Source: Mizugakiibacter sp.
GTDB lineage: Bacteria; Pseudomonadota; Gammaproteobacteria; Xanthomonadales; Rhodanobacteraceae
Length of the DNA stretch: 64,000 nucleotides
Direction: 5' to 3'
NCBI GenBank assembly: GCA_003233305.1
Contig: QILI01000133.1
Span: forward strand, 1-64,000
A model generated the notes under the pieces. The model saw only the letters and a list, made by a program, of their open reading frames with translations. It did not search any database and had not been told where the DNA came from. Position numbers and translations under genes: made by a program. Below, in pieces: positions 1-64,000 of this stretch; within the stretch, counting starts at the first letter, position 1; every line of letters starts with the position of its first letter.

Positions 1-879
1 GCGTTCCCTGCTGACCCGGGTGCACTGCACATCAGTAAGGCCGGCTTGGCTACCCATGGTTTCTAGTTCGGCCTGTCGGAAACCCTGGTTGACATGATCG
101 AACGGTGCCACCGTATTTTGGTGCGAATGGTGGGCCAAAGTGGCAGCCAGCAGACGGCCTCCCGGGCGCAGCACCCGAACGGCTTCATTCAGCGCCAACT
201 GTGGCTGCTCACTGTAGGTCAACGCATGCATCATCAGGACCAGATCAAAGCGTGCATCAGCGAATTTAAGCGCATGCATATCACCTTCACACACCTGGAC
301 ATTAGAGTGAACTTGCAGGCGTTTGCGGGCCGCCGCTACGACCTGCACGCCCTGATCGACACAGGTGATCGAATGAGCATGGGGGGCCAACAACTCGGCC
401 AGTACACCATCTCCAGAAGCCACATCGAGGACGTCGCCCGATTCCAGCAATTGCAGCAGACTGCGGGCCAGAGTTTCCCAGGTGCGACCGGGGGAATAAT
501 GCCGTTCCATATCACCGGCAACACTGTCGGCCCATCCTGATTGCCGCGCACGTCGTGCCAGTACAGTTGGCAGGCGTTCGGCATCACTCTTGAGCTGGGC
601 GTCGTGGATGCCTTCGCGCAGTACCGTGAGCATCGCGTCACGTCCAGGATCCTGGCCCAGGCTAGCGCGATAATAAGCGGATACTCCGGCCCGCCGATCA
701 TGGACCAAACCGGCTGCGCGTAGGCGGGCCAGATGGGTCGATACCCGGGGTTGGGCCAGACTGAGTACCTCGGCGATCTCGGCAACAGTCAGTTCTTCGC
801 GTTCCAGCAAGGCAATCAGACGCATCCGCGTCGGGTCGGCGAGAAGGCGTAGCAGATGGGAGGTAGCAGCGAGATCCAA
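1..879 (-). CDS. ArsR-family regulator fused to a SAM-dependent methyltransferase domain (partial)
   Basis: Reading the minus strand gives an open frame of 293 codons that runs off the left edge, so the C-terminus is missing. Residues about 1-95 look like an ArsR/SmtB winged helix (HLLRLLADPTRMRLIALL near the start, then LAQPRVSTHLARLRAAGLV as recognition helix). Residues about 140-290 form a class I methyltransferase fold with VLDVASGDGVLAELLA as the SAM-binding loop. Proteins with this fusion are known as regulators that bind SAH or SAM and often control methionine-cycle genes; that role here is inference because the downstream genes are outside the window. The start is taken as TTG at 879: it gives the usual ArsR N-terminus, while ATG in this stretch is out of frame. 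A long palindrome lies immediately upstream. The ORF track missed this gene and lists only shadows. Confidence 0.8.
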   Translation of the reverse strand, partial: MDLAATSHLLRLLADPTRMRLIALLEREELTVAEIAEVLSLAQPRVSTHLARLRAAGLVHDRRAGVSAYYRASLGQDPGRDAMLTVLREGIHDAQLKSDAERLPTVLARRARQSGWADSVAGDMERHYSPGRTWETLARSLLQLLESGDVLDVASGDGVLAELLAPHAHSITCVDQGVQVVAAARKRLQVHSNVQVCEGDMHALKFADARFDLVLMMHALTYSEQPQLALNEAVRVLRPGGRLLAATLAHHSHQNTVAPFDHVNQGFRQAELETMGSQAGLTDVQCTRVSRER

Positions 880-880
880 G

Positions 881-916
881 CCTTGTATCCATGTATCGCG
901 ATATAGGGATACAAGG
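881..916. promoter_or_regulatory. 36-bp palindromic operator next to the ArsR-type gene
   Basis: Outer arms CCTTGTATCC (881-890) and GGATACAAGG (907-916) are perfect inverted repeats. They share one centre of symmetry with an inner perfect palindrome TATCGCGATA (894-903). Only two base pairs of the 36-bp dyad are broken. It ends one base before the proposed TTG start of the ArsR-type gene, so binding would block its own transcription or translation. ArsR proteins commonly bind such dyads; autoregulation is inferred. Confidence 0.7.
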
Positions 917-1063
917 CTAGAGCTGTGCCCTTTGACGGTCAAGCGAAATCGATTCGGCTGTTCAATGGCGATTCAAGCACATGGACGTGCTGTGCGAATC
1001 GGAGAATCTCGAAATCTGTAGACCTTGCTATGACGCGAAGGCTGGCCATGGTGACGTGATTCA

Positions 1064-1077
1064 ACACTAATTAGTGT
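1064..1077. promoter_or_regulatory. 14-bp perfect palindrome
   Basis: ACACTAATTAGTGT is a perfect dyad. It overlaps the left copy of the 13-bp inverted repeat. It could be a TetR-type operator or an end structure of a small mobile element; nothing nearby decides between these. Confidence 0.35.
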
Positions 1078-1414
1078 AGTGCTTCATCATGTTTGAAGCG
1101 TTTTATTCAGGGACTGTCTTGCGTGGATAACTTGCTGTGGAGACTCCCACAATGGATGGGTTCATGTTGACACCCGGTACGCCCCTGCTGCCGGTGGCCA
1201 TGGATGTGTGGCGAGTTTACTTTGCTGTAGACACCCATTCCAGATCCCGGATCTAGGCCCGGGATAACCAAAATACTGAGAGACGGCAATCCGGAATGAT
1301 GAGATTTTTTGTGGTCTCCATACCTTCTCCAGTCGTTCTCGTTGCAGGCAGGAATCCAGTGCAAGCAGTCATGACCAGGCAATGGGCATCCGCCATTTAT
1401 AAAGCACTACACTA
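1072..1414. mobile_element. possible MITE bounded by 13-bp inverted repeats
   Basis: TAGTGTAGTGCTT at 1072-1084 and its exact reverse complement AAGCACTACACTA at 1402-1414 enclose 343 bp without a gene. The enclosed DNA contains REP-like palindromes. The size and paired ends fit a non-autonomous element. No clear target duplication is visible, so this could also be a chance pair. Confidence 0.35.
1235..1372. repeat. degenerate REP-like palindromic repeat block
   Basis: The block contains the hairpin ATCCCGG-N8-CCGGGAT (1244-1265), then GGAATGATGAG and GCAGGAATCCAGTG further on. These are degenerate forms of the CATTCCCG...CGGGAATCC repeats common between genes in proteobacteria. A similar fragment lies near 13737. 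Confidence 0.5.
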
Positions 1415-1632
1415 GCCTCCGGGGTTTCCGGGAGTAGCCGATTGTGGGGTGGGTATGATGTACTCCATCGGAGTCGTCTGCACGGGATTCACGAGAATAG
1501 GGTGACCGGTAATCCTGTATTCCACCGCTGATCCTGCTCCGTTCCTTCTACCGGTTGGTAACTTCCTACGGTTAGAATAGGCGGCTCGCATTTTTATTTC
1601 CATCGTCTTGACGTATCGACCCGGAGGATTTC

Positions 1633-2796
1633 ATGGATTTCCAGTTCACTGAAGATCAGCTTTCAATCCAGTCTATTGCTCGTGATTTTGCGCAGCGCCG
1701 GATTGCTCCGGTTGCGGCCGAGTTTGATCGCACCGGCCAATTTCCGCTGGACAATATTCGTGAGATGGGTCAGCTCGGACTGATGGGCATCGAGGTGCCC
1801 GCTGAATATGGTGGCGCGGGTATGGATCCGATCAGCTACGTGTTGGCAATGATTGAAATCGCCGCGGCCGATGCGGCCCATGCAACTATTATGTCGGTGA
1901 ACAATTCCCTGTTCTGCAACGGTATTCTTGCCTATGGAACTGAGGAGCAGAAGCAGAAATACGTCAAGGCGATTGCCTCGGGCCAGGCGATCGGTGCCTA
2001 TGCATTGACCGAGCCACAGTCAGGATCGGATGCCTCGAACATGCATACCGGTGCGGTGAAGAGTGTCGATGGTAGCCATTATGTGATTACTGGCAAGAAG
2101 AGCTGGATTACCTCCGGGCCGGTCGCCCGTTACATCGTGTTATTTGCAATTACCACGCCGGGTATCGGTGCCAAGGGTGTCAGTGCTTTCATCATCGATA
2201 CCGAGAAGGAAGGCTTTCATCGGGGCAAGACCGAGCCCAAGCTTGGCATCCGCGCCTCGGCAACCTGCGAGATCGAATTTAGCGAGTATCAATGTCTGGC
2301 GGAAAATCTGTTGGGAGAGGAAGGCCAAGGCTTCGCTATTGCCATGAATGTACTTGATGCCGGCCGCATCGGCATCGCCTCGCAGTCCGTCGGCATCGCC
2401 CGTGCTGCTTATGAGGCGGCCCTGGAATGGACCCGTGAACGCAAAGCCTTTGGTAAGGCCATCGGTAGCTTCCAGATGATCCAGGCCAAGATCGCCGATA
2501 TGAAGTGCCGACTGGATGCGGCGACCCTGCTTACCTTGCGTGCTGCTTGGGCCAAGGGTAATGCTGCGCGTACGGGTGGCCGCTTTGGCACTGAGGCTTC
2601 GGTGGCCAAGCTGGTGGCCTCGGAGACCGCCATGTTTGTCAGCCATCAGGCACTACAAATTCATGGTGGTATGGGCTATTCCAAGGAAATGCCGCTGGAG
2701 CGATATTTCCGTGACGCCAAGATCACCGAAATCTATGAAGGTACCAGTGAAATCCAGCGTATGGTGATTGCTCGCAACGAAACCGGACTACGCTGA
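1633..2796 (+). CDS. acyl-CoA dehydrogenase, short/medium-chain type
   Basis: 387 residues, the normal length for a soluble FAD-dependent acyl-CoA dehydrogenase, which makes the trans-2,3 double bond in acyl-CoA and passes electrons to ETF. The N-terminal helical domain begins FTEDQLSIQSIARDFAQRRI. The first signature YALTEPQSGSDAS sits near residue 120. The C-terminal flavin signature IHGGMGYSKEMPLERYFRD leads to YEGTSEIQR, whose Glu369 is the expected catalytic base. The start has a good GGAGG Shine-Dalgarno sequence six bases upstream. The gene stands alone with a divergent regulator far upstream and a convergent amidase downstream, so the exact substrate (butyryl-, isovaleryl- or another acyl-CoA) cannot be told. 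Confidence 0.92.
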   Translation: MDFQFTEDQLSIQSIARDFAQRRIAPVAAEFDRTGQFPLDNIREMGQLGLMGIEVPAEYGGAGMDPISYVLAMIEIAAADAAHATIMSVNNSLFCNGILAYGTEEQKQKYVKAIASGQAIGAYALTEPQSGSDASNMHTGAVKSVDGSHYVITGKKSWITSGPVARYIVLFAITTPGIGAKGVSAFIIDTEKEGFHRGKTEPKLGIRASATCEIEFSEYQCLAENLLGEEGQGFAIAMNVLDAGRIGIASQSVGIARAAYEAALEWTRERKAFGKAIGSFQMIQAKIADMKCRLDAATLLTLRAAWAKGNAARTGGRFGTEASVAKLVASETAMFVSHQALQIHGGMGYSKEMPLERYFRDAKITEIYEGTSEIQRMVIARNETGLR

Positions 2797-2929
2797 GGCT
2801 CCGGTTTCCATGCAAAATCAGGTACAGGCCTGAAACCTACCCATCATGTGATGGTGTTGGGCTCGGCTTCAGTCACTTCCAGGTCGAGCAGGCTTCTGCT
2901 ATTCCTGGGACGACTGCAGGAGATCCGGG

Positions 2930-4528
2930 TCAAGGACCGATGTGTGGAATGAAGGTGGGATTACGTCGGTCGTGCGTGGCCTGCTCAAAGCCGTAGGCAA
3001 TGGTAATCAGCTTTGGCTCGCTCCATTTGCGACCGAAAAAGCTGATACCCACGGGTAATCCGTGTACCAGACCCATCGGTACACTAATATCGGGGTAGCC
3101 CGCTACCGCTGCCTCACCGGCGCTACCACCGAGATAGTGACCACCATCCACTGGATCGACTACCCAGGCTGGAGCCGTAGTGGGCGCGACTAGGGCATCG
3201 AGGTGGTATTGGTTCATGGCGGCATCGATCCCTTCCGGCCCGGCCAGACGCTGGGCCTCGGTGCGAGCCTTGATATACACCGGATCGGTCAGCGGGCCAC
3301 GTTTTTCGGCTTCAATAAATAGCTGCTGGCCAAACCACGGCATTTCTCGCTTGGCATGTTTGCGGTTGAAAGCAATCAGCTCAGTGAGATTCTTTTCCTT
3401 TACCCCGGGGCGAGTAGCAAGGTAGGCGTTGATGTCATGTTTGAATTCATAGGACAAGGCGATATTTTCATCCTTGTCGAAGGCGTGCAGATGTGGGATC
3501 ACTACCGGGTCAATAATAATGGCACCGGCTGCACGCATGGCGGCAATGGCCTGGTCGAACAGTTTGTCGGTACCGGCTTGATAACCGCTGAGAGCTCGCA
3601 CTATGCCAATGCGCTTGCCCTTTAGCCCGTTGGGTATCAGAAAACGGCTGTAGTCGGTGGCGTGCTGATTGGCATTCACCGTAGCCGGGTCCCGTGGATC
3701 ACTGCCGGCCATGGCGGTTAGCAGTATGGCTGCATCGCGTACGTCTCGGGCCATAGGACCGGCAGTATCCTGGGCATGACTGACGGGGATGATGCCAGTG
3801 CGGCTGACCAGCCCGACGCTGGGTTTGATGCCAACCACACCGTTCATCGAGGACGGGCACATGATCGAGCCGTCGGTTTCGGTACCGACCGCTACCGGTA
3901 CGTAGCCCACTGATACCGACACCGCCGAACCCGAACTGGAGCCGCAGGCGGTACGGTCAAGCACATATGGATTACGGGTGAGCCCACCCCGCCCACTCCA
4001 TCCGGCGATGGAATGGTTGCCGCGATAATTGGCCCATTCACTGAGATTGGCCTTGCCCAGAATCACCATGCCCGCGGCACGCAGTTTGGCTACAAAACTG
4101 GCATCACGCGGAGCGGGTGCCCCCATCAGGGCAAGAGAACCGGCGCTGGTAAGCATGCGGTCACCCGTATCGATATTGTCCTTAAGCAGAATGGGGATGC
4201 CCCATAGCAGACCATGGGCTTTACCTTGGGCTCGTTCGCGGTCGAGTTTGCGGGCGATGCTCAGTGCATCAGGGTTCAGTTCGATGACCGCATGCAGATC
4301 CGGCCCGTGTTTGTCCAGCGCGTGGATACGGCGAATGGCGGCTTTCACCAGTTGCACGGACGTCAGCTTACCGTCCTGCATGGCTTGGTGGAGTTGGGTG
4401 ATGTTTGCGTAGGTGTACGGGTCCTGGTGGTGATCAGGTTTTGCGGGAGAAATTCCGACGGCGGTACTTGCTGCCGTGGCTGATAAACCGACCAGAGTGA
4501 GTAACAGGAGCAAATGCAACCGACGCAT
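2930..4528 (-). CDS. exported amidase of the amidase-signature family
   Basis: About 532 residues from ATG 4528. This start is preferred over the ORF-track start at 4633 because it follows AAGGGG at the right spacing and begins with a signal peptide (MRRLHLLLLLTLVGLSATAAS). The Ser-cisSer-Lys site is complete: Lys in LLKDNIDTGD, the glycine/serine-rich ACGSSSGSAVSVSVG, and the nucleophile region GTETDGSIMCPSS. Such enzymes hydrolyse amides or C-terminal peptide amides; GatA is related, but GatA is neither secreted nor found without gatB/C. A periplasmic amidase of unknown substrate is the safest call. The gene converges with the acyl-CoA dehydrogenase gene. Confidence 0.88.
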   Translation of the reverse strand: MRRLHLLLLLTLVGLSATAASTAVGISPAKPDHHQDPYTYANITQLHQAMQDGKLTSVQLVKAAIRRIHALDKHGPDLHAVIELNPDALSIARKLDRERAQGKAHGLLWGIPILLKDNIDTGDRMLTSAGSLALMGAPAPRDASFVAKLRAAGMVILGKANLSEWANYRGNHSIAGWSGRGGLTRNPYVLDRTACGSSSGSAVSVSVGYVPVAVGTETDGSIMCPSSMNGVVGIKPSVGLVSRTGIIPVSHAQDTAGPMARDVRDAAILLTAMAGSDPRDPATVNANQHATDYSRFLIPNGLKGKRIGIVRALSGYQAGTDKLFDQAIAAMRAAGAIIIDPVVIPHLHAFDKDENIALSYEFKHDINAYLATRPGVKEKNLTELIAFNRKHAKREMPWFGQQLFIEAEKRGPLTDPVYIKARTEAQRLAGPEGIDAAMNQYHLDALVAPTTAPAWVVDPVDGGHYLGGSAGEAAVAGYPDISVPMGLVHGLPVGISFFGRKWSEPKLITIAYGFEQATHDRRNPTFIPHIGP

Positions 4529-4736
4529 GAATGGTCCCCTTGGCAACATAGACACGGCTTTTTCAAGTCTTACGACAGGCCCCCACCCACTGGCAAGCCT
4601 GAGAACGCAGACAATCCTTGTCCGAACCAGCATGCAACATACTAACAGTCTGTTGGAGAAGCGATTGAGACAGGAGAAATCGACTTGTGAGTACCCTCGT
4701 CTGTATGTCTAACCAGAATGGCTGCCATGCAAACGT

Positions 4737-5462
4737 TCAGCCAGCGCGGCGCTGGGCAAAACGCTGATCGAGCTTGTCGAGGTTTTGCAACGAAAGCAGA
4801 TGGGCATAGATCAGACCCATGGCACCGTTGGCAAGCAGACTTTGCGCCGTATCAGCCGACAGTTTCTTGAGCTTTTCTTCGTCGATGGTCCACATGCCCT
4901 GGATCACTCGGGGTGCCGATCCGTCTTGAGGTGCGGATTGCAGATTTTTTGCTTCCAGCAGGCCATGCTTGTTCAGTTCATTAACGAAAGTTTGGGTGGC
5001 CGCTACAAAACCCTGGTATTCCTTGAGAAAATCCACCACTCGCTTGAGGGCTTCGGTTTCCTTGCCTTCTTCGTCAAAAAGTGCCTCGCCTTGCTCGGTA
5101 TTCAGACCTGCGTAGCCTTCATCAATGAAAATCTGGAAACGTTCTCCATCTTCAGCCAGCACAAATGGATAGCGGCGCACGAAAGCCGGGATGTAGCCAT
5201 CGCTCCAGTTACCTTCGGCATCGACGAACAGGTTTTCACCGGATTGTAAACCGACCAAAGCAGAAGGCAGTACACTCTCGGCCTTTTCACCCACAAAGAC
5301 GATGGGATAGTCTCTGGCGATGCGGCCCATTTCGGCGATGACTAAGGGTACCGCGTTCAACTCTCGCGCATGGGCCATGGACTGGCTGGCGCGTAGTCGA
5401 AACGTGGCATGTTTTTCGCGGTTGAGTGGTACCGGATGGTCATAGATAAGCAGGGTTTTCAC
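4737..5462 (-). CDS. SapC family protein
   Basis: 241 residues matching the SapC family in overall pattern: an N-terminal PLNREKHATFRLR block, AEMGRIARDYPIVFVGE, a central DGYIPAFVRRYPFVL motif, and a C-terminal GMWTIDEEKL segment. The family was named from a surface-layer locus in Campylobacter, but its biochemical role is unknown. No signal peptide or membrane segment is visible, so it is probably cytoplasmic. It is transcribed divergently from manC with 146 bp between them. AGGA lies about 11 bases before the ATG. Confidence 0.8.
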   Translation of the reverse strand: MKTLLIYDHPVPLNREKHATFRLRASQSMAHARELNAVPLVIAEMGRIARDYPIVFVGEKAESVLPSALVGLQSGENLFVDAEGNWSDGYIPAFVRRYPFVLAEDGERFQIFIDEGYAGLNTEQGEALFDEEGKETEALKRVVDFLKEYQGFVAATQTFVNELNKHGLLEAKNLQSAPQDGSAPRVIQGMWTIDEEKLKKLSADTAQSLLANGAMGLIYAHLLSLQNLDKLDQRFAQRRAG

Positions 5463-5608
5463 CGGGGCATTCCTGGTCGACGAAGTACAATAGGCCGTTG
5501 ATTGTAGCGGTAATGGGTCAACCGCAGGTGGGTATCGGCTAGGTGCAGGTACAATTTGGCCTTAGCTGTGAATCGCTGCCCCCTACAAACTTTTTGTGAG
5601 TATTATCC

Positions 5609-7015
5609 ATGACGCTTATTCCTGTGCTGCTTTCAGGTGGATCCGGCACCCGGTTGTGGCCGTTGTCACGTGAGGCGTATCCCAAGCAGTTTCTGCCCCT
5701 GGCTGGGGAAGATAGTTTGTTGCAGTCAACCTGGAGACGGGTGGCACCGTTGGCAGGTACTGCAGCGGTGGTAGTTGCCAATGAAAATCATCGCTTCATG
5801 GCCGCAGAACAATTGCGTGCGGTGGGTTGCGAACCAGCTCCGATGTTGCTGGAGCCGGTGGGCCGTAATACGGCACCGGCAATTGCTGTGGCGGCCATGG
5901 CCGCCTTGGAGCGGTTCGAAGATGCTGTGTTGCTGGTGTTGCCAACCGATCACACGGTAGGCGATGAACCGGCCTTTCTTGATGCTGTGCGAGTGGCACT
6001 ACCGGCAGCGGAAGCCGGTCGGCTGGTGACCTTTGGTATTGTGCCCAGTGGGCCGGAGACCGGCTATGGCTATATCCAGGCAGAGCTCGGCGAGGGGCTA
6101 CGCGGGGTGCGGCGCTTTGTTGAAAAACCGGATCGCATTCGGGCCGAAGGTTGGCTTGCCGAGGGTGGTTACTACTGGAACAGTGGCATGTTTCTGTTCA
6201 CTGCACAGCGTTATCTACAGGAGTTGGAGCGTTGGCGTCCGGAGATTCTGGAATGCTGTCGCAACGCTTATAAACAGGCTCGCCGCGATCCAGATTTCAC
6301 CCGTCTCGATGCCGAGGCGTTTGCCAGCTGTGCCGCTGATTCAATCGATTATGCGGTGATGGAAAAAACCACCGATGCGGCGGTATTGCCGGTGGATATC
6401 GGTTGGAGCGATGTGGGTTCGTGGGCGGCACTGGGGGAAATACAACAACAGGATGCCAGCGGCAATATTCAACACGGCGATGTGTTGGCCCTGGATTGTC
6501 ACAATACCTATGCCTGGGGTGAACGGCGCCTGCTGGCGCTGATCGGGCTGGATGACGTGGTGGTGGTGGATTCGGATGATGCCCTGCTGGTAGCCCATAA
6601 GGACCGGGTGCAGGACGTCAAGGCCATCGTGCAGCGCTTGCGTGAGGAAGGACGCAGCGAAGCGACCTGGCACCGCAAAGTGTATCGGCCATGGGGTGCT
6701 TACGATTGCATCGATCAGGCAGAACGCTTTCAGGTCAAGCACATCACGGTCAAGCCGGGTGCCGCCCTGTCTTTGCAGATGCATCACCATCGTGCGGAAC
6801 ACTGGATTGTGGTCCAGGGTACGGCTCGGGTGACCCGGGGGGAAGAGGTGTTTCTGCTCTCCGAAAACGCCTCCACCTATATCCCCGTCGGTACCCGGCA
6901 TCGTCTGGAGAATCCCGGCAAGCTACCATTGGAACTCATCGAAGTGCAGTCAGGTTCCTATCTTGGTGAGGACGATATTATCCGTTTTGAGGATGTCTAT
7001 GGACGCAAGCTCTGA
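5609..7015 (+). CDS. manC: bifunctional mannose-1-phosphate guanylyltransferase / mannose-6-phosphate isomerase
   Basis: 468 residues, the usual length of the type II fused enzyme that makes GDP-mannose for polysaccharides or LPS. The N-terminal nucleotidyltransferase domain opens with [21 protein letters not shown], and FVEKPDR near residue 172 is the second sugar-nucleotide motif. The C-terminal third is the isomerase cupin with MHHHRAEHW near residue 390. No clear Shine-Dalgarno sequence precedes the ATG. The 3' end overlaps the proposed start of cysD by 17 bp, so the two are translationally coupled. Homologues are also called cpsB, xanB or algA. Confidence 0.93.
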
Positions 7016-7922
7016 GTTGTTACAGCCCCTTTCCCATCTCGATCATCTTGAAGCCGAGAGTATCGGTATCTTGCGTGAAGTTGCGGCGTGCTTCCGTCAT
7101 CCGGTGCTGATGTATTCGATCGGCAAGGATTCCTCGGTACTGATACATCTGTTGAAAAAGGCCTTCGCACCGGCACCTCCGCCGATGCCACTGCTGCATG
7201 TGGATACAGGCTGGAAATTTCGCGAGATGATTACCTTTCGTGATAAGCGGGTGGCTGAGGAGGGGCTGGAACTGATTGTGCATATCAATCAGGACGGGTT
7301 GCGCGAGGGTGTGGGTCCCGTCAGTCACGGGGCGAGCGTGCATGTGGACGTGATGAAGGTAACCGCACTCAAACAGGCGCTGGATAAGTATGGATTTGAT
7401 GCGGCGATTGGTGGGGCGCGACGCGACGAGGAAAAATCTAGGGCCAAGGAGCGCGTGTTTTCCTTCCGCAGCGCTCAGCATCGCTGGGACCCGCGCAATC
7501 AACGGCCGGAATTCTGGAACCTTTACAACACCCGCATTGCCCCGGGTGAGAGCGTGCGGGTATTTCCCTTGTCAAATTGGACCGAGCTCGATGTGTGGCG
7601 GTATATCCGCCGTGAGCATATTCCCGTCGTGGCTCTGTACTTCGCTGCCGAGCGGCCGGTAGTCGATCGCGATGGGGTGTTGCTCATGGTCGATGATGAG
7701 CGTTTTCCATTACATGAAGGCGAACGGCCGTTATTGCGTAAGGTACGTTTCCGCTCGCTGGGTTGCTATCCACTGACCATCGCCGAGCCTTCGGAGGCCG
7801 ACACGCTGGATAAGATTATCGAGGAGACCCGCTTGAACCGACGTTCGGAACGCTCCGGCCGGCTGCTCGACAATACCGCCGGTACCTCTATGGAACAAAA
7901 GAAACGTGAGGGCCACTTCTGA
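6999..7922 (+). CDS. cysD: sulfate adenylyltransferase subunit 2
   Basis: 308 residues from the ATG at 6999, chosen over 6963 because GAGG lies six bases upstream and the protein then has the family length. CysD is the ATP pyrophosphatase-type subunit that makes adenylylsulfate (APS) with the GTPase CysN. Motifs include [15 protein letters not shown] (modified PP-loop), [23 protein letters not shown] and [15 protein letters not shown]. The start lies inside the end of manC and the TGA overlaps the ATG of cysNC, so the three genes form one coupled operon. Confidence 0.93.
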
Positions 7923-9772
7923 TGTCGCCTATCGAATCTGGTCAACGCCCACTGTTGCGTTTTCTTACCTGCGGTAGTGTCGATGACGGCAAGAGCACGC
8001 TAATCGGCAGGCTGTTATTCGATGCCGGAGTTCTGCCGGAAGATGTGCTCGAAACCCTGGCTCGCGATAGCCGCCGAGTTGGTACTCAGGGTGAGGCACT
8101 GGATTATGCACTTTTGCTTGACGGGCTGGAGGCCGAGCGCGAGCAGGGCATCACCATCGATGTCGCCTATCGCTACTTTTCGACCGCCGAGCGATCGTTT
8201 ATTGTCGCCGATTGTCCCGGCCATGAGCAGTACACACGCAACATGGCCACCGGCGCTTCACAGTCAGAATTGGCCGTGGTGCTGGTGGATGCCTCCAAGG
8301 GGCTGCTTACGCAGACTCGGCGACATACCATGATTTGTGCGCTGCTGGGTATCCATCATGTGTTGCTGACGGTGAACAAGATGGATCGGGTTGGGTATGA
8401 GGAGGAGGTATTCCGGGCCATTGAGAGCTCGTTCTTGGACTTGGCCGGAGAACTCGGTGTTCCTGAGGTGCGTTGCCTCCCCGTCTCGGCATTGCATGGT
8501 GACCATGTGGTACACCGATCAGTGCAGATGCCGTGGTATTCCGGCCCGACCTTGCTCGAAGCGCTGCAAACGATCGAAATTGTGGATCATAGTCTGGCTG
8601 CACCCATGCGCTTACCGGTGCAGTGGGTCAATCGGCCTCACGCGGACTTTCGTGGTTACTGTGGAACTCTGGTATCAGGAAACGTGGCGCGGGGGGATGC
8701 GGTCATTGTGTTGCCTTCCGGGCGACGCACTACCGTGCAGCAGGTATTGGGTGTTGATGGTGATATCGCCTGCGCGCAAAGCGGTCAGGCTGTCACCTTG
8801 TGCTTGGATGAGGAGATCGATATCAGCCGTGGCGACGTGATTGCTGCTGCTTCGGGGCCACCGGAAGTCTCTGATCAATTTGCCTGCCATTTGCTGTGGA
8901 TGGGCGAGAGTCCGCTATTGCCCGGCCGACCCTATCAGTTGCGCCTGGGTACCCAGACTGCTTTGGCCCAGGTTACCGAAATTCGCCATCGTCTGGATAT
9001 CAATACCGGTCAGCAACTTGCAGCCCGACATCTCGAACTCAATGAAGTCGGAGTCTGTCATCTCAGTCTGGATCAGCCGGTGACTTTCGAGCCCTATGCA
9101 AAAAGCCGAGCACTGGGTGGTCTAGTACTCATCGATCGCATCAGTAATGCCACGGTGGCTGCGGGCATGCTCGATTTTGCTCTGCGTCGGGCCGCCAATA
9201 TTCACTGGCAGCATCTGGATGTGGATCAGACAACGCGGGCGACCCAGAAGGGTCAACACCCACGCTGCATCTGGTTTACCGGTCTGTCAGGGGCGGGTAA
9301 ATCCAGTATTGCCAATGCACTCGAAAAACGCTTGTTTGCGCTAGGTCATCATACCTATCTGCTCGATGGTGACAATGTCCGTCACGGACTCAACCGTGAT
9401 CTTGGCTTCACTTCTGAGGATCGGGTGGAGAATATCCGTCGAGTGGCTGAAGTGGCGCGGCTGATGGTCGATGCCGGGCTGATCGTGCTGGTTTCCTTCA
9501 TTTCGCCGTATCGGGCCGATCGTCGTATGGCACGTGAGCTGTTTGCCGGTGACGAATTCATTGAAGTATTTGTCGATACGCCGCTGGAAGTCTGTGAGCG
9601 TCGCGATGTGAAAGGCTTGTATGCCAAGGCACGGGCCGGAGACCTAGCCAACTTTACTGGGGTGAATGCTCCCTACGAGGCGCCACAATCTCCGGAAATT
9701 CATTTACACGCTGAACAATCCGATCCACCGGCGCTTGCCGAGACCATCGTAGGTTGGATCGTTGCAGATTGA
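7922..9772 (+). CDS. cysNC: bifunctional sulfate adenylyltransferase subunit 1 / adenylylsulfate kinase
   Basis: 616 residues in two parts. The N-terminal GTPase (CysN) has the P-loop [27 protein letters not shown] and NKMD, followed by EF-Tu-like beta-barrel domains. From about residue 448 it is an APS kinase (CysC) with [28 protein letters not shown] and [10 protein letters not shown]. The product of the CysD/CysNC complex is therefore PAPS. Fused CysNC (also NodQ) is known both in sulfate assimilation and in sulfation of surface sugars. The TGATG overlap with cysD indicates coupling. No reductase or sulfotransferase gene lies in the window. Confidence 0.94.
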
Positions 9773-10129
9773 AGGATCCTTTGATAAATCTACGGCACGG
9801 CCTACTTGCTCGCTATCCAAAGTGCCTTGCATGCTGTGGCCGACTTGGGGATGGTGAATAACGGTTGCCATAACATTTACAACAAAAGCCCCATACCCTT
9901 GGTCTGGATGGCTCAGTCCAGCGACATCGTGCGGAAAGTTGTCTACACGAAACCCGCTATGAGCAAAACAGTCTAAACAGCGTGAAGCACCACACCAGGA
10001 CCCTTCATCTCGATCACTACAGCCCAGATCTTCTAACTCATTTATGGATTGAAAAATCTTAGTTGATGAGGCCGGCCTATTCTCCTGTGGAGTGAGGAAT
10101 GTGCTGAGCGGTAGTAGGGGACTTCCAGT
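9773..10129. other. 357-bp gap between convergent genes
   Basis: This lies between the ends of cysNC and mfd. A frame open from about 9789 to 9977 on the plus strand (ATG at 9852, 41 codons, then TAA) has no Shine-Dalgarno sequence and no recognisable family. It may be a decayed gene end or chance. I see no strong hairpin with a T-run. Confidence 0.4.
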
Positions 10130-13100
10130 TTAGGCGGCTTGCCGCGCTCCAAGCATAACCAGCAGTTCCCTAGCACCCTGCAGACGCTGTTCAGCGTGTT
10201 GCCAGTCGCCACGTAGGTGTAGTTTTTCCGGCCCATCAAGGCGGTAGATGGAGGGTTGGGTTTGCACCAGACGTAAAATCTGTCGTGGATCGATATCAGG
10301 ATTCTTATAGAAATGCACCCGCCCACTCTCGGGACCCAAGTCAAGTTTGCGTATTCCCAGCGCGGTGGCATCCAGCTTGAGAGTGGAGATGACGAACAGG
10401 TTTTTGAGTGGCTGGGGCAGTAGTCCGAAGCGATCGATCATCTCGATCTGTAGCTCGCGCAGGGCCTCAACATTGGTGGCACTGGCGATACGTTTGTAGA
10501 AGGTCAGTCGGGTATGGACGTCGGGTAGATAATCATCGGGAATTAGTGCGGCAACATGGAGCTCAATTTCAGTTTCATGAGGGGCATGGAGTTCGAAATT
10601 GATCACCTCTCCGCTCTTCAGAGACTGCACCGCCCGCTCAAGGAGTTGCTTATACAGGACAAAACCGATGGCTTCGATCTGTCCGGACTGTTTGTCACCA
10701 AGCAATTCGCCGGCCCCACGGATTTCCAGATCGTGCGTGGCCAAGGTGAAACCGGCGCCGAGTTCTTCGAGGGAGGCAAGTGCTTCGAGGCGTTTGCTGG
10801 CGTCAGCGGTCATTGAGCGTTTGTCAGGGATAATTAAGTAGGCATAGGCACGATGATGGGAGCGGCCGACGCGACCACGCAGCTGATGTAACTGAGCTAG
10901 GCCAAAGCGATCAGCACGGTTGATGATGATGGTATTGGCGCTCGGAATATCGATACCGGATTCGATGATAGTGGTGCAGACCAGCACATTGAAACGTTGG
11001 TAGTGAAAATCGAGCATGGCACGCTCGAGCTCTTTCTCGGGCATCTGTCCGTGGGCGATACGGATACGGGCTGCCGGCATCAGCTCGGCGAGTTCCCGTG
11101 CGGTCTTGTCAATGGTATCGACTTGATTGTGCAAAAAGTACACTTGGCCACCACGGGCCAGTTCACGTTGCAGGGCCTCACGAACCATCGCTGTTTCGTA
11201 AGGAACGATCATGGTTTTGATGGCCATGCGGTGCTCAGGCGGGGTGGCGATGATGCTCAGGTCACGCATACCGGCCAGCGCCATGTTCAGAGTGCGTGGA
11301 ATAGGTGTTGCGGTAAGAGTGAGCAGATCGACCGCCCCACGGAATTTTTTCAGTTGTTCCTTATGATGTACCCCAAAACGCTGTTCTTCATCCACGATAA
11401 CCAGCCCCAATCTAGCGAACCGAATGTCCTTCTGCAGTAGTCGATGGGTACCGATAACGATGTCTACCACACCTGAGGCCAGATGCGACAGGACCTCTTT
11501 GATTTCCTTTTTGGAACGAAATCGGGATAGTACCTCGATGCGTAAGGGCCAATCAGCAAAACGGTCACAGAAGGTTTGGTAGTGTTGCTGTGCCAGCAGG
11601 GTGGTGGGTACCAGCATGGCGACTTGGCGACCCGATATAGCCGTTACGAATGCGGCCCGTAGCGCGACTTCGGTCTTACCAAATCCTACATCGCCGCACA
11701 CTACCCGATCTGTTGGGTGAGGTGAGGACAGATCCTTAAGAACTGCTTGAATTGCCGACATTTGGTCAGGGGTTTCCTCGAACGGGAACCCGGCTGAAAA
11801 TTGAGCATACAGGGCCGTATCGATGGGAATTGAGGTGCCCTTACGGGCTGCGCGTTCAGCATGGATAGCTAGCAGTTCTGCCGCTACATCACGAATTTTT
11901 TCAGCAGCCTTACGGCGGGCTTTTTCCCAGGCATCGCCACCCAGGCGATGCAGGGGAGCCAGTTCTGGGTCGGCACCGGCATAGCGGCTGACTAGATCGA
12001 GTTGCGTTATAGGTACGTATAGGCGCGCCTCTTGGGCATATTCGATGGCTAGAAACTCCCCTGGGGTATCAGCAATTTCCAAGGTGACCAGGCCACGATA
12101 GCGCCCGACACCATGGTCAGCGTGAACGACCGGGGTGCCATCATCCAGAGCGCTGAGATCATGGATAATGGTCTCCGGATCACGCAGCGTGCCACGTTGC
12201 CGTCGCCGGTCTTGACGTACGTACTCGCTGAACAGTTCCGATTCGGTTAGTACGCATAGGTCTGCAGTACGGTGTGAGAACCCTTGGCTAAGCGGCAGAA
12301 TACCTATAAAAATATCCGTACTGGAATCCAATGACTGGATGTATTTAGGCCAGTTGGCAACCTGTTGCAGGTGCAGATCCGTACCCGCCAAGCGTTCCAG
12401 CAGAGTCTCACGACGACCTGCAGACTCGACGGCAATCAGTACGTGGCCGGGTTGCTCACCAAGCCAGTCGCTGAGTGCTGCAGCCTGGTTATCGTTGCGG
12501 GGCGGTTGGGGTCGTGGGGTAACCGGACGCAGCCCCAGGTCGGCTACGGACTCGGCCAGATTCGGAACAAGTTCGATACGTCGGCCCATATTGAGACGTT
12601 CCCGCAGATTCTGGGGGCTAAGATACAACTCGGCGGGAGGCAGAATGGGGCGTTCGATATCGTGCGCACGTTGCTCGTAGCGATCCTCGACATTGGCCCA
12701 GAACTCCTCGGCTGCCGGGGTAATGTTTTCTCCAAGTACGAACAGAGCATCTGTTTCCAGGTAATCGAACAAGGTTTCGGTCTGGGCAAAAAATAGCGGT
12801 AGGTAATACTCGATACCAGCTGGAGTGAGCCCGGCGCGTAAATCCTGGTAGACCGGGCAGTGTCGGGGATCGATAGGAAACCGTTCGCGCAGTCGTCGAC
12901 GAAAAGCATTTCGGTTTTCTTCGGTGAAGGGAAATTCCCGAGCCGGCAGGAACCGTATGTTTTGTAGCGTGTTACGCGAACGTTGCGTTTCCGGGTCGAA
13001 ACTGCGTAGAGAGTCGACTTCGTCGTCCAGAAGTTCGATACGATAAGGCTCCTTCGAGCCGCTGGGGAACAGGTCGAGCAGGGCACCTCGTACTGCAAAT

Positions 13101-13591
13101 TCACCCGGTTCGCCGACCTGCGACACGCGGCGGTATCCGGCGGCATCCAGACGCATTTGTTGCTGGTCCATATCGAATCGCTGGCCAACGTGTACCTCTA
13201 GCCCTGAGCCAACCAGATAATGCCTAGGGGCGATGCGCTGCATCAGTGTCGATACCGGCAGAATTAGAATGCCGCGACCCACACTTGGCAGCTGATGCAG
13301 CGTAGCAATACGGTTGGCAACAATTTCCGGGTGCGGGCTGACCAGATCGTATGGCAGGGTTTCCCAATCCGGAAAACCAAGTACCGGCACATCATTACTG
13401 AATACCGCCAGATCCTGCTCCAGGGTGATGGCAGCTGTAGCACTGGCGGTGACGGCAACCACCGGGTGATCGTATCGCTGGGCAGTTTCCGCCAGGACTA
13501 ATGCCAGTGCGGCACTCGGCATGGTGTACCAGCGACGCCAGCGATCGGGTCCTGAAGGGATGGGGGGATTCAATAAGGGGGTGGAGTGCAT
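10130..13591 (-). CDS. mfd: transcription-repair coupling factor
   Basis: 1153 residues from the ATG at 13591, close to the 1148 of E. coli; the ORF track starts 27 codons earlier without support. Mfd removes RNA polymerase stalled at lesions and recruits UvrA. The N-terminal UvrB-like part is followed by the RNA-polymerase-interacting domain (VHADHGVGRYRGL). The SF2 motor has Walker A GDVGFGKTEVALR near residue 630, Walker B VIVDEEQRFG, TATPIPRTLNMAL and QLRGRVGRS. The C-terminal domain ends near VMLGARQAA. The gene faces away from maf. No clear Shine-Dalgarno sequence is seen, so the start remains uncertain by some codons. Confidence 0.96.
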   Translation of the reverse strand: MHSTPLLNPPIPSGPDRWRRWYTMPSAALALVLAETAQRYDHPVVAVTASATAAITLEQDLAVFSNDVPVLGFPDWETLPYDLVSPHPEIVANRIATLHQLPSVGRGILILPVSTLMQRIAPRHYLVGSGLEVHVGQRFDMDQQQMRLDAAGYRRVSQVGEPGEFAVRGALLDLFPSGSKEPYRIELLDDEVDSLRSFDPETQRSRNTLQNIRFLPAREFPFTEENRNAFRRRLRERFPIDPRHCPVYQDLRAGLTPAGIEYYLPLFFAQTETLFDYLETDALFVLGENITPAAEEFWANVEDRYEQRAHDIERPILPPAELYLSPQNLRERLNMGRRIELVPNLAESVADLGLRPVTPRPQPPRNDNQAAALSDWLGEQPGHVLIAVESAGRRETLLERLAGTDLHLQQVANWPKYIQSLDSSTDIFIGILPLSQGFSHRTADLCVLTESELFSEYVRQDRRRQRGTLRDPETIIHDLSALDDGTPVVHADHGVGRYRGLVTLEIADTPGEFLAIEYAQEARLYVPITQLDLVSRYAGADPELAPLHRLGGDAWEKARRKAAEKIRDVAAELLAIHAERAARKGTSIPIDTALYAQFSAGFPFEETPDQMSAIQAVLKDLSSPHPTDRVVCGDVGFGKTEVALRAAFVTAISGRQVAMLVPTTLLAQQHYQTFCDRFADWPLRIEVLSRFRSKKEIKEVLSHLASGVVDIVIGTHRLLQKDIRFARLGLVIVDEEQRFGVHHKEQLKKFRGAVDLLTLTATPIPRTLNMALAGMRDLSIIATPPEHRMAIKTMIVPYETAMVREALQRELARGGQVYFLHNQVDTIDKTARELAELMPAARIRIAHGQMPEKELERAMLDFHYQRFNVLVCTTIIESGIDIPSANTIIINRADRFGLAQLHQLRGRVGRSHHRAYAYLIIPDKRSMTADASKRLEALASLEELGAGFTLATHDLEIRGAGELLGDKQSGQIEAIGFVLYKQLLERAVQSLKSGEVINFELHAPHETEIELHVAALIPDDYLPDVHTRLTFYKRIASATNVEALRELQIEMIDRFGLLPQPLKNLFVISTLKLDATALGIRKLDLGPESGRVHFYKNPDIDPRQILRLVQTQPSIYRLDGPEKLHLRGDWQHAEQRLQGARELLVMLGARQAA

Positions 13592-13869
13592 TGAAACAAC
13601 GTAAAGCCGGAACCATCGCGCATTGTAGCGGTACATCGGGTGCGTGAGGTTCAGTTTTGCTGGTTGAGCCACGAGGTTGGTCCAAGCGCACGCCGCAGTT
13701 CGCGGCGTAGGTTAGGCGCGTCGCAACCACTCATTTGTCATTCCCACACAGATGAGAATCCGCTCATTCAGGAAAGTGCAGGAGATTCGACTACCTTGCA
13801 GCACTGAAACCGGGACTTGTGCAGGGCCGGTTCGGGCTGCCAGCATGTCAGCTTCACCCGGAGTTGCCC
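13592..13869. other. mfd-maf divergent intergenic region with repeat remnant
   Basis: It contains a GC-rich hairpin CGCCGC-N5-GCGGCG (13691-13707) and, at 13737-13761, GTCATTCCCACACAG followed by GAGAATCC, a worn copy of the REP-like repeat also seen near 1235. No gene is visible. It must hold the promoters of mfd and maf, but no convincing -35/-10 pair was identified. Confidence 0.45.
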
Positions 13870-14466
13870 ATGTCGAAATTGTACCTGGCCTCGCAATCGC
13901 CACGCCGATGCGAATTACTGCAGCAGATCGGCTGTTCTTTCGAACAGCTCAAGGTGTTTGTTCCGGAGGCCCCTCGTCCGGGGGAAGCACCCAAGGATTA
14001 TGTGTTGCGGGTGGCTCGTGACAAGGCCCGGGCCGGGCTCTTATATAAGACCGGACAACGGCCTGAAAGCGTGGTCTTGGGCGCAGATACTGAGGTATTG
14101 CTGGATGGGAGCATTTTTGGCAAGCCGAGCAATGCTGAAGCGGCCACGAACATGTTGCGAAAGTTATCCGGGCGTACTCATCAGGTTCTTTCTGCCGTGT
14201 GGATGTGCTCATCCCATACCTCATTACATGCCCTCAATCGAAGCGAAGTACGTATTGCCAAGCTGGATGAGCGGGATATTGTGGCGTATGTCGATAGCGG
14301 TGAATGGCACGGTAAGGCCGGAGGTTACGCTATTCAGGGTCGGGGTGGGGCTCTAATCGAGTACCTGCAGGGAAGCTATTCCGGGGTGATGGGGCTGCCC
14401 TTGCACGAGACCTGGCACCTGCTACGGGCTTTTGCCGTACCGTGCATGGAACCGACAGTTTGCTGA
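13870..14466 (+). CDS. maf: Maf-like nucleotide pyrophosphatase
   Basis: 198 residues from the ATG at 13870, supported by GGAG seven bases upstream and by the canonical N-terminus LYLASQSPRRCELL. Maf proteins hydrolyse (d)NTPs such as dTTP and UTP or modified nucleotides. Other conserved pieces are LGADTEVLLDG, GRTHQVLSAV, and AYVDSGEWHGKAGGYAIQG, which holds the substrate-specific loop; the E. coli orthologue (YhdE) also lies just upstream of rng. The same order maf-rng-yhdP-tldD is kept here on one strand. Confidence 0.93.
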   Translation: MSKLYLASQSPRRCELLQQIGCSFEQLKVFVPEAPRPGEAPKDYVLRVARDKARAGLLYKTGQRPESVVLGADTEVLLDGSIFGKPSNAEAATNMLRKLSGRTHQVLSAVWMCSSHTSLHALNRSEVRIAKLDERDIVAYVDSGEWHGKAGGYAIQGRGGALIEYLQGSYSGVMGLPLHETWHLLRAFAVPCMEPTVC

Positions 14467-14537
14467 ATAGTGTGAACTGTCCCCCATGACAGGTTCCTAC
14501 CTACCCGGCTATAAAGCAGGTTGTACAGGAGAATTCT

Positions 14538-16004
14538 GTGAGTGAAGAGATCCTCATTAATGTTACCCCGCGCGAAACCCGTGTGGCAGTGGTTGAAAAC
14601 GGCATGTTGCAGGAGGTGCATGTAGAACGCGCATTGAAGCGTGGTTATGTCGGTAATATCTACAAAGGTCAGGTTAGCCGGATCATGCCCGGCATGCAGG
14701 CCGCGTTTGTCAATATAGGCTTAGAACGAACTGCTTTTCTGCATGCCTCCGATATCTATCGGCCGGCCGGTGCGGATGGTGACGGCAATTCTTCGGCGGT
14801 ACCCCTGATCAACTCGCTGGTCTGTGAAGGGCAGGAGATTGTGGTTCAGGTCATCAAGGACCCAATCAGTACCAAGGGTGCCCGTTTGTCCAGCCGCCTT
14901 TCAATTCCTTCACGTTATCTGGTTCTGCTGCCCTATAGCCATAACCTGGGTATCTCGACACGTATCGAGGATGAAGAAGAACGTGATCGCCTCCGTCAAG
15001 AAGTGGTCGCACTGGCCGGTGATAGCGACCTTGGCTACATCGTGCGCACCAATGCCGAAGGGCAGGGAACCCAGACACTGAATTTTGATGTGACCTATCT
15101 CGGCAAGGTCTGGCGAGTAGTCCAGGAAAATATCGCTCAGGCGGACATCGGCCAGCGGGTTTATGAGGAGCTTTCCTTGCCTCTGCGGGCGTTGCGCGAC
15201 CTATTGCATGATGGCATTGAGAAGGTTCGCGTGGACTCCCACGAGGGTTTCGATAAAGTTCAGACATTCGTGCGCAAATTCATGCCGGAACTGATAGATA
15301 GGATTGAGCACTATCCGGGAGAAAGACCCATTTTCGATCTGTATGGCGTTGAGGATGAGATCCAGCGTGCCTTGAACAAGGATGTGGCATTGAAATCCGG
15401 GGGGTATCTGGTTATTGACCAGACTGAGGCTATGACCACCATTGACGTCAATACCGGCGGTTTTCTTGGTGCCCGGAATCTGGAAGAAACCGCATATCGC
15501 ACCAATCTGGAAGCCGCTCAGGCATCGGCTAGGCAACTTCGCCTGCGCAATCTTGGTGGCATCATCATCATCGATTTTATCGATATGGCTGATCTTGAGC
15601 ACCGACGCCAGGTGTTACGGATGTTGCAAAAAACCCTTGCCGAGGACCATGCCAAAACTACGGTGTACGAGATCAGCCCACTGGGTCTGGTCGAGATGAC
15701 CCGTAAGCGCACCACGGATAGTTTGGCCCGGCAATTGTGCGAATCCTGTCCAACTTGCAATGGGCGCGGCATGTTGAAGACTGCTGAGACGGTGAACTAC
15801 GAAATTTTTCGTGAAATTACTCGGGCAGTTCGGCAGTTTGAAGCAGAAAAATTGCTGGTGCTGGCAGCGCCCAAGGTAGTGCAGCGAATGCTCGAAGATG
15901 AATCGGGGGCGATTGCCGAACTTGAACAATTTATCGACAAGAACATTCGTTTTCAGGCCGAGGAGCAATATTCGCAGGAGCAGTTCGATGTGGTACTGCT
16001 CTGA
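14538..16004 (+). CDS. rng: ribonuclease G
   Basis: 488 residues, the RNase G length, lacking the long C-terminal scaffold of RNase E. RNase G matures the 5' end of 16S rRNA and cleaves some mRNAs. It starts at GTG 14538 after CAGGAG. The N-terminal S1 domain contains GYVGNIYKGQVSRIMPGMQAAFVNIG. The catalytic core has TTIDVNTGGFLG, with the DNase I-like Asp residues, and IIIDFIDM. The zinc-link motif is CPTCNGRG. The stop is 15 bp before yhdP, which suggests co-transcription. Confidence 0.95.
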   Translation: MSEEILINVTPRETRVAVVENGMLQEVHVERALKRGYVGNIYKGQVSRIMPGMQAAFVNIGLERTAFLHASDIYRPAGADGDGNSSAVPLINSLVCEGQEIVVQVIKDPISTKGARLSSRLSIPSRYLVLLPYSHNLGISTRIEDEEERDRLRQEVVALAGDSDLGYIVRTNAEGQGTQTLNFDVTYLGKVWRVVQENIAQADIGQRVYEELSLPLRALRDLLHDGIEKVRVDSHEGFDKVQTFVRKFMPELIDRIEHYPGERPIFDLYGVEDEIQRALNKDVALKSGGYLVIDQTEAMTTIDVNTGGFLGARNLEETAYRTNLEAAQASARQLRLRNLGGIIIIDFIDMADLEHRRQVLRMLQKTLAEDHAKTTVYEISPLGLVEMTRKRTTDSLARQLCESCPTCNGRGMLKTAETVNYEIFREITRAVRQFEAEKLLVLAAPKVVQRMLEDESGAIAELEQFIDKNIRFQAEEQYSQEQFDVVLL

Positions 16005-16019
16005 CTGGAGAATGTCCCG

Positions 16020-19000
16020 GTGACAGCCCAAGCTTTTCCGAGGCGATGGATACGGCGCATACGATTTGCCCTGGGCGGCATGCTGGCAACGCTACTCATT
16101 GGTCTTGCTGCTGCCGTAGGCCTGGGACAATTGCTATTACCGTATGCAGCGGACTATCCGCAACAAGTGGCATCGATGCTTTCACGACGTTTGGGTCACC
16201 CGGTCCAATTCCAGGATATCCAGGGAACCTGGCATGCCAGCGGTCCGGAGTTAAAGCTGCGCAACCTACGTATTGAAAATAACCGCGGTGGAACCCTTTT
16301 ATACCTACAACAGGCCAGTCTGCGGTTCAATTTCGGTCTATTGTTCTGGCCGGGGCATCACTGGATCGAATTGAGCGCTAGTGGATTGAAGCTGGACTTA
16401 GTCCAGAACTCTGATGGGCGCTGGCAAATTCTCGGTTTAAATAAGGGCGGCTCCGATACCGGGATGGCTATGTATGCTTTACCAGTGGATCTGCGTCTGC
16501 GGAATCTGACCATCTCACTGCATCCACGAGGATCCGCGCCAAAGTTTTCCTTCCATGTCGAGGACGTTTTGGTAAGGGGAACCGGGGTACGGGCCCGTTT
16601 CGGTGCATTGATCCGCCGCCAGGGTGTTACGGGCTTGTTGCGAGTGGCTGGATCATTTAGTAGAAATCTACGCCAGGGTAAGCTCTATCTGTCGGGACGT
16701 AACCTTGATCTTGCCCCGTTGTTGCAAGGTTTTTCGTTGTACCACACGAGGGTCGAAAAAGGCCGTGGAGATCTGCAGGTCTGGTTTGGATGGGATGAAG
16801 GTCGTACCTGGCAGCTGTCTAGCCGCATTCGCTTACAGGATTTGGCTATGGTCGGTGCGGGTGGTAGGCGAGCGGCCATGTCTTCCCTTGATGCTGATAT
16901 CTGGTTGCAGCGTACGCAGAACGTATGGCGCTTGCGCTATGAGCCGGTTCCGGTGAGCAGCCAAGCATACAGCGGCTTGCAGGTGCTATGGCGTCACCGG
17001 GGGATGCAATTGCAGGCTCGTGGCACGATGCATGCGCTGGAAATTCAACCCCTTTTAGTACTGGCGGGTCTATTGCCTGAAGCTCCTGCCGCACTGTCAT
17101 CCTGGGTTTTCAGGGCGGTACCGCATGGTCGAGTCAGTGGCACGTTCGATTGGCGTGGCCGAAACCGTTTTCACATTGACGCACAATGGGTAAATATGGG
17201 CTGGGCGGCGGTGGGCAAATTGCCGGGGGTAGATCACCTGCAGGCCGGATTACTTGGTGATGAACAGGCCATCGCTCTGCATATTCCCAGCCAGAAGCTC
17301 AGCTTCCTTTACCCCCATATTTTCCGTACTTCCCTTGATTTCGATGCCCTGGCCGCACGCTTGGTGGCATGGCCCGGAGCTAAGGGTTGGACTATTGGAA
17401 TCCAATCCCTGAATTTTGATGCGCCGGGATTTGCGGGACGTGTTGGGGGCCGTATTTCTCTATTGCCTGATGAAGCACGACCTGATGTCGATCTGTACGC
17501 GGTGCTTGACCGCGGTAAGGTTGCTACAGCCAAGCTATTCTGGCCCATCAATGTGATGCCTCCTGCAGCGGTGTCCTGGCTGGATCGGGCCCTGGTCGCC
17601 GGAACCTTGCAGGGGGGGCGTCTGGCCTTGCGGGGGCCGCTACAGGACTGGCCGTTCAAACAGCTCCACGGTCGCTTTGATGCCACCGCCAACTTCACCA
17701 ATACCATAGTCAATTTTGATCCACACTGGCCACAGGCTGAAGCCTTGGCGGGCAATCTCGAGTTCTCCGGTGCCGGTTTAACTGTTCTGGTTGATGCGGG
17801 CCGGGTGGGGGGTAACGTATTGAGCCATGCCACGGCTCGTATTGATGATCTGGGACAGGGTAAGGCAGCCATTTCTGCAGAAGGCCAAGGGAATGTCGCC
17901 AAGCTTTATCATTTCATTCAGCAAAGTCCGATCGGTATCCCTCACCAGACGATATTGAAAGAGTTGAACGTAGCCGGTCAGGCCGCCTGGGGCTTCACTC
18001 TGGTCTTTCCACTTCATGCTATCGAGGATTTTCGTTTACAGGGACAGGCACAATTGCAGCAGGTTAGTCTGAGTGCGCCGAAATGGGACCTACAGTTGTC
18101 CTCGACCAATGGAACCCTATCTTTTGACCGGAATGGATTTTCTGCAGAGGACTTACAGACCCGCTTCCGAGACCAGCCCGGACAACTGGTCATGGCGGTA
18201 GGTAACGATACGGGCGATCCCAGTGCGCAGCTGCTGGCAACACTATCCGGGCGTTTCAGGGTATCCAGCCTGACCCATGGAATACCCATGCTGCAGCCTC
18301 TTAACCAGATACTCAAGGGGCGTGCTGGTTTTCAGATCGGTCTGAGTATTGCGGGTTCATCGGCTGCCGGTCCGGCAACGGCTACATTGCGCATTGACTC
18401 TGACCTTGCTGGTATCGGCATAGATCTTCCGGCACCACTGGACAAACCGGTGGCGGTTGCCATGCCACTGCACCTTGAAATCGGACTTCCTTATGCGGGG
18501 AGTATTTTACATGGCAGTCTGGGCAAGGATTTTCTACGTGCGCGCATACGGATACCTGTTAACAGCACCACTCCGATGGCTGCCAGCCTAGTTTTCGGAA
18601 ACGCCAGTCTTCCGCCACTCCCTGCGGCCGGGCTGCAGCTAGCAGGTACGATGGCTCGTCTGGATCTGACCGGTTGGTTTGTGAAGGCACTTGATAACCC
18701 GCCGGGTAAATCAGCTCACCTGCCAGTGAATGGGCGCATCCATACGGCCAGCGCGTTGCTCTATGGCCGTCCCTTTAAGGATTTCACCTTGACTTTGCAG
18801 ACCACCCCTACGGCCCTGAATCTCGGCGCCACTTGTCCAGCCCTACAGGGGTCGGTGCAGATTCCCCTGGGTGTGGAGTCACCATTGGTGCGGGCCAAGC
18901 TACAAAGGCTATGGTGGCCATCGGAGCCTGACAGGAGGGGAACTAAGACATCGTCACAGCTTCCAATGGCAGACCTTACACCGGCGGCACTTCCGGCCAT

Positions 19001-20012
19001 GCAGATAACGGTTGGGGATTTCCGTTTAGGTAACGCTCATTTTGGTAAAGCCATTTTTGAGAGCCGGCCTATTGCCAGCGGTATGCAGATTATCAGGCTG
19101 GATACCGATTCACCGAATATTCTCATGCGGGCCCGAGGTACCTGGACGGGATCAGGAGGACATACCAAAACGCAGATGGCTATTAATTTTCGGGCCGGAG
19201 ATTTGGGTCGTATGTTGCAGGCACTGGGTTACCCGAATCTTGTAGCGGGCGGCAAGACCACGGCCCATATCAATGGATTTTGGAGTGGGGCACCCACCAC
19301 TTTTGCACTTGACCGTATGAATGGAAATATCCAGGTGGTTTCGGATCATGGCCGCATTTTGGAAGTACGCCCAGGAGCTGGTCGTCTGCTGGGACTGTTT
19401 TCGATTGCCGAATTACCACGCCGTTTATTGCTCGATTTTGGTGACGTGTTCAGTAAAGGTTTCAGTTTCGACTCCATCCATGGTCGCTTTGTGCTTAAGG
19501 ATGGCAACGCTTACACTCATAATCTTGAGATCCGTGGCCCGGCTGCAAATATTCGTGTCCAAGGACGCACCGGCCTGCGTACCCATGATTACGATCAGAC
19601 TGTGGTAGTTCTTCCAAAATTGGGCTCAACCCTGCCCTTACTGGGTGCTGTAGCGGGAGGACCAGTAGGCGCGGCCGCCGGCTTGGTTTTTCAAGGATTA
19701 TTCGGCAAGGGGCTTGCCAGGGCCAGTGCGGCAACCTATCGAATTACTGGTTCGTGGGAAAAACCTGACATTGTTGCTATCAAGACGAACCAACAACAAA
19801 CTGCCAAAGTTGGTTCTCTATCACACCCCGTACAGGTACCGGTGCGGGTCCCGGCTCCGCCGAGTAGTACCTACCGGCTCATTGAATCACCGGCGGTGCT
19901 GAAGCGGAAACATCATCAATCCAACCCTCCGCCGTGGTTGTGGCCCGCCCGACCAGCAAGCAGCGCACCAGTGCAAGAGGCTCTGAATACACCCAACCCC
20001 TACGGTGACTAG
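16020..20012 (+). CDS. yhdP: AsmA-like envelope protein YhdP (TIGR02099 family)
   Basis: 1330 residues starting at GTG 16020 with GGAG upstream. One N-terminal membrane helix (residues about 12-38, GMLATLLIGLAAAVGLGQLL) anchors a very long periplasmic beta-rich region. YhdP belongs to the AsmA/Vps13-like bridge proteins that help move phospholipids to the outer membrane in E. coli, together with TamB and YdbH. The conserved C-terminal part includes GRLLGLFSIAELPRRLLLDF and FDSIHGRFVLKDG, followed by a proline-rich tail. It lies between rng and tldD as in E. coli. Confidence 0.92.
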   Translation: MTAQAFPRRWIRRIRFALGGMLATLLIGLAAAVGLGQLLLPYAADYPQQVASMLSRRLGHPVQFQDIQGTWHASGPELKLRNLRIENNRGGTLLYLQQASLRFNFGLLFWPGHHWIELSASGLKLDLVQNSDGRWQILGLNKGGSDTGMAMYALPVDLRLRNLTISLHPRGSAPKFSFHVEDVLVRGTGVRARFGALIRRQGVTGLLRVAGSFSRNLRQGKLYLSGRNLDLAPLLQGFSLYHTRVEKGRGDLQVWFGWDEGRTWQLSSRIRLQDLAMVGAGGRRAAMSSLDADIWLQRTQNVWRLRYEPVPVSSQAYSGLQVLWRHRGMQLQARGTMHALEIQPLLVLAGLLPEAPAALSSWVFRAVPHGRVSGTFDWRGRNRFHIDAQWVNMGWAAVGKLPGVDHLQAGLLGDEQAIALHIPSQKLSFLYPHIFRTSLDFDALAARLVAWPGAKGWTIGIQSLNFDAPGFAGRVGGRISLLPDEARPDVDLYAVLDRGKVATAKLFWPINVMPPAAVSWLDRALVAGTLQGGRLALRGPLQDWPFKQLHGRFDATANFTNTIVNFDPHWPQAEALAGNLEFSGAGLTVLVDAGRVGGNVLSHATARIDDLGQGKAAISAEGQGNVAKLYHFIQQSPIGIPHQTILKELNVAGQAAWGFTLVFPLHAIEDFRLQGQAQLQQVSLSAPKWDLQLSSTNGTLSFDRNGFSAEDLQTRFRDQPGQLVMAVGNDTGDPSAQLLATLSGRFRVSSLTHGIPMLQPLNQILKGRAGFQIGLSIAGSSAAGPATATLRIDSDLAGIGIDLPAPLDKPVAVAMPLHLEIGLPYAGSILHGSLGKDFLRARIRIPVNSTTPMAASLVFGNASLPPLPAAGLQLAGTMARLDLTGWFVKALDNPPGKSAHLPVNGRIHTASALLYGRPFKDFTLTLQTTPTALNLGATCPALQGSVQIPLGVESPLVRAKLQRLWWPSEPDRRGTKTSSQLPMADLTPAALPAMQITVGDFRLGNAHFGKAIFESRPIASGMQIIRLDTDSPNILMRARGTWTGSGGHTKTQMAINFRAGDLGRMLQALGYPNLVAGGKTTAHINGFWSGAPTTFALDRMNGNIQVVSDHGRILEVRPGAGRLLGLFSIAELPRRLLLDFGDVFSKGFSFDSIHGRFVLKDGNAYTHNLEIRGPAANIRVQGRTGLRTHDYDQTVVVLPKLGSTLPLLGAVAGGPVGAAAGLVFQGLFGKGLARASAATYRITGSWEKPDIVAIKTNQQQTAKVGSLSHPVQVPVRVPAPPSSTYRLIESPAVLKRKHHQSNPPPWLWPARPASSAPVQEALNTPNPYGD

Positions 20013-20025
20013 TAGGGGACTCTGT

Positions 20026-20151
20026 AAACCTGTTGCGTGGCCCGATTACTGCGTTGCGTCCTCGTTTACTTCTGGTCTATCCATCTGATATGTCTCAGAG
20101 ATTCTCTATGGTTAGCCTGATACTCAAACCGCTTGATACGGTTTTAGAGCT
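20026..20151 (+). repeat. dispersed intergenic repeat, copy A
   Basis: Begins AAACCTGTTGCGTGG, with CTGCGTTGCGTCCTCG, CTATCCATCTGATA and GAGATTCTCT following in order. The same series occurs at 24240-24365 and, more diverged, at about 52733-52830. All three copies start within about 20 bp of the stop codon of a plus-strand gene and have the same orientation. It ends in an imperfect hairpin around ACCGCTTGATACGGT. Confidence 0.65.
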
Positions 20152-20266
20152 ACCCTAGTGCATAGATTTCCAGAATCTGATGCGCTGTAGGTATCCCTTG
20201 CAGGTTACCAACGTCACCAGTACGTTATGAGCGTATTTTCCAAAATGCCTTGTGCAGAACTTTATT

Positions 20267-21709
20267 ATGGACTCATTACTTTCCCTTGCCGAACAACGCC
20301 TTCTCAGCCCGGGTGGCTTGGACACCAAGGCGCTTGAAGCCGTGTTCTCGCGCCTTATGGGACCCCAGATCGATACCGCCGACCTGTATTTTCAACATGC
20401 CCGTCGTGAGTCATGGATGCTGGAGGATGGCATCGTCAAGGATGGCCAGCATGCGATTGAGCAGGGGGTGGGAGTACGGGTCATATCAGGTGAGAAAACC
20501 GGCTTTGCCTATTCGGATGACATCGTCCTGCCGCAGTTGACCGCAGCGGCTGAGTCGGCTCGTGCTATTGCCCGTAGTGGTACGGGCGTTGGACGGCCGC
20601 TGGCGTTGATTTCACCACGCCGTCTTTATCCTCCGATCGACCCGCTGGACAGTCTCGACAACGACGCCAAGATTGCCGTGTTGCGCGAACTTGATGCATG
20701 GTGTCGGGCCCGTGATCCCCGGGTGAAACAGGTTATGGTCAGTTTGTCGGCAGCTCTGGATACCATACTGGTGGTTACTTCGGAGGGGACCATGGCTGCG
20801 GATGTGCGGCCCCTGGTACGCCTGAACGTACAGATTATTACCGAGCAGAACGGGCGTCGCGAACAAGGTTATGCAGGCGCTGGAGGACGCTTCTCGCTGG
20901 TTGAACTCTTTGCTGGAGAACGGCCCAAGCGAGTCGCCGGGGAGGCGGTACGCCAAGCCCTGTTAAACCTTGAGGCGATTGAGGCGCCGGCCGGTACCAT
21001 GACCGTGGTGGTGGGCCCGGGCTGGCCCGGGGTACTTTTGCATGAGGCTGTGGGTCATGGGCTGGAAGGCGATTTCAATCGCAAGGGCAGCTCAGTATTT
21101 GCCGGCCGGATGGGTGAGCGCGTGGCGGCGCCGGGTGTTACCGTGGTCGATAATGGTAGCTTGCCCGGTTTGCGTGGTTCACTGAGCGTGGATGATGAGG
21201 GGACGCCGAGTCAATGTACGACCCTGATCGAGGACGGCATTCTGGTTGGATATATGCAGGATCGGCTCAACGCCCGGCTGATGGGGGTCCAGCCGACCGG
21301 TAATGGTCGTCGCGAATCCTTCGCTCATCTGCCCATGCCGCGTATGACCAATACCTATATGCAGGCAGGTCAGCATTCGCATGAGGAAATCATTCGTTCA
21401 GTAAAAAAAGGCTTATATGCTGCCAATTTCGGAGGCGGACAGGTCGATATTACCAGTGGCAAGTTTGTGTTCTCGGCAAGTGAGGCCTATCTGATCGAAG
21501 ATGGACGGGTTACCCGTCCTGTCAAAGGCGCCACATTGATTGGTAACGGTCCCGAAGTACTGACCCAGGTGAGTATGATCGGTAACGATCTGGCACTTGA
21601 TGAAGGCGTGGGTATTTGCGGTAAAGATGGACAGAGTGTACCGGTTGGTGTTGGCCAGCCGACCTTACGCGTGGATGGCATGACGGTAGGGGGCACTGCG
21701 CTGGGCTAG
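20267..21709 (+). CDS. tldD: TldD metalloprotease subunit
   Basis: 480 residues from the ATG at 20267 (E. coli TldD has 481); the ORF track uses a GTG five codons earlier. TldD is the catalytic zinc subunit of the TldD/TldE(PmbA) protease, which degrades unfolded peptides and processes some RiPPs and CcdA. The metal motif [11 protein letters not shown] is intact near residue 262. The C-terminal region has MGGTALG-like glycine-rich ending. Its partner pmbA lies only 0.6 kb away, beyond darP, an arrangement different from E. coli. Confidence 0.95.
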
Positions 21710-22224
21710 GGCTGTGTCAACAGATCGCGAAGCACCCGGAACAGGACTCGCGCGGCTTTGGATGAGCGTTCACTTCCCGCTTGGCTGCGGGCTTGGCGGA
21801 TTAGATTACGCAGATGCTGGCGATCGGCCTGTGGATGTTCGGTAACCAGGACATCCAGTGCCGGGTCACCTTCTTCCAGCAGGCGATCGCGCCAGGCCTC
21901 GAGACGATGCAACAGGGCCGTTTCCCGGCGTGCCGAGGCTCGATCTGCATTAAGCATTGCTAGTGCTGTCGCAAAGGTTTCCGGCTCATGGCGGCGCATG
22001 CGTTTAGCCAGGTAGTGCAGTTGCCGTTTGCGGGCCACAGGAGCGTGGGTCGCCTGAACCCGAATAACTTCTTCCCATACATCTTCCGGAAGATTCATCT
22101 TCTGCAGGCGGGCTGGTGGTTCATGGCTGAGACGCTCCGCTATGGAAAATATCTCTCCAGCCTCACGTTTCTGCTGACTGCGGCTGGGCGTGAGGTAATC
22201 CTGATTGTGGTGATTGATAGACAA
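21706..22224 (-). CDS. darP: DarP/YjgA family ribosome-biogenesis factor (DUF615)
   Basis: 172 residues, highly charged and helical, matching YjgA/DarP, which acts in 50S subunit assembly. Recognisable pieces are [13 protein letters not shown] at the N-terminus, [29 protein letters not shown] and the C-terminal [10 protein letters not shown]-type segment (here [13 protein letters not shown]). Its last four bases overlap the end of tldD, so the two genes converge with no spacer. It is divergent from pmbA, as yjgA and pmbA are in E. coli. Start at ATG 22224. Confidence 0.92.
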
Positions 22225-22298
22225 CAGCGTGGCACACTACGCATTCCTGGGCGCGCAGAATACCGCGTCACCACCCATCCGTCATCTGTGAGAAAGCC

Positions 22299-23651
22299 GT
22301 GATTCCCACATCGCAACCAGAAATCTCTTCCGATAATGAACTTGACCACTTGGCTGAACTTGCTGAAGATCTTATCCAGCGTGCTCGCCAAGCGGGGGCC
22401 AGTGCTGCCGAGGTGACCGCAAGTTTGCAGCATGGGCTGAACGTGACCGTACGTCTCGGCGAGGTGGAAACCGTCGAGCACGCACGTGATCGTGGTTTTG
22501 CCCTGACTGTATATTTCGGTCAACGCAAAGGTTCGGCGAGCACCGCTGACTTGAAGCCCGAGTCCCTTGACGTGACCCTGGAGCATGCTTGTGCTATTGC
22601 CCGGTATACCGAAGCCGATCCAGCTGCTGGTCTTGCCGATGCAGAGCGAATGGCTACAGTGTTTCCCGACCTGGATCTTTGGCATCCATGGAAGGTTCCG
22701 GTTGATGTGCTCATTGATCAAGCGCAGCGCATGGAGGAAGCCGGACGTAGCGTTGCGGGCATCCGTAATTCCGAGGGAGCTACGATCAGCAGTGGTGCAG
22801 GATACGGAGTGTATGCGAACTCGCACGGCTTTCTGGGCCGAGAACGATCCACGGATCACAGCCTGTCCTGCACCCTGATTGGTGGTGAAGGCGACGGCAT
22901 GCAGCGTGATTACTGGTGGGACAGTGCCCATGATCAGCAGAGTTTGCTGGCCGCGGAGGCCATAGGCCGCAAGGCGGCCGAACGGACCCTGGCTCGACTG
23001 GGTGCGCGCTCATTGAGTACCCGCACTTGCCCGGTGCTGTTTGCACCCGAAGCGGCACGCTCGCTACTCGGTCATTTGGTTGCAGCTGTCAGCGGCGGGG
23101 CTCTGTACCGGCGGGCGAGTTTTCTACTGGATTCTCTGGGCAAACCGCTGTTTGCAGATTTTGTGTACATTACCGAGCACCCGTTGCTATGTCGGGGGCC
23201 ATCCTCGGCCAGCTTTGATGCCGAAGGAGTGAGTACGGCCGAGAACCCTCTGTTGACCAAGGGGGTTCTGCAACGCTACGTGCTGGGCAGTTACTCGGCT
23301 CGCAAGCTGGAGCTGCAATCCACCGGTAACGCGGGAGGAGTGCGCAATTTGGCCATCGAGCCGGGCGATCTGGATTTCGAAGGTATGCTGCAGGCCCTGG
23401 GAACGGGGCTGCTAGTGACCGACCTGATGGGCCAGGGGGTATCCGTGGTGACCGGTGACTATTCGCGTGGAGCGGCAGGCTTTTGGGTGGAGGATGGGGT
23501 GCTGGCCTATCCGGTCGAAGCGATCACCATCGCCTCGCGGCTCCAGGATATGTATGCAGGGCTGCTGGCAGTCGGTACGGATCAGGATCGCCGCAGTGGT
23601 TTGATGACCGGCTCGTGGCTGATCGACCGGATGACCATTGCCGGCAGCTGA
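22299..23651 (+). CDS. pmbA: TldE/PmbA metalloprotease partner subunit
   Basis: 450 residues, exactly the length of E. coli PmbA, from GTG 22299. PmbA (TldE) pairs with TldD; it lacks the zinc motif but shapes the active chamber and the substrate path. Typical segments are GAGYGVYANSHGFLG, LFAPEAARSLLGHL, STGNAGGVRNLAIEPG and the C-terminal TGDYSRGAAGFWVEDG. The intergenic space with darP is 74 bp and must hold both promoters. Confidence 0.95.
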   Translation: MIPTSQPEISSDNELDHLAELAEDLIQRARQAGASAAEVTASLQHGLNVTVRLGEVETVEHARDRGFALTVYFGQRKGSASTADLKPESLDVTLEHACAIARYTEADPAAGLADAERMATVFPDLDLWHPWKVPVDVLIDQAQRMEEAGRSVAGIRNSEGATISSGAGYGVYANSHGFLGRERSTDHSLSCTLIGGEGDGMQRDYWWDSAHDQQSLLAAEAIGRKAAERTLARLGARSLSTRTCPVLFAPEAARSLLGHLVAAVSGGALYRRASFLLDSLGKPLFADFVYITEHPLLCRGPSSASFDAEGVSTAENPLLTKGVLQRYVLGSYSARKLELQSTGNAGGVRNLAIEPGDLDFEGMLQALGTGLLVTDLMGQGVSVVTGDYSRGAAGFWVEDGVLAYPVEAITIASRLQDMYAGLLAVGTDQDRRSGLMTGSWLIDRMTIAGS

Positions 23652-23834
23652 ACGGGTACTCGGATCAGGGATATCTGCAGCCGGGGTGTGGGTTCCATTG
23701 TTACCTGAAATGCTGGGGATTCGATATTCTGTGCTGACTTGATGACCGCATTGGCAATGGGTAACTCATGGCCCATTGACAGCGGCCTGATTTGCGGCAA
23801 ATCTTGAGTTGCATTGCAATCAGGAGAGCCTGTA

Positions 23835-24236
23835 ATGAGTGAGCCTGAAACTCACACCGAAAATCCTCAACCTGCACCTCCGGCGGCTGTGCCGTTTGAG
23901 GTGCAGCAGCGGAACTGGGCTACCTTCACCCACCTTTCTGCTCTAACGGGCCTGGCAACGGGTGGCTTCGGATTTTTACTCGGTCCGCTGGTGATGTGGC
24001 TGGTCAAGAAAAATGAGATGCCGATTGTGGATGCTGCTGGCAAGGAGGCCATTAACTTCCAGCTCACATTGCTGATTGGGGTGCTGATCAGTTTGTTACT
24101 GGTATTGATCCTGATTGGTATCCCGATGTTATTGGCGATCGGGATTTACGATATGGTGATGGTCATTATTGCGGCAGTGCAGACCAGCAATGGGGTGGTG
24201 TACCGCTACCCTTTGACCATTCGCTTTATCCAATAG
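23835..24236 (+). CDS. DUF4870 (Tic20-like) small membrane protein
   Basis: 133 residues from the ATG at 23835, which has CAGGAG at good spacing; the ORF-track start is seven codons too early. A proline-rich N-terminal tail (about 25 residues) precedes NWATFTHLSALTG. Then come GFLLGPLVMWLVKKNEMPIVDAAGKEAINFQ and two strongly hydrophobic stretches, giving about three membrane helices. This is the DUF4870 pattern; the function is unknown. A repeat copy begins four bases after its stop codon. Confidence 0.82.
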   Translation: MSEPETHTENPQPAPPAAVPFEVQQRNWATFTHLSALTGLATGGFGFLLGPLVMWLVKKNEMPIVDAAGKEAINFQLTLLIGVLISLLLVLILIGIPMLLAIGIYDMVMVIIAAVQTSNGVVYRYPLTIRFIQ

Positions 24237-24239
24237 GGG

Positions 24240-24365
24240 AAACCTGTTGCGCGGGCTGTTGGCTGCGTTGCACCCTTGCTCAATCCTCACCTATCCACCT
24301 GATAGGTCTCGAAGATTCTCTCCGGGGCTGAATACTCGAACCACTCACTACGGTTTGTCGAGGGA
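24240..24365 (+). repeat. dispersed intergenic repeat, copy B
   Basis: Starts AAACCTGTTGCGCGGG and continues CTGCGTTGCACCCTTGCTC, CTATCCACCTGATAGGTCTC and GAAGATTCTCTCCGGGGCTG, then a hairpin-like CTACGG tail. It is the best match to copy A at 20026. It begins four bases after the DUF4870 stop codon and may act as the transcript end for that gene. Confidence 0.65.
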
Positions 24366-24448
24366 CCCAGGTCCGCAGTAGTCCCCACTGCCCGGCAAGG
24401 TAGCTTTCAGACTTGATTTAGGCGTCAGTTGAGACCGCTGAATCCATA

Positions 24449-25408
24449 TCACTCATCAGTGAAAATGCCATAACTGCGCAGTCGTTGATAGCGTTGCGCA
24501 AGGCGTTCTTCGCTGGAAAGACGATTGAGTTCACCAAGGGTGTCGACCAACACTTTTTTCAAGGTTGCAGCCATGGCCTCGGGATTGCGGTGAGCGCCAC
24601 CCAGAGGTTCGGGGATGATGTTGTCGATGAGGCCTAACTCAAGCAGGCGGGGTGCGGTCAGGCCGAGTGCTTCAGCAGCATCACGCGCCTTGTCAGCACT
24701 CTTCCAGAGTATCGAGGCACAACCTTCGGGACTGATGACCGAATAAGTGGCATATTCGAGCATCATGGTGCGGTCGCCGACACCGATAGCCAGTGCCCCT
24801 CCGGAACCACCTTCCCCGATTACCGTGCACAGGATCGGCACCTTGAGCATGGACATTTCCAGCAGGTTGCGGGCAATGGCCTCACTTTGACCACGTTCCT
24901 CGGCACCGACACCGGGGTAGGCCCCCGGGGTGTCGATGAAGGTCAGTATGGGAAGTTCGAAGCGTTCCGCCATTTTCATCAGTCGTAGCGCCTTACGGTA
25001 GCCTTCCGGGCGGGGCATGCCGAAGTTGCGCCGTACCTTGCTCTTGGTGTCACGGCCTTTCTGATGGCCGATGACCATCACCGACTCTCCGGCCAGGCGA
25101 GCCAGCCCACCAACAATGGCCGCATCGTCAGCAAATGCCCGGTCGCCAGCCAGCTCGTGGAATTCATCGCAAATAACGCCAAGATAGTCGAGGGTATAGG
25201 GACGGCCAGGGTGGCGGGCTAGCTGGCTGATCTGCCAGGAGCTCAGGTGATTGAAAATGTCCGCAGTGCGGGCCCTGATCTTTTCTTCCAGGTGAGAAAT
25301 ATCATCATCCATATCGATAGCCTGATCTTTTCCCGCATCCCGCAAGGCCTGGATCTTTGATTGAAGCTCGGCGATAGGCTGTTCAAAATCGAGGAAGTTC
25401 GGGTTCAT
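24449..25408 (-). CDS. accA: acetyl-CoA carboxylase carboxyltransferase subunit alpha
   Basis: 319 residues, identical in length to E. coli AccA. With AccD it transfers carboxyl from biotin to acetyl-CoA, giving malonyl-CoA for fatty acid synthesis. It begins [19 protein letters not shown]. Conserved parts are [49 protein letters not shown] and the oxyanion-forming [15 protein letters not shown]. It is the last gene of the minus-strand block, 43 bp after dnaE, the same junction as in E. coli. Confidence 0.96.
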
Positions 25409-25451
25409 TCTCGGATGTTCGACAGGACCAGGACGAAGTATAGCGGCTGCA

Positions 25452-29000
<3,549 letters not shown>

Positions 29001-29164
29001 TGCAGTTTGTGGCAAAATATTATTCAAAACCTGATGCTTGTCGAGCCAGGGGCGATTGTAGCGAGGCTGGGCAAGAACAGGTCAGAAATAGGGTGGATTT
29101 AAGATAAACAGCAGGCCTGTAGAGTGAGTATTGTGGAGGAAGCCGGATTCCCTGAGTATTATTT

Positions 29165-29770
29165 TCATAGCGGATCGAGCACTTTTCGCGCAGCTCGGAC
29201 CGGGGCAAAACTGCACCGATGCTCCGGGCAGGGACCGAGACGCTGTAAGGCCTCTATGTGGGCACGCGTCGGGTAGCCTTTGTGTCTGGAAAACGCATAT
29301 CCGGGATAGCGGCGATCCAACATCCGCATATAGCGATCACGACTGACCTTGGCGAGAATCGAGGCGGCAGAAATGGCTGCTTCGCTGCGGTCACCTCCAA
29401 TGATGGCCTGGGCTGGACAAGGCAGATCCGGGGGCAGCTGGTTCCCGTCGATAAGTGCCAGCAGTGGGCGGGGATGAAGTGCTTCCAAGGCTCGGCGCAT
29501 ACCGGTGAGGGTTGCGTGAAGAATGTTGAGGTGGTCGATTTCAGCGACACCAACATGCTCAATATGCCAGGCCACAGCTTGTTCGATAATACAATCGAAC
29601 AATTGTTCACGTCGTCGTGGAGTCAGCCTCTTGGAATCATCCAGTCCATGGATCGGGCGGTGAGGGTCCAGAATGACCGCAGCCACGGCTACAGGGCCGG
29701 CCAGGGGGCCCCGACCTGCTTCATCGACGCCGGCGATGCGTAGCGAGTCGCAGCAGTCAGAGGGTGACAT
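29165..29770 (-). CDS. rnhB: ribonuclease HII
   Basis: 201 residues from the ATG at 29770; the longer ORF-track start would run back through the end of lpxB. RNase HII nicks DNA at single ribonucleotides and RNA-DNA hybrids. The first motif [17 protein letters not shown] carries Asp and Glu of the DEDD site. Further motifs are [16 protein letters not shown] and a later Asp in ALIDGNQLP, and KVSRDRYM. The gap to lpxB is 10 bp. Confidence 0.94.
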
Positions 29771-29780
29771 TCCCGGTTGC

Positions 29781-31010
29781 TTAAAGGTCTGCATGAATCG
29801 GCAGGAGATCGGCCAGTGCTTCTGCTGCGGCCTCAGCGGCACGTTGCCCATGTGCGGCGTGCAGGATCTGGTGAAGTGTGGGAAACACTTTTCGCTGGGC
29901 TGCAGCGGCGGCTGGATCACACAACAGTTGTTGCAGATCTCCGGCCAGCACCTCGGCCCGGCACTCATGCTGCATACGTTCCGGTACCAGATCGCACTCA
30001 GCGAGGATATTGGGCAAGCTGTAACGATGGGTTTTCAGTATCCCCAGCCCTTTGACCAAGGCGTGGGTCAAGGGAGCAATACGATAGGCCACCACCATCG
30101 GACAATCAGCCAACGCCGCTTCAAGGGCGGCTGTGCCTGAAGCCAGCAGGGCAACATCGGCAGTTCGCAGCAGCGGGTGGGACTGTCCGTTCAGTATTTC
30201 GATACCATCAAGTTCTGACCTGGCAAGTTCCGTTTCGACCAACTCGCGCAAGGCGTCGCTTGCCAATGGTATGGTTACCCGCAGTTCGGGGATGGTCCTG
30301 CGCAGCCGGACCACAGCCTGTAGAAAAATGGGTAGCAGGCGCATAACTTCGCTGTGCCGACTGCCTGGCAACAGAGCCAGCAGAGGACCTGCTGGGGCAG
30401 GGGTCGTAGTTGTTTTCAGCTTGTTGCCGGAAGCCGTGAATTCATCGGCAAGCGGGTGGCCGACAAAGGTTGCGTGCACACCGTAGCGGGCATATATCGC
30501 CGGCTCCATGGGAAACAGGCAGAGAATTCGCTCAGCACTCTGGCCAATACGCCGTGCACGGCTCTCACGCCAGGCCCAGATCGAGGGGCTGACATAGTGG
30601 GCGGTATGCAGACCGGCACGTAGCAAACGGCGTTCCAGGCCCAGGTTGAAGTCCGGAGCATCAATACCTACAACTAAATCAGGATGCTCATCAAGCAGGC
30701 GTCGGAAAAGTGTTTTACGCAGTCTCAGTAAGCGGGGCAGGTGGCGTAGCACTTCGCTGAGTCCCATTACTGAGAGTTCGGCAATATCGTGCCAGGCATC
30801 GAGACCGGCTGCCCGCATGCGTGGTCCACCCATACCCACAAAGCGGGCATTAGGAAACCTAACCTGTAAAGCCCGCAGCAAGTCCGATCCGAGCAGATCT
30901 CCGGACGCCTCTCCGGCAAGCAGGGCAATACATGGAGAACCTTGTGGGCGCTTTGATACGGTTGCCTCAGCAACAATCGGGATGGGTAGCCGGGGATGAG
31001 GGCGACTCAT
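29781..31010 (-). CDS. lpxB: lipid-A-disaccharide synthase
   Basis: 409 residues, a GT19 inner-membrane-associated glycosyltransferase that joins UDP-diacylglucosamine and lipid X in lipid A synthesis. The N-terminus has an extra 25 residues before [18 protein letters not shown]. Other family blocks are [56 protein letters not shown] and [20 protein letters not shown]. The ATG overlaps the lpxA TGA by four bases (ATGA), which indicates coupling. Confidence 0.95.
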
Positions 31011-31780
31011 CGCACCAGTGATCGCTCGCTATGATCGATAAAGGCCAGAAATTCAGCAACATCGGGACTGCTCTCCGCCAATTCTACAATACGCTCGTGG
31101 GCGGCGGTCAGGCTCAGGCCGGCCATGTAAAGCGCCCGGTAGGCACGCTTGATGGCGGTGATCCGTTGCGGATCGAAGCCCCGGCGTTTGAGACCTTCAG
31201 CATTGATACCGCGTGGCCTGGCAAACTGACCCGCTACATAACAGAAAGGGGGTACATCGCGGTTGATAGCGGAATACATCGCCGCGAAGGCATGGTCTCC
31301 AAGTTTGCAGAATTGATGTACTCCGACAAAGCCGCCGAGTATGACCCAGTCACCAATTTCGACGTGGCCGGCCAGAGTGGCATTATTGGCGAACACGGTG
31401 TGATCACCGACCCGACAATCATGGGCAATGTGTACATAGGCCATGAGCCAGTTGTCGTGGCCTATGTGAGTTAAACCATCAGATTCTTCAGTACCCCGGT
31501 TGATGGTTACGAATTCACGGATAGTGTTGCCGTCGCCAATCTCCAGGCGGCTGTTCGATTCCCCATGGAATTTTTTGTCCTGGGGATCGGCACCGATCGA
31601 GACAAATGAGTAGATGCGGTTATTGATCCCAAGTCGGGTTGGGCCTTCGATTTGTACATGATGGTCGATCCGGCAACCGGAACCAATCTCGACGTCCGCG
31701 CCGATCACACTGTAGGCACCGATCTGAATATCACCAGACAGCTGAGCTCGGGCATCAACGATGGCTGTGGCGTGGATCAT
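31007..31780 (-). CDS. lpxA: UDP-N-acetylglucosamine acyltransferase
   Basis: 257 residues from the ATG at 31780, which overlaps the fabZ stop by one base (TAATG); the ORF track starts seven codons too early. LpxA is a trimeric left-handed beta-helix that performs the first step of lipid A synthesis. Hexapeptide repeats run through the first two thirds (IHATAIVDARAQLSGDIQIG...). The catalytic-histidine region is GFVGVHQFCKLGDHAF, and the C-terminal helical domain starts after NAEGLKRRGF. Confidence 0.96.
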   Translation of the reverse strand: MIHATAIVDARAQLSGDIQIGAYSVIGADVEIGSGCRIDHHVQIEGPTRLGINNRIYSFVSIGADPQDKKFHGESNSRLEIGDGNTIREFVTINRGTEESDGLTHIGHDNWLMAYVHIAHDCRVGDHTVFANNATLAGHVEIGDWVILGGFVGVHQFCKLGDHAFAAMYSAINRDVPPFCYVAGQFARPRGINAEGLKRRGFDPQRITAIKRAYRALYMAGLSLTAAHERIVELAESSPDVAEFLAFIDHSERSLVR

Positions 31781-32250
31781 TACTCGGAACGGCCCGCACA
31801 CATGAGTTCACAACTGGCCACCTCCTTGTCATCTACGGTAGCAATTGCTTCGAATAAACCCATATTGCGCAGCATGCGCTTGAGCTGGACTCTGAGATCA
31901 AGGCGGTCGCCGGGAACTACAATGTGATTGAACCGGGCTTTATCAATCTTGACCAGGTAAAACAGTGACGTACCCGTATCCTGGCGCTCCTCCTCGGGTT
32001 GCGACAGACAAACCAGCAATCCGGAAGCCTGAGCCAGCGCCTCAATGATGAGAACTCCCGGCATAATTGGCCGACTCGGGAAGTGCCCTTGAAAGAACGG
32101 ATCGTTATAACTGAGATTTTTGAACGCGGTAATGCTCTTGAAAGGTTCCAGTGCAGTCACCCGATCAACCAGCAGGAAGGGATAACGATGCGGTAGCAAT
32201 GTCTGGATCGTGGCTACATCGATCGGTAAAAGCAGAGGGGAGTTATTCAT
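31780..32250 (-). CDS. fabZ: 3-hydroxyacyl-[acyl-carrier-protein] dehydratase
   Basis: 156 residues from the ATG at 32250; the upstream ORF-track start lies in the lpxD coding region. FabZ dehydrates 3-hydroxyacyl-ACP in fatty acid elongation. The hot-dog fold shows LLPHRYPFLLVDRV at the N-terminus and the catalytic FFQGHFPSRPIMPGVLIIEALAQASG. The start overlaps the end of lpxD by eight bases. Its substrate competes with LpxA and LpxD for 3-hydroxyacyl-ACP, which explains the conserved linkage. Confidence 0.95.
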   Translation of the reverse strand: MNNSPLLLPIDVATIQTLLPHRYPFLLVDRVTALEPFKSITAFKNLSYNDPFFQGHFPSRPIMPGVLIIEALAQASGLLVCLSQPEEERQDTGTSLFYLVKIDKARFNHIVVPGDRLDLRVQLKRMLRNMGLFEAIATVDDKEVASCELMCAGRSE

Positions 32251-33280
32251 GGCGGGTCTTTTCCTTCTCGAGCGCCGCGACACGACGCGTAAGTTCATCG
32301 AGATGTTTCAGGCGTACGGCATTGCGTCGCCACAAATGATGGTTCTGCAGAGGCATACCGGATGAGTATTCACCGGATGCTCGGATGTTGTTGGTAACTA
32401 GGCTCATGGCAGTTATCGTAACCCGGTCACCTACTTCCAGGTGGCCCAGAATGCCCGCTCCGCCGCCTATCAGGCAATATCGACCAATATGTGTGCTGCC
32501 GGCCACCGCAGAACAACCGGCCATCGCTGTATGGGCACCGATGATCACGTTGTGGGCAATCTGGATCTGATTATCAAGATGGACATCTTGTTCCAAGATC
32601 GTGTCATCTAGGGTGCCGCGGTCGATGGTGGTATTGGCTCCGATTTCGCAGTCGTTGCCTATCTTCACCCCACCCAATTGCGGCATCTTCAACCAGTGTT
32701 CTTCGCTGAAAGCCAAGCCGAAACCATCGGCCCCCAATACGGCACCAGGATGGATCAGTACCCGTTGGCCCAAGTGCACCCGGGTTACCAGGGTAACGTT
32801 GGCCAGCAGGCGGCTATGCGCCCCAATGCTGCAATCAGGCCCGATCATGCCATGCGGGCCGATCACTGCACCGCGTTCGATCCGTACCCCTTGTTCAATC
32901 ACGCAACCCGGCCCGATACTTGCACCGGGATCAATGATTGCCGTGGGGTCGACAACGGCACTGGGATGAATGCCGGGTTGAGCTGTGGGCCGGGACTCGA
33001 ACAGGGTGGCAATTCTGGCGAAAGCGGCATAGGGATCTTTTGCAACCAGAGTGGGTACTAGACAATGCCTGGCCTGATCTGCCGTCAGAACCACCACCCC
33101 AGCCTGAGTGTTGGCTAGCTGACTGGCGTAACGAGGGTTGGCAAGAAAGGCCAGCTGCTCGCGGTTCGCGCTGGCCAGGGTGGCTACCCCATGAATGAGG
33201 GTGTCAGAAGGCCCATGTCGTTCCAGCGTGAAGCGTGTGGCTAACTCGTCGAGGCGAAATGTTGGTGCTGGTTTCCTCAT
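32243..33280 (-). CDS. lpxD: UDP-3-O-(3-hydroxyacyl)glucosamine N-acyltransferase
   Basis: 345 residues from the ATG at 33280 (GGAG eight bases upstream, N-terminus RKPAPTFRLDELATRF); the 460-residue ORF-track version runs into bamA antisense. LpxD adds the second acyl chain in lipid A synthesis. An N-terminal uridine-binding domain is followed by many hexapeptide repeats (VVDPTAIIDPGASIGPGCVI...) and a C-terminal helix. The catalytic histidine lies near IQIAHNVIIGAHTAM. bamA ends 34 bp upstream, leaving no room for skp. Confidence 0.95.
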   Translation of the reverse strand: MRKPAPTFRLDELATRFTLERHGPSDTLIHGVATLASANREQLAFLANPRYASQLANTQAGVVVLTADQARHCLVPTLVAKDPYAAFARIATLFESRPTAQPGIHPSAVVDPTAIIDPGASIGPGCVIEQGVRIERGAVIGPHGMIGPDCSIGAHSRLLANVTLVTRVHLGQRVLIHPGAVLGADGFGLAFSEEHWLKMPQLGGVKIGNDCEIGANTTIDRGTLDDTILEQDVHLDNQIQIAHNVIIGAHTAMAGCSAVAGSTHIGRYCLIGGGAGILGHLEVGDRVTITAMSLVTNNIRASGEYSSGMPLQNHHLWRRNAVRLKHLDELTRRVAALEKEKTRHE

Positions 33281-33314
33281 CCACGGATCTCCGTGCCCCC
33301 CTGCTGGTCTGACA

Positions 33315-35618
33315 TCAGAAAGTGGTCCCGAAAGTGAACTGCAGGCGTTCAAGATAGGGGGCTTCTGCAGCCGAATAATGCAGTGGCTGGGCATAGCTGA
33401 TGTTGATCGGCCCAATTGGTGCCCGCCATTGCAGGCCGATACCCACTGAGGTGGCCAGCTGTCCCCATCTGAACTGACGGGTGGAGGCAAATACATTGCC
33501 GGCGTCATAGAAAAGCGAAATCCGCGTTGTGTTGCTATTTTTGAAAAATGGTAAAAAGGCTTCAACCCGACCCAGAACCTTGAAGGCGCCGCCAATTGGT
33601 TGGGCCTGCTGATAGCTGAGAACACTTTCCTTGGGGCCCAGGGTATTGGCCCGATAACCCCGAACGTCCGTTACCCCGCCACCGTAGAAGTTCTGCCAGA
33701 ACGGAAAGGCGAATTTGCTGTCCCTGCCATAGGTACTGCCATAACCAAGATTACCGACAAGACCCAGCACGAAGCCCTTGGGCATGGGAAAGTAGTTACT
33801 CGAGCTGAGATTGAGTTTGTAGTACTGGACGGTCGAACCGGGCAGGGCGATCTCGGCGGAGAGGTACTGCAGTCCCCCTCGGGACGGTGTGAAATAGCGG
33901 TTACGGGTGTCATGTGCGTAGGACAGGGTTCCGGTCCAGGCACGAATGGTGCGATGGCCAATTTGATTCTGATAGTCGATCAGTGACTGTGGGGTCAGGC
34001 CTGGATAGGTGTTGACAGTATTACTGCTCAAACCCATACCGACGTTGACGGTATCGGTTTCGCTGATCGGTATACCCAGGTAGGTCGAAAAAGCCTTGGT
34101 GTTGTAGAGAAAGGCCGCAATATTGGCCTGACCTTGATTGAGTGCGGTGTAACGCAGGTTGTAGCCAAGACTGATACCGTTGGGGGTGAAGTACGGGTCG
34201 AGGTAGCTGAAAACATATTGTTTAAGGTAGGTACTTTGTTGAATCTGTACGGAAACCTGCTTGCCGGTACCGAGGAAGTTACGCTCGGAAACTGAGATGC
34301 TGCCGAGAATCCCGGCAACCTGCGAATAGCCCAAGCCGAACTGCAAGGCCCCCGATGGTTGTTCTTTCACACTGACGACCAAATCAACTTCGTCGGGGCT
34401 GCCCGGGACTCGGTCGGTCTTAATGTCGACTTTCTTGAAGAAACCCAGACGTTCGAGACGAACCTTGGAACGGTCGATAGCAGCCTGCGAATACCAGCCA
34501 CCCTCGAATTCACGCATTTCGCGGCGCAGTACGATATCTTCGGTTGTCGTGTTGCCTTTGAAAATGATGCGGCGCACGTATACGCGGGGCCCCGGTTGCA
34601 TGAAAAAAGTGACCTCAACGGTATGCTTTACTTTATTCAGATTGGGGATGGGGGTAACTTTGGCAAAGGCATAGCCGACATCGGAAAGCATGGCGGTGAT
34701 GGCTTTCGAGGTATATTCGGCACTGGCTCGAGAGAACGATTCGCCCGGCTTGAGTCGCACCAACCTCATCAGTGACTTCTCAGGAAAGATTAGTTTGCCG
34801 AGCAGCTTGACTGAGGAAACCTTGTACAGGTGGCCTTCGATCATATTGGCCGTAATGTACATATTCTCTTTGTTCGGACTAATCGATACCTGTACCGAAT
34901 TAAGCTGAAAGTTGGCATAGCCACGATTCAGATAGAAGTTCTGTAAGCGATCCAGATCGCCGGAAAGCTTCTCACGCGAGTACTGATCGTCGTGTTTGTA
35001 CCACGATAGCCAGTTGCTGGTGTTGGATTCCCAATTGCTGCGGATTTGTTTTGGTGAGAAGGCATGATCACCCACCAGAGTGATCTCACGGATGCGTGCT
35101 GCTTTACCCTCGTGGATTTCGATGTCAATGGCGACACGGTTACGATCCAGGTGGGTGACATGCGGCGCAATGCTGACATTGTATTTGCCGCGGTTGTAGT
35201 ACTGACGTAGTAATTCCTGTTGCACTCGGTCGAGGGCCAGGCGATCAAAGGTATCACCGGTGGCCAGTCCGATCTGTTTCAGCCCCTTCACTAAGTCGGG
35301 GGTCTTGATATCTTTGTTGCCACGGATATCAATCTTGGAAATGGTTGGCCGTTCGACGACCTTGACGATCAGCACGTCACCTTGTCGTTGTAGCGCGATA
35401 TTACTAAAAAAGCCCGTAGTAAACAGTGACTTGATTGCTACCTTGGCTTGTTCATTGGTGAGCGTACCACCCTTGTCCAGAGACAGGTAACTGAGCAGCG
35501 TACCCGGAGAGATACGACGTAGCCCTTCGATACGAATTCCAGAAATGACGAATGGCTCAAATGCCTGGCTCTTGGCCGCGAAGCAGGCAAGCAAAATCAG
35601 GGCGGCAACACGCTTCAT
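33315..35618 (-). CDS. bamA: outer membrane protein assembly factor BamA
   Basis: 767 residues with a signal peptide (MKRVAALILLACFAAKSQA). Five POTRA domains follow (FVISGIRIEGLRRISPGTLL opens the first), then an Omp85 beta-barrel from about residue 420, with the conserved VRGYRANTLGPKE loop motif (VRGF/Y type). It ends in phenylalanine (QFTFGTTF), as required for outer membrane insertion. BamA inserts beta-barrel proteins. It sits between rseP (54 bp gap) and lpxD; the periplasmic chaperone gene skp, usual at this spot, is absent. Confidence 0.96.
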   Translation of the reverse strand: MKRVAALILLACFAAKSQAFEPFVISGIRIEGLRRISPGTLLSYLSLDKGGTLTNEQAKVAIKSLFTTGFFSNIALQRQGDVLIVKVVERPTISKIDIRGNKDIKTPDLVKGLKQIGLATGDTFDRLALDRVQQELLRQYYNRGKYNVSIAPHVTHLDRNRVAIDIEIHEGKAARIREITLVGDHAFSPKQIRSNWESNTSNWLSWYKHDDQYSREKLSGDLDRLQNFYLNRGYANFQLNSVQVSISPNKENMYITANMIEGHLYKVSSVKLLGKLIFPEKSLMRLVRLKPGESFSRASAEYTSKAITAMLSDVGYAFAKVTPIPNLNKVKHTVEVTFFMQPGPRVYVRRIIFKGNTTTEDIVLRREMREFEGGWYSQAAIDRSKVRLERLGFFKKVDIKTDRVPGSPDEVDLVVSVKEQPSGALQFGLGYSQVAGILGSISVSERNFLGTGKQVSVQIQQSTYLKQYVFSYLDPYFTPNGISLGYNLRYTALNQGQANIAAFLYNTKAFSTYLGIPISETDTVNVGMGLSSNTVNTYPGLTPQSLIDYQNQIGHRTIRAWTGTLSYAHDTRNRYFTPSRGGLQYLSAEIALPGSTVQYYKLNLSSSNYFPMPKGFVLGLVGNLGYGSTYGRDSKFAFPFWQNFYGGGVTDVRGYRANTLGPKESVLSYQQAQPIGGAFKVLGRVEAFLPFFKNSNTTRISLFYDAGNVFASTRQFRWGQLATSVGIGLQWRAPIGPINISYAQPLHYSAAEAPYLERLQFTFGTTF

Positions 35619-35672
35619 GCAGGGATTCCATAGATTGAGGGGGCCGGGAGAAGCCCACGCTAAAGGTAACGA

Positions 35673-37028
35673 TCAAGTGGCCAATCGCAACAAGTCGTTG
35701 TAAAAAGCCAGCCCCATCAGTGCGACAAGCAAGAGAATGCCGAGATATTGACCGGCAATCATCACGCGTTCGCTGACGGGGCTGCCCTTGACCAACTCGA
35801 TAAGGTAATACAGCAGATGCCCCCCGTCCAAGATTGGTATGGGAAGGAGGTTCATGATACCCAGGCTGAGCGAAACAATGCCGAGGAAATAAAGAAACCA
35901 GGCTACCCCCAGATTGGCGGAAGTATTGGCGTATTGGGCGATGGCAATCGGCCCGGACAAATTCTTTAGTGAGGTCTGACCGTCAATCATGTGGCCGATC
36001 ATCTGTACGGTCTGTACCGAAAAATTCCAGACTTCACCGATTGATGCGGGGATAGCTGCAAAGGGATTTTTTCGGTCAACGGCATCGTATTGCGCCCGGT
36101 AGGGAGCGGCGACCACCCCAAGTAGCCAGATAGTCTTGCCAGCAGCACTCTTGCTGGCTTGAGGGTGGATAGCGAGGGTGAGGACGCGGCCACCTCTTTC
36201 TAGCTGCACTTGCAAGGTACGGTTGGGGCCGGCAAGTGCGTGTACCGCTGCGACGAGGTCATTCCAGTTACGTACCGGACGCTGGTTGATAGCCAAGATC
36301 TTATCCCCAGGGCGCATGCCAGCCGCGGCGGCTGCGCTGTTGGCCTCGATCTTGCCAACAATGGCCGGTATCAGCAATTGCTGTGGAAACAACCCAATGT
36401 GTTGCAAGGCGGCGGATTGATCCAGTCCCTTGGGTAGTTGGTTCAACGGCAGGTTCAGGTTTTCCAGGCGACCGCTTGAAGTACGAACCTCGACATTGAC
36501 TGAGCTGCGTTCCTGGGCCGCCTGGCTGAGCACCAGGGCCACCCCGCTCCAACTCTGTACCGGCTGCTGGTCAAGACGGAGAATCCGGTCACCGGAGCGG
36601 ATCCCGGCCTGAGCCGCCAACTCTGTAGCCTGGCCAACGATGGGCAGGTAATCCGGTTTACCCACCACCAACATGGCCCAGAAGGCGAAAATGGCGAATA
36701 GAAAATTGAATCCCGGCCCAGCTACGACGATGGCAATGCGCACCCAAACCGATTTGCCGGTGAACTCGCGATCCCGTTCCTGCGCATCGACCTCACCCTC
36801 GCGGGCATCGAGCATTTTTACGTAGCCACCGAGTGGAATGGCGGCCAGCACATATTCGGTACCATCGGCAGCCACATGTTTCCACAGCGGTCGCCCGAAG
36901 CCAATCGAAAAGCGCAGCACCTTGACACCCATTTTCCGGGCTACCCAGAAGTGGCCAAACTCATGGAAGGTGATTAGCAGGCCAAAGGTAACAGCCATCC
37001 ACCAGATAGAGCCTATGAATTCACTCAT
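35673..37028 (-). CDS. rseP: site-2 protease RseP (PDZ-containing zinc metalloprotease)
   Basis: 451 residues from the ATG at 37028 (450 in E. coli); a TTG four codons earlier is the ORF-track start. RseP cleaves RseA and signal-peptide remnants within the inner membrane. HEFGH at residues 22-26 is the zinc site in the first helix, and NLLPIPILDGGHLLYY holds the third ligand. Two PDZ domains lie between (ELAAQAGIRSGDRIL and ANSAAAAAGMRPGDKIL). The gene lies between dxr and bamA as in E. coli. Confidence 0.95.
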   Translation of the reverse strand: MSEFIGSIWWMAVTFGLLITFHEFGHFWVARKMGVKVLRFSIGFGRPLWKHVAADGTEYVLAAIPLGGYVKMLDAREGEVDAQERDREFTGKSVWVRIAIVVAGPGFNFLFAIFAFWAMLVVGKPDYLPIVGQATELAAQAGIRSGDRILRLDQQPVQSWSGVALVLSQAAQERSSVNVEVRTSSGRLENLNLPLNQLPKGLDQSAALQHIGLFPQQLLIPAIVGKIEANSAAAAAGMRPGDKILAINQRPVRNWNDLVAAVHALAGPNRTLQVQLERGGRVLTLAIHPQASKSAAGKTIWLLGVVAAPYRAQYDAVDRKNPFAAIPASIGEVWNFSVQTVQMIGHMIDGQTSLKNLSGPIAIAQYANTSANLGVAWFLYFLGIVSLSLGIMNLLPIPILDGGHLLYYLIELVKGSPVSERVMIAGQYLGILLLVALMGLAFYNDLLRLAT

Positions 37029-37036
37029 ACGTATTG

Positions 37037-38227
37037 TCAACTACAGAACCGACGCAGCATACCGCGTGCCGTGGTACGAGCCGTTAAGTCTCGGTGAACG
37101 AGGGTATCGAGATCGCTCACTGCTATGGGGGGCAGAGCGGTTAAAACGCTTTCAATAAGATCCGCAATACTGAGAAAAGATAATTTTCCAACCAGGAAGG
37201 CTTCAACGGCAATTTCATTAGCAGCATTGAGCACAGCCGGAGCATCACCCCCAGCACTCAGTGCCTCGTAGGCCAGAGACAGACAGCGGAAGGTATTCCG
37301 GTCGGGCTGTTCAAAATCCAGTCGGCCTGATGCCGTAAGATCCAGGAAAGGTACCCCGGATTGAATCCGTTCCGGCCAGGCCAGGGCATATGAAATAGCC
37401 GTGCGCATATCGGGGTGTCCCAGTTCTGCCAGCAGGGCGCCATCTTCATATTCAACCAGGGCGTGAACCAGGCTCTGGGGGTGCACCACAACATCGATAG
37501 CCTCGACTGGGGCATCAAACAGAACATGAGCCTCGATGACTTCAAGTCCTTTGTTCATCAGAGTGGCGGAATCGACCGAGATTTTGCGCCCCATTGACCA
37601 GATGGGGTGGGCGCAGGCCTGCTCTGGAGTGACCGCAGCCAATTGTTTGCGAGTACACCCCCGGAACGGGCCCCCGGATGCGGTCAGTACCAGACGACGA
37701 ACTCCCGGGCCATCAAAACGAGTACGTGACGTAGGTAGACACTGGAACAGAGCATTATGTTCCGAGTCGATCGGCAGCAGTTTGCCACCACCGACATCCA
37801 GCGCTGTCTGCAGCAGCGGCCCGGCCATCACCGCAGATTCCTTGTTGGCGAGTAACAGACGCTTGCCGGCTTGGGCTGCAGCGAGGGTGGAGGGCAAGCC
37901 TGCCGCCCCGACGATCGCTGCCAGTACCGTATCGCAGTGCGTTCCACTGGCCGCCTCAATCAAGCCAGACTGTCCGGCGGCAGGGCGCGTCTTCAGACCG
38001 GCCGTCTTCAAAGCCTGGGCGAGTTGATCGAGTAACGTCGGCTCAGCAATGACCGCCAGCTCAGGTTGATACAGGATACAAAGATCGGTCAGGGCCGCGA
38101 CGTTGTGGTGGGCACTTAGAGCGGTTGCATGGAAACGTTGCGGGTGTCTGGCTATAACATCCAGAGCACTGGCTCCAATGGATCCGGTAGCCCCCAGAAT
38201 GGCGATGTTGCGGGAAGAAGTCAGCAA
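37037..38227 (-). CDS. dxr: 1-deoxy-D-xylulose 5-phosphate reductoisomerase
   Basis: 396 residues, the second enzyme of the MEP isoprenoid pathway, NADPH dependent. The Rossmann motif is [52 protein letters not shown] and [16 protein letters not shown] are characteristic. The start codon appears to be TTG (38227), as no in-frame ATG lies near the N-terminus; AGG lies nine bases upstream. cdsA ends 9 bp before it. Confidence 0.95.
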
Positions 38228-38236
38228 GCCGTTTGC

Positions 38237-39058
38237 CTATATCCGGAAGATAATTTTGGTGAGGATATAGAACCATGGCAGGGCCGCAAGCATGCTATCC
38301 ATACGATCAAGCAGCCCTCCGTGGCCCGGAAACATGGCTCCAGAGTCTTTCACCACCGCCTGGCGTTTGAGCAGACTCTCGAACAGGTCGCCGACGATGG
38401 AAAAGAACACGGTAAGTAGTGCAATACCAAGCAATAAGATGAGCTCAAAGCCCCGAATGTCCAGTAGCCAAGCGCCTCCGGCAGCAAAGAGCAGCGCCAG
38501 TGTGGTCCCTCCGAAAACCCCTTCCCAGGTTTTGCCGGGACTGATCGAAGGTGCTAAGTGCCTACGTCCGAAGCGAACTCCCACCATATACGCCCCTGAG
38601 TCAGCTGCCCACACAATCAACAGGGCCAGCAGGGTCCAAACGTGGCGGCGCATACCACCGTCATGCAGGGCGACCAAAGCAGCCCAGGTAGGCAGCAGGG
38701 CCAGTAGTCCTGCACCCAGTTTCAACCAGGCATGGGATAGGGTCGGCGATGCGGCGAAGGTGAGTTGCCGCAGCCAGAACAGCGCTAGCAGCCACCAGCC
38801 GGCACCAATTGCGGCGAGTGTGGTCCACAGCCAGGGCCAGGACAGGTGCCATATGAACCAGAGCAGCACCGCGACAAGAACCAGCAGCACGACCCGGAAT
38901 AGCCGTGAAGAAAAACCTGCGATTCGGGCCCATTCCCACAATCCTCCCAACAGCGATACGGCGATCACCAGTGCAAACCAGGCATTGTTGGCAAAAAGAA
39001 TCAGCAGGATCGCGGCCGGTCCGATAATCAGTGCAGTCACGAATCGTTGTGCAGACAT
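38237..39058 (-). CDS. cdsA: phosphatidate cytidylyltransferase
   Basis: 273 residues with about seven to eight membrane helices; it makes CDP-diacylglycerol for all phospholipids. The family signature is complete near the C-terminus: SLLKRQAVVKDSGAMFPGHGGLLDRMDS. SPGKTWEGVFGG and VWAADSGAYMVG are also family blocks. Gaps to uppS (3 bp) and dxr (9 bp) are short. A 301-residue ORF on the other strand is a shadow. Confidence 0.95.
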   Translation of the reverse strand: MSAQRFVTALIIGPAAILLILFANNAWFALVIAVSLLGGLWEWARIAGFSSRLFRVVLLVLVAVLLWFIWHLSWPWLWTTLAAIGAGWWLLALFWLRQLTFAASPTLSHAWLKLGAGLLALLPTWAALVALHDGGMRRHVWTLLALLIVWAADSGAYMVGVRFGRRHLAPSISPGKTWEGVFGGTTLALLFAAGGAWLLDIRGFELILLLGIALLTVFFSIVGDLFESLLKRQAVVKDSGAMFPGHGGLLDRMDSMLAALPWFYILTKIIFRI

Positions 39059-39061
39059 CGG

Positions 39062-39799
39062 TCAGGCTCCCGCCGTAACCTGGGCAGTGGTTTGTCCAAA
39101 ACGTCGCACCCGCAGCTGGAAGTCGGTCAAGGCTCCTTCAAATGCTTGTTCGTTCATATCCGGCCACAAGGTATCGGTAAAGTACAGCTCGGTATAGGCT
39201 AACTGCCACAACATGAAATTACTGATACGACGCTCTCCACCGGTGCGGATCAACAGGTCCGGATTGGGCTGGTCGGCCAGGCAGAACAGGCCGGCCAGTC
39301 TGGCCTCATCGATCGATGCAGGATCGAGTTGCTCGTCGGTAGCCAGCCTGGCAATTTTCCGTGCTGCTTGAACCATATCCCAGCGCCCCCCGTAATTGAC
39401 CGCGATGTTCAGATAGAGCTGTTGATGGGCTTGGGTACGCTGCATGGCCTGCTGCATGCGGGTACGAATGGGACTGGAGAAAGCATCGAGATCGCCGATG
39501 AAACGGATGCACACGCCCTGTTGGTCGAGTTCATCCACTTCCCGATCCAAGGCGCGGATGAACAGATTCATCAGGGCCCCAACTTCATCCTCGGGACGAT
39601 GCCAGTTTTCACTGGAGAATGCGAACAGAGATAGTACCTGGATGCTATGGCGTAGACAGAAGGCTACCGACTCACGAACCGCCTTTTGTCCGGCACGGTG
39701 TCCAAAAGCTCGAGGTCGGTGTCGGCGCTCGGCCCAACGACCGTTACCATCCATGATGATGGCGATGTGTTGTGGCACGCTTGCCACATCCGGCTTCAT
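39062..39799 (-). CDS. uppS: undecaprenyl diphosphate synthase
   Basis: 245 residues from the ATG at 39799, with GAGG upstream; the ORF-track start overlaps frr. It condenses isopentenyl diphosphate with farnesyl diphosphate to give the C55 cis-prenyl lipid carrier for peptidoglycan and O-antigen. The DGNGRW motif with catalytic Asp17 is present, as are HRAGQKAVRESV, FAFSSENWHRP, and the C-terminal LLIRTGGERRISNFMLWQLAYTE. It lies between frr (10 bp) and cdsA (3 bp). Confidence 0.96.
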   Translation of the reverse strand: MKPDVASVPQHIAIIMDGNGRWAERRHRPRAFGHRAGQKAVRESVAFCLRHSIQVLSLFAFSSENWHRPEDEVGALMNLFIRALDREVDELDQQGVCIRFIGDLDAFSSPIRTRMQQAMQRTQAHQQLYLNIAVNYGGRWDMVQAARKIARLATDEQLDPASIDEARLAGLFCLADQPNPDLLIRTGGERRISNFMLWQLAYTELYFTDTLWPDMNEQAFEGALTDFQLRVRRFGQTTAQVTAGA

Positions 39800-39809
39800 G
39801 TCATGGGCC

Positions 39810-40367
39810 TCAGATTGCCATGAGTTCGTCTTCTTTCGCTTTGACAACGGCATCCACTTCTGTAATGAATCGGTCGGTCTGTTTCTGCATCTCATCTGCG
39901 GCACGATGTTCATCGTCCTCAGAAATGTCCTTGGTCTTCAGTAATTCCTTGAATTGATGCAGAGCATCGCGACGGATATTACGGACCGCGATCTTGGCAT
40001 TCTCACCTTCATTCGACACATGCTTGGCCAGATCTTTGCGCCGTTCTTCGGTAAGAGGGGGAAGATTGAGACGGATAACCGTTCCGGCGGTAGTTGGGGT
40101 AACCCCAAGATCTGAGCCAAGTAAGGCCTTTTCAACCGCAGCCACAAGATCCTTTTCCCAGGGGTTGATGGTCAAAGTACGGGCATCGGTCACGGCTACG
40201 CTGGCTACTTGGGTAATCGGCATATCGCTGCCGTAATAGCTAACCTTGATGCCCTCAACAAGAGCCGTACTGGCACGACCGGTTCGAAGTCGCTGCAGAT
40301 CACGGCGGAGGCTTTCTACGCTTTTACCCATGCGCTGGCGGCTGTCTTTCTGGATTTCATTGAGCAT
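39810..40367 (-). CDS. frr: ribosome recycling factor
   Basis: 185 residues from the ATG at 40367, the standard length; the ORF-track start is 17 codons too early. RRF splits post-termination ribosomes together with EF-G. Family segments: MGKSVESLRRDLQRLRTGRAS, VTDARTLTINPWEKDL, IRLNLPPLTEERRKDLAKH and the C-terminal MQKQTDRFITEVDAVVKAKE. pyrH ends 60 bp upstream. No clear Shine-Dalgarno sequence is seen. Confidence 0.95.
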   Translation of the reverse strand: MLNEIQKDSRQRMGKSVESLRRDLQRLRTGRASTALVEGIKVSYYGSDMPITQVASVAVTDARTLTINPWEKDLVAAVEKALLGSDLGVTPTTAGTVIRLNLPPLTEERRKDLAKHVSNEGENAKIAVRNIRRDALHQFKELLKTKDISEDDEHRAADEMQKQTDRFITEVDAVVKAKEDELMAI

Positions 40368-40427
40368 GAAAAATTGCTGTGAAGAATGATCCCAATGAGT
40401 ATAGCAAGCTTGAGTCAAAAGTCTGGA

Positions 40428-41153
40428 TCAGCTGGCAGGCTGGACCAGTGTGCCGATATCTTCGCCACGCAGAATACGCATCAGATTGCCCGTCACCCCC
40501 ATGTCGTAGATACGCAGCGGTAGGCCGTTGTCACGGCATAAGGCGAAGGCGGCCGTATCCATCACCGTGAGATTGCGCTCGATGACCTCATCGAAGCTGA
40601 GCCGGTGCAGACGCTGAGCATCAGGATTCTTGACCGGGTCTGCAGTATAGATGCCGTCGACTTTGGTGGCCTTGAGCAATATTTCCGCACCAATCTCGAT
40701 GGCCCGTAATGCTGCCGCTGAGTCGGTAGTAAAAAATGGATTACCTATACCTGCAGCCAGAATCACCACGCGACCCTTTTCGATATGTCGTATGGCTCGA
40801 CGACGGATGTAATCTTCACAAACTGCATTGATGCTGATCGCACTCATTACGCGTGCATAGGTACCGCATTTTTCCAATGCATCCTGTAAGGCCAGGGCAT
40901 TCATCACGGTGGCCAACATGCCCATGTGGTCCCCGGTTACCCTGTCCATGCCTACTGAAGCCAGGCCCGCCCCCCGAAAAATATTACCTCCACCAATAAC
41001 AATACTGACCTGCACGCCGGCATTTTTAGCTTCGCTGATTTCGTCAGCAATACGGCCGATAACAGTCGGGCTGATGCCGTACTCTTCGTCTCCCATCAGA
41101 GCTTCACCAGAGAGTTTGAGTAGAACGCGGGTATATTTAAGATCAGAGCGCAT
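40428..41153 (-). CDS. pyrH: UMP kinase
   Basis: 241 residues, the hexameric bacterial UMP kinase. N-terminal [13 protein letters not shown], the loop [12 protein letters not shown], and [17 protein letters not shown] are diagnostic. It is the first gene of the long minus-strand block that ends with accA. In E. coli rpsB and tsf precede pyrH; here the upstream 223 bp contains no gene and the next ORF is a PHA-system-like protein, so the locus is broken at this point. Confidence 0.96.
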
Positions 41154-41376
41154 GAGTAATTCCAGCAGCGGGCAAAACGGTAGAATTGTAGCCGGTTCAC
41201 CTGCTGGCAGGATACGAACTTTCGAACCAGGAGGTTGTGGGTATCGGGTTTTCTACGAGTCCGCGGATGACCGAAGGTGTGCTGACAGGTACGCGCGGCA
41301 AGGTCAAGCTACTCGGAGATTGGGATAATGAGTTGTCCAGTCACGGGAAAGCTTTACCAGGAGAATCCAATCACAA
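41154..41376. promoter_or_regulatory. upstream region of the pyrH-accA block
   Basis: 223 bp separating pyrH from the minus-strand gene at 41377. It should hold the promoter of the 14-gene block, since gaps within that block are mostly short. I could not identify a convincing -35/-10 pair. Confidence 0.3.
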
Positions 41377-41670
41377 CTATGTTGATCGAGATGTTGGGCC
41401 AAAGTAACGCTCGAGTTTTTCTATAATATCATTTTCAATCATGGGCTTGAGTGCTGAAAAAAACATTCCGAGCTTGGCTTGGACCTGAATACTGTCCGTT
41501 TTCAGGGCGATACTGCCCTGTATACCATCGCGTTCGAATTGCAGTGTCGTGCCGTGCCAGACGCTCTCGATTCCAAAACGCTCGTGCATTGCCGAGGCAA
41601 TTTCCATGACTGCGACTTGGGCTTTATCAAGGGAAACCTGATGTTGACGGGTAATATCGATATTGGCCAT
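41377..41670 (-). CDS. polyhydroxyalkanoic acid system family protein
   Basis: 97 residues from the ATG at 41670. The pattern IDITRQHQVSLDKAQVAV followed by FGIESVWHGTTLQFERDGIQGSIALKTDSIQVQAKLGMFFSALKPMIENDIIEKLERYF matches the small family annotated as polyhydroxyalkanoic acid system protein (TIGR02610 type). It resembles the ligand-binding START-like fold of that family. The function is not established, and no PHA synthase gene is in the window. It is a single gene between pyrH and the plus-strand FHA-like gene. Confidence 0.65.
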   Translation of the reverse strand: MANIDITRQHQVSLDKAQVAVMEIASAMHERFGIESVWHGTTLQFERDGIQGSIALKTDSIQVQAKLGMFFSALKPMIENDIIEKLERYFGPTSRST

Positions 41671-41752
41671 CGGATGCACTCAGTGAATCAGTCAATCATA
41701 GCAGTGCCGTTGGAGCCATGTGGGCTGTTAGAGTGCTGTCTGGAGGACAATG

Positions 41753-42511
41753 ATGCGCCTTGCTTTTCCCCAGACATCCCGTACCGATTTTCTGACTGAT
41801 AGTGGCAGTGTGAGCCTTGGCTCGTCACTGCAGGGTGATGTGCAACTGGATGGCACGGGGATTGCGCCCTGCCATATTCAACTGGCTGTCGACAAACATG
41901 GCCATAGCTTGGCCGTGCAGGCCGATGCGGCGACTGTTTATGTGAATGCCCGTCCGGTACGTGAACGCGCCCTGCTACGTTGCGGTGACTGCCTCAGTAT
42001 CGGTTCTGCTCAGGTGACGCTGCTCTCTGATCAGCCACCCGAGCCGGCTCCAGATGCCGATCCGCTGGATACGCTGCCCTTTACTGCCCATTTGCGGGCG
42101 GTGGCCGGGCCTCTGTCTGGACGATCCTTTCTGCTCTTGCCGCATCTTTACCTGCATCAAGATGCACAGCCACCCGGAGCAGAAGCGTCAAGTGGGTCCA
42201 TACGGCTCGAATGGAGAGAGGGTTATCCCTGTCTTCTGGGGAACCAAGACACCCCCTCGGTGCAGTGCAGCGTCAATGGCTATCCGCTTGGATCGGCCCG
42301 GTTGGATGATGGGGACCAGATCCTATATGGCGTGCATCGTTTCGTCGTGGACGCACCGGTGCTGGCGGCACGCCGTGATTCAGCGCATGCCTTTTTACCC
42401 GAGGAGGCGGCAATACCTGAAGATACGGCAGGCTCGAGGAGGGAAGTATGGTGGCTGTTGTTCGCAGCGGCTCTGGTTTCACTCACACTGGCCCTGATTC
42501 TGGCTGGGTAA
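41753..42511 (+). CDS. FHA-like domain protein with C-terminal membrane anchor
   Basis: 252 residues from the second ATG (41753), because GGAGG is six bases upstream of it. Residues about 17-90 look like a forkhead-associated or YscD-like fold (SLGSSLQGDVQLDGTGIAPCHI, then VYVNARPVRERALLRCGDCLSIG). A second, weaker copy lies at about 115-200 (SVQCSVNGYPLGSARLDDGDQILYG). The last 22 residues are one hydrophobic helix (WWLLFAAALVSLTLALILAG), so the protein would be tail-anchored with its domains in the cytoplasm. No kinase or secretion gene is nearby. Function unknown. Confidence 0.6.
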   Translation: MRLAFPQTSRTDFLTDSGSVSLGSSLQGDVQLDGTGIAPCHIQLAVDKHGHSLAVQADAATVYVNARPVRERALLRCGDCLSIGSAQVTLLSDQPPEPAPDADPLDTLPFTAHLRAVAGPLSGRSFLLLPHLYLHQDAQPPGAEASSGSIRLEWREGYPCLLGNQDTPSVQCSVNGYPLGSARLDDGDQILYGVHRFVVDAPVLAARRDSAHAFLPEEAAIPEDTAGSRREVWWLLFAAALVSLTLALILAG

Positions 42512-42592
42512 GAACCGGGTGGGGAGTAGGCTTGCCGTTGAGCCGATACATGGTAGCGTTCACGATTGATCGGGGTTTGCGGGAGTTATGGT

Positions 42593-43681
42593 ATGAGTCG
42601 GGCTTGGAACTTTAGTGCCGGGCCGGCGGTATTGCCGGAACCGGTTTTACGCCAGGCACAGGATGAATTGCTGGAATGGCGAGGCGTTGGTGCTTCGGTC
42701 ATGGAGATTTCGCATCGCAGCCAGCCATTTATCGCTCTGGCCGAAGAGGCTGAAGCCCGATTGCGATCTCTGATGAGCATTCCCCCTGAATACAAAGTGC
42801 TGTTTTTACAGGGTGGGGCCACTTTACAATTTGCTTTGCTGGCGATGAATCTGGCTACCAGCGGGCAGAGCGCCGACTACGTGCTCAGCGGCCACTGGAG
42901 CGAAAAAGCGGCCCGTGAAGCCCGACCCTATGTACAGGTGCGGGTTGCAGCCAATGCTTCAGCATCCGCATACCGAAAACTTCCAGCGTTCGAACAATGG
43001 CAAGTCGGGGCCGATGCGGCTTATGTGCACTACACCCCCAATGAGACCATCCAGGGTCTGGAATACCCCGATATCCCTGATTTAGGTGACGTACCCCTGG
43101 TTGCCGACATGTCGTCGTGCATTCTTTCGCGGCCACTGGAGGTGAGTCGGTTCGGATTGATCTATGCCGGAGCGCAGAAAAACATCGGCCCTTCCGGACT
43201 GACGGTACTGATCGTGCGTGAGGACCTTCTGGAACGTTCCCATGGGCATGATATAGCAATGATTCTCCGTTACTCTGAGCATGCAGCCCATGGTTCCATG
43301 CTCAATACTCCCAATACCTGGGCCTGGTATCTGGCTGGACTCACCTTGGCCTGGTTGGAACAGCGCGGTGGGGTGGCAGCCATGGAACAACACAACCGGC
43401 ACAAGGCCGAGCTGCTCTACGACACCATCGATAGTTCAAGTGGCTTTTATCGGAACGAAGTCGATCCAGGTTCGCGTTCTCGCATGAATATACCGTTTTT
43501 CCTGCAGGACTCGAAGCTGGATGAGCGTTTCTTGGGACAGGCTGAGCAGCGGGGATTGATGGGACTTAAGGGCCACCGGGCGCTGGGTGGCATGAGAGCG
43601 TCGCTCTACAACGCCATGTCGGTGCAAGGGGTGGAAGCGCTGGTCGGATTTATGCATGATTTCCAACAGGCCAACGGATGA
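42593..43681 (+). CDS. serC: phosphoserine aminotransferase
   Basis: 362 residues from the ATG at 42593 (GGGAG upstream); the ORF-track start is nine codons too early. SerC is a PLP enzyme of serine and pyridoxine synthesis. It starts SRAWNFSAGPAVLPEPVL. The PLP lysine lies in GLIYAGAQKNIGPSGLTV, preceded by VADMSSCILSRPLEV. The C-terminus has GLKGHRALGGMRASLYNAM. pheA follows after 46 bp, as in pseudomonads. Confidence 0.96.
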   Translation: MSRAWNFSAGPAVLPEPVLRQAQDELLEWRGVGASVMEISHRSQPFIALAEEAEARLRSLMSIPPEYKVLFLQGGATLQFALLAMNLATSGQSADYVLSGHWSEKAAREARPYVQVRVAANASASAYRKLPAFEQWQVGADAAYVHYTPNETIQGLEYPDIPDLGDVPLVADMSSCILSRPLEVSRFGLIYAGAQKNIGPSGLTVLIVREDLLERSHGHDIAMILRYSEHAAHGSMLNTPNTWAWYLAGLTLAWLEQRGGVAAMEQHNRHKAELLYDTIDSSSGFYRNEVDPGSRSRMNIPFFLQDSKLDERFLGQAEQRGLMGLKGHRALGGMRASLYNAMSVQGVEALVGFMHDFQQANG

Positions 43682-43727
43682 CCTGGAATCTGCTACATAC
43701 AAGCTCACTACAGCATACGGAACGTAT

Positions 43728-44828
43728 ATGAAGTCGCCTAGTGATTCGACCCCCAACAGTCTGTCTGCAACACGCGAGCGTATCGATACGCTTGACCAGC
43801 AGATCCAGGAGCTTATCGGTGAGCGAGCACGTTGGGCGCAAAAGATCGCCAAGGTAAAAGGCCCCGGCAAGGGCGCTATTGATTACTATCGACCTGAACG
43901 CGAAGCCCATGTATTGCGGATGGTGGTAGACCGCAATCAGGGCCCATTGTCAGATATTGAAATGGTGCGTTTGTTCCGCGAAATTATGTCGTCCTGCCTG
44001 GCCCAGGAAGATCCGTTGAAAATCGGCTATTTGGGGCCGGAGGGGACCTTCAGTGAGCAGGCGGTACGCAAGCATTTCGGTCATGCCGCTTACGGTTTGC
44101 CGTTAGGCTCGATCGAGGAGGTCTTTCAGGAGGTTGCCGCCGGTAATGCCGATTTTGGTGTGGTCCCAGTCGAAAATTCGCACCAGGGCATCATTCAAGT
44201 CACGCTGGACATGTTTCTGGCCTCCGAGTTGCGTATTTGTGGGGAGATCGAACTCCGGGTCCATCAGTATCTACTCTCCGGCGAGAATGAGTTGGAACGA
44301 ATCGAGAAAATCTACGCCCATCCACAGACTCTGGCGCAATGCCAGTGTTGGCTGAGGATGAACCTGGCTACGATCGAGCGCGTCCCGGTGGACAGTAATG
44401 CCGAAGCAGCCCGTCGGGCCCGCAGGGAGGAGGGATCTGCAGCAATCGCCGGGGATAGCGCGGCACATGTTTACCATCTCAAAACTCTGGCCGGCCCTAT
44501 TGAGGATCGTGCCGACAATACCACCCGGTTTCTGGTTATCGGCTCGAACATGTTTCCCCCTTCTGGTAATGATCGCACCTCGTTGCTGATCTTCGTCCAG
44601 GACCAACCCGGGGTGCTCTACCAGGTGCTAAGCCCGCTGGCCCGGCATGGGGTCAGCATGAACCGGATCGAATCGCGCCCCACCCATGATCGGAAATGGG
44701 AGTACGCATTCTTCATCGATGTGGCCGGTCATGCCGAACAATCGCCACTGGTAGACGCCCTGGCCGAACTTGGCCCGCTGGTAAAACAGGTGCGGGTACT
44801 CGGATCGTATCCGGTGGCTTTACCGTGA
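43728..44828 (+). CDS. pheA: bifunctional chorismate mutase / prephenate dehydratase (P-protein)
   Basis: 366 residues from the ATG at 43728. Three parts are visible: AroQ-type chorismate mutase (residues about 15-95, RERIDTLDQQIQELIGERA), prephenate dehydratase (about 100-280, starting IGYLGPEGTFSEQA, with the catalytic NTTRFLVIG) and an ACT regulatory domain (GVLYQVLSPLARHGVSMNRIESRP), which predicts feedback by phenylalanine. The start is less certain because the Shine-Dalgarno sequence is weak. Confidence 0.95.
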   Translation: MKSPSDSTPNSLSATRERIDTLDQQIQELIGERARWAQKIAKVKGPGKGAIDYYRPEREAHVLRMVVDRNQGPLSDIEMVRLFREIMSSCLAQEDPLKIGYLGPEGTFSEQAVRKHFGHAAYGLPLGSIEEVFQEVAAGNADFGVVPVENSHQGIIQVTLDMFLASELRICGEIELRVHQYLLSGENELERIEKIYAHPQTLAQCQCWLRMNLATIERVPVDSNAEAARRARREEGSAAIAGDSAAHVYHLKTLAGPIEDRADNTTRFLVIGSNMFPPSGNDRTSLLIFVQDQPGVLYQVLSPLARHGVSMNRIESRPTHDRKWEYAFFIDVAGHAEQSPLVDALAELGPLVKQVRVLGSYPVALP

Positions 44829-44919
44829 GCATGGACGCGGGCTGCCTGTCTCACGTGCTTCGTCTGACTTGCTGCAGTATTCCCAGCGAGAACCAAGCTC
44901 GGCTGGAGGTATTGCCCTG

Positions 44920-46230
44920 ATGGCCATGCTCAACTGGTCGAGTGGCCCCGCTGGAATACCGTTGCGCGGAGAAATCCGGGTGCCCGGAGACAAGTCGATT
45001 TCGCATCGGGCCATCATGCTGGCGGCGCTGGCCGAAGGTCGTTCACATATTGCAGGCTTTCTCGAGGGTGAGGATACCCAGGCTACCGCTACTATCTTTG
45101 AACAGCTTGGAGTGCAGATTGAGATACTGGCTACGGGAGAACGGCTGGTACATGGAGTTGGCCTGCATGGGCTGCGTGCCCCGCATCAGGCACTTGATTG
45201 CGGCAATGCGGGAACGGCCATGCGCCTGCTGACTGGATTACTGGCGGGGCAGCGTTTCGACTCGGTTTTGACCGGTGATGCCTCACTCCTGAAAAGGCCG
45301 ATGCGGCGGGTGCTTGGGCCGTTACGCCAAATGGGTGCTGAATTGGATGTCCGGGAGGGAGACCTACCCCCTCTGCATATCCATGGCGGTTCTGCATTGC
45401 AGGGGTGCCGCGTGAGCCCTGAAATAGCCAGTGCCCAGGTCAAGTCTGCCATTCTCCTGGCTGGCTTATATGCACAGGGTGATACGGAAGTCCGGGAGTT
45501 ACATCCAACCCGCGATTATACCGAGCGCATGCTGACAGCTTTCGGTTGGCCGATCGAATTCTCCCCCGGATACGCTCGCCTGTCCGGCGGTCATGTCCTG
45601 CAGGCGATGGATATCGTCGTTCCGGCTGATTTTTCATCTGCGGCATTCTTGCTAGTAGCAGGGAGCGTCATTCCAGGCTCGGAGCTGCATCTGCTCGATG
45701 TAGGACTGAATCCCCGACGTACCGGGTTGCTGCAGGCTTTGCGTGCCATGGGTGCAGATATTCGCGAAGGGCCTACCCGCGAGCAAGGTGGCGAGAGGGT
45801 GGCCGATCTGCAGGTGCGTCATGCGCCGCTACATGGTGTCGATATCCCGGAGGTCTGGGTTGCCGATATGATTGACGAGTTTCCGGCCTTGTTTGTTGCC
45901 GCGGCACTGGCGCAGGGTACTACGCGTATTTGTGGCGCTGGGGAGTTGCGGGTGAAGGAATCCGATCGTATTGCGGTGATGACAGCGGGGTTACGCCAGC
46001 TTGGGGTGACTATCGAGGAATACCCGGATGGGGCACGTATCGAGGGGGGGGTGATTCACGGTGGCAAGGTGGACAGTTATGCCGACCATCGTTGCGCCAT
46101 GGCCTTTGCCGTCGCCGGACAGATGGCCAATGACGCGGTTCTGATCCGCGATTGCAGCAACGTCAATACCTCGTTTCCCGGATTTGTACCACTGATGCGT
46201 CAAGCAGGTTTTAAGCTGAGCCTTGCCTAA
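44920..46230 (+). CDS. aroA: 3-phosphoshikimate 1-carboxyvinyltransferase (EPSP synthase)
   Basis: 436 residues from the ATG at 44920 with GGAGG ten bases upstream. It catalyses the sixth shikimate step. Motifs are GDKSISHRAIMLAALAEG, LDCGNAGTAMRLLTGLL, LRVKESDRIAVM and YADHRCAMAFAVAG. The variant LDCGNAGTA (rather than NAGTAMRPL) is the form seen in many class II-like EPSP synthases. It follows pheA by 91 bp; cmk and rpsA, usual next neighbours, are not present downstream. Confidence 0.95.
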   Translation: MAMLNWSSGPAGIPLRGEIRVPGDKSISHRAIMLAALAEGRSHIAGFLEGEDTQATATIFEQLGVQIEILATGERLVHGVGLHGLRAPHQALDCGNAGTAMRLLTGLLAGQRFDSVLTGDASLLKRPMRRVLGPLRQMGAELDVREGDLPPLHIHGGSALQGCRVSPEIASAQVKSAILLAGLYAQGDTEVRELHPTRDYTERMLTAFGWPIEFSPGYARLSGGHVLQAMDIVVPADFSSAAFLLVAGSVIPGSELHLLDVGLNPRRTGLLQALRAMGADIREGPTREQGGERVADLQVRHAPLHGVDIPEVWVADMIDEFPALFVAAALAQGTTRICGAGELRVKESDRIAVMTAGLRQLGVTIEEYPDGARIEGGVIHGGKVDSYADHRCAMAFAVAGQMANDAVLIRDCSNVNTSFPGFVPLMRQAGFKLSLA

Positions 46231-46316
46231 GCTGGATCAGGTTGGCAAGACCGCCCACAGCAATGAAATCAAGGCTAGGGACCCCTTAGTTGGATCACGC
46301 ACATAGGTGCATTAGT

Positions 46317-46385
46317 ATCCCCCCAAGTACAAGGTATTTACCTATAAAACCGCGGTTTTAGCAGGGGTTGCTTACTTGTGGGGAT
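46317..46385. promoter_or_regulatory. 69-bp nested palindrome
   Basis: Outer arms ATCCCCCCAAGTA and TACTTGTGGGGAT pair with one mismatch. Near their centre lies the perfect 16-bp palindrome TAAAACCGCGGTTTTA (46345-46360). It could be the aroA transcript end, an operator, or a small palindromic element. Confidence 0.45.
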
Positions 46386-46497
46386 GACATCAGCACATTC
46401 GCTTGCGTCCCCCTGCCGGATTTTCCGAACATGCAGCCTCTGGCTTTACCGGTTTTCCTGGAGACCTTGTAATAGTCATCGCGTGTACCTTGCCTAT

Positions 46498-46539
46498 TTG
46501 TCTATCAGGCCACAAATAGCCATGGCACCTGATAGACAA
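46498..46539. promoter_or_regulatory. 12-bp perfect stem-loop upstream of the c-di-GMP gene
   Basis: TTGTCTATCAGG and CCTGATAGACAA are perfect inverted repeats with an 18-base loop, 113 bp before the GGDEF/EAL start. There is no T-run after the stem, so an intrinsic terminator is unlikely. It could be an operator dyad or a leader hairpin. Confidence 0.45.
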
Positions 46540-46652
46540 CCATAAGGGTGGCTGTAACAAAAGAAATAGGCTGTTAAAGTAGTTGGTGCGTTTAGCTTTG
46601 TTTGTTCGCAGCAAGTTATGGGGAATTGTCTCTTCATAAGATTGGGTTAGGG

Positions 46653-49502
46653 ATGAACATTCGCCGCCAACTCATCTGGATGATTGTCGCTGCGGCGCTG
46701 ATTGCCGTAGTTACGGTGGGTTTTGCCGCATGGCGCGAGTACGTTGTACTACGTGCAGGCACCCAAAAAACAGTTACCCGTGCCGTCCGTGCGGTAGATC
46801 TGAATTACGCTAATAACCTGCGTCGACTCCAGGTTTGGTCGGTACACCTCGCCACAATGCCCGCCGTGTACAAAGGAACACCCGGGCATTGCGCCGCTGT
46901 GCTGGCCAGTGTGGTGGAACTCGATCCGCTGGTGACCGGGGTCGCGGTGGTGGGACGATACGACCGCAAGCGGTGCAGCTCAGGTACGCTCGTACGGGTT
47001 GCGGGTGCTACGTCTTTGCCTTTACCGCGACGAGAGCACAACGCGTTCCCCCCCCGGTTGCTGAATGTTTCCCTGCCGGACGGAGGGCGCCTCCTCGTTG
47101 ATGGGCGTCCTGGGCGATCGGCATGGCAGGCCGCTCAGGATCTCTTGCCACGTGGCTCAAGCCTTATCGTGGTGGGGCCAAAGGGGCGTATTCGGGCCCG
47201 CTGGCCGAATATCCCCCTGGTGGTGGGCAAGCCGCTGCCACCATCGCTGACTGCGCTCTGGGTACAGCGGCAGACACCTGGTCCTCACTCACTTACTACC
47301 ACGGGAGTGGATGGCGTACGCCGTCTGTATGTGAACAACGCTCTACAGCTCGATACGGGATCGATCACCGACTTACTCGTAGGGGTTCCCGAGGCTCATT
47401 TACTGGCGTCGGTACGCGACATCTTGCTTGAAACCATGGCTCTTGGATTGACGATTGTGGTGGTGTTACTGGCCGTTTTTGTCCTGGTGGGACACTTTTG
47501 GGTGGGTCGCCCGGTGCGGGAACTGCTTGATTGCATAGAACGATTCAGTTCTGGCGATGAAACGGCGCGCAGTGCGCTCGGTAGCCGTCGCGACGAGTTT
47601 GGTGCACTTGCCCGAGGCTTCAACCGATTGGCAGAGCGCGTAAATCACAGCCATCAGGTGTTTAGCGAACAACTCGAACAAACCGAGCGGCTGAACCGCG
47701 CCTACCATATGCTGAGTGGTATCAATCAGGCACTCTTGCGTATGCGTGACCGGGCCAGTTTCTTACAGCTGGCCTGCCGCATTGCCGTCAAGCAGGGTGG
47801 GCTGCGTATGGCCTGGATCGGTGAGGTGGAACCCGCTACCGGACGGGTGCGAGTCGTGGGCCAAGCGGGTCCGGGTCGCGAGATGATCGAGGGTTTGAGC
47901 ATCTCGACCGATGGCACCCTCCCCGAGGGACGCGGTACCGTCGGTCCGGCTCTACGCTCAAGGCTTCCGCAGGTGGTACAGGATATTGCGACCGATCCAC
48001 GGATGGAACCCTGGCGAGAGGCGCTTCTCGATCTGGGCTGCGGGGCAACCCTGACTTTCCCTCTGATCTATGGCGAGCAGGTCTTCGGTAATTTGACCTT
48101 GTATGCGACCACCGCAAATACCTTCGATGAGACATTGCTGGACGTGTACCACGAGTTAGCCGGTGATATTGCCTTTGGAATACATTTTCTGCTGATCGAG
48201 GGCCAGCGTGACTGGTTGTTAGACCACGATGCGGCGACAAATCTGGCTAACTATCACCGGTTTTTCCAATGGTTCACCGATGTAACCACCACACTTACTG
48301 CGGGAGAGAATCTCGTGGTAGGGGTACTTCAGGTGGATCAGTTAGCTGAGTTGCGCACTCGGCATGGCCGTGAAGCCGTCGATACCCTGCGGCGGGTGGT
48401 CGGCGCTCGTCTTGCCGAACGACTGGATGTCGATGACCTGCTTGCCGTGTTGAGTGAGGATGATTTTCTCATTGCCTGGTACCTTCAACCTGAGCAGGAT
48501 ATTACCGTCTCCGCTCTGGATCTGCTCTCGGTGTCTCCCCTTGAGTTGTCGGTTGCGGGCGAGCCTGTTCGCCTGACTATGCGCCTGGGTATCGAGCCAT
48601 TGAGCCCCGAGCTTGATGTCAGAACCTTGATCCGGCACGCCACCCTTGCCGTGGGCTCGCTGAAATCAGTGGATGACCGTCGACTGGCCTTTTATTCGGC
48701 CAGGCTTGAGACACAGGAAAAATATCGTTTTGAGCTCTTGCGGGCCTTGGAGCGGGCGAATTTCGACGAGGAGTTGCGCCTGGTGTACCAACCGCATATC
48801 GATCTGACAAATGGGCGGGTACTCGGTGCAGAGGTTCTGCTGCGGTGGAGAAGCCCGATACTCGGTGAGGTGTTGCCGGGGGAGTTCATCCCGGCGGCTG
48901 AGCAGTCCGGACAAATCCGCCGTATTAGTCAATGGGTCCTGGGAACGACGTTTGCGCAGTTAAACGCCTGGCAGCTGGCACAGGTCGAGCCGGGTGTGAT
49001 CTCGATCAATTTGTCCGCCCAGGATTGTGCCGATACCAAATTAGTCGATTTGATACGCGTACAACTGGACCAATTGGGGCTGGATCCACACCGGACCGGG
49101 ATTGCTGTGGAACTCACTGAAACGGATGCAGTCACAGATTTGAAAAATACTGCGGGTGTATTGAAAGCACTCAAAGCACTTGGATTTTTACTTTATCTCG
49201 ATGACTTTGGTACCGGGTTTGCTACCATGAGCCATCTGGTGGACCTACCGCTGGATGCCATCAAGATCGACCTCAGCTTTGTCCAGACAATGTTAGAGAA
49301 GTCCGCAGCGCACAGCGTGACCGAAGCCTCGATCGCCCTCGGACACGGGCTTGGACTTCAGTTGATCGCAGAAGGAGTGGAAACCGAGGCCCAGCTTGAG
49401 GCCTTGAGGACACTCGGTTGTGATGCGGCTCAGGGCTATTTCATCAGTAAACCGCTGGAGGTAGCAGCGTTCGAGGCGTGGCTATTAAACCAACGTCACT
49501 AG
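46653..49502 (+). CDS. membrane sensor with HAMP, GAF, degenerate GGDEF and EAL domains
   Basis: 949 residues from the ATG at 46653. One helix (about 7-28), a periplasmic sensor region (about 30-262), a second helix (about 265-287), HAMP, then GAF (about 365-510, after MLSGINQALLRMRDRASFLQLAC). The GGDEF region (about 515-680) is degenerate: the signature reads LSEDDFLIAW. The EAL domain (about 690-940) reads GAEVLLRWRSP (EVL variant), NLSAQD, ELTETD, YLDDFGTG, IKIDLSF and AEGVET, so c-di-GMP phosphodiesterase activity is likely. It is therefore predicted to lower c-di-GMP in response to a periplasmic or GAF-bound signal. Confidence 0.9.
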   Translation: MNIRRQLIWMIVAAALIAVVTVGFAAWREYVVLRAGTQKTVTRAVRAVDLNYANNLRRLQVWSVHLATMPAVYKGTPGHCAAVLASVVELDPLVTGVAVVGRYDRKRCSSGTLVRVAGATSLPLPRREHNAFPPRLLNVSLPDGGRLLVDGRPGRSAWQAAQDLLPRGSSLIVVGPKGRIRARWPNIPLVVGKPLPPSLTALWVQRQTPGPHSLTTTGVDGVRRLYVNNALQLDTGSITDLLVGVPEAHLLASVRDILLETMALGLTIVVVLLAVFVLVGHFWVGRPVRELLDCIERFSSGDETARSALGSRRDEFGALARGFNRLAERVNHSHQVFSEQLEQTERLNRAYHMLSGINQALLRMRDRASFLQLACRIAVKQGGLRMAWIGEVEPATGRVRVVGQAGPGREMIEGLSISTDGTLPEGRGTVGPALRSRLPQVVQDIATDPRMEPWREALLDLGCGATLTFPLIYGEQVFGNLTLYATTANTFDETLLDVYHELAGDIAFGIHFLLIEGQRDWLLDHDAATNLANYHRFFQWFTDVTTTLTAGENLVVGVLQVDQLAELRTRHGREAVDTLRRVVGARLAERLDVDDLLAVLSEDDFLIAWYLQPEQDITVSALDLLSVSPLELSVAGEPVRLTMRLGIEPLSPELDVRTLIRHATLAVGSLKSVDDRRLAFYSARLETQEKYRFELLRALERANFDEELRLVYQPHIDLTNGRVLGAEVLLRWRSPILGEVLPGEFIPAAEQSGQIRRISQWVLGTTFAQLNAWQLAQVEPGVISINLSAQDCADTKLVDLIRVQLDQLGLDPHRTGIAVELTETDAVTDLKNTAGVLKALKALGFLLYLDDFGTGFATMSHLVDLPLDAIKIDLSFVQTMLEKSAAHSVTEASIALGHGLGLQLIAEGVETEAQLEALRTLGCDAAQGYFISKPLEVAAFEAWLLNQRH

Positions 49503-49515
49503 ACAAATAATAAGG

Positions 49516-49541
49516 CGGGGTCAGTTCTCGTATTGTAACAT
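49516..49541. repeat. left terminal inverted repeat of the RAYT element
   Basis: 26 bases, starting CGGGGTCAG. The transposase stop codon lies inside it, so the end of the gene (MLQYEN) and the end of the element are the same DNA. Confidence 0.8.
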
Positions 49542-50372
49542 TCGCCCTCGGATAATCCGGCCCACTGTCGCCAGGTGCAGGCCATAATATTCAGCAATTT
49601 CGCGGTAACTGTATGCACCAGTAGCATAAACGGCATAAATCGCATCATTGCGTCCATCGCATTTGGCGGCAATCTCTGCAATTCCGAGGGCAGGTGCTCT
49701 GCGTTGTGCGTGCGGTATGCTTAACTCGTCGCCTTCTATACCCAACTCGTGTTGTACTCGTTTAACAAATTTCTCATCACCAAGGTAGATTTGTTGCTGC
49801 AACGCGTTCCAGATAGTTGTGCTTTTGATTCCTTGGTTCACAAACTCGCTGTAATGCTGCTGGGCGGCACTGCGACCTTCGGCGAACAGTGCCAGAATTC
49901 CGTCTGTCGCTAGCCAGGCCGGGGCAGGTGTTTTCCCAGTCATGGCGCAATAGCTGCTCCACGGCCAATCTTCCGGCTGCCTGACCAGGTCGGTACGAAC
50001 GGGGTTCAATACAACATAGCGGCTTAGCTCTAGCAAGTAGGGTTCTTTGTCGACAAGGATCCCTTTGAAACGGCCTTGGAACAGGTGGCCAGTTCGCGTG
50101 TGCCGCCGGTTGGTTGCCTGAGTATAGACACCATTGAGGTGTCGCATGCCTTTAGAGAGATTTCCATCCGGCGTTTCCACCAGCAGGTGGTAATGGTTGG
50201 TCATCAAACAATAGGCGTGGCATAGCCAATTGAATCGCTCAACGACCTCCGCCAGTATATGCAGAAATATCAATCGATCTTTGTCATCTGCGAAAATCGC
50301 TTCGCACCGATCACCTCGTGAGGTTACGTGATAAAGGGCGCCAGAAAATTCAATACGAAGAGGTCTTGCCAT
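49521..50372 (-). CDS. REP-associated tyrosine transposase (Y1_Tnp/RAYT family)
   Basis: 283 residues. The N-terminal 170 residues are a Y1 HUH nuclease: MARPLRIEFSGALYHVTSRG, the HUH motif in MTNHYHLLVETP, GHLFQGRFKG, and RYVVLNPVRTDLV with the likely catalytic tyrosine. The C-terminal part has a DnaA/HTH-like segment (GAYSYREIAEYYGLHLATVGRIIRG) that may bind the element ends. Such transposases act on REP-type palindromes or IS200/IS605-like ends through single strands. The frame is intact. It is the only gene of the 910-bp element. Confidence 0.9.
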   Translation of the reverse strand: MARPLRIEFSGALYHVTSRGDRCEAIFADDKDRLIFLHILAEVVERFNWLCHAYCLMTNHYHLLVETPDGNLSKGMRHLNGVYTQATNRRHTRTGHLFQGRFKGILVDKEPYLLELSRYVVLNPVRTDLVRQPEDWPWSSYCAMTGKTPAPAWLATDGILALFAEGRSAAQQHYSEFVNQGIKSTTIWNALQQQIYLGDEKFVKRVQHELGIEGDELSIPHAQRRAPALGIAEIAAKCDGRNDAIYAVYATGAYSYREIAEYYGLHLATVGRIIRGRMLQYEN

Positions 50373-50399
50373 GGGTCTTAGGCTACATCGACTGTAAGG

Positions 50400-50425
50400 A
50401 TGTTACAATACGAGAACTGACCCCG
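50400..50425. repeat. right terminal inverted repeat of the RAYT element
   Basis: Exact reverse complement of the left repeat. It lies 11 bp before the kdsB ATG and carries TACAAT (50405-50410) pointing toward kdsB. Confidence 0.8.
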
Positions 50426-50436
50426 TTCCCTCTACG
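50405..50436 (+). promoter_or_regulatory. possible element-borne promoter driving kdsB
   Basis: TACAAT inside the right inverted repeat is one mismatch from the sigma-70 -10 consensus and faces kdsB. No good -35 is visible at 16-18 bp. The 12 bases before the kdsB ATG (GTTCCCTCTACG region) hold no Shine-Dalgarno sequence, so kdsB may be read from a short leader. Inference. Confidence 0.3.
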
Positions 50437-51213
50437 ATGAATCGATTTGCCGAGCCCTTTGCCGTAGTTATCCCCGCACGCTATGCCTCCAGCCGCTTGC
50501 CGGGTAAGCCTTTGCGTATGCTGGCCGGGGAGCCACTCATACTGCACGTGGTGCGTCGCGCTCAGATTTCTGGTGCTGACAAGGTGGTGGTGGCCACCGA
50601 TGATGTCCGTATCGAGAAGCTGTTGCAGGCTCATTCTGTAGAAGTGCTGCGGACCCGCTCAGATCATGCCTCGGGCAGTGATCGTCTAGCTGAGTGCGTT
50701 GCCAGGCTGGGTTGGAGGGATGAGCGTATTGTCGTCAATCTGCAGGGTGACGAGCCTTTTGCACCGCCTTCCGGTATTACCCGGGTAGCTGAAATTCTGG
50801 CCCAATCTGATGCACTCATGGCTACTCTGGCTACCCCGATTGAAGACATTGGGCAACTGCATGACCGGAATGTGGTCAAACTGGTACAGGATCGGCATGG
50901 CTGTGCCTTGTATTTCAGCCGGGCTCCCATTCCCTGGTCTCGTGATGCCTTTGCCGACGTCCCGACGCAGTTGCCGGATCACACCCTTTTTCTGCGGCAT
51001 ATCGGCATCTATGCCTATCGCGTGGGTTTCCTTAAGAAATTTAGTCAATTACCAAGAACGCCTCTGGAGCAGGCTGAATCCCTTGAACAACTTCGGGCGC
51101 TGGAGCATGGCTATTCGATAGTTGTGGATCTTGCCCCGGAGGCTTTTCCTGCTGGTATCGATACGATTGAGGATTTACAGCGGGCTGAAGTGTTGCTGAG
51201 TAGTATGGGATGA
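50437..51213 (+). CDS. kdsB: 3-deoxy-manno-octulosonate cytidylyltransferase (CMP-KDO synthetase)
   Basis: 258 residues. It activates KDO with CTP for the LPS inner core and is essential in most Gram-negative bacteria. The nucleotidyltransferase starts FAVVIPARYASSRLPGKPL, followed by VVATDDVRIEKL, HASGSDRLAECV, VVNLQGDEPF and HIGIYAYRVGFL. The gene begins 11 bp after the RAYT element and has no visible ribosome binding site, so its original upstream signals have been displaced. Usual neighbours lpxK and ycaR are absent. Confidence 0.95.
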   Translation: MNRFAEPFAVVIPARYASSRLPGKPLRMLAGEPLILHVVRRAQISGADKVVVATDDVRIEKLLQAHSVEVLRTRSDHASGSDRLAECVARLGWRDERIVVNLQGDEPFAPPSGITRVAEILAQSDALMATLATPIEDIGQLHDRNVVKLVQDRHGCALYFSRAPIPWSRDAFADVPTQLPDHTLFLRHIGIYAYRVGFLKKFSQLPRTPLEQAESLEQLRALEHGYSIVVDLAPEAFPAGIDTIEDLQRAEVLLSSMG

Positions 51214-51290
51214 TGTCCATGAGCAGGATGAATCCATCCTCGGCAGTTTAGTTTGCAGCTGCCATGTGTGCCTAGACCGGAGGAACCGTC

Positions 51291-52721
51291 ATGCAGGAGG
51301 GAACCCGAGCATTTTCTGAAGCCCTGGACTGGGTTAATACTGATGACTCGGTGCGACTTGAATCGTTTCGGGGCAAAGTGGTGCTGTTGTGGTTCTGGAC
51401 TTACGACAACATCCATTGCTTGAACATGCTGCCAACTTTGCAGAAGATTGCCTCCAGTCGTGCCGATGGGGTCGCTTTGCTGGGCTTGCATGTACCGAAA
51501 TATGCTCGCCAGAGGCATGCCTCTGCCGTGGCCTGTGCTGTACGCCGACTTGATATCCGCTTCCCGGTGGCCAGTGATCCAGGTTGGCAGACATGGCAGG
51601 ATTACGGCATATCTGCATGGCCTAGTTTGGTGGTTCTCGATTGCACCGGTCATCGGGTCCGTACGCTGAGTGGAGAGCGCATCATTGATGGCCTGGAACA
51701 ACTCGTCGATGGGTTGCTTGAGGAAGCTGTGGCCCGGGATCAGCGCAACTATTTATCGCTTCCGTCCATCCGCTTTAGCCGGATTCCTGACACCCAGCTG
51801 CGATTTCCGACTGCCGTCGCCTTGACTGCGAAGTATGTTTACATTTGCGATAGCGCTCACCATCGGGTGATTGAATGTGATCGGCAAGGTCGAGTGCTTC
51901 GCCAGTTTGGTGCGGGCACCAGTGGTTACTGGGATGGGTGCTTGAATGATGCAGGTTTTTCCTCTCCTCAGTCGTTGGCACTTTCGCGCAACGCTTTGTA
52001 TGTAGCCGATACCGGCAATCATGCCGTACGTTGCATTCATTTACAGAATGGACAGGTCGACACCGTGCTCGGCAATGGGCAGGTAGGATACGATGCCCCT
52101 GCAACGCCGGGTACAGGCTTGTCGGTAAGTGCTCCGGTTGGCCTGTTTCTCGATGGTACGCGACTCTATGTGGCCCTGGCCGGGCAGCACCAGATATGGC
52201 GCATTGATCTGGCCAATGCCCGGGTTGAGACGTTGGCAGGTAGCGGTCGCAATGAATTTTCTGATGGCAAGGGTGCCGTGGCGGGCCTGGTTCAGCCTGC
52301 TGCGCTGGCCGCTCTTCCCGGACGTCTGTTACTCGCCGATGCTGGGGGGAATGCCATACGTACAGTGCGCATGCAAGATGGTAGAGTCGAAACCCTGATT
52401 GGGGAGGGTCCTTTTATCGATCCTGATACAGATCCAGCAAGCCGGGGGTGTCAGCTAATGCATCCGCTTGGCCTGGTGGTTGATCGCAACGGTAGGATTT
52501 ATATTTCCGACACACTGGGCTGGCGTTTATGTGTGCTGAATCTACCCAAGGGGGGCCAGCTGGTCAGTGGCAAGCCAGTGAATGTAGAACGCCAACTTCG
52601 CGAGCCGACCGGTCTGGCTTTGGAAGGGCGCCAGCTCTGGGTCTGTGAACGCAATGCTCATGCCGTGATCAAGGTGAACCTGGACAGTGGTGGCATCGAG
52701 TCTTTTCCTGTTGTCGAATGA
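51291..52721 (+). CDS. thioredoxin-like domain plus NHL-repeat protein (NHLRC2-like)
   Basis: 476 residues. Residues about 5-140 form a thioredoxin-like fold (GKVVLLWFWTYDNIHCLNMLP...LLGLHVPKY...GISAWPSLVVLD). Residues about 165-470 are NHL beta-propeller repeats (FPTAVALTAKYVYICDSAHHRVIE, YVADTGNHAVRCIHL, ISDTLGWRLCVLN). The architecture matches NHLRC2 and bacterial relatives. The usual CxxC is reduced to a single Cys (NIHC), so disulfide exchange is doubtful. No signal peptide is seen. The ATG is preceded by a weak GGAGGAACC. Function unknown. Confidence 0.85.
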   Translation: MQEGTRAFSEALDWVNTDDSVRLESFRGKVVLLWFWTYDNIHCLNMLPTLQKIASSRADGVALLGLHVPKYARQRHASAVACAVRRLDIRFPVASDPGWQTWQDYGISAWPSLVVLDCTGHRVRTLSGERIIDGLEQLVDGLLEEAVARDQRNYLSLPSIRFSRIPDTQLRFPTAVALTAKYVYICDSAHHRVIECDRQGRVLRQFGAGTSGYWDGCLNDAGFSSPQSLALSRNALYVADTGNHAVRCIHLQNGQVDTVLGNGQVGYDAPATPGTGLSVSAPVGLFLDGTRLYVALAGQHQIWRIDLANARVETLAGSGRNEFSDGKGAVAGLVQPAALAALPGRLLLADAGGNAIRTVRMQDGRVETLIGEGPFIDPDTDPASRGCQLMHPLGLVVDRNGRIYISDTLGWRLCVLNLPKGGQLVSGKPVNVERQLREPTGLALEGRQLWVCERNAHAVIKVNLDSGGIESFPVVE

Positions 52722-52732
52722 TGGATACCTCG

Positions 52733-52830
52733 AAAAACTTACCGGGTTATCCGATTATTGTGTTGTGTCCTCGCATACTTCTAACCTATCTACCGACATG
52801 TTTCGGAGATTTGCTCTGGGGTGTCTTGAT
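52733..52830 (+). repeat. dispersed intergenic repeat, copy C (diverged)
   Basis: AAAAACTTACCGGGTTATCC, then TGTGTTGTGTCCTCGCATACTTCT, CTATCTACCGACATG and GGAGATTTGCTCTGGGG parallel copies A and B in order, with many changes. It starts 11 bp after the NHL protein stop codon and ends just before uvrC. Confidence 0.5.
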
Positions 52831-52844
52831 GTATCGGTATCTGC

Positions 52845-54668
52845 ATGAACATCCCAGTTGGCTTTGACGGCAAGGCCTATGCCGGGGCTCTGACCACCGC
52901 ACCGGGTGTGTATCGTATGTACGATATCGGGGATGGTCTGCTGTATGTCGGTAAAGCAGGCAATCTAAAAAAGCGCGTATCGAGTTACTTCCTGCGTCCT
53001 CCTGTACAACCGCGGATCGCGACGTTGGTGGCACAGATACGGCGCATGGAAATTACCGTTACCCGTACTGAAAGCGAAGCGCTGTTGCTTGAAGCACAAC
53101 TAATCAAGCAGCTCAAACCCCGGTACAACATCCTACTTCGGGATGATAAAAGTTATCCGTATCTGTATCTCTCCACGCAGGACACCTTTCCACGCATGGC
53201 TTTTCACCGTGGGGCACGTTCCCGGCAGGGCCGTTTCTTTGGACCGTATCCCAGCACCCATGCCGTACGCGAGAGCCTTAATTGGTTACAGAAACTTTTC
53301 AAGTTACGGTCGTGTGAGGATAGTGTGTTTCGCAATCGCCGTCGGCCCTGTCTGCAATACCAGATTGGTCGCTGCTCGGCGCCATGTGTGGGCTATATCA
53401 GTGCCCAGGACTATCGACGCCATGTAGGGTATGTCGAAATGTTTCTAGAAGGTCGTAGCGATGCGATCGTGAATGATCTCGGCACCGCCATGGAGCGTGC
53501 CAGTCAACATCTGGAATTCGAATCTGCGGCCATCCTGCGCGATCAGATCCAGGCGCTGCGCAGTTTGCAAAGTCGCAACTATGTAAACGGGGCGAGCGTG
53601 GACATGGATGTTATCGCGGCCCGGATCGAAGGCGATGTGGCTTGCGTGAGTGTGTTGTTTTTCCGCAACGGACTGGCTCTTGGGTCACGCGATTTCTTTC
53701 CGAGAATCGGCTCTTCGGAGCGCATTGGAACCCTGTTGGCACAATTTATTGCACAGTATTACACCGAGCGTATTCCTCCTACCGAACTGATTCTTAACCA
53801 TCCTCCAGACGACGCAGTCATTCTTGCCGAAGCATTGAGCACTCGAGCACCCACAAGGGTCGAATTGAAATCCAGAGTACGCGGTGAACGCTCCCGGTTT
53901 CTGGAACTGGCTGATCGCAATGTGGAAGCGGCGTTGGTAACGCGACTGGCCAGTAGACAGACTCGCGAAAGTCGATTTATCGATCTCACCCGCTTACTGG
54001 ATCTGCACACCTCACCCGAACGTATCGAATGTTTCGATATCAGCCATACTCAGGGCGAAGCGACCGTAGCCTCATGTGTGGTGTATGGGAAGGATGGTCC
54101 GGAAACCAGTAATTACCGCCGTTTCAATATCCGCGGCATTGTCCCGGGTGATGACTACGCGGCTATGGAGCAGGCGTTGCACAGACGTTTTCGGCACGCC
54201 GCTGAAGGAGGACAATGGCATATCCCTGATCTGCTGTTGATTGATGGAGGCCGGGGCCAGGTCGCTCGGGCCCGCAAGGTTCTTGCTGAGTGGGGGTTAG
54301 AGAGAATTCCCATGCTAGGTGTGGCTAAAGGTCCAGGGAGGCGTTCCGGTGAAGAGCAGCTGGTGTTGGATGATGGCTGCCGGGTATTGCATCCGGGGCC
54401 GTTATCACCAGCCTTGCAATTGATTGATGCAGTCCGTGATGAAGCCCACCGCTTTGCTATCGGAGGGCATCGACGTAAGCGTCAATCGGTGCGTAACAAG
54501 AGTCCGTTGGAGACCATCCCCGGTATCGGGCCCAAACGGCGCCAGCAGTTGCTGCGTGCTTTTGGCGGCATGGTTGGGCTGGAGGCTGCCGGGGTTGAGG
54601 AAATTGCCCGGGTATACGGTATTCATCTGGAGTTGGCCAAACGTATCTATACGACGTTGCATGGCTGA
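52845..54668 (+). CDS. uvrC: excinuclease ABC subunit C
   Basis: 607 residues, typical for UvrC, which makes both incisions in nucleotide excision repair. The GIY-YIG nuclease is at the N-terminus (GVYRMYDIGDGLLYVGKAGNLKKRV). The UVR motif (about 200-236) contacts UvrB. The second nuclease region has CFDISHTQGEATVASCVVY and LLLIDGGRGQV. The C-terminus has paired helix-hairpin-helix motifs (LETIPGIGPKRRQQLLRAFGG). pgsA follows after 52 bp. Confidence 0.96.
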   Translation: MNIPVGFDGKAYAGALTTAPGVYRMYDIGDGLLYVGKAGNLKKRVSSYFLRPPVQPRIATLVAQIRRMEITVTRTESEALLLEAQLIKQLKPRYNILLRDDKSYPYLYLSTQDTFPRMAFHRGARSRQGRFFGPYPSTHAVRESLNWLQKLFKLRSCEDSVFRNRRRPCLQYQIGRCSAPCVGYISAQDYRRHVGYVEMFLEGRSDAIVNDLGTAMERASQHLEFESAAILRDQIQALRSLQSRNYVNGASVDMDVIAARIEGDVACVSVLFFRNGLALGSRDFFPRIGSSERIGTLLAQFIAQYYTERIPPTELILNHPPDDAVILAEALSTRAPTRVELKSRVRGERSRFLELADRNVEAALVTRLASRQTRESRFIDLTRLLDLHTSPERIECFDISHTQGEATVASCVVYGKDGPETSNYRRFNIRGIVPGDDYAAMEQALHRRFRHAAEGGQWHIPDLLLIDGGRGQVARARKVLAEWGLERIPMLGVAKGPGRRSGEEQLVLDDGCRVLHPGPLSPALQLIDAVRDEAHRFAIGGHRRKRQSVRNKSPLETIPGIGPKRRQQLLRAFGGMVGLEAAGVEEIARVYGIHLELAKRIYTTLHG

Positions 54669-54720
54669 CGATCCTGGAACATCGTGTCACACTGCGCTCT
54701 GTAGCTCTGCTCGGATCCCT

Positions 54721-55311
54721 ATGCGTATCAACCTGCCAACCTGGCTGACTCTGTTCCGCATCTTTCTACTGCCGGTCATGGTAGTGCTGTTTTATTTGCC
54801 GTTTCGATGGGCCAGTTTGGGAGCCGCTGCGATTTTTATACTGGCTGGACTAACTGACTGGCTGGATGGCTGGTTGGCGCGCCGTTTGGGCCAGGTATCT
54901 CCATTCGGAGCCTTCCTCGATCCCGTTGCCGATAAGTTGATGGTCGCTGTAACCTTGTTCTTGCTGGTTTCCGATCATCCAACGGCACTACTTGCCGTGA
55001 CCGCTGCAGTCATAGTTGGTCGTGAAATCGTTATCTCGGCATTGCGTGAATGGATGGCCGGCCAGGGTGAAGGTTCTCGTATAGGTGTACAACTGCTGGG
55101 CAAGATCAAGACCGTCGCACAGATCCTGGCCATTCTGGTTCTACTGTTAGAGCACGACGCGGAGACTTTGCTTTACTATCACATAGGTGAGGCCCTGCTG
55201 GTGCTGGCCGCGGTGCTTACACTCTGGTCTGGACTGGTCTATCTGCGGGTCGCATGGCCCACGTTACATAACGGATTTCACAAGGATGGCCCGGGTTCTT
55301 CAAAAGGCTGA
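54721..55311 (+). CDS. pgsA: CDP-diacylglycerol-glycerol-3-phosphate 3-phosphatidyltransferase
   Basis: 196 residues from the ATG at 54721; the longer ORF-track version reads back into uvrC. It makes phosphatidylglycerolphosphate in the inner membrane. The CDP-alcohol phosphatidyltransferase motif is complete: DWLDGWLARRLGQVSPFGAFLDPVADK (D-x2-DG-x2-AR-x8-G-x3-D-x3-D). About five membrane helices are visible. The uvrC-pgsA-tRNA order matches E. coli. Confidence 0.95.
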   Translation: MRINLPTWLTLFRIFLLPVMVVLFYLPFRWASLGAAAIFILAGLTDWLDGWLARRLGQVSPFGAFLDPVADKLMVAVTLFLLVSDHPTALLAVTAAVIVGREIVISALREWMAGQGEGSRIGVQLLGKIKTVAQILAILVLLLEHDAETLLYYHIGEALLVLAAVLTLWSGLVYLRVAWPTLHNGFHKDGPGSSKG

Positions 55312-55360
55312 CAGTAGAGAGCAATCACATGCGTATTCATCCCCGGGATGCCATCAGGGC

Positions 55361-55388
55361 TTGACTCAGTGTGGCAAGAACGTAGAAT
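55361..55388 (+). promoter_or_regulatory. sigma-70 promoter of the tRNA cluster
   Basis: TTGACT (55361-55366), a 16-bp spacer and TAGAAT (55383-55388) lie 12 bp before tRNA-Gly, followed by a GC-rich discriminator (GCGCAGC) typical of stringently controlled stable-RNA promoters. Confidence 0.7.
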
Positions 55389-55400
55389 GCGCAGCTTCAT

Positions 55401-55476
55401 GCGGGAATAGCTCAGTTGGTAGAGCGCAACCTTGCCAAGGTTGAGGTCGCGAGTTCGAGCCTCGTTTCCCGCTCCA
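55401..55476 (+). tRNA. tRNA-Gly (GCC)
   Basis: 76 bases, GCGGGAA acceptor start paired with TTCCCGC and ending TCCA. D arm AGCTCAGTTGGTAGAGC, anticodon loop CTTGCCAAG and T arm GAGTTCGAGCCTC are intact. It matches glyW in position. Confidence 0.96.
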
Positions 55477-55586
55477 GTTTTCCGACCGGACCTCGGGCTC
55501 TTGGGGTCTTGTTTATTAAGGTAGCAAAGGTAAGCTGGGCAAGGCATCTGTGCCGTCCTTTGCAATACAGATGCCGTGATGACCGG

Positions 55587-55660
55587 GGCCAGGTGGCAGA
55601 GTGGTTATGCAGCGGCCTGCAAAGCCGTGTACGCCGGTTCGATCCCGACCCTGGCCTCCA
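55587..55660 (+). tRNA. tRNA-Cys (GCA)
   Basis: 74 bases, GGCCAGG pairing with CCTGGCC and ending TCCA. The anticodon loop CTGCAAA and T arm GGTTCGATCCC are clear. It matches cysT in position. Confidence 0.96.
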
Positions 55661-55712
55661 CAATGGACGGCGTGACCGAGTTTTCGGGACACGCCGTTTG
55701 CGTATGTGCGAT

Positions 55713-55795
55713 GCCCGGGTGGCGAAATTGGTAGACGCAGCGGACTTAAAATCCGCAGGCTTTAAGCCGTGCCGGTTCGAGTCCGGCCTCGGGCA
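55713..55795 (+). tRNA. tRNA-Leu (TAA)
   Basis: 83 bases with the long variable arm of a class II tRNA. GCCCGGG pairs with CTCGGGC (one G-T pair). The anticodon loop is CTTAAAA. After discriminator A the genome reads GAC, so CCA is not encoded, unlike the two tRNAs before it. It matches leuZ in position. Confidence 0.94.
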
Positions 55796-55881
55796 GACCT
55801 TTACTGTAGAGCAACGATTGCTTGCCAAGACTGGCGCTTGCCCTTAAGTTGTGTAGCGGGGAATCCGTGCAGGGGTTGGTA

Positions 55882-56544
55882 ATGTTGCAAGTCGTTCTTG
55901 TGGATGATCACGATCTGGTGCGTACCGGATTCCGTATGATTCTCGATCAACAAGATGACATGGAGGTTGTGGGGGAGGCGAGTGATGCAGAGACTGGATT
56001 GCGGCTGATCAAAAAGCTGCAACCCGATGTTGCCCTACTGGATGTGCATATGCCGGGCATGAGCGGGCTGGAGCTTACCGAACGGCTGATACGTGCCAAA
56101 TTGCCAACGCAGATCGTCATCCTGACCGTGGTTGACGATGCCCGGTTTCCACGTCGGCTACTTGAGGCCGGTGCGTTAGGTTATCTGACCAAGGGCTGCA
56201 CCGCTCAAGAACTTATCCGGGCGGTTCACCAGGTTGCCAACGGTCACCGTTATCTGGCAACGGATGTCGCCCAACAACTGGCATTGGCTACGCTGGACGG
56301 AGATGAATCACCATTCGAAACCCTGTCACCCCGGGAAATGGAGGTTGCTTTAATGCTGGTTCGGGGTAAACCTATTTTCACTATTGCCGAGCAGTTGCAC
56401 CTCAGCCCCAAGACCGTTTCCACATATAAGCAGCGTCTGTTGATCAAGCTGGAAGTGGAAAATGTGATTGCTCTGGCCCACTTGCTTGAGGTACATGGGC
56501 TGCTCGATCCCAAACAGGCATTGCGGACGCAGCACAGCCGGTAA
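55882..56544 (+). CDS. GacA/UvrY-type response regulator
   Basis: 220 residues from the ATG at 55882, with AGGGG upstream; the ORF-track start is in the tRNA-adjacent DNA. The receiver domain starts QVVLVDDHDLVRTG and has the phosphoacceptor Asp54 in LLDVHMPGMSG, with Lys in YLTKG. A LuxR-type HTH follows (LSPREMEVALMLVRG... LHLSPKTVSTYKQRLLIKL). This is the GacA/UvrY pattern, acting with BarA/GacS on Csr-type small RNAs. In E. coli uvrY precedes uvrC; here it follows the tRNAs. No sensor kinase is in the window. Confidence 0.87.
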   Translation: MLQVVLVDDHDLVRTGFRMILDQQDDMEVVGEASDAETGLRLIKKLQPDVALLDVHMPGMSGLELTERLIRAKLPTQIVILTVVDDARFPRRLLEAGALGYLTKGCTAQELIRAVHQVANGHRYLATDVAQQLALATLDGDESPFETLSPREMEVALMLVRGKPIFTIAEQLHLSPKTVSTYKQRLLIKLEVENVIALAHLLEVHGLLDPKQALRTQHSR

Positions 56545-56625
56545 TTCTTCTGTCTAACCGTTGCGGAGCATATTTGTTGTGCAAAGGGTGGGCTGCTGGG
56601 ATAATTGCAGTTTTTGCGGATTCCC

Positions 56626-57480
56626 ATGCGCGCACGCTTACTTGACGGCCGCAAGATTGCCGACGAACTTCTCACTCGTATCGCTGCACGCGTCGAGCAA
56701 CGCTGTCAGCAGGGGTATATCGCACCTGGCTTGGCCGTCGTATTGGTCGGTAGCGATCCCGCTTCGTCGATCTATGTACGTAACAAATTACGTGCCTGCC
56801 AGCGCACCGGTTTTCGCTCTCTGGATCATGACCTGTCCGCTGATACCACGCAGCAACAGCTCGAAGCGCTTATTGACCGGTTAAACAATGACCCATCCGT
56901 GCATGGCATTCTGGTACAGCTGCCGTTACCGGAGCATCTGGATACCGCCGCCCTGATTCACCGGATCAATCCACGCAAGGATGTGGATGGTTTCCATGCT
57001 GAGAACGTTGGCCGTCTGGCCCTGCGCCAACTGGGCCTTAGACCCTGCACGCCCAAGGGGGTTATGACCCTGCTTGGCCATACTGATCAACCGGTACGTG
57101 GGCAGCATGCCGTGGTCCTTGGAGCCTCCAACCATGTGGGCCGTCCCTTGACCCTGGAGCTGCTGATCGCCGGTTGCACTACCACCTGTTGCCATAAATT
57201 TACCCGCAACCTTGAACAGCATGTGCGCGATGCGGATATTTTGGTTGTAGCGGTGGGGCGACCGGGTCTGGTCCCTGGTGAGTGGATCAAGGAAGGTGCG
57301 GTAGTAATTGATGTCGGGATCAATCGTAGCGACGACGGCCATCTGGTGGGTGATGTCGAATTTGCCGAAGCAGCCCGTCATGCCAGCTGGATCACCCCGG
57401 TGCCAGGTGGAGTAGGGCCAATGACGGTGGCTACTCTGATGGAAAATACCATGCAAGCCGCTGAGACCATTGACCCTTGA
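56626..57480 (+). CDS. folD: methylenetetrahydrofolate dehydrogenase / methenyltetrahydrofolate cyclohydrolase
   Basis: 284 residues from the ATG at 56626; a TTG seven codons earlier is the ORF-track start. FolD interconverts one-carbon folates for purine, thymidylate and formyl-Met synthesis. Motifs: [17 protein letters not shown] with the catalytic Lys-Tyr pair, [34 protein letters not shown] and [16 protein letters not shown]. It lies 45 bp before guaB, both serving purine synthesis. Confidence 0.96.
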
Positions 57481-57525
57481 ACCACGATTCACTATCCGCT
57501 ATTGCTGTCTTTTAGGAAAACGATC

Positions 57526-58983
57526 ATGCGCATACTCGCCGAGGCCCTCACCTACGATGATGTCTACCTGGTTCCCGCCTACTCGGAGACCTTGCCAAGT
57601 GATGTCGACACCCGCAGCCTGCTCACGCGTCATATCCACTTGAATATCCCGGTCGTCGCTGCAGCCATGGATACCGTAACCGAAGCCCGTTTGGCCATCA
57701 CCATGGCCCAGCTCGGGGGTATCGGCATCATCCACAAGAACATGTCATTGGAGCAGCAAGCCGCTGAGGTTCGGTTGGTCAAGAAGTTCGAGGCCGGGGT
57801 CATTCGCAATCCGATCACAGTGGACCCACTGACTTCCATCCAGGACGTTATGCAGCTGACTCGGTCACACAATATCTCCGGCGTACCCGTTGTCGAGGGT
57901 GCACAACTGGTTGGCATCGTCACCAGTCGTGACTTACGTTTTGAGAAGAAGCCCGATGATCCGGTACGCAACATCATGACTCGAAAGGAGCGGCTGGTCA
58001 CAGTGCAAGAGGGGGCCAGTCAGGAAGAAGTGCTTAATCTTCTACACCGTCACCGTATTGAAAAAGTGCTGGTGGTCAACGATGCGTTTCAGTTACGTGG
58101 CTTGATTACGGTCAAGGATATCCAGAAGGCACGTGATAATCCGCATGCGGCCAAGGACGACCATGAGCGCTTGCTGGTTGGTGCGGCGGTGGGGGTGGCT
58201 GGTGATACCGAACGGCGCATTGAGGCGCTTGCCGCCGCCGGGACGGATGTCGTAGTCATTGATACCGCGCATGGTCATTCGCAGGGTGTGATTGAACGCG
58301 TTCGTTGGACCAAGCGGGCCTATCCGGATCTCGAGGTCATTGCTGGCAACATCGTTACTGGGGAGGCGGCAAAGGCTTTGCTGGATGCCGGCGTGGATGC
58401 TGTGAAGGTTGGAGTCGGACCGGGTTCCATCTGTACGACACGGATTGTAGCCGGAGTAGGGGTGCCACAGATCACAGCCGTTTCCATGGTCGCCAATGCC
58501 TTACAGGGTACCGGTGTGCCACTCATTGCGGACGGTGGCATCCGTTTTTCGGGTGATGTTGCCAAGGCTATCGCAGCAGGGGCCTCCACCGTGATGCTGG
58601 GTGCCATGTTTGCCGGAACTGAAGAAGCCCCCGGTGAAGTGGAACTTTACCAGGGCCGTTCCTATAAAAGTTACCGAGGTATGGGGTCGCTGGGTGCCAT
58701 GCAGCTTGGCTCCAAAGAGCGTTATTTTCAGGATGATATAGATACAGACAAATTGGTGCCGGAAGGGATAGAGGGCCGAATACCTTACCGGGGACCTTTG
58801 CAGGCGATCGTCCATCAGCTCATCGGCGGCCTGAGATCATCCATGGGTTACTGTGGCTGTGCCACCATCAAGGCCATGCAGACGACCCCACAATTCGTAC
58901 GCGTATCCGCTGCCGGTATGCGCGAAGGCCATGTGCACGATGTACAGATCACCAAAGAAGCCCCCAACTATCATCTGGACTGA
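57526..58983 (+). CDS. guaB: inosine-5'-monophosphate dehydrogenase
   Basis: 485 residues from the ATG at 57526 (AGGA at good spacing; the ORF track is eight codons early). GuaB oxidises IMP to XMP, the committed GMP step. A TIM barrel is interrupted by two CBS domains (about 92-205, ending in a [16 protein letters not shown] pair). The catalytic loop is [20 protein letters not shown], and the flap MGSLGAM. guaA follows after 36 bp. Confidence 0.97.
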
Positions 58984-59019
58984 TGGCGGTTCCAGCGACC
59001 AGGCTCAGCACAAAAAACC

Positions 59020-60660
59020 ATGACCGACATCCATAATGACAAAATCCTGATCCTCGATTTCGGCTCGCAGTACACCCAGTTGATTGCCCGGCGTATCCGG
59101 GAGATCGGTGTGTATTGTGAGATCTGGGCCTGGGATCACGACCCTGAGGCAATTCGTGCCATGGGTCCGCGAGGCATCATTCTCTCGGGTGGCCCCGGTT
59201 CGGTCACCGAGGCAGATTCTCCACGCGTGTCTCCGATAGTATTCGATTTGGGTATTCCTCTTCTGGGAATCTGCTATGGCATGCAGGCCATGGCTGTGCA
59301 GCTTGGGGGGGAGGTTGAAGCCGGGCATGAACGTGAATTTGGCCATGCCTCGGTGCGACTTACCGCTGCATGCCAGTTACTGGATGCGCCCTCCCCACCC
59401 CGGCCTAGCCCGGCCGGTGAAGGTGAATCCTGGATGGCTGCAGCACAACAACCCCATTTGCAGGGATTGCCAGTAGCCGCCCACCCGCTCCTGGATGTGT
59501 GGATGTCCCACGGTGACCAAGTCACCCAATTGCCGGCTGGCTTTGTGGGGGTGGCTAATACTGATAGCGTCCCATTAGTAGCGATGGCTGATGAGGCACA
59601 TCACTGGTATGGCCTGCAGTTTCATCCTGAGGTCACCCATACCCATGATGGAGTGGAAATACTGCGTCGCTTTGTTCTTGAAATCTGTGCTTGCAAAGCC
59701 CTCTGGACATCTCGCCACATCATTAAAGATTTGTCGCAGCGCATTAGCGAGAAAGTGGGCGGGGACAAGGTTTTGCTCGGCCTGTCAGGAGGGGTCGATT
59801 CCTCGGTGGTCGCGGCCCTGTTGGAACATGCTATTGGCGAGCAACTGGTGTGTGTATTCGTGGATAATGGCCTGTTGCGTCAAGGAGAATCCGAGCAAGT
59901 CATGGAGACCATGGCCCGGAACCTTGGCGCGCGAGTGATTCGCGTTGCTGCCGCGCAACGGTTCTATACCGCGCTGCGTGGGGTGGTGGATCCGGAACAG
60001 AAGCGAAAAATCATTGGTCGCATCTTTGTTGAGGTTTTTGAGGAGCAGTCTCGCCAGCTTGAAGGAGTGCGCTGGCTCGCCCAGGGCACTATCTACCCCG
60101 ATGTGATCGAGTCGGCAGGGGCTAAAACGGGCAAGGCTCAGGTAATAAAAAGCCATCACAACGTGGGTGGATTACCCGAACGCATGCAGTTGCAACTGCT
60201 CGAACCATTGCGCGAACTGTTCAAGGATGAAGTACGCCGGATTGGTGAGTCACTCGGACTTCCCCATGCAATGGTGTATCGGCATCCGTTTCCAGGCCCT
60301 GGGCTCGGAGTGCGTATTTTGGGTGAGGTGAAACCTGAATATGCCGAGTTACTCAGGCATGCGGATGCCATCTACATCGAGGAACTGCGTGCCCATGACC
60401 TTTACGACAAGGTCAGCCAGGCCTTTGCGGTATTTTTGCCGGTTCGCTCTGTAGGGGTCATGGGTGATGGGCGCGCCTATGAATGGGTGATCGCCTTGCG
60501 TGCTGTGGAGACGGTCGATTTCATGACCGCCCGTTGTTCGCATCTTCCTTACCCGTTCCTGGATAAAGTCGCCTCAAGAATCATCAATGAGATAAAAGGT
60601 ATTTCCCGGGTTGTATATGACATAAGTGGCAAGCCTCCCGCAACGATTGAATGGGAATGA
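59020..60660 (+). CDS. guaA: GMP synthase (glutamine-hydrolysing), with a repeat-derived insertion
   Basis: 546 residues, about 20 more than the usual 525. The N-terminal glutamine amidotransferase has the nucleophile in [11 protein letters not shown] and the His-Glu pair in LQFHPEVTH. The ATP pyrophosphatase has [11 protein letters not shown], and the dimerisation domain ends [12 protein letters not shown]. The extra residues lie at about 121-142 and read [14 protein letters not shown], the translation of a palindromic repeat. The insertion is in frame between two strands of the amidotransferase domain, before the conserved [10 protein letters not shown], so the enzyme probably stays active. 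Confidence 0.96.
59386..59430. repeat. palindromic repeat inserted inside guaA
   Basis: CACC(CC)GGCC at 59396-59405 pairs with GGCCGGTG at 59412-59419. The translated string [10 protein letters not shown] is a well-known product of mobile palindromic elements of the CCCCACCCC...GGTGAAGG type in proteobacteria. Confidence 0.55.
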
Positions 60661-60780
60661 CCTGACACTGACGGGTAATGACGGGTGGAACCCTCTCAAA
60701 ACCTACTGCACGAAACGAGTGATGTCACTACAAAACGCTGGGTTGTGCTACCCAAGGCAAGCGTGGTTGGATGAAACTGA

Positions 60781-62031
60781 ATGCCCCCCATTAAAAAATA
60801 CCAATGGACCTTTCCCGCACGTTTTCGAACCGGGGCCTATGGTTGGAAGGCCTCCCGACTCGTCTGCCAGCGTCTGCGCGAAGCCGTCTACGAGATCAAA
60901 AAGGTTACAAAGAAAGACCCCGTGCTAGGGGCGGAAGGCTCGGTTCGTCTGATGGAGAAACTTTGGCCGGCACTGGAGTATGTGGACAGCTCCAGCGGTG
61001 CGCTGGGGTCGGCTGTGTACAAAGCGCTGGATGCATTGATACCCATCATCATCGAGGCGCCGGCTGATGACAAGACGCGCAGCAAATGGCTCGTTCGACT
61101 CTGGCAGGCGATGGAAGATGACGGTGTCGATTACCTCGGCCCGGTTGGTGACCGTTGGGGTGAAATTTGTGGTTCGGTGGAAGTTGCCGGGCGATGGGCC
61201 GAGGATTTGGTTTCCACGCTGCGGTCCTGTTGGTCGGATCCGAGTCCCAGAGCCTATTTCCACGGTGCGACGGCGTGTTTGTCTTGCCTGCTAGTGGCGA
61301 GGCGGTATCAGGAACTGCTTGAGCTTTTGGATTTGAATCGGCATCCCATGTGGCATTATCGCCGCTATGGTGTTGAGGCATTGCTGGCGATGGCTAAGAA
61401 GGCAGAGGCTTTGCAGTATGCCGAGGCCTCGCGAGGGTTAAACCAGCCGGACTTTACGATTGACCAGGCCTGCGAGGAGATTCTGATCTCTTCCGGTTTG
61501 TATGAGGAGGCCTACCGGCGCTACGGATTAAGTGCTGCGGTGGGCAATTCCAATATCACCCGGTTTCGTGCGGTAGTGAAGCGCTACCCCATGAAGGACA
61601 AGTCACAAATTCTGACCGATCTCATTGCCACCACCCCGGGGGAAGAGGGTAAGTGGTTTGCTACAGCCAAGGAGCTCAAGCTTTTTGACCTGGCGCTGGA
61701 ACTGGCCAAGCGGAGTCCTTGTGAGCCAAAAACACTGACCAGGGCAGCGCGGGATTATTGCGAATCCGAACCGGTATTCGCGCTCGGTTCGGCACTGGTT
61801 GCGCTTCGCTGGTTGAGTGAGGGATGGGGTTACGAGGTGAGCGACGCGGATGTGGTGGAGGCCTATGACCGGGCGATTAGCGTCGCGACCAAGTTAAATC
61901 ACATTGGCGAGGTCACCGAGTATATCCGGCAACTCGTTGGGGCAAATGATAGTGCGTCAAACCAGTTCGTTCGACAGGCACTGCAGGAACGAATGTGCGC
62001 GTATCAGACAGGTAATCCTGCTGCGTCATAG
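60781..62031 (+). CDS. unrecognised helical-repeat protein between guaA and tadA
   Basis: 416 residues, soluble, without signal peptide or membrane segment. It begins MPPIKKYQWTFPARFRTGAYGWKASRLVCQRL. The rest looks all-helical with TPR/ARM-like pairs: FHGATACLSCLLVARRYQELLELL, GVEALLAMAKKAEALQYAEA, ACEEILISSGLYEEAYRRYG, and later TTPGEEGKWFATAKELKLFDLALELAKRSPCEPKTLTRAARDY. No catalytic motif is seen. I recognise the overall look of a conserved uncharacterised family but cannot name a function. It splits the guaA-tadA neighbourhood known in pseudomonads and is followed by AT-rich DNA, which suggests acquisition. Confidence 0.7.
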   Translation: MPPIKKYQWTFPARFRTGAYGWKASRLVCQRLREAVYEIKKVTKKDPVLGAEGSVRLMEKLWPALEYVDSSSGALGSAVYKALDALIPIIIEAPADDKTRSKWLVRLWQAMEDDGVDYLGPVGDRWGEICGSVEVAGRWAEDLVSTLRSCWSDPSPRAYFHGATACLSCLLVARRYQELLELLDLNRHPMWHYRRYGVEALLAMAKKAEALQYAEASRGLNQPDFTIDQACEEILISSGLYEEAYRRYGLSAAVGNSNITRFRAVVKRYPMKDKSQILTDLIATTPGEEGKWFATAKELKLFDLALELAKRSPCEPKTLTRAARDYCESEPVFALGSALVALRWLSEGWGYEVSDADVVEAYDRAISVATKLNHIGEVTEYIRQLVGANDSASNQFVRQALQERMCAYQTGNPAAS

Positions 62032-62292
62032 TGGTGCATTTTCAAAAAAACAACGGGATACGTACTATTTTTCGATGTAGCAAATACCGCATACAGTTAT
62101 AATTATTTTTAGAGCAATTACTTAGCCACAAAGATCTCATTTGATCGAGTATTGCAAACAATAACATATATGCGACTATATGGGGTATCTGATAGAGGTT
62201 CTTCATATTTTTTCCATGATATTGATACTAGCGGCTATCGGAAAGCCTGTGCCAATGCTGAACTTTTGCGAGCCATTTACAATCGAGTGGCA
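62032..62292. other. AT-rich spacer upstream of tadA
   Basis: 261 bp much richer in A+T than the rest of the window (for example ATAATTATTTTTAGAGCAAT). No gene or family motif is visible, although the tadA frame stays open upstream to 62152. It looks like an acquired or decayed segment. Confidence 0.45.
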
Positions 62293-62811
62293 ATGAGTAC
62301 AACCCTTCCGGAAGCCGCTGCAAAGATCGGTGAAGCCAGCGAGCACCAGCGCAAAGCTGATCTGCGCTGGATGCGCAGGGCCTTGGCGTTGGCACGCTTT
62401 GCCGAGGAACAAGACGATGAGGTTCCGGTTGGTGCCGTACTGGTTCTCGGAGAACATGCGGTAGGGGAGGGCTGGAACCGTTGCGTCACCCTCAATGACC
62501 CTACTGCCCATGCGGAGATTCTTGCCCTACGTGCAACGGGGGTACAACTGGCAAATTATCGTTTTCCAGGTAGTACCTTGTACGTAACTCTGGAACCCTG
62601 TGCGATGTGCGCGATGGCTTTGGTTCATGCCCGGGTGGAGCGTGTCGTATTTGCTGCCTTCGATCCCAAAACCGGGGCGGCAGGCAGCGTATTTGATACC
62701 CTGATCAGCGATCGGCACAATCACCATATTACGGCCGAGGCAGGCTTGCTCGAAGACCAGTCGGCAGAGCTTTTGCGGCATTTCTTCAGAGCGCGCAGGG
62801 ATAAGGACTGA
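62293..62811 (+). CDS. tadA: tRNA-adenosine(34) deaminase
   Basis: 172 residues from the ATG at 62293; the ORF-track start is 47 codons upstream in AT-rich DNA and adds non-family sequence. TadA converts A34 of tRNA-Arg(ACG) to inosine. The zinc deaminase motifs are TAHAEILAL (His and catalytic Glu) and EPCAMCAMALVHARV (two Cys). FDPKTGAAGSVFD and the C-terminal LLRHFFRARR are also family features. Confidence 0.94.
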   Translation: MSTTLPEAAAKIGEASEHQRKADLRWMRRALALARFAEEQDDEVPVGAVLVLGEHAVGEGWNRCVTLNDPTAHAEILALRATGVQLANYRFPGSTLYVTLEPCAMCAMALVHARVERVVFAAFDPKTGAAGSVFDTLISDRHNHHITAEAGLLEDQSAELLRHFFRARRDKD

Positions 62812-62956
62812 AAATCGGTTTTCTCTTGTATGCCGTGAGTGACAACATGACTCGGTGCGGTGTCAGGTAGAGGCCAAGACCGACTAATCCATGACCTGGA
62901 TTGCTCGTCATATAAATGTCTGGGAAACAACCACACGCACTAGGGAAGAGTCCCGG

Positions 62957-64000
62957 ATGCCGAATATTCTTGATATAGGAAATAATGTGAAAAAGTTAAC
63001 ATTTGGAGTGATAGCGACTTCGAGAAAGGCCGATGAACGACGTATCCCCATCCATCCTGAGCATCTGTTACGTATCTCAGAGCAGGCTCGCCACCAGTTA
63101 GTATTTGAAAAAGGTTATGGCCAGCCATTTGGCATTGAAGATGCAGAAATTGCTGCACTGACCGGGGGTATCGCTACCCGCCATGAACTATTAGCTGACA
63201 TTGGTAATGTTATCCTTCCGAAGCCCGTGTTATCCGATCTACAAGAGCTTCGCACAGGGGGGATCTTGTGGGGCTGGCCACATTGTGTGCAGCAATCTTC
63301 CATCACTCAGGTTGCCATTGACCGTAAGCACACCATCATTGCTTTTGAGGATATGTATGCTTGGGGCCCTAATAAGCAGGTCGGTCGCCACACTTTCTAT
63401 AAAAATAATGAATTAGCGGGTTATGCAGGAATACTGCATGCATTGCAATTAAGGGGTATCGATGGCCACTACGGTAATCAGCGAAAAGTCATCATTTTAA
63501 GCTTTGGTGCGGTAAGTCGTGGTGCTATATACGCACTCAAGGCACGGGGCTTCCTAGATATCACAATATGTATTCAACGGCCCGATTACCAGGTTCGAGA
63601 GGAAGTTCTTGGTTGCCACTATGTCCGTCTTCGGGAAGGTGTAGATAACGAGGCACGTATGGTGGTGGTGGAGCACGATGGCAGTGAGCGACCATTGACC
63701 GAACTGATCAGTCAATCTGATATTATTGTAAACGGAACTTATCAGGATCCTGATCATCCTATTTTCTTTGTAACCGAAGATGAGAAATCAACTCTCAAAC
63801 CAGGGTGTCTTATTATCGACGTCAGTTGCGATGAGAATATGGGATTTTTCTTTGCCAAACCGACTACTTTTAAAGATCCTATGTTCAAGGTTGGTAATAT
63901 CGATTACTACGCGGTCGACCATACCCCAAGCTACCTATGGGAAAGTGCCTCTCGATCCATCTCTGCCGCTCTCCTTGTCCATTTGCCGACAGTATTGGCG
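62957..64000 (+). CDS. N5-(carboxyethyl)ornithine synthase homologue (partial)
   Basis: 348 codons, open to the right edge, not in the ORF track. The N-terminal half has the alanine dehydrogenase/PNT-type substrate domain (RRIPIHPEHLL, EKGYGQPFGI). GRHTFYKNNELAGYAGILHAL and the NAD(P) loop VIILSFGAVSRGAI follow. The C-terminal LIIDVSCDENMG and YYAVDHTPSYLWESASRSISA match the Lactococcus Ceo enzyme, which joins pyruvate to ornithine with NADPH. The substrate here is unproven. A GTG at 62987 with AGGA six bases upstream is an equally good start (giving MKKLTFGVI). The gene is richer in A+T than most of the window. Confidence 0.72.
   Translation, partial: MPNILDIGNNVKKLTFGVIATSRKADERRIPIHPEHLLRISEQARHQLVFEKGYGQPFGIEDAEIAALTGGIATRHELLADIGNVILPKPVLSDLQELRTGGILWGWPHCVQQSSITQVAIDRKHTIIAFEDMYAWGPNKQVGRHTFYKNNELAGYAGILHALQLRGIDGHYGNQRKVIILSFGAVSRGAIYALKARGFLDITICIQRPDYQVREEVLGCHYVRLREGVDNEARMVVVEHDGSERPLTELISQSDIIVNGTYQDPDHPIFFVTEDEKSTLKPGCLIIDVSCDENMGFFFAKPTTFKDPMFKVGNIDYYAVDHTPSYLWESASRSISAALLVHLPTVLA

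Follow-up and report, generated by a model that had tools for sequence, protein, structure and literature searches.

The window, a 64-kb stretch of Mizugakiibacter DNA, carries between guaA and tadA an open reading frame of 416 codons (60781-62031, plus strand; ATG start, TAG stop), a candidate helical-repeat gene that is present in a single copy in its 2.66-Mb genome. The earlier note had placed the gene in this gap, had described the DNA behind it as AT-rich and had held that it interrupts a conserved gene order. All three statements were borne out, the last for the guaA-tadA part of that order: guaA ends at 60660, guaA directly precedes tadA without interruption in 7 of 10 assessable congeners, and the segment 62032-62290, with a GC content of 36.3% vs. 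55.4% for the whole window, is the most AT-rich of its size (0 of 1,275 same-size segments are equally AT-rich). The features of the locus are as follows.

59020..60660, plus strand: guaA (GMP synthase; Pfam GMP_synt_C and GATase), the 3' end of which is the integration site
60643..60658, plus strand: putative left attachment core ACGATTGAATGGGAAT, within the guaA 3' end, matching ACAATNGAGTGGGAAT
60661..60780, no strand: left arm of the insert, its first ~27 bp resembling the left end of locus L021 (TGACCGGCACTGACAGGCAATGACTGG)
60781..62031, plus strand: predicted 416-aa alpha-solenoid protein of an unnamed family, the gene under study
62032..62278, no strand: AT-rich right arm of the probable cassette, largely decayed, aligning with the right arms of L004 and L087
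62141..62200, plus strand: apparent promoter/start relic of a RelE/Gp49-HTH toxin-antitoxin pair, from alignment to L021, L024 and L004
62279..62294, plus strand: putative right attachment core ACAATCGAGTGGCAAT, with 1 mismatch to the published guaA-element direct repeat
62296..62811, plus strand: tadA (deaminase domains), with its start codon directly at the right core

The start of tadA is likely the ATG at 62296; a longer ORF opening with TTG at 62152 was rejected as a merely mechanical extension.

In the three remaining assessable congeners (G002, G003 and G009) other DNA lies before tadA, and since empty and differently filled sites occur among congeners, the junction is an insertion hotspot in the genus. 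At the empty sites, from which the left arm (60661..60780) is missing, the guaA stop lies near or overlaps the tadA start (e.g., L101, ...GATTGAATGGGAATGAGCGCG...); a tadA start directly at the right core is what would be expected if the two genes overlapped or abutted before the insertion. As for the other fillings, an AbiEii-like start and a 312-aa ORF lie upstream of tadA in L096/L095 (G002/G003), and a helicase ORF in L102 (G009). The guaA-tadA position of the gene is seen again in other lineages (L013, L024 and G062); in G062 a decayed gene fragment stands ~200 bp upstream of a core, with tadA coming next after it, in the same place as in the window.

The guaA 3' end is a known integration hotspot (PMC7775301, PMC9376610). 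ICERspD18B inserts there, bordered by ACAATNGAGTGGGAATNNTT (PMC7775301), and the guaA-site genomic island GIsul2 has the core GAGTGGGA (PMC9376610). When the 64 kb were searched with the pattern ACAATNGAGTGGGAAT, two mismatches being allowed, exactly two matches were found, at 60643 and 62279, with the gene in between; a shuffled window gave 0.12 matches on average and never reached two. Both cores are degenerate (GAATGGGA and GAGTGGCA, the left one with two mismatches and the right one with one), and a repeat finder reported no direct repeats around the gene, the cores being visible solely through the published pattern. Moreover, the right core is identical at 20 of 21 bases to the core 3' of the gene in L022, and it matches the ICERspD18B repeat ACAATNGAGTGGGAATNNTT at 15 of 17 specified bases. 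The only coding part between the two cores is the 416-aa gene, hence the ~1.6-kb unit would be an integrase-less unit or a relic, not a complete island.

The same arrangement recurs in homologous loci. Ten loci, counting that of the window, have a forward core at 193-948 bp downstream, and none has one on the reverse strand; the downstream core is perfect in L004, L007, L012, L013, L018, L021, L022, and L026. With toxin and defence names assigned by reading of the sequence, L012 has the order core-HigBA-gene-core (2.5 kb), L013 guaA core-HigA-gene-core, and L026 core-AbiE-type genes-gene-core, while L021 and L024 have guaA core-gene-Gp49/HTH toxin-antitoxin pair-core. The right arms of these cassettes share a consensus with inverted ends (AATAAGCCATTGAATATAAAAGATAAAAAAGGCTTATTT, then the core), and where an intact antitoxin end precedes the core the spacing is constant, about 136-144 bp. 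A Gp49/RelE toxin with an HTH antitoxin, ~140 bp from antitoxin stop to core, was observed in seven loci (L004, L021, L024, L113, L136, L154, and L156), the pairs being mostly 90-100% identical between genera. In the window, the stretch 62141-62200 aligns with the corresponding parts of L021, L024, and L004 at scores of 52-55, the maxima from 300 shuffles being 27-32. The window copy is thus evidently a relic, with the gene intact and the toxin-antitoxin pair reduced to its promoter.

Given the cores, the empty sites and the related cassettes, we consider it very probable, as far as sequence can tell, that the gene is a horizontally mobile cargo of an att-bounded cassette inserted in the guaA 3' end. 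Several observations run counter to this reading: the window cores are imperfect and the right arm has decayed, neither a guaA core nor a tRNA-Leu is present at 14 of the 37 gammaproteobacterial loci that could be assessed, and some copies of the gene are broken, among them that of the sister genome G001 (L032) and about half of the matches in a survey of the class. Like other guaA-site integrative elements, the window insertion occupies the guaA 3' end, filled here and empty in the seven congeners, and has a direct repeat of the GAGTGGGA core at both ends, albeit degenerate; unlike those elements, which have a P4-type integrase of their own (with alpA), it has no integrase between its cores. 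ICERspD18B, in turn, is 28.5 kb long and carries integrase and conjugation genes (PMC7775301), neither of which is present in the ~1.6-kb window unit. By its cores, and by its right end via its relatives, the cassette may be placed with GIsul2, CR2-sul2, and ICERspD18B.

The likeness to CR2-sul2 extends beyond the guaA 3' end, the GAGTGGGA core and the lack of an integrase inside the unit. The last ~290 bp of the cassettes related to that of the window align at ~84% identity with the E. coli segment between sul2 and the guaA core, which is the published 304-bp end of CR2-sul2 (PMC9376610), and a match to this right end occurs in 1,751 of 5,426 complete E. coli genomes. In detail, L021:9834-10125 aligns with L159:9001-9286 and L160:5001-5290 over the antitoxin 3' end, the arm and the core; hence, the flank of sul2 contains a toxin-antitoxin remnant. 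The window itself aligns with the ~300-bp right end of CR2-sul2 in the core only (score 32), its arm being decayed. The window family differs from GIsul2 and CR2-sul2 in that sul2, rcr2, and the GIsul2 mobilisation genes are absent, the cargo being the solenoid gene with toxin-antitoxin or defence genes, and the window copy retains just degenerate cores.

A survey for right ends with the pattern TTNAYAATNGAGTGGGANT, with the reversed pattern as control, detected them in 23 of 369 gammaproteobacteria, the control giving 0 in the genomes listed. Sedimenticola sp. BM503 (G065) has 15 strict guaA-derived sites. One of its contigs, C61 (L150, L151, L152, and L158), was seen to carry 10-11 sites in one orientation over ~41 kb. 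Its cassettes of ~1-16 kb hold, by reading, toxin-antitoxin pairs, AbiE-type genes, a PIN-type toxin, a phosphonate operon and chromate-type genes. A second array contig of this genome (C80, L153, and C29, L154, also carry sites) holds a KAP/QueC/TatD-like cassette, Qat-type by reading, and both of its cassettes end in a Gp49-HTH pair. Most cassettes in these arrays are without the 416-aa gene. A PF00589 (tyrosine recombinase) profile search of the contigs of L013 and L026 and of the array contigs C61 (the 41-kb one), C80, and C29 gave no match. We found no description of tandem guaA-site arrays in the literature searched, which lay mostly outside subscription journals, so that their novelty is not certain.

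CR2-sul2, which has no integrase, is excised (attLR-attR) and integrated by the GIsul2 integrase (PMC9376610). By analogy with these published experiments, integrase-less units such as that of the window would move when a GIsul2-type integrase acts on their flanking cores in trans. We consider it about evenly balanced whether the gene is cargo of an integron-like system, in which guaA-derived sites delimit tandem, integrase-less cassettes moved in trans by GIsul2-type integrases. The cargo of these cassettes would comprise toxin-antitoxin pairs, AbiE, Qat-like defence, phosphonate and metal genes besides the solenoid gene, and many of them would be closed by a RelE/Gp49-HTH pair ~140 bp from the site. 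Such cassettes would resemble integron gene cassettes in being short, tandem, equally oriented units with many toxin-antitoxin pairs and apparently no integrase in cis, but their sites are guaA-derived by sequence, and they reach 16 kb and hold operons. If this is true, the sul2 flank would be the right end of one such cassette, and the origin of this widespread resistance unit would be tied to cassettes that are common in environmental sulfur-oxidising bacteria and their symbionts. The results also give a sequence-level account of the ~300 bp beside sul2, as an antitoxin remnant plus an attachment arm. Moreover, they connect guaA-site units, which we take to be known mainly from resistance islands, with environmental bacteria in which the cargo consists of toxin-antitoxin and anti-phage genes, and they make an orphan gene a marker of a mobile cassette system.

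The guaA site is not the only one at which the gene is found. A guaA core or a nearby tRNA-Leu 3' end was present at 23 of the 37 assessable gammaproteobacterial loci; in 13 loci of this class a tRNA-Leu lies 108-1050 bp downstream of the gene, on the opposite strand and with its 3' end toward it, and one Desulfobacterales locus likewise has a tRNA-Leu downstream. One ~15-kb island without an integrase was traced from L117:14530 to L006:9487 (G062 contig 11, ~261828-276800). It is bounded by a perfect 20-bp repeat (20/20) of the 3' end of tRNA-Leu(CAG), with the gene at the tRNA-side edge, and carries besides the gene AbiE-type genes, a SNF2/PLD-type helicase, a type IIG restriction enzyme, an AlbA/Schlafen protein and an SMC-type ATPase. 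A tyrosine integrase was sought near the tRNA-Leu copies, and none was found close by; for most tRNA-Leu islands, the additional sequence examined did not reveal a left end. On the gene tree, the guaA and tRNA-Leu contexts each require a minimum of four changes, with the window copy nested among tRNA-Leu copies. This mixture of contexts suggests that the gene changed its attachment type repeatedly. On plasmids of Paraburkholderia and Burkholderia (L083:4650-11056 and L086:4650-11018), the gene was observed after tnpA-tnpC of a Tn3-family transposon; it overlaps tnpC by 4 bp and is followed by a tyrosine recombinase gene.

A scan of GTDB genomes returned 136 relatives, the best 80 of which are 45-87% identical to the protein; homologues at E < 1e-200 place the family far beyond chance. 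They come from Gammaproteobacteria, deltaproteobacterial groups, Gemmatimonadota, Acidobacteriota, Nitrospirota, Planctomycetota and others, and the gene is carried by 18 plasmids; homologues spread over many phyla and plasmids show identities of 45-81%. Its occurrence is patchy: within the genus it is present in 2 of 13 genomes, namely that of the window and one sister with a frameshifted copy, and of 369 gammaproteobacterial genomes sampled across the class 13 have a match, which in about half of these is no more than a fragment. One genome (G068) holds three copies at three sites. In the sister G001 (L032/L087/L129), the frameshift splits the gene copy, and the upstream DNA differs from that of the window beyond ~75 bp, which suggests that on their left sides both cassettes formerly extended further or had another composition.

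The 416-aa protein is well conserved and without a named family. Searches of Pfam, NCBIfam, PADLOC and PHROGs returned no family above threshold, no PADLOC-DB model matched at E-values up to 10 (it is not a recognised defence gene), a profile search of the PDB returned no solved structure related by sequence, and no homologue was found among phage records. Residues W9, F11, W22, R31, E38, R100, W103, W126, W191, E232, and Y269 are invariant in 57 sequences, as is a second block comprising G287, E289, G290, K291, W292, F293, A294, and A296; in alignment A2, 46 columns are invariant across phyla. AlphaFold2 predicts helices only (pLDDT 91.8), long ones first and then short helical hairpins along residues ~163-409. 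These hairpins resemble those of TPR/PPR-type alpha-solenoids, and a Foldseek search with the full model retrieved generic TPR-type solenoids, with the TPR domain of OGT as the best match (E 8e-4). However, the TM-scores of the best matches are low (0.14-0.30), and no Pfam TPR model exceeds its cut-off, the best being a TPR-like SRP model at 13.3 bits vs. a cut-off of 35. The N-terminal 170 residues alone gave nothing convincing in Foldseek, generic helical-repeat matches at most, and neither domain nor structure searches revealed a DNA-binding domain. The dN/dS ratio is 0.08-0.24 in 18 pairs (0.15 between window and sister), indicating that the protein is kept for its function; the gene is, by this substitution pattern, real and under strong purifying selection. 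The family is a conserved and confidently modelled one that recurs at the edges of defence islands.

These results agree with what the earlier note had read from the letters, i.e., a helical-repeat protein with a strongly conserved N-terminus and a second conserved block, for which it had offered no function; our family search likewise yielded no named family and no described role. Neither of the findings that it had named as fatal to its proposal turned up, as the homologues occupy many unrelated positions instead of forming a housekeeping gene confined to this site, and a known role of the family did not emerge. Its proposal that the gene has a real and specific function, and this in an accessory setting, is supported by the dN/dS values, the patchy distribution, the plasmids, the insertion at a known hotspot with its att cores and the defence and toxin-antitoxin neighbours, with the identity of that function inferred. 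The att cores and the mobile cassette had escaped the note.

The neighbours, which the note had suggested examining for defence islands and toxin partners, are indeed rich in both. The gene is typically the last in a co-directional run, with short gaps to upstream genes that are unrelated among loci: HigA-type, YhaN-type, ZacC, DUF2326/type I RM, PLD-helicase, KAP ATPase, DUF4143 ATPase and others. Defence neighbours include Gabija, PLD-helicase, RM types I, IIG, and III, ThsA, ZacC, PsyrTA, HerA, and SIR2. At a threshold of 1e-25, PADLOC gave 167 model matches for 103 upstream genes (within 8 kb) vs. 44 for 104 downstream genes, the models being redundant and overlapping so that these are not counts of independent genes; some defence systems (Wadjet, AbiEii) also lie downstream. 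Any integration hotspot can be expected to have defence genes nearby, hence their association with the gene is no proof of a defence role. In L023 and L025, some 10 terminal codons of yhaN (~10, as in L030) persist 80 bp upstream of the gene although other systems now lie upstream, a trace of modules being exchanged beside a gene that keeps its place. The idea of a single fixed partner gene was rejected, the upstream genes being unrelated.

Since copies usually lie just downstream of defence or toxin-antitoxin genes, we speculate that the protein is a payload serving defence or stabilisation, a role drawn from neighbours and selection to which we give somewhat less than an even chance. As a stand-alone payload, it would guard either the cell or its island from phages or from elements in competition. 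Possibly it acts as an alpha-solenoid adaptor, whose invariant Trp/Arg-rich N-terminus and TPGEEGKWFA loop would hold one constant target, cellular or of the invader; a single constant target is proposed because the upstream partners change freely while these surfaces are conserved. The whole explanation, a mobile cassette with a defence or stabilisation role, may be right or wrong with about equal probability.

Other roles have to be weighed against it. The protein could aid the mobile DNA itself, in excision, target choice or the regulation of an integrase or transposase, as its place ~0.1-1 kb from the site in both guaA and tRNA-Leu islands and directly between Tn3-family tnpA-tnpC and a tyrosine recombinase gene on the Burkholderiaceae plasmids might suggest. 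Yet most cassettes in the same arrays do without it, in other phyla it also stands away from recognisable sites, by restriction or helicase genes, and an all-helical solenoid with no DNA-binding domain match fits such a helper poorly, so we regard this role as improbable. We are equally doubtful of a partnership with toxin-antitoxin modules, as a chaperone, third component or extra antitoxin. The gene does follow immediately on HigA-type genes in L007, L012, L013, L033, and L070 and on AbiE-type genes in L026, and it immediately precedes a Gp49-HTH pair in L004, L021, and L024, but the toxin-antitoxin families differ, the same pairs stand without the gene in other cassettes, and most tRNA-Leu copies follow defence genes of other kinds.

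That the gene is a neutral passenger, spread by linkage and now decaying, would account for the many frameshifted or fragmentary copies and for a window cassette that is itself a relic; the low dN/dS across the 18 pairs and between window and sister, together with the 46 invariant columns, make it more improbable still. Least probable by far is a housekeeping gene inherited vertically and lost in most relatives: its recurrence between guaA and tadA in L013, L024, and G062 would fit, but the gene is in only 2 of the 13 genus genomes, congeners have the empty site, attachment cores flank the window copy, and other copies reside at tRNA-Leu, on plasmids and in Tn3 elements, with contexts mixed on the tree.

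Outside Gammaproteobacteria, the gene was seen in four loci (L057, L071, L069, and L080) to touch or overlap either a ~535-aa gene or a gene for a TPR/SEC-C protein. The former neighbour forms a cluster (c17) with no Pfam match, and the latter occurs in Nitrospirota; possibly, they are fixed partners in those lineages.
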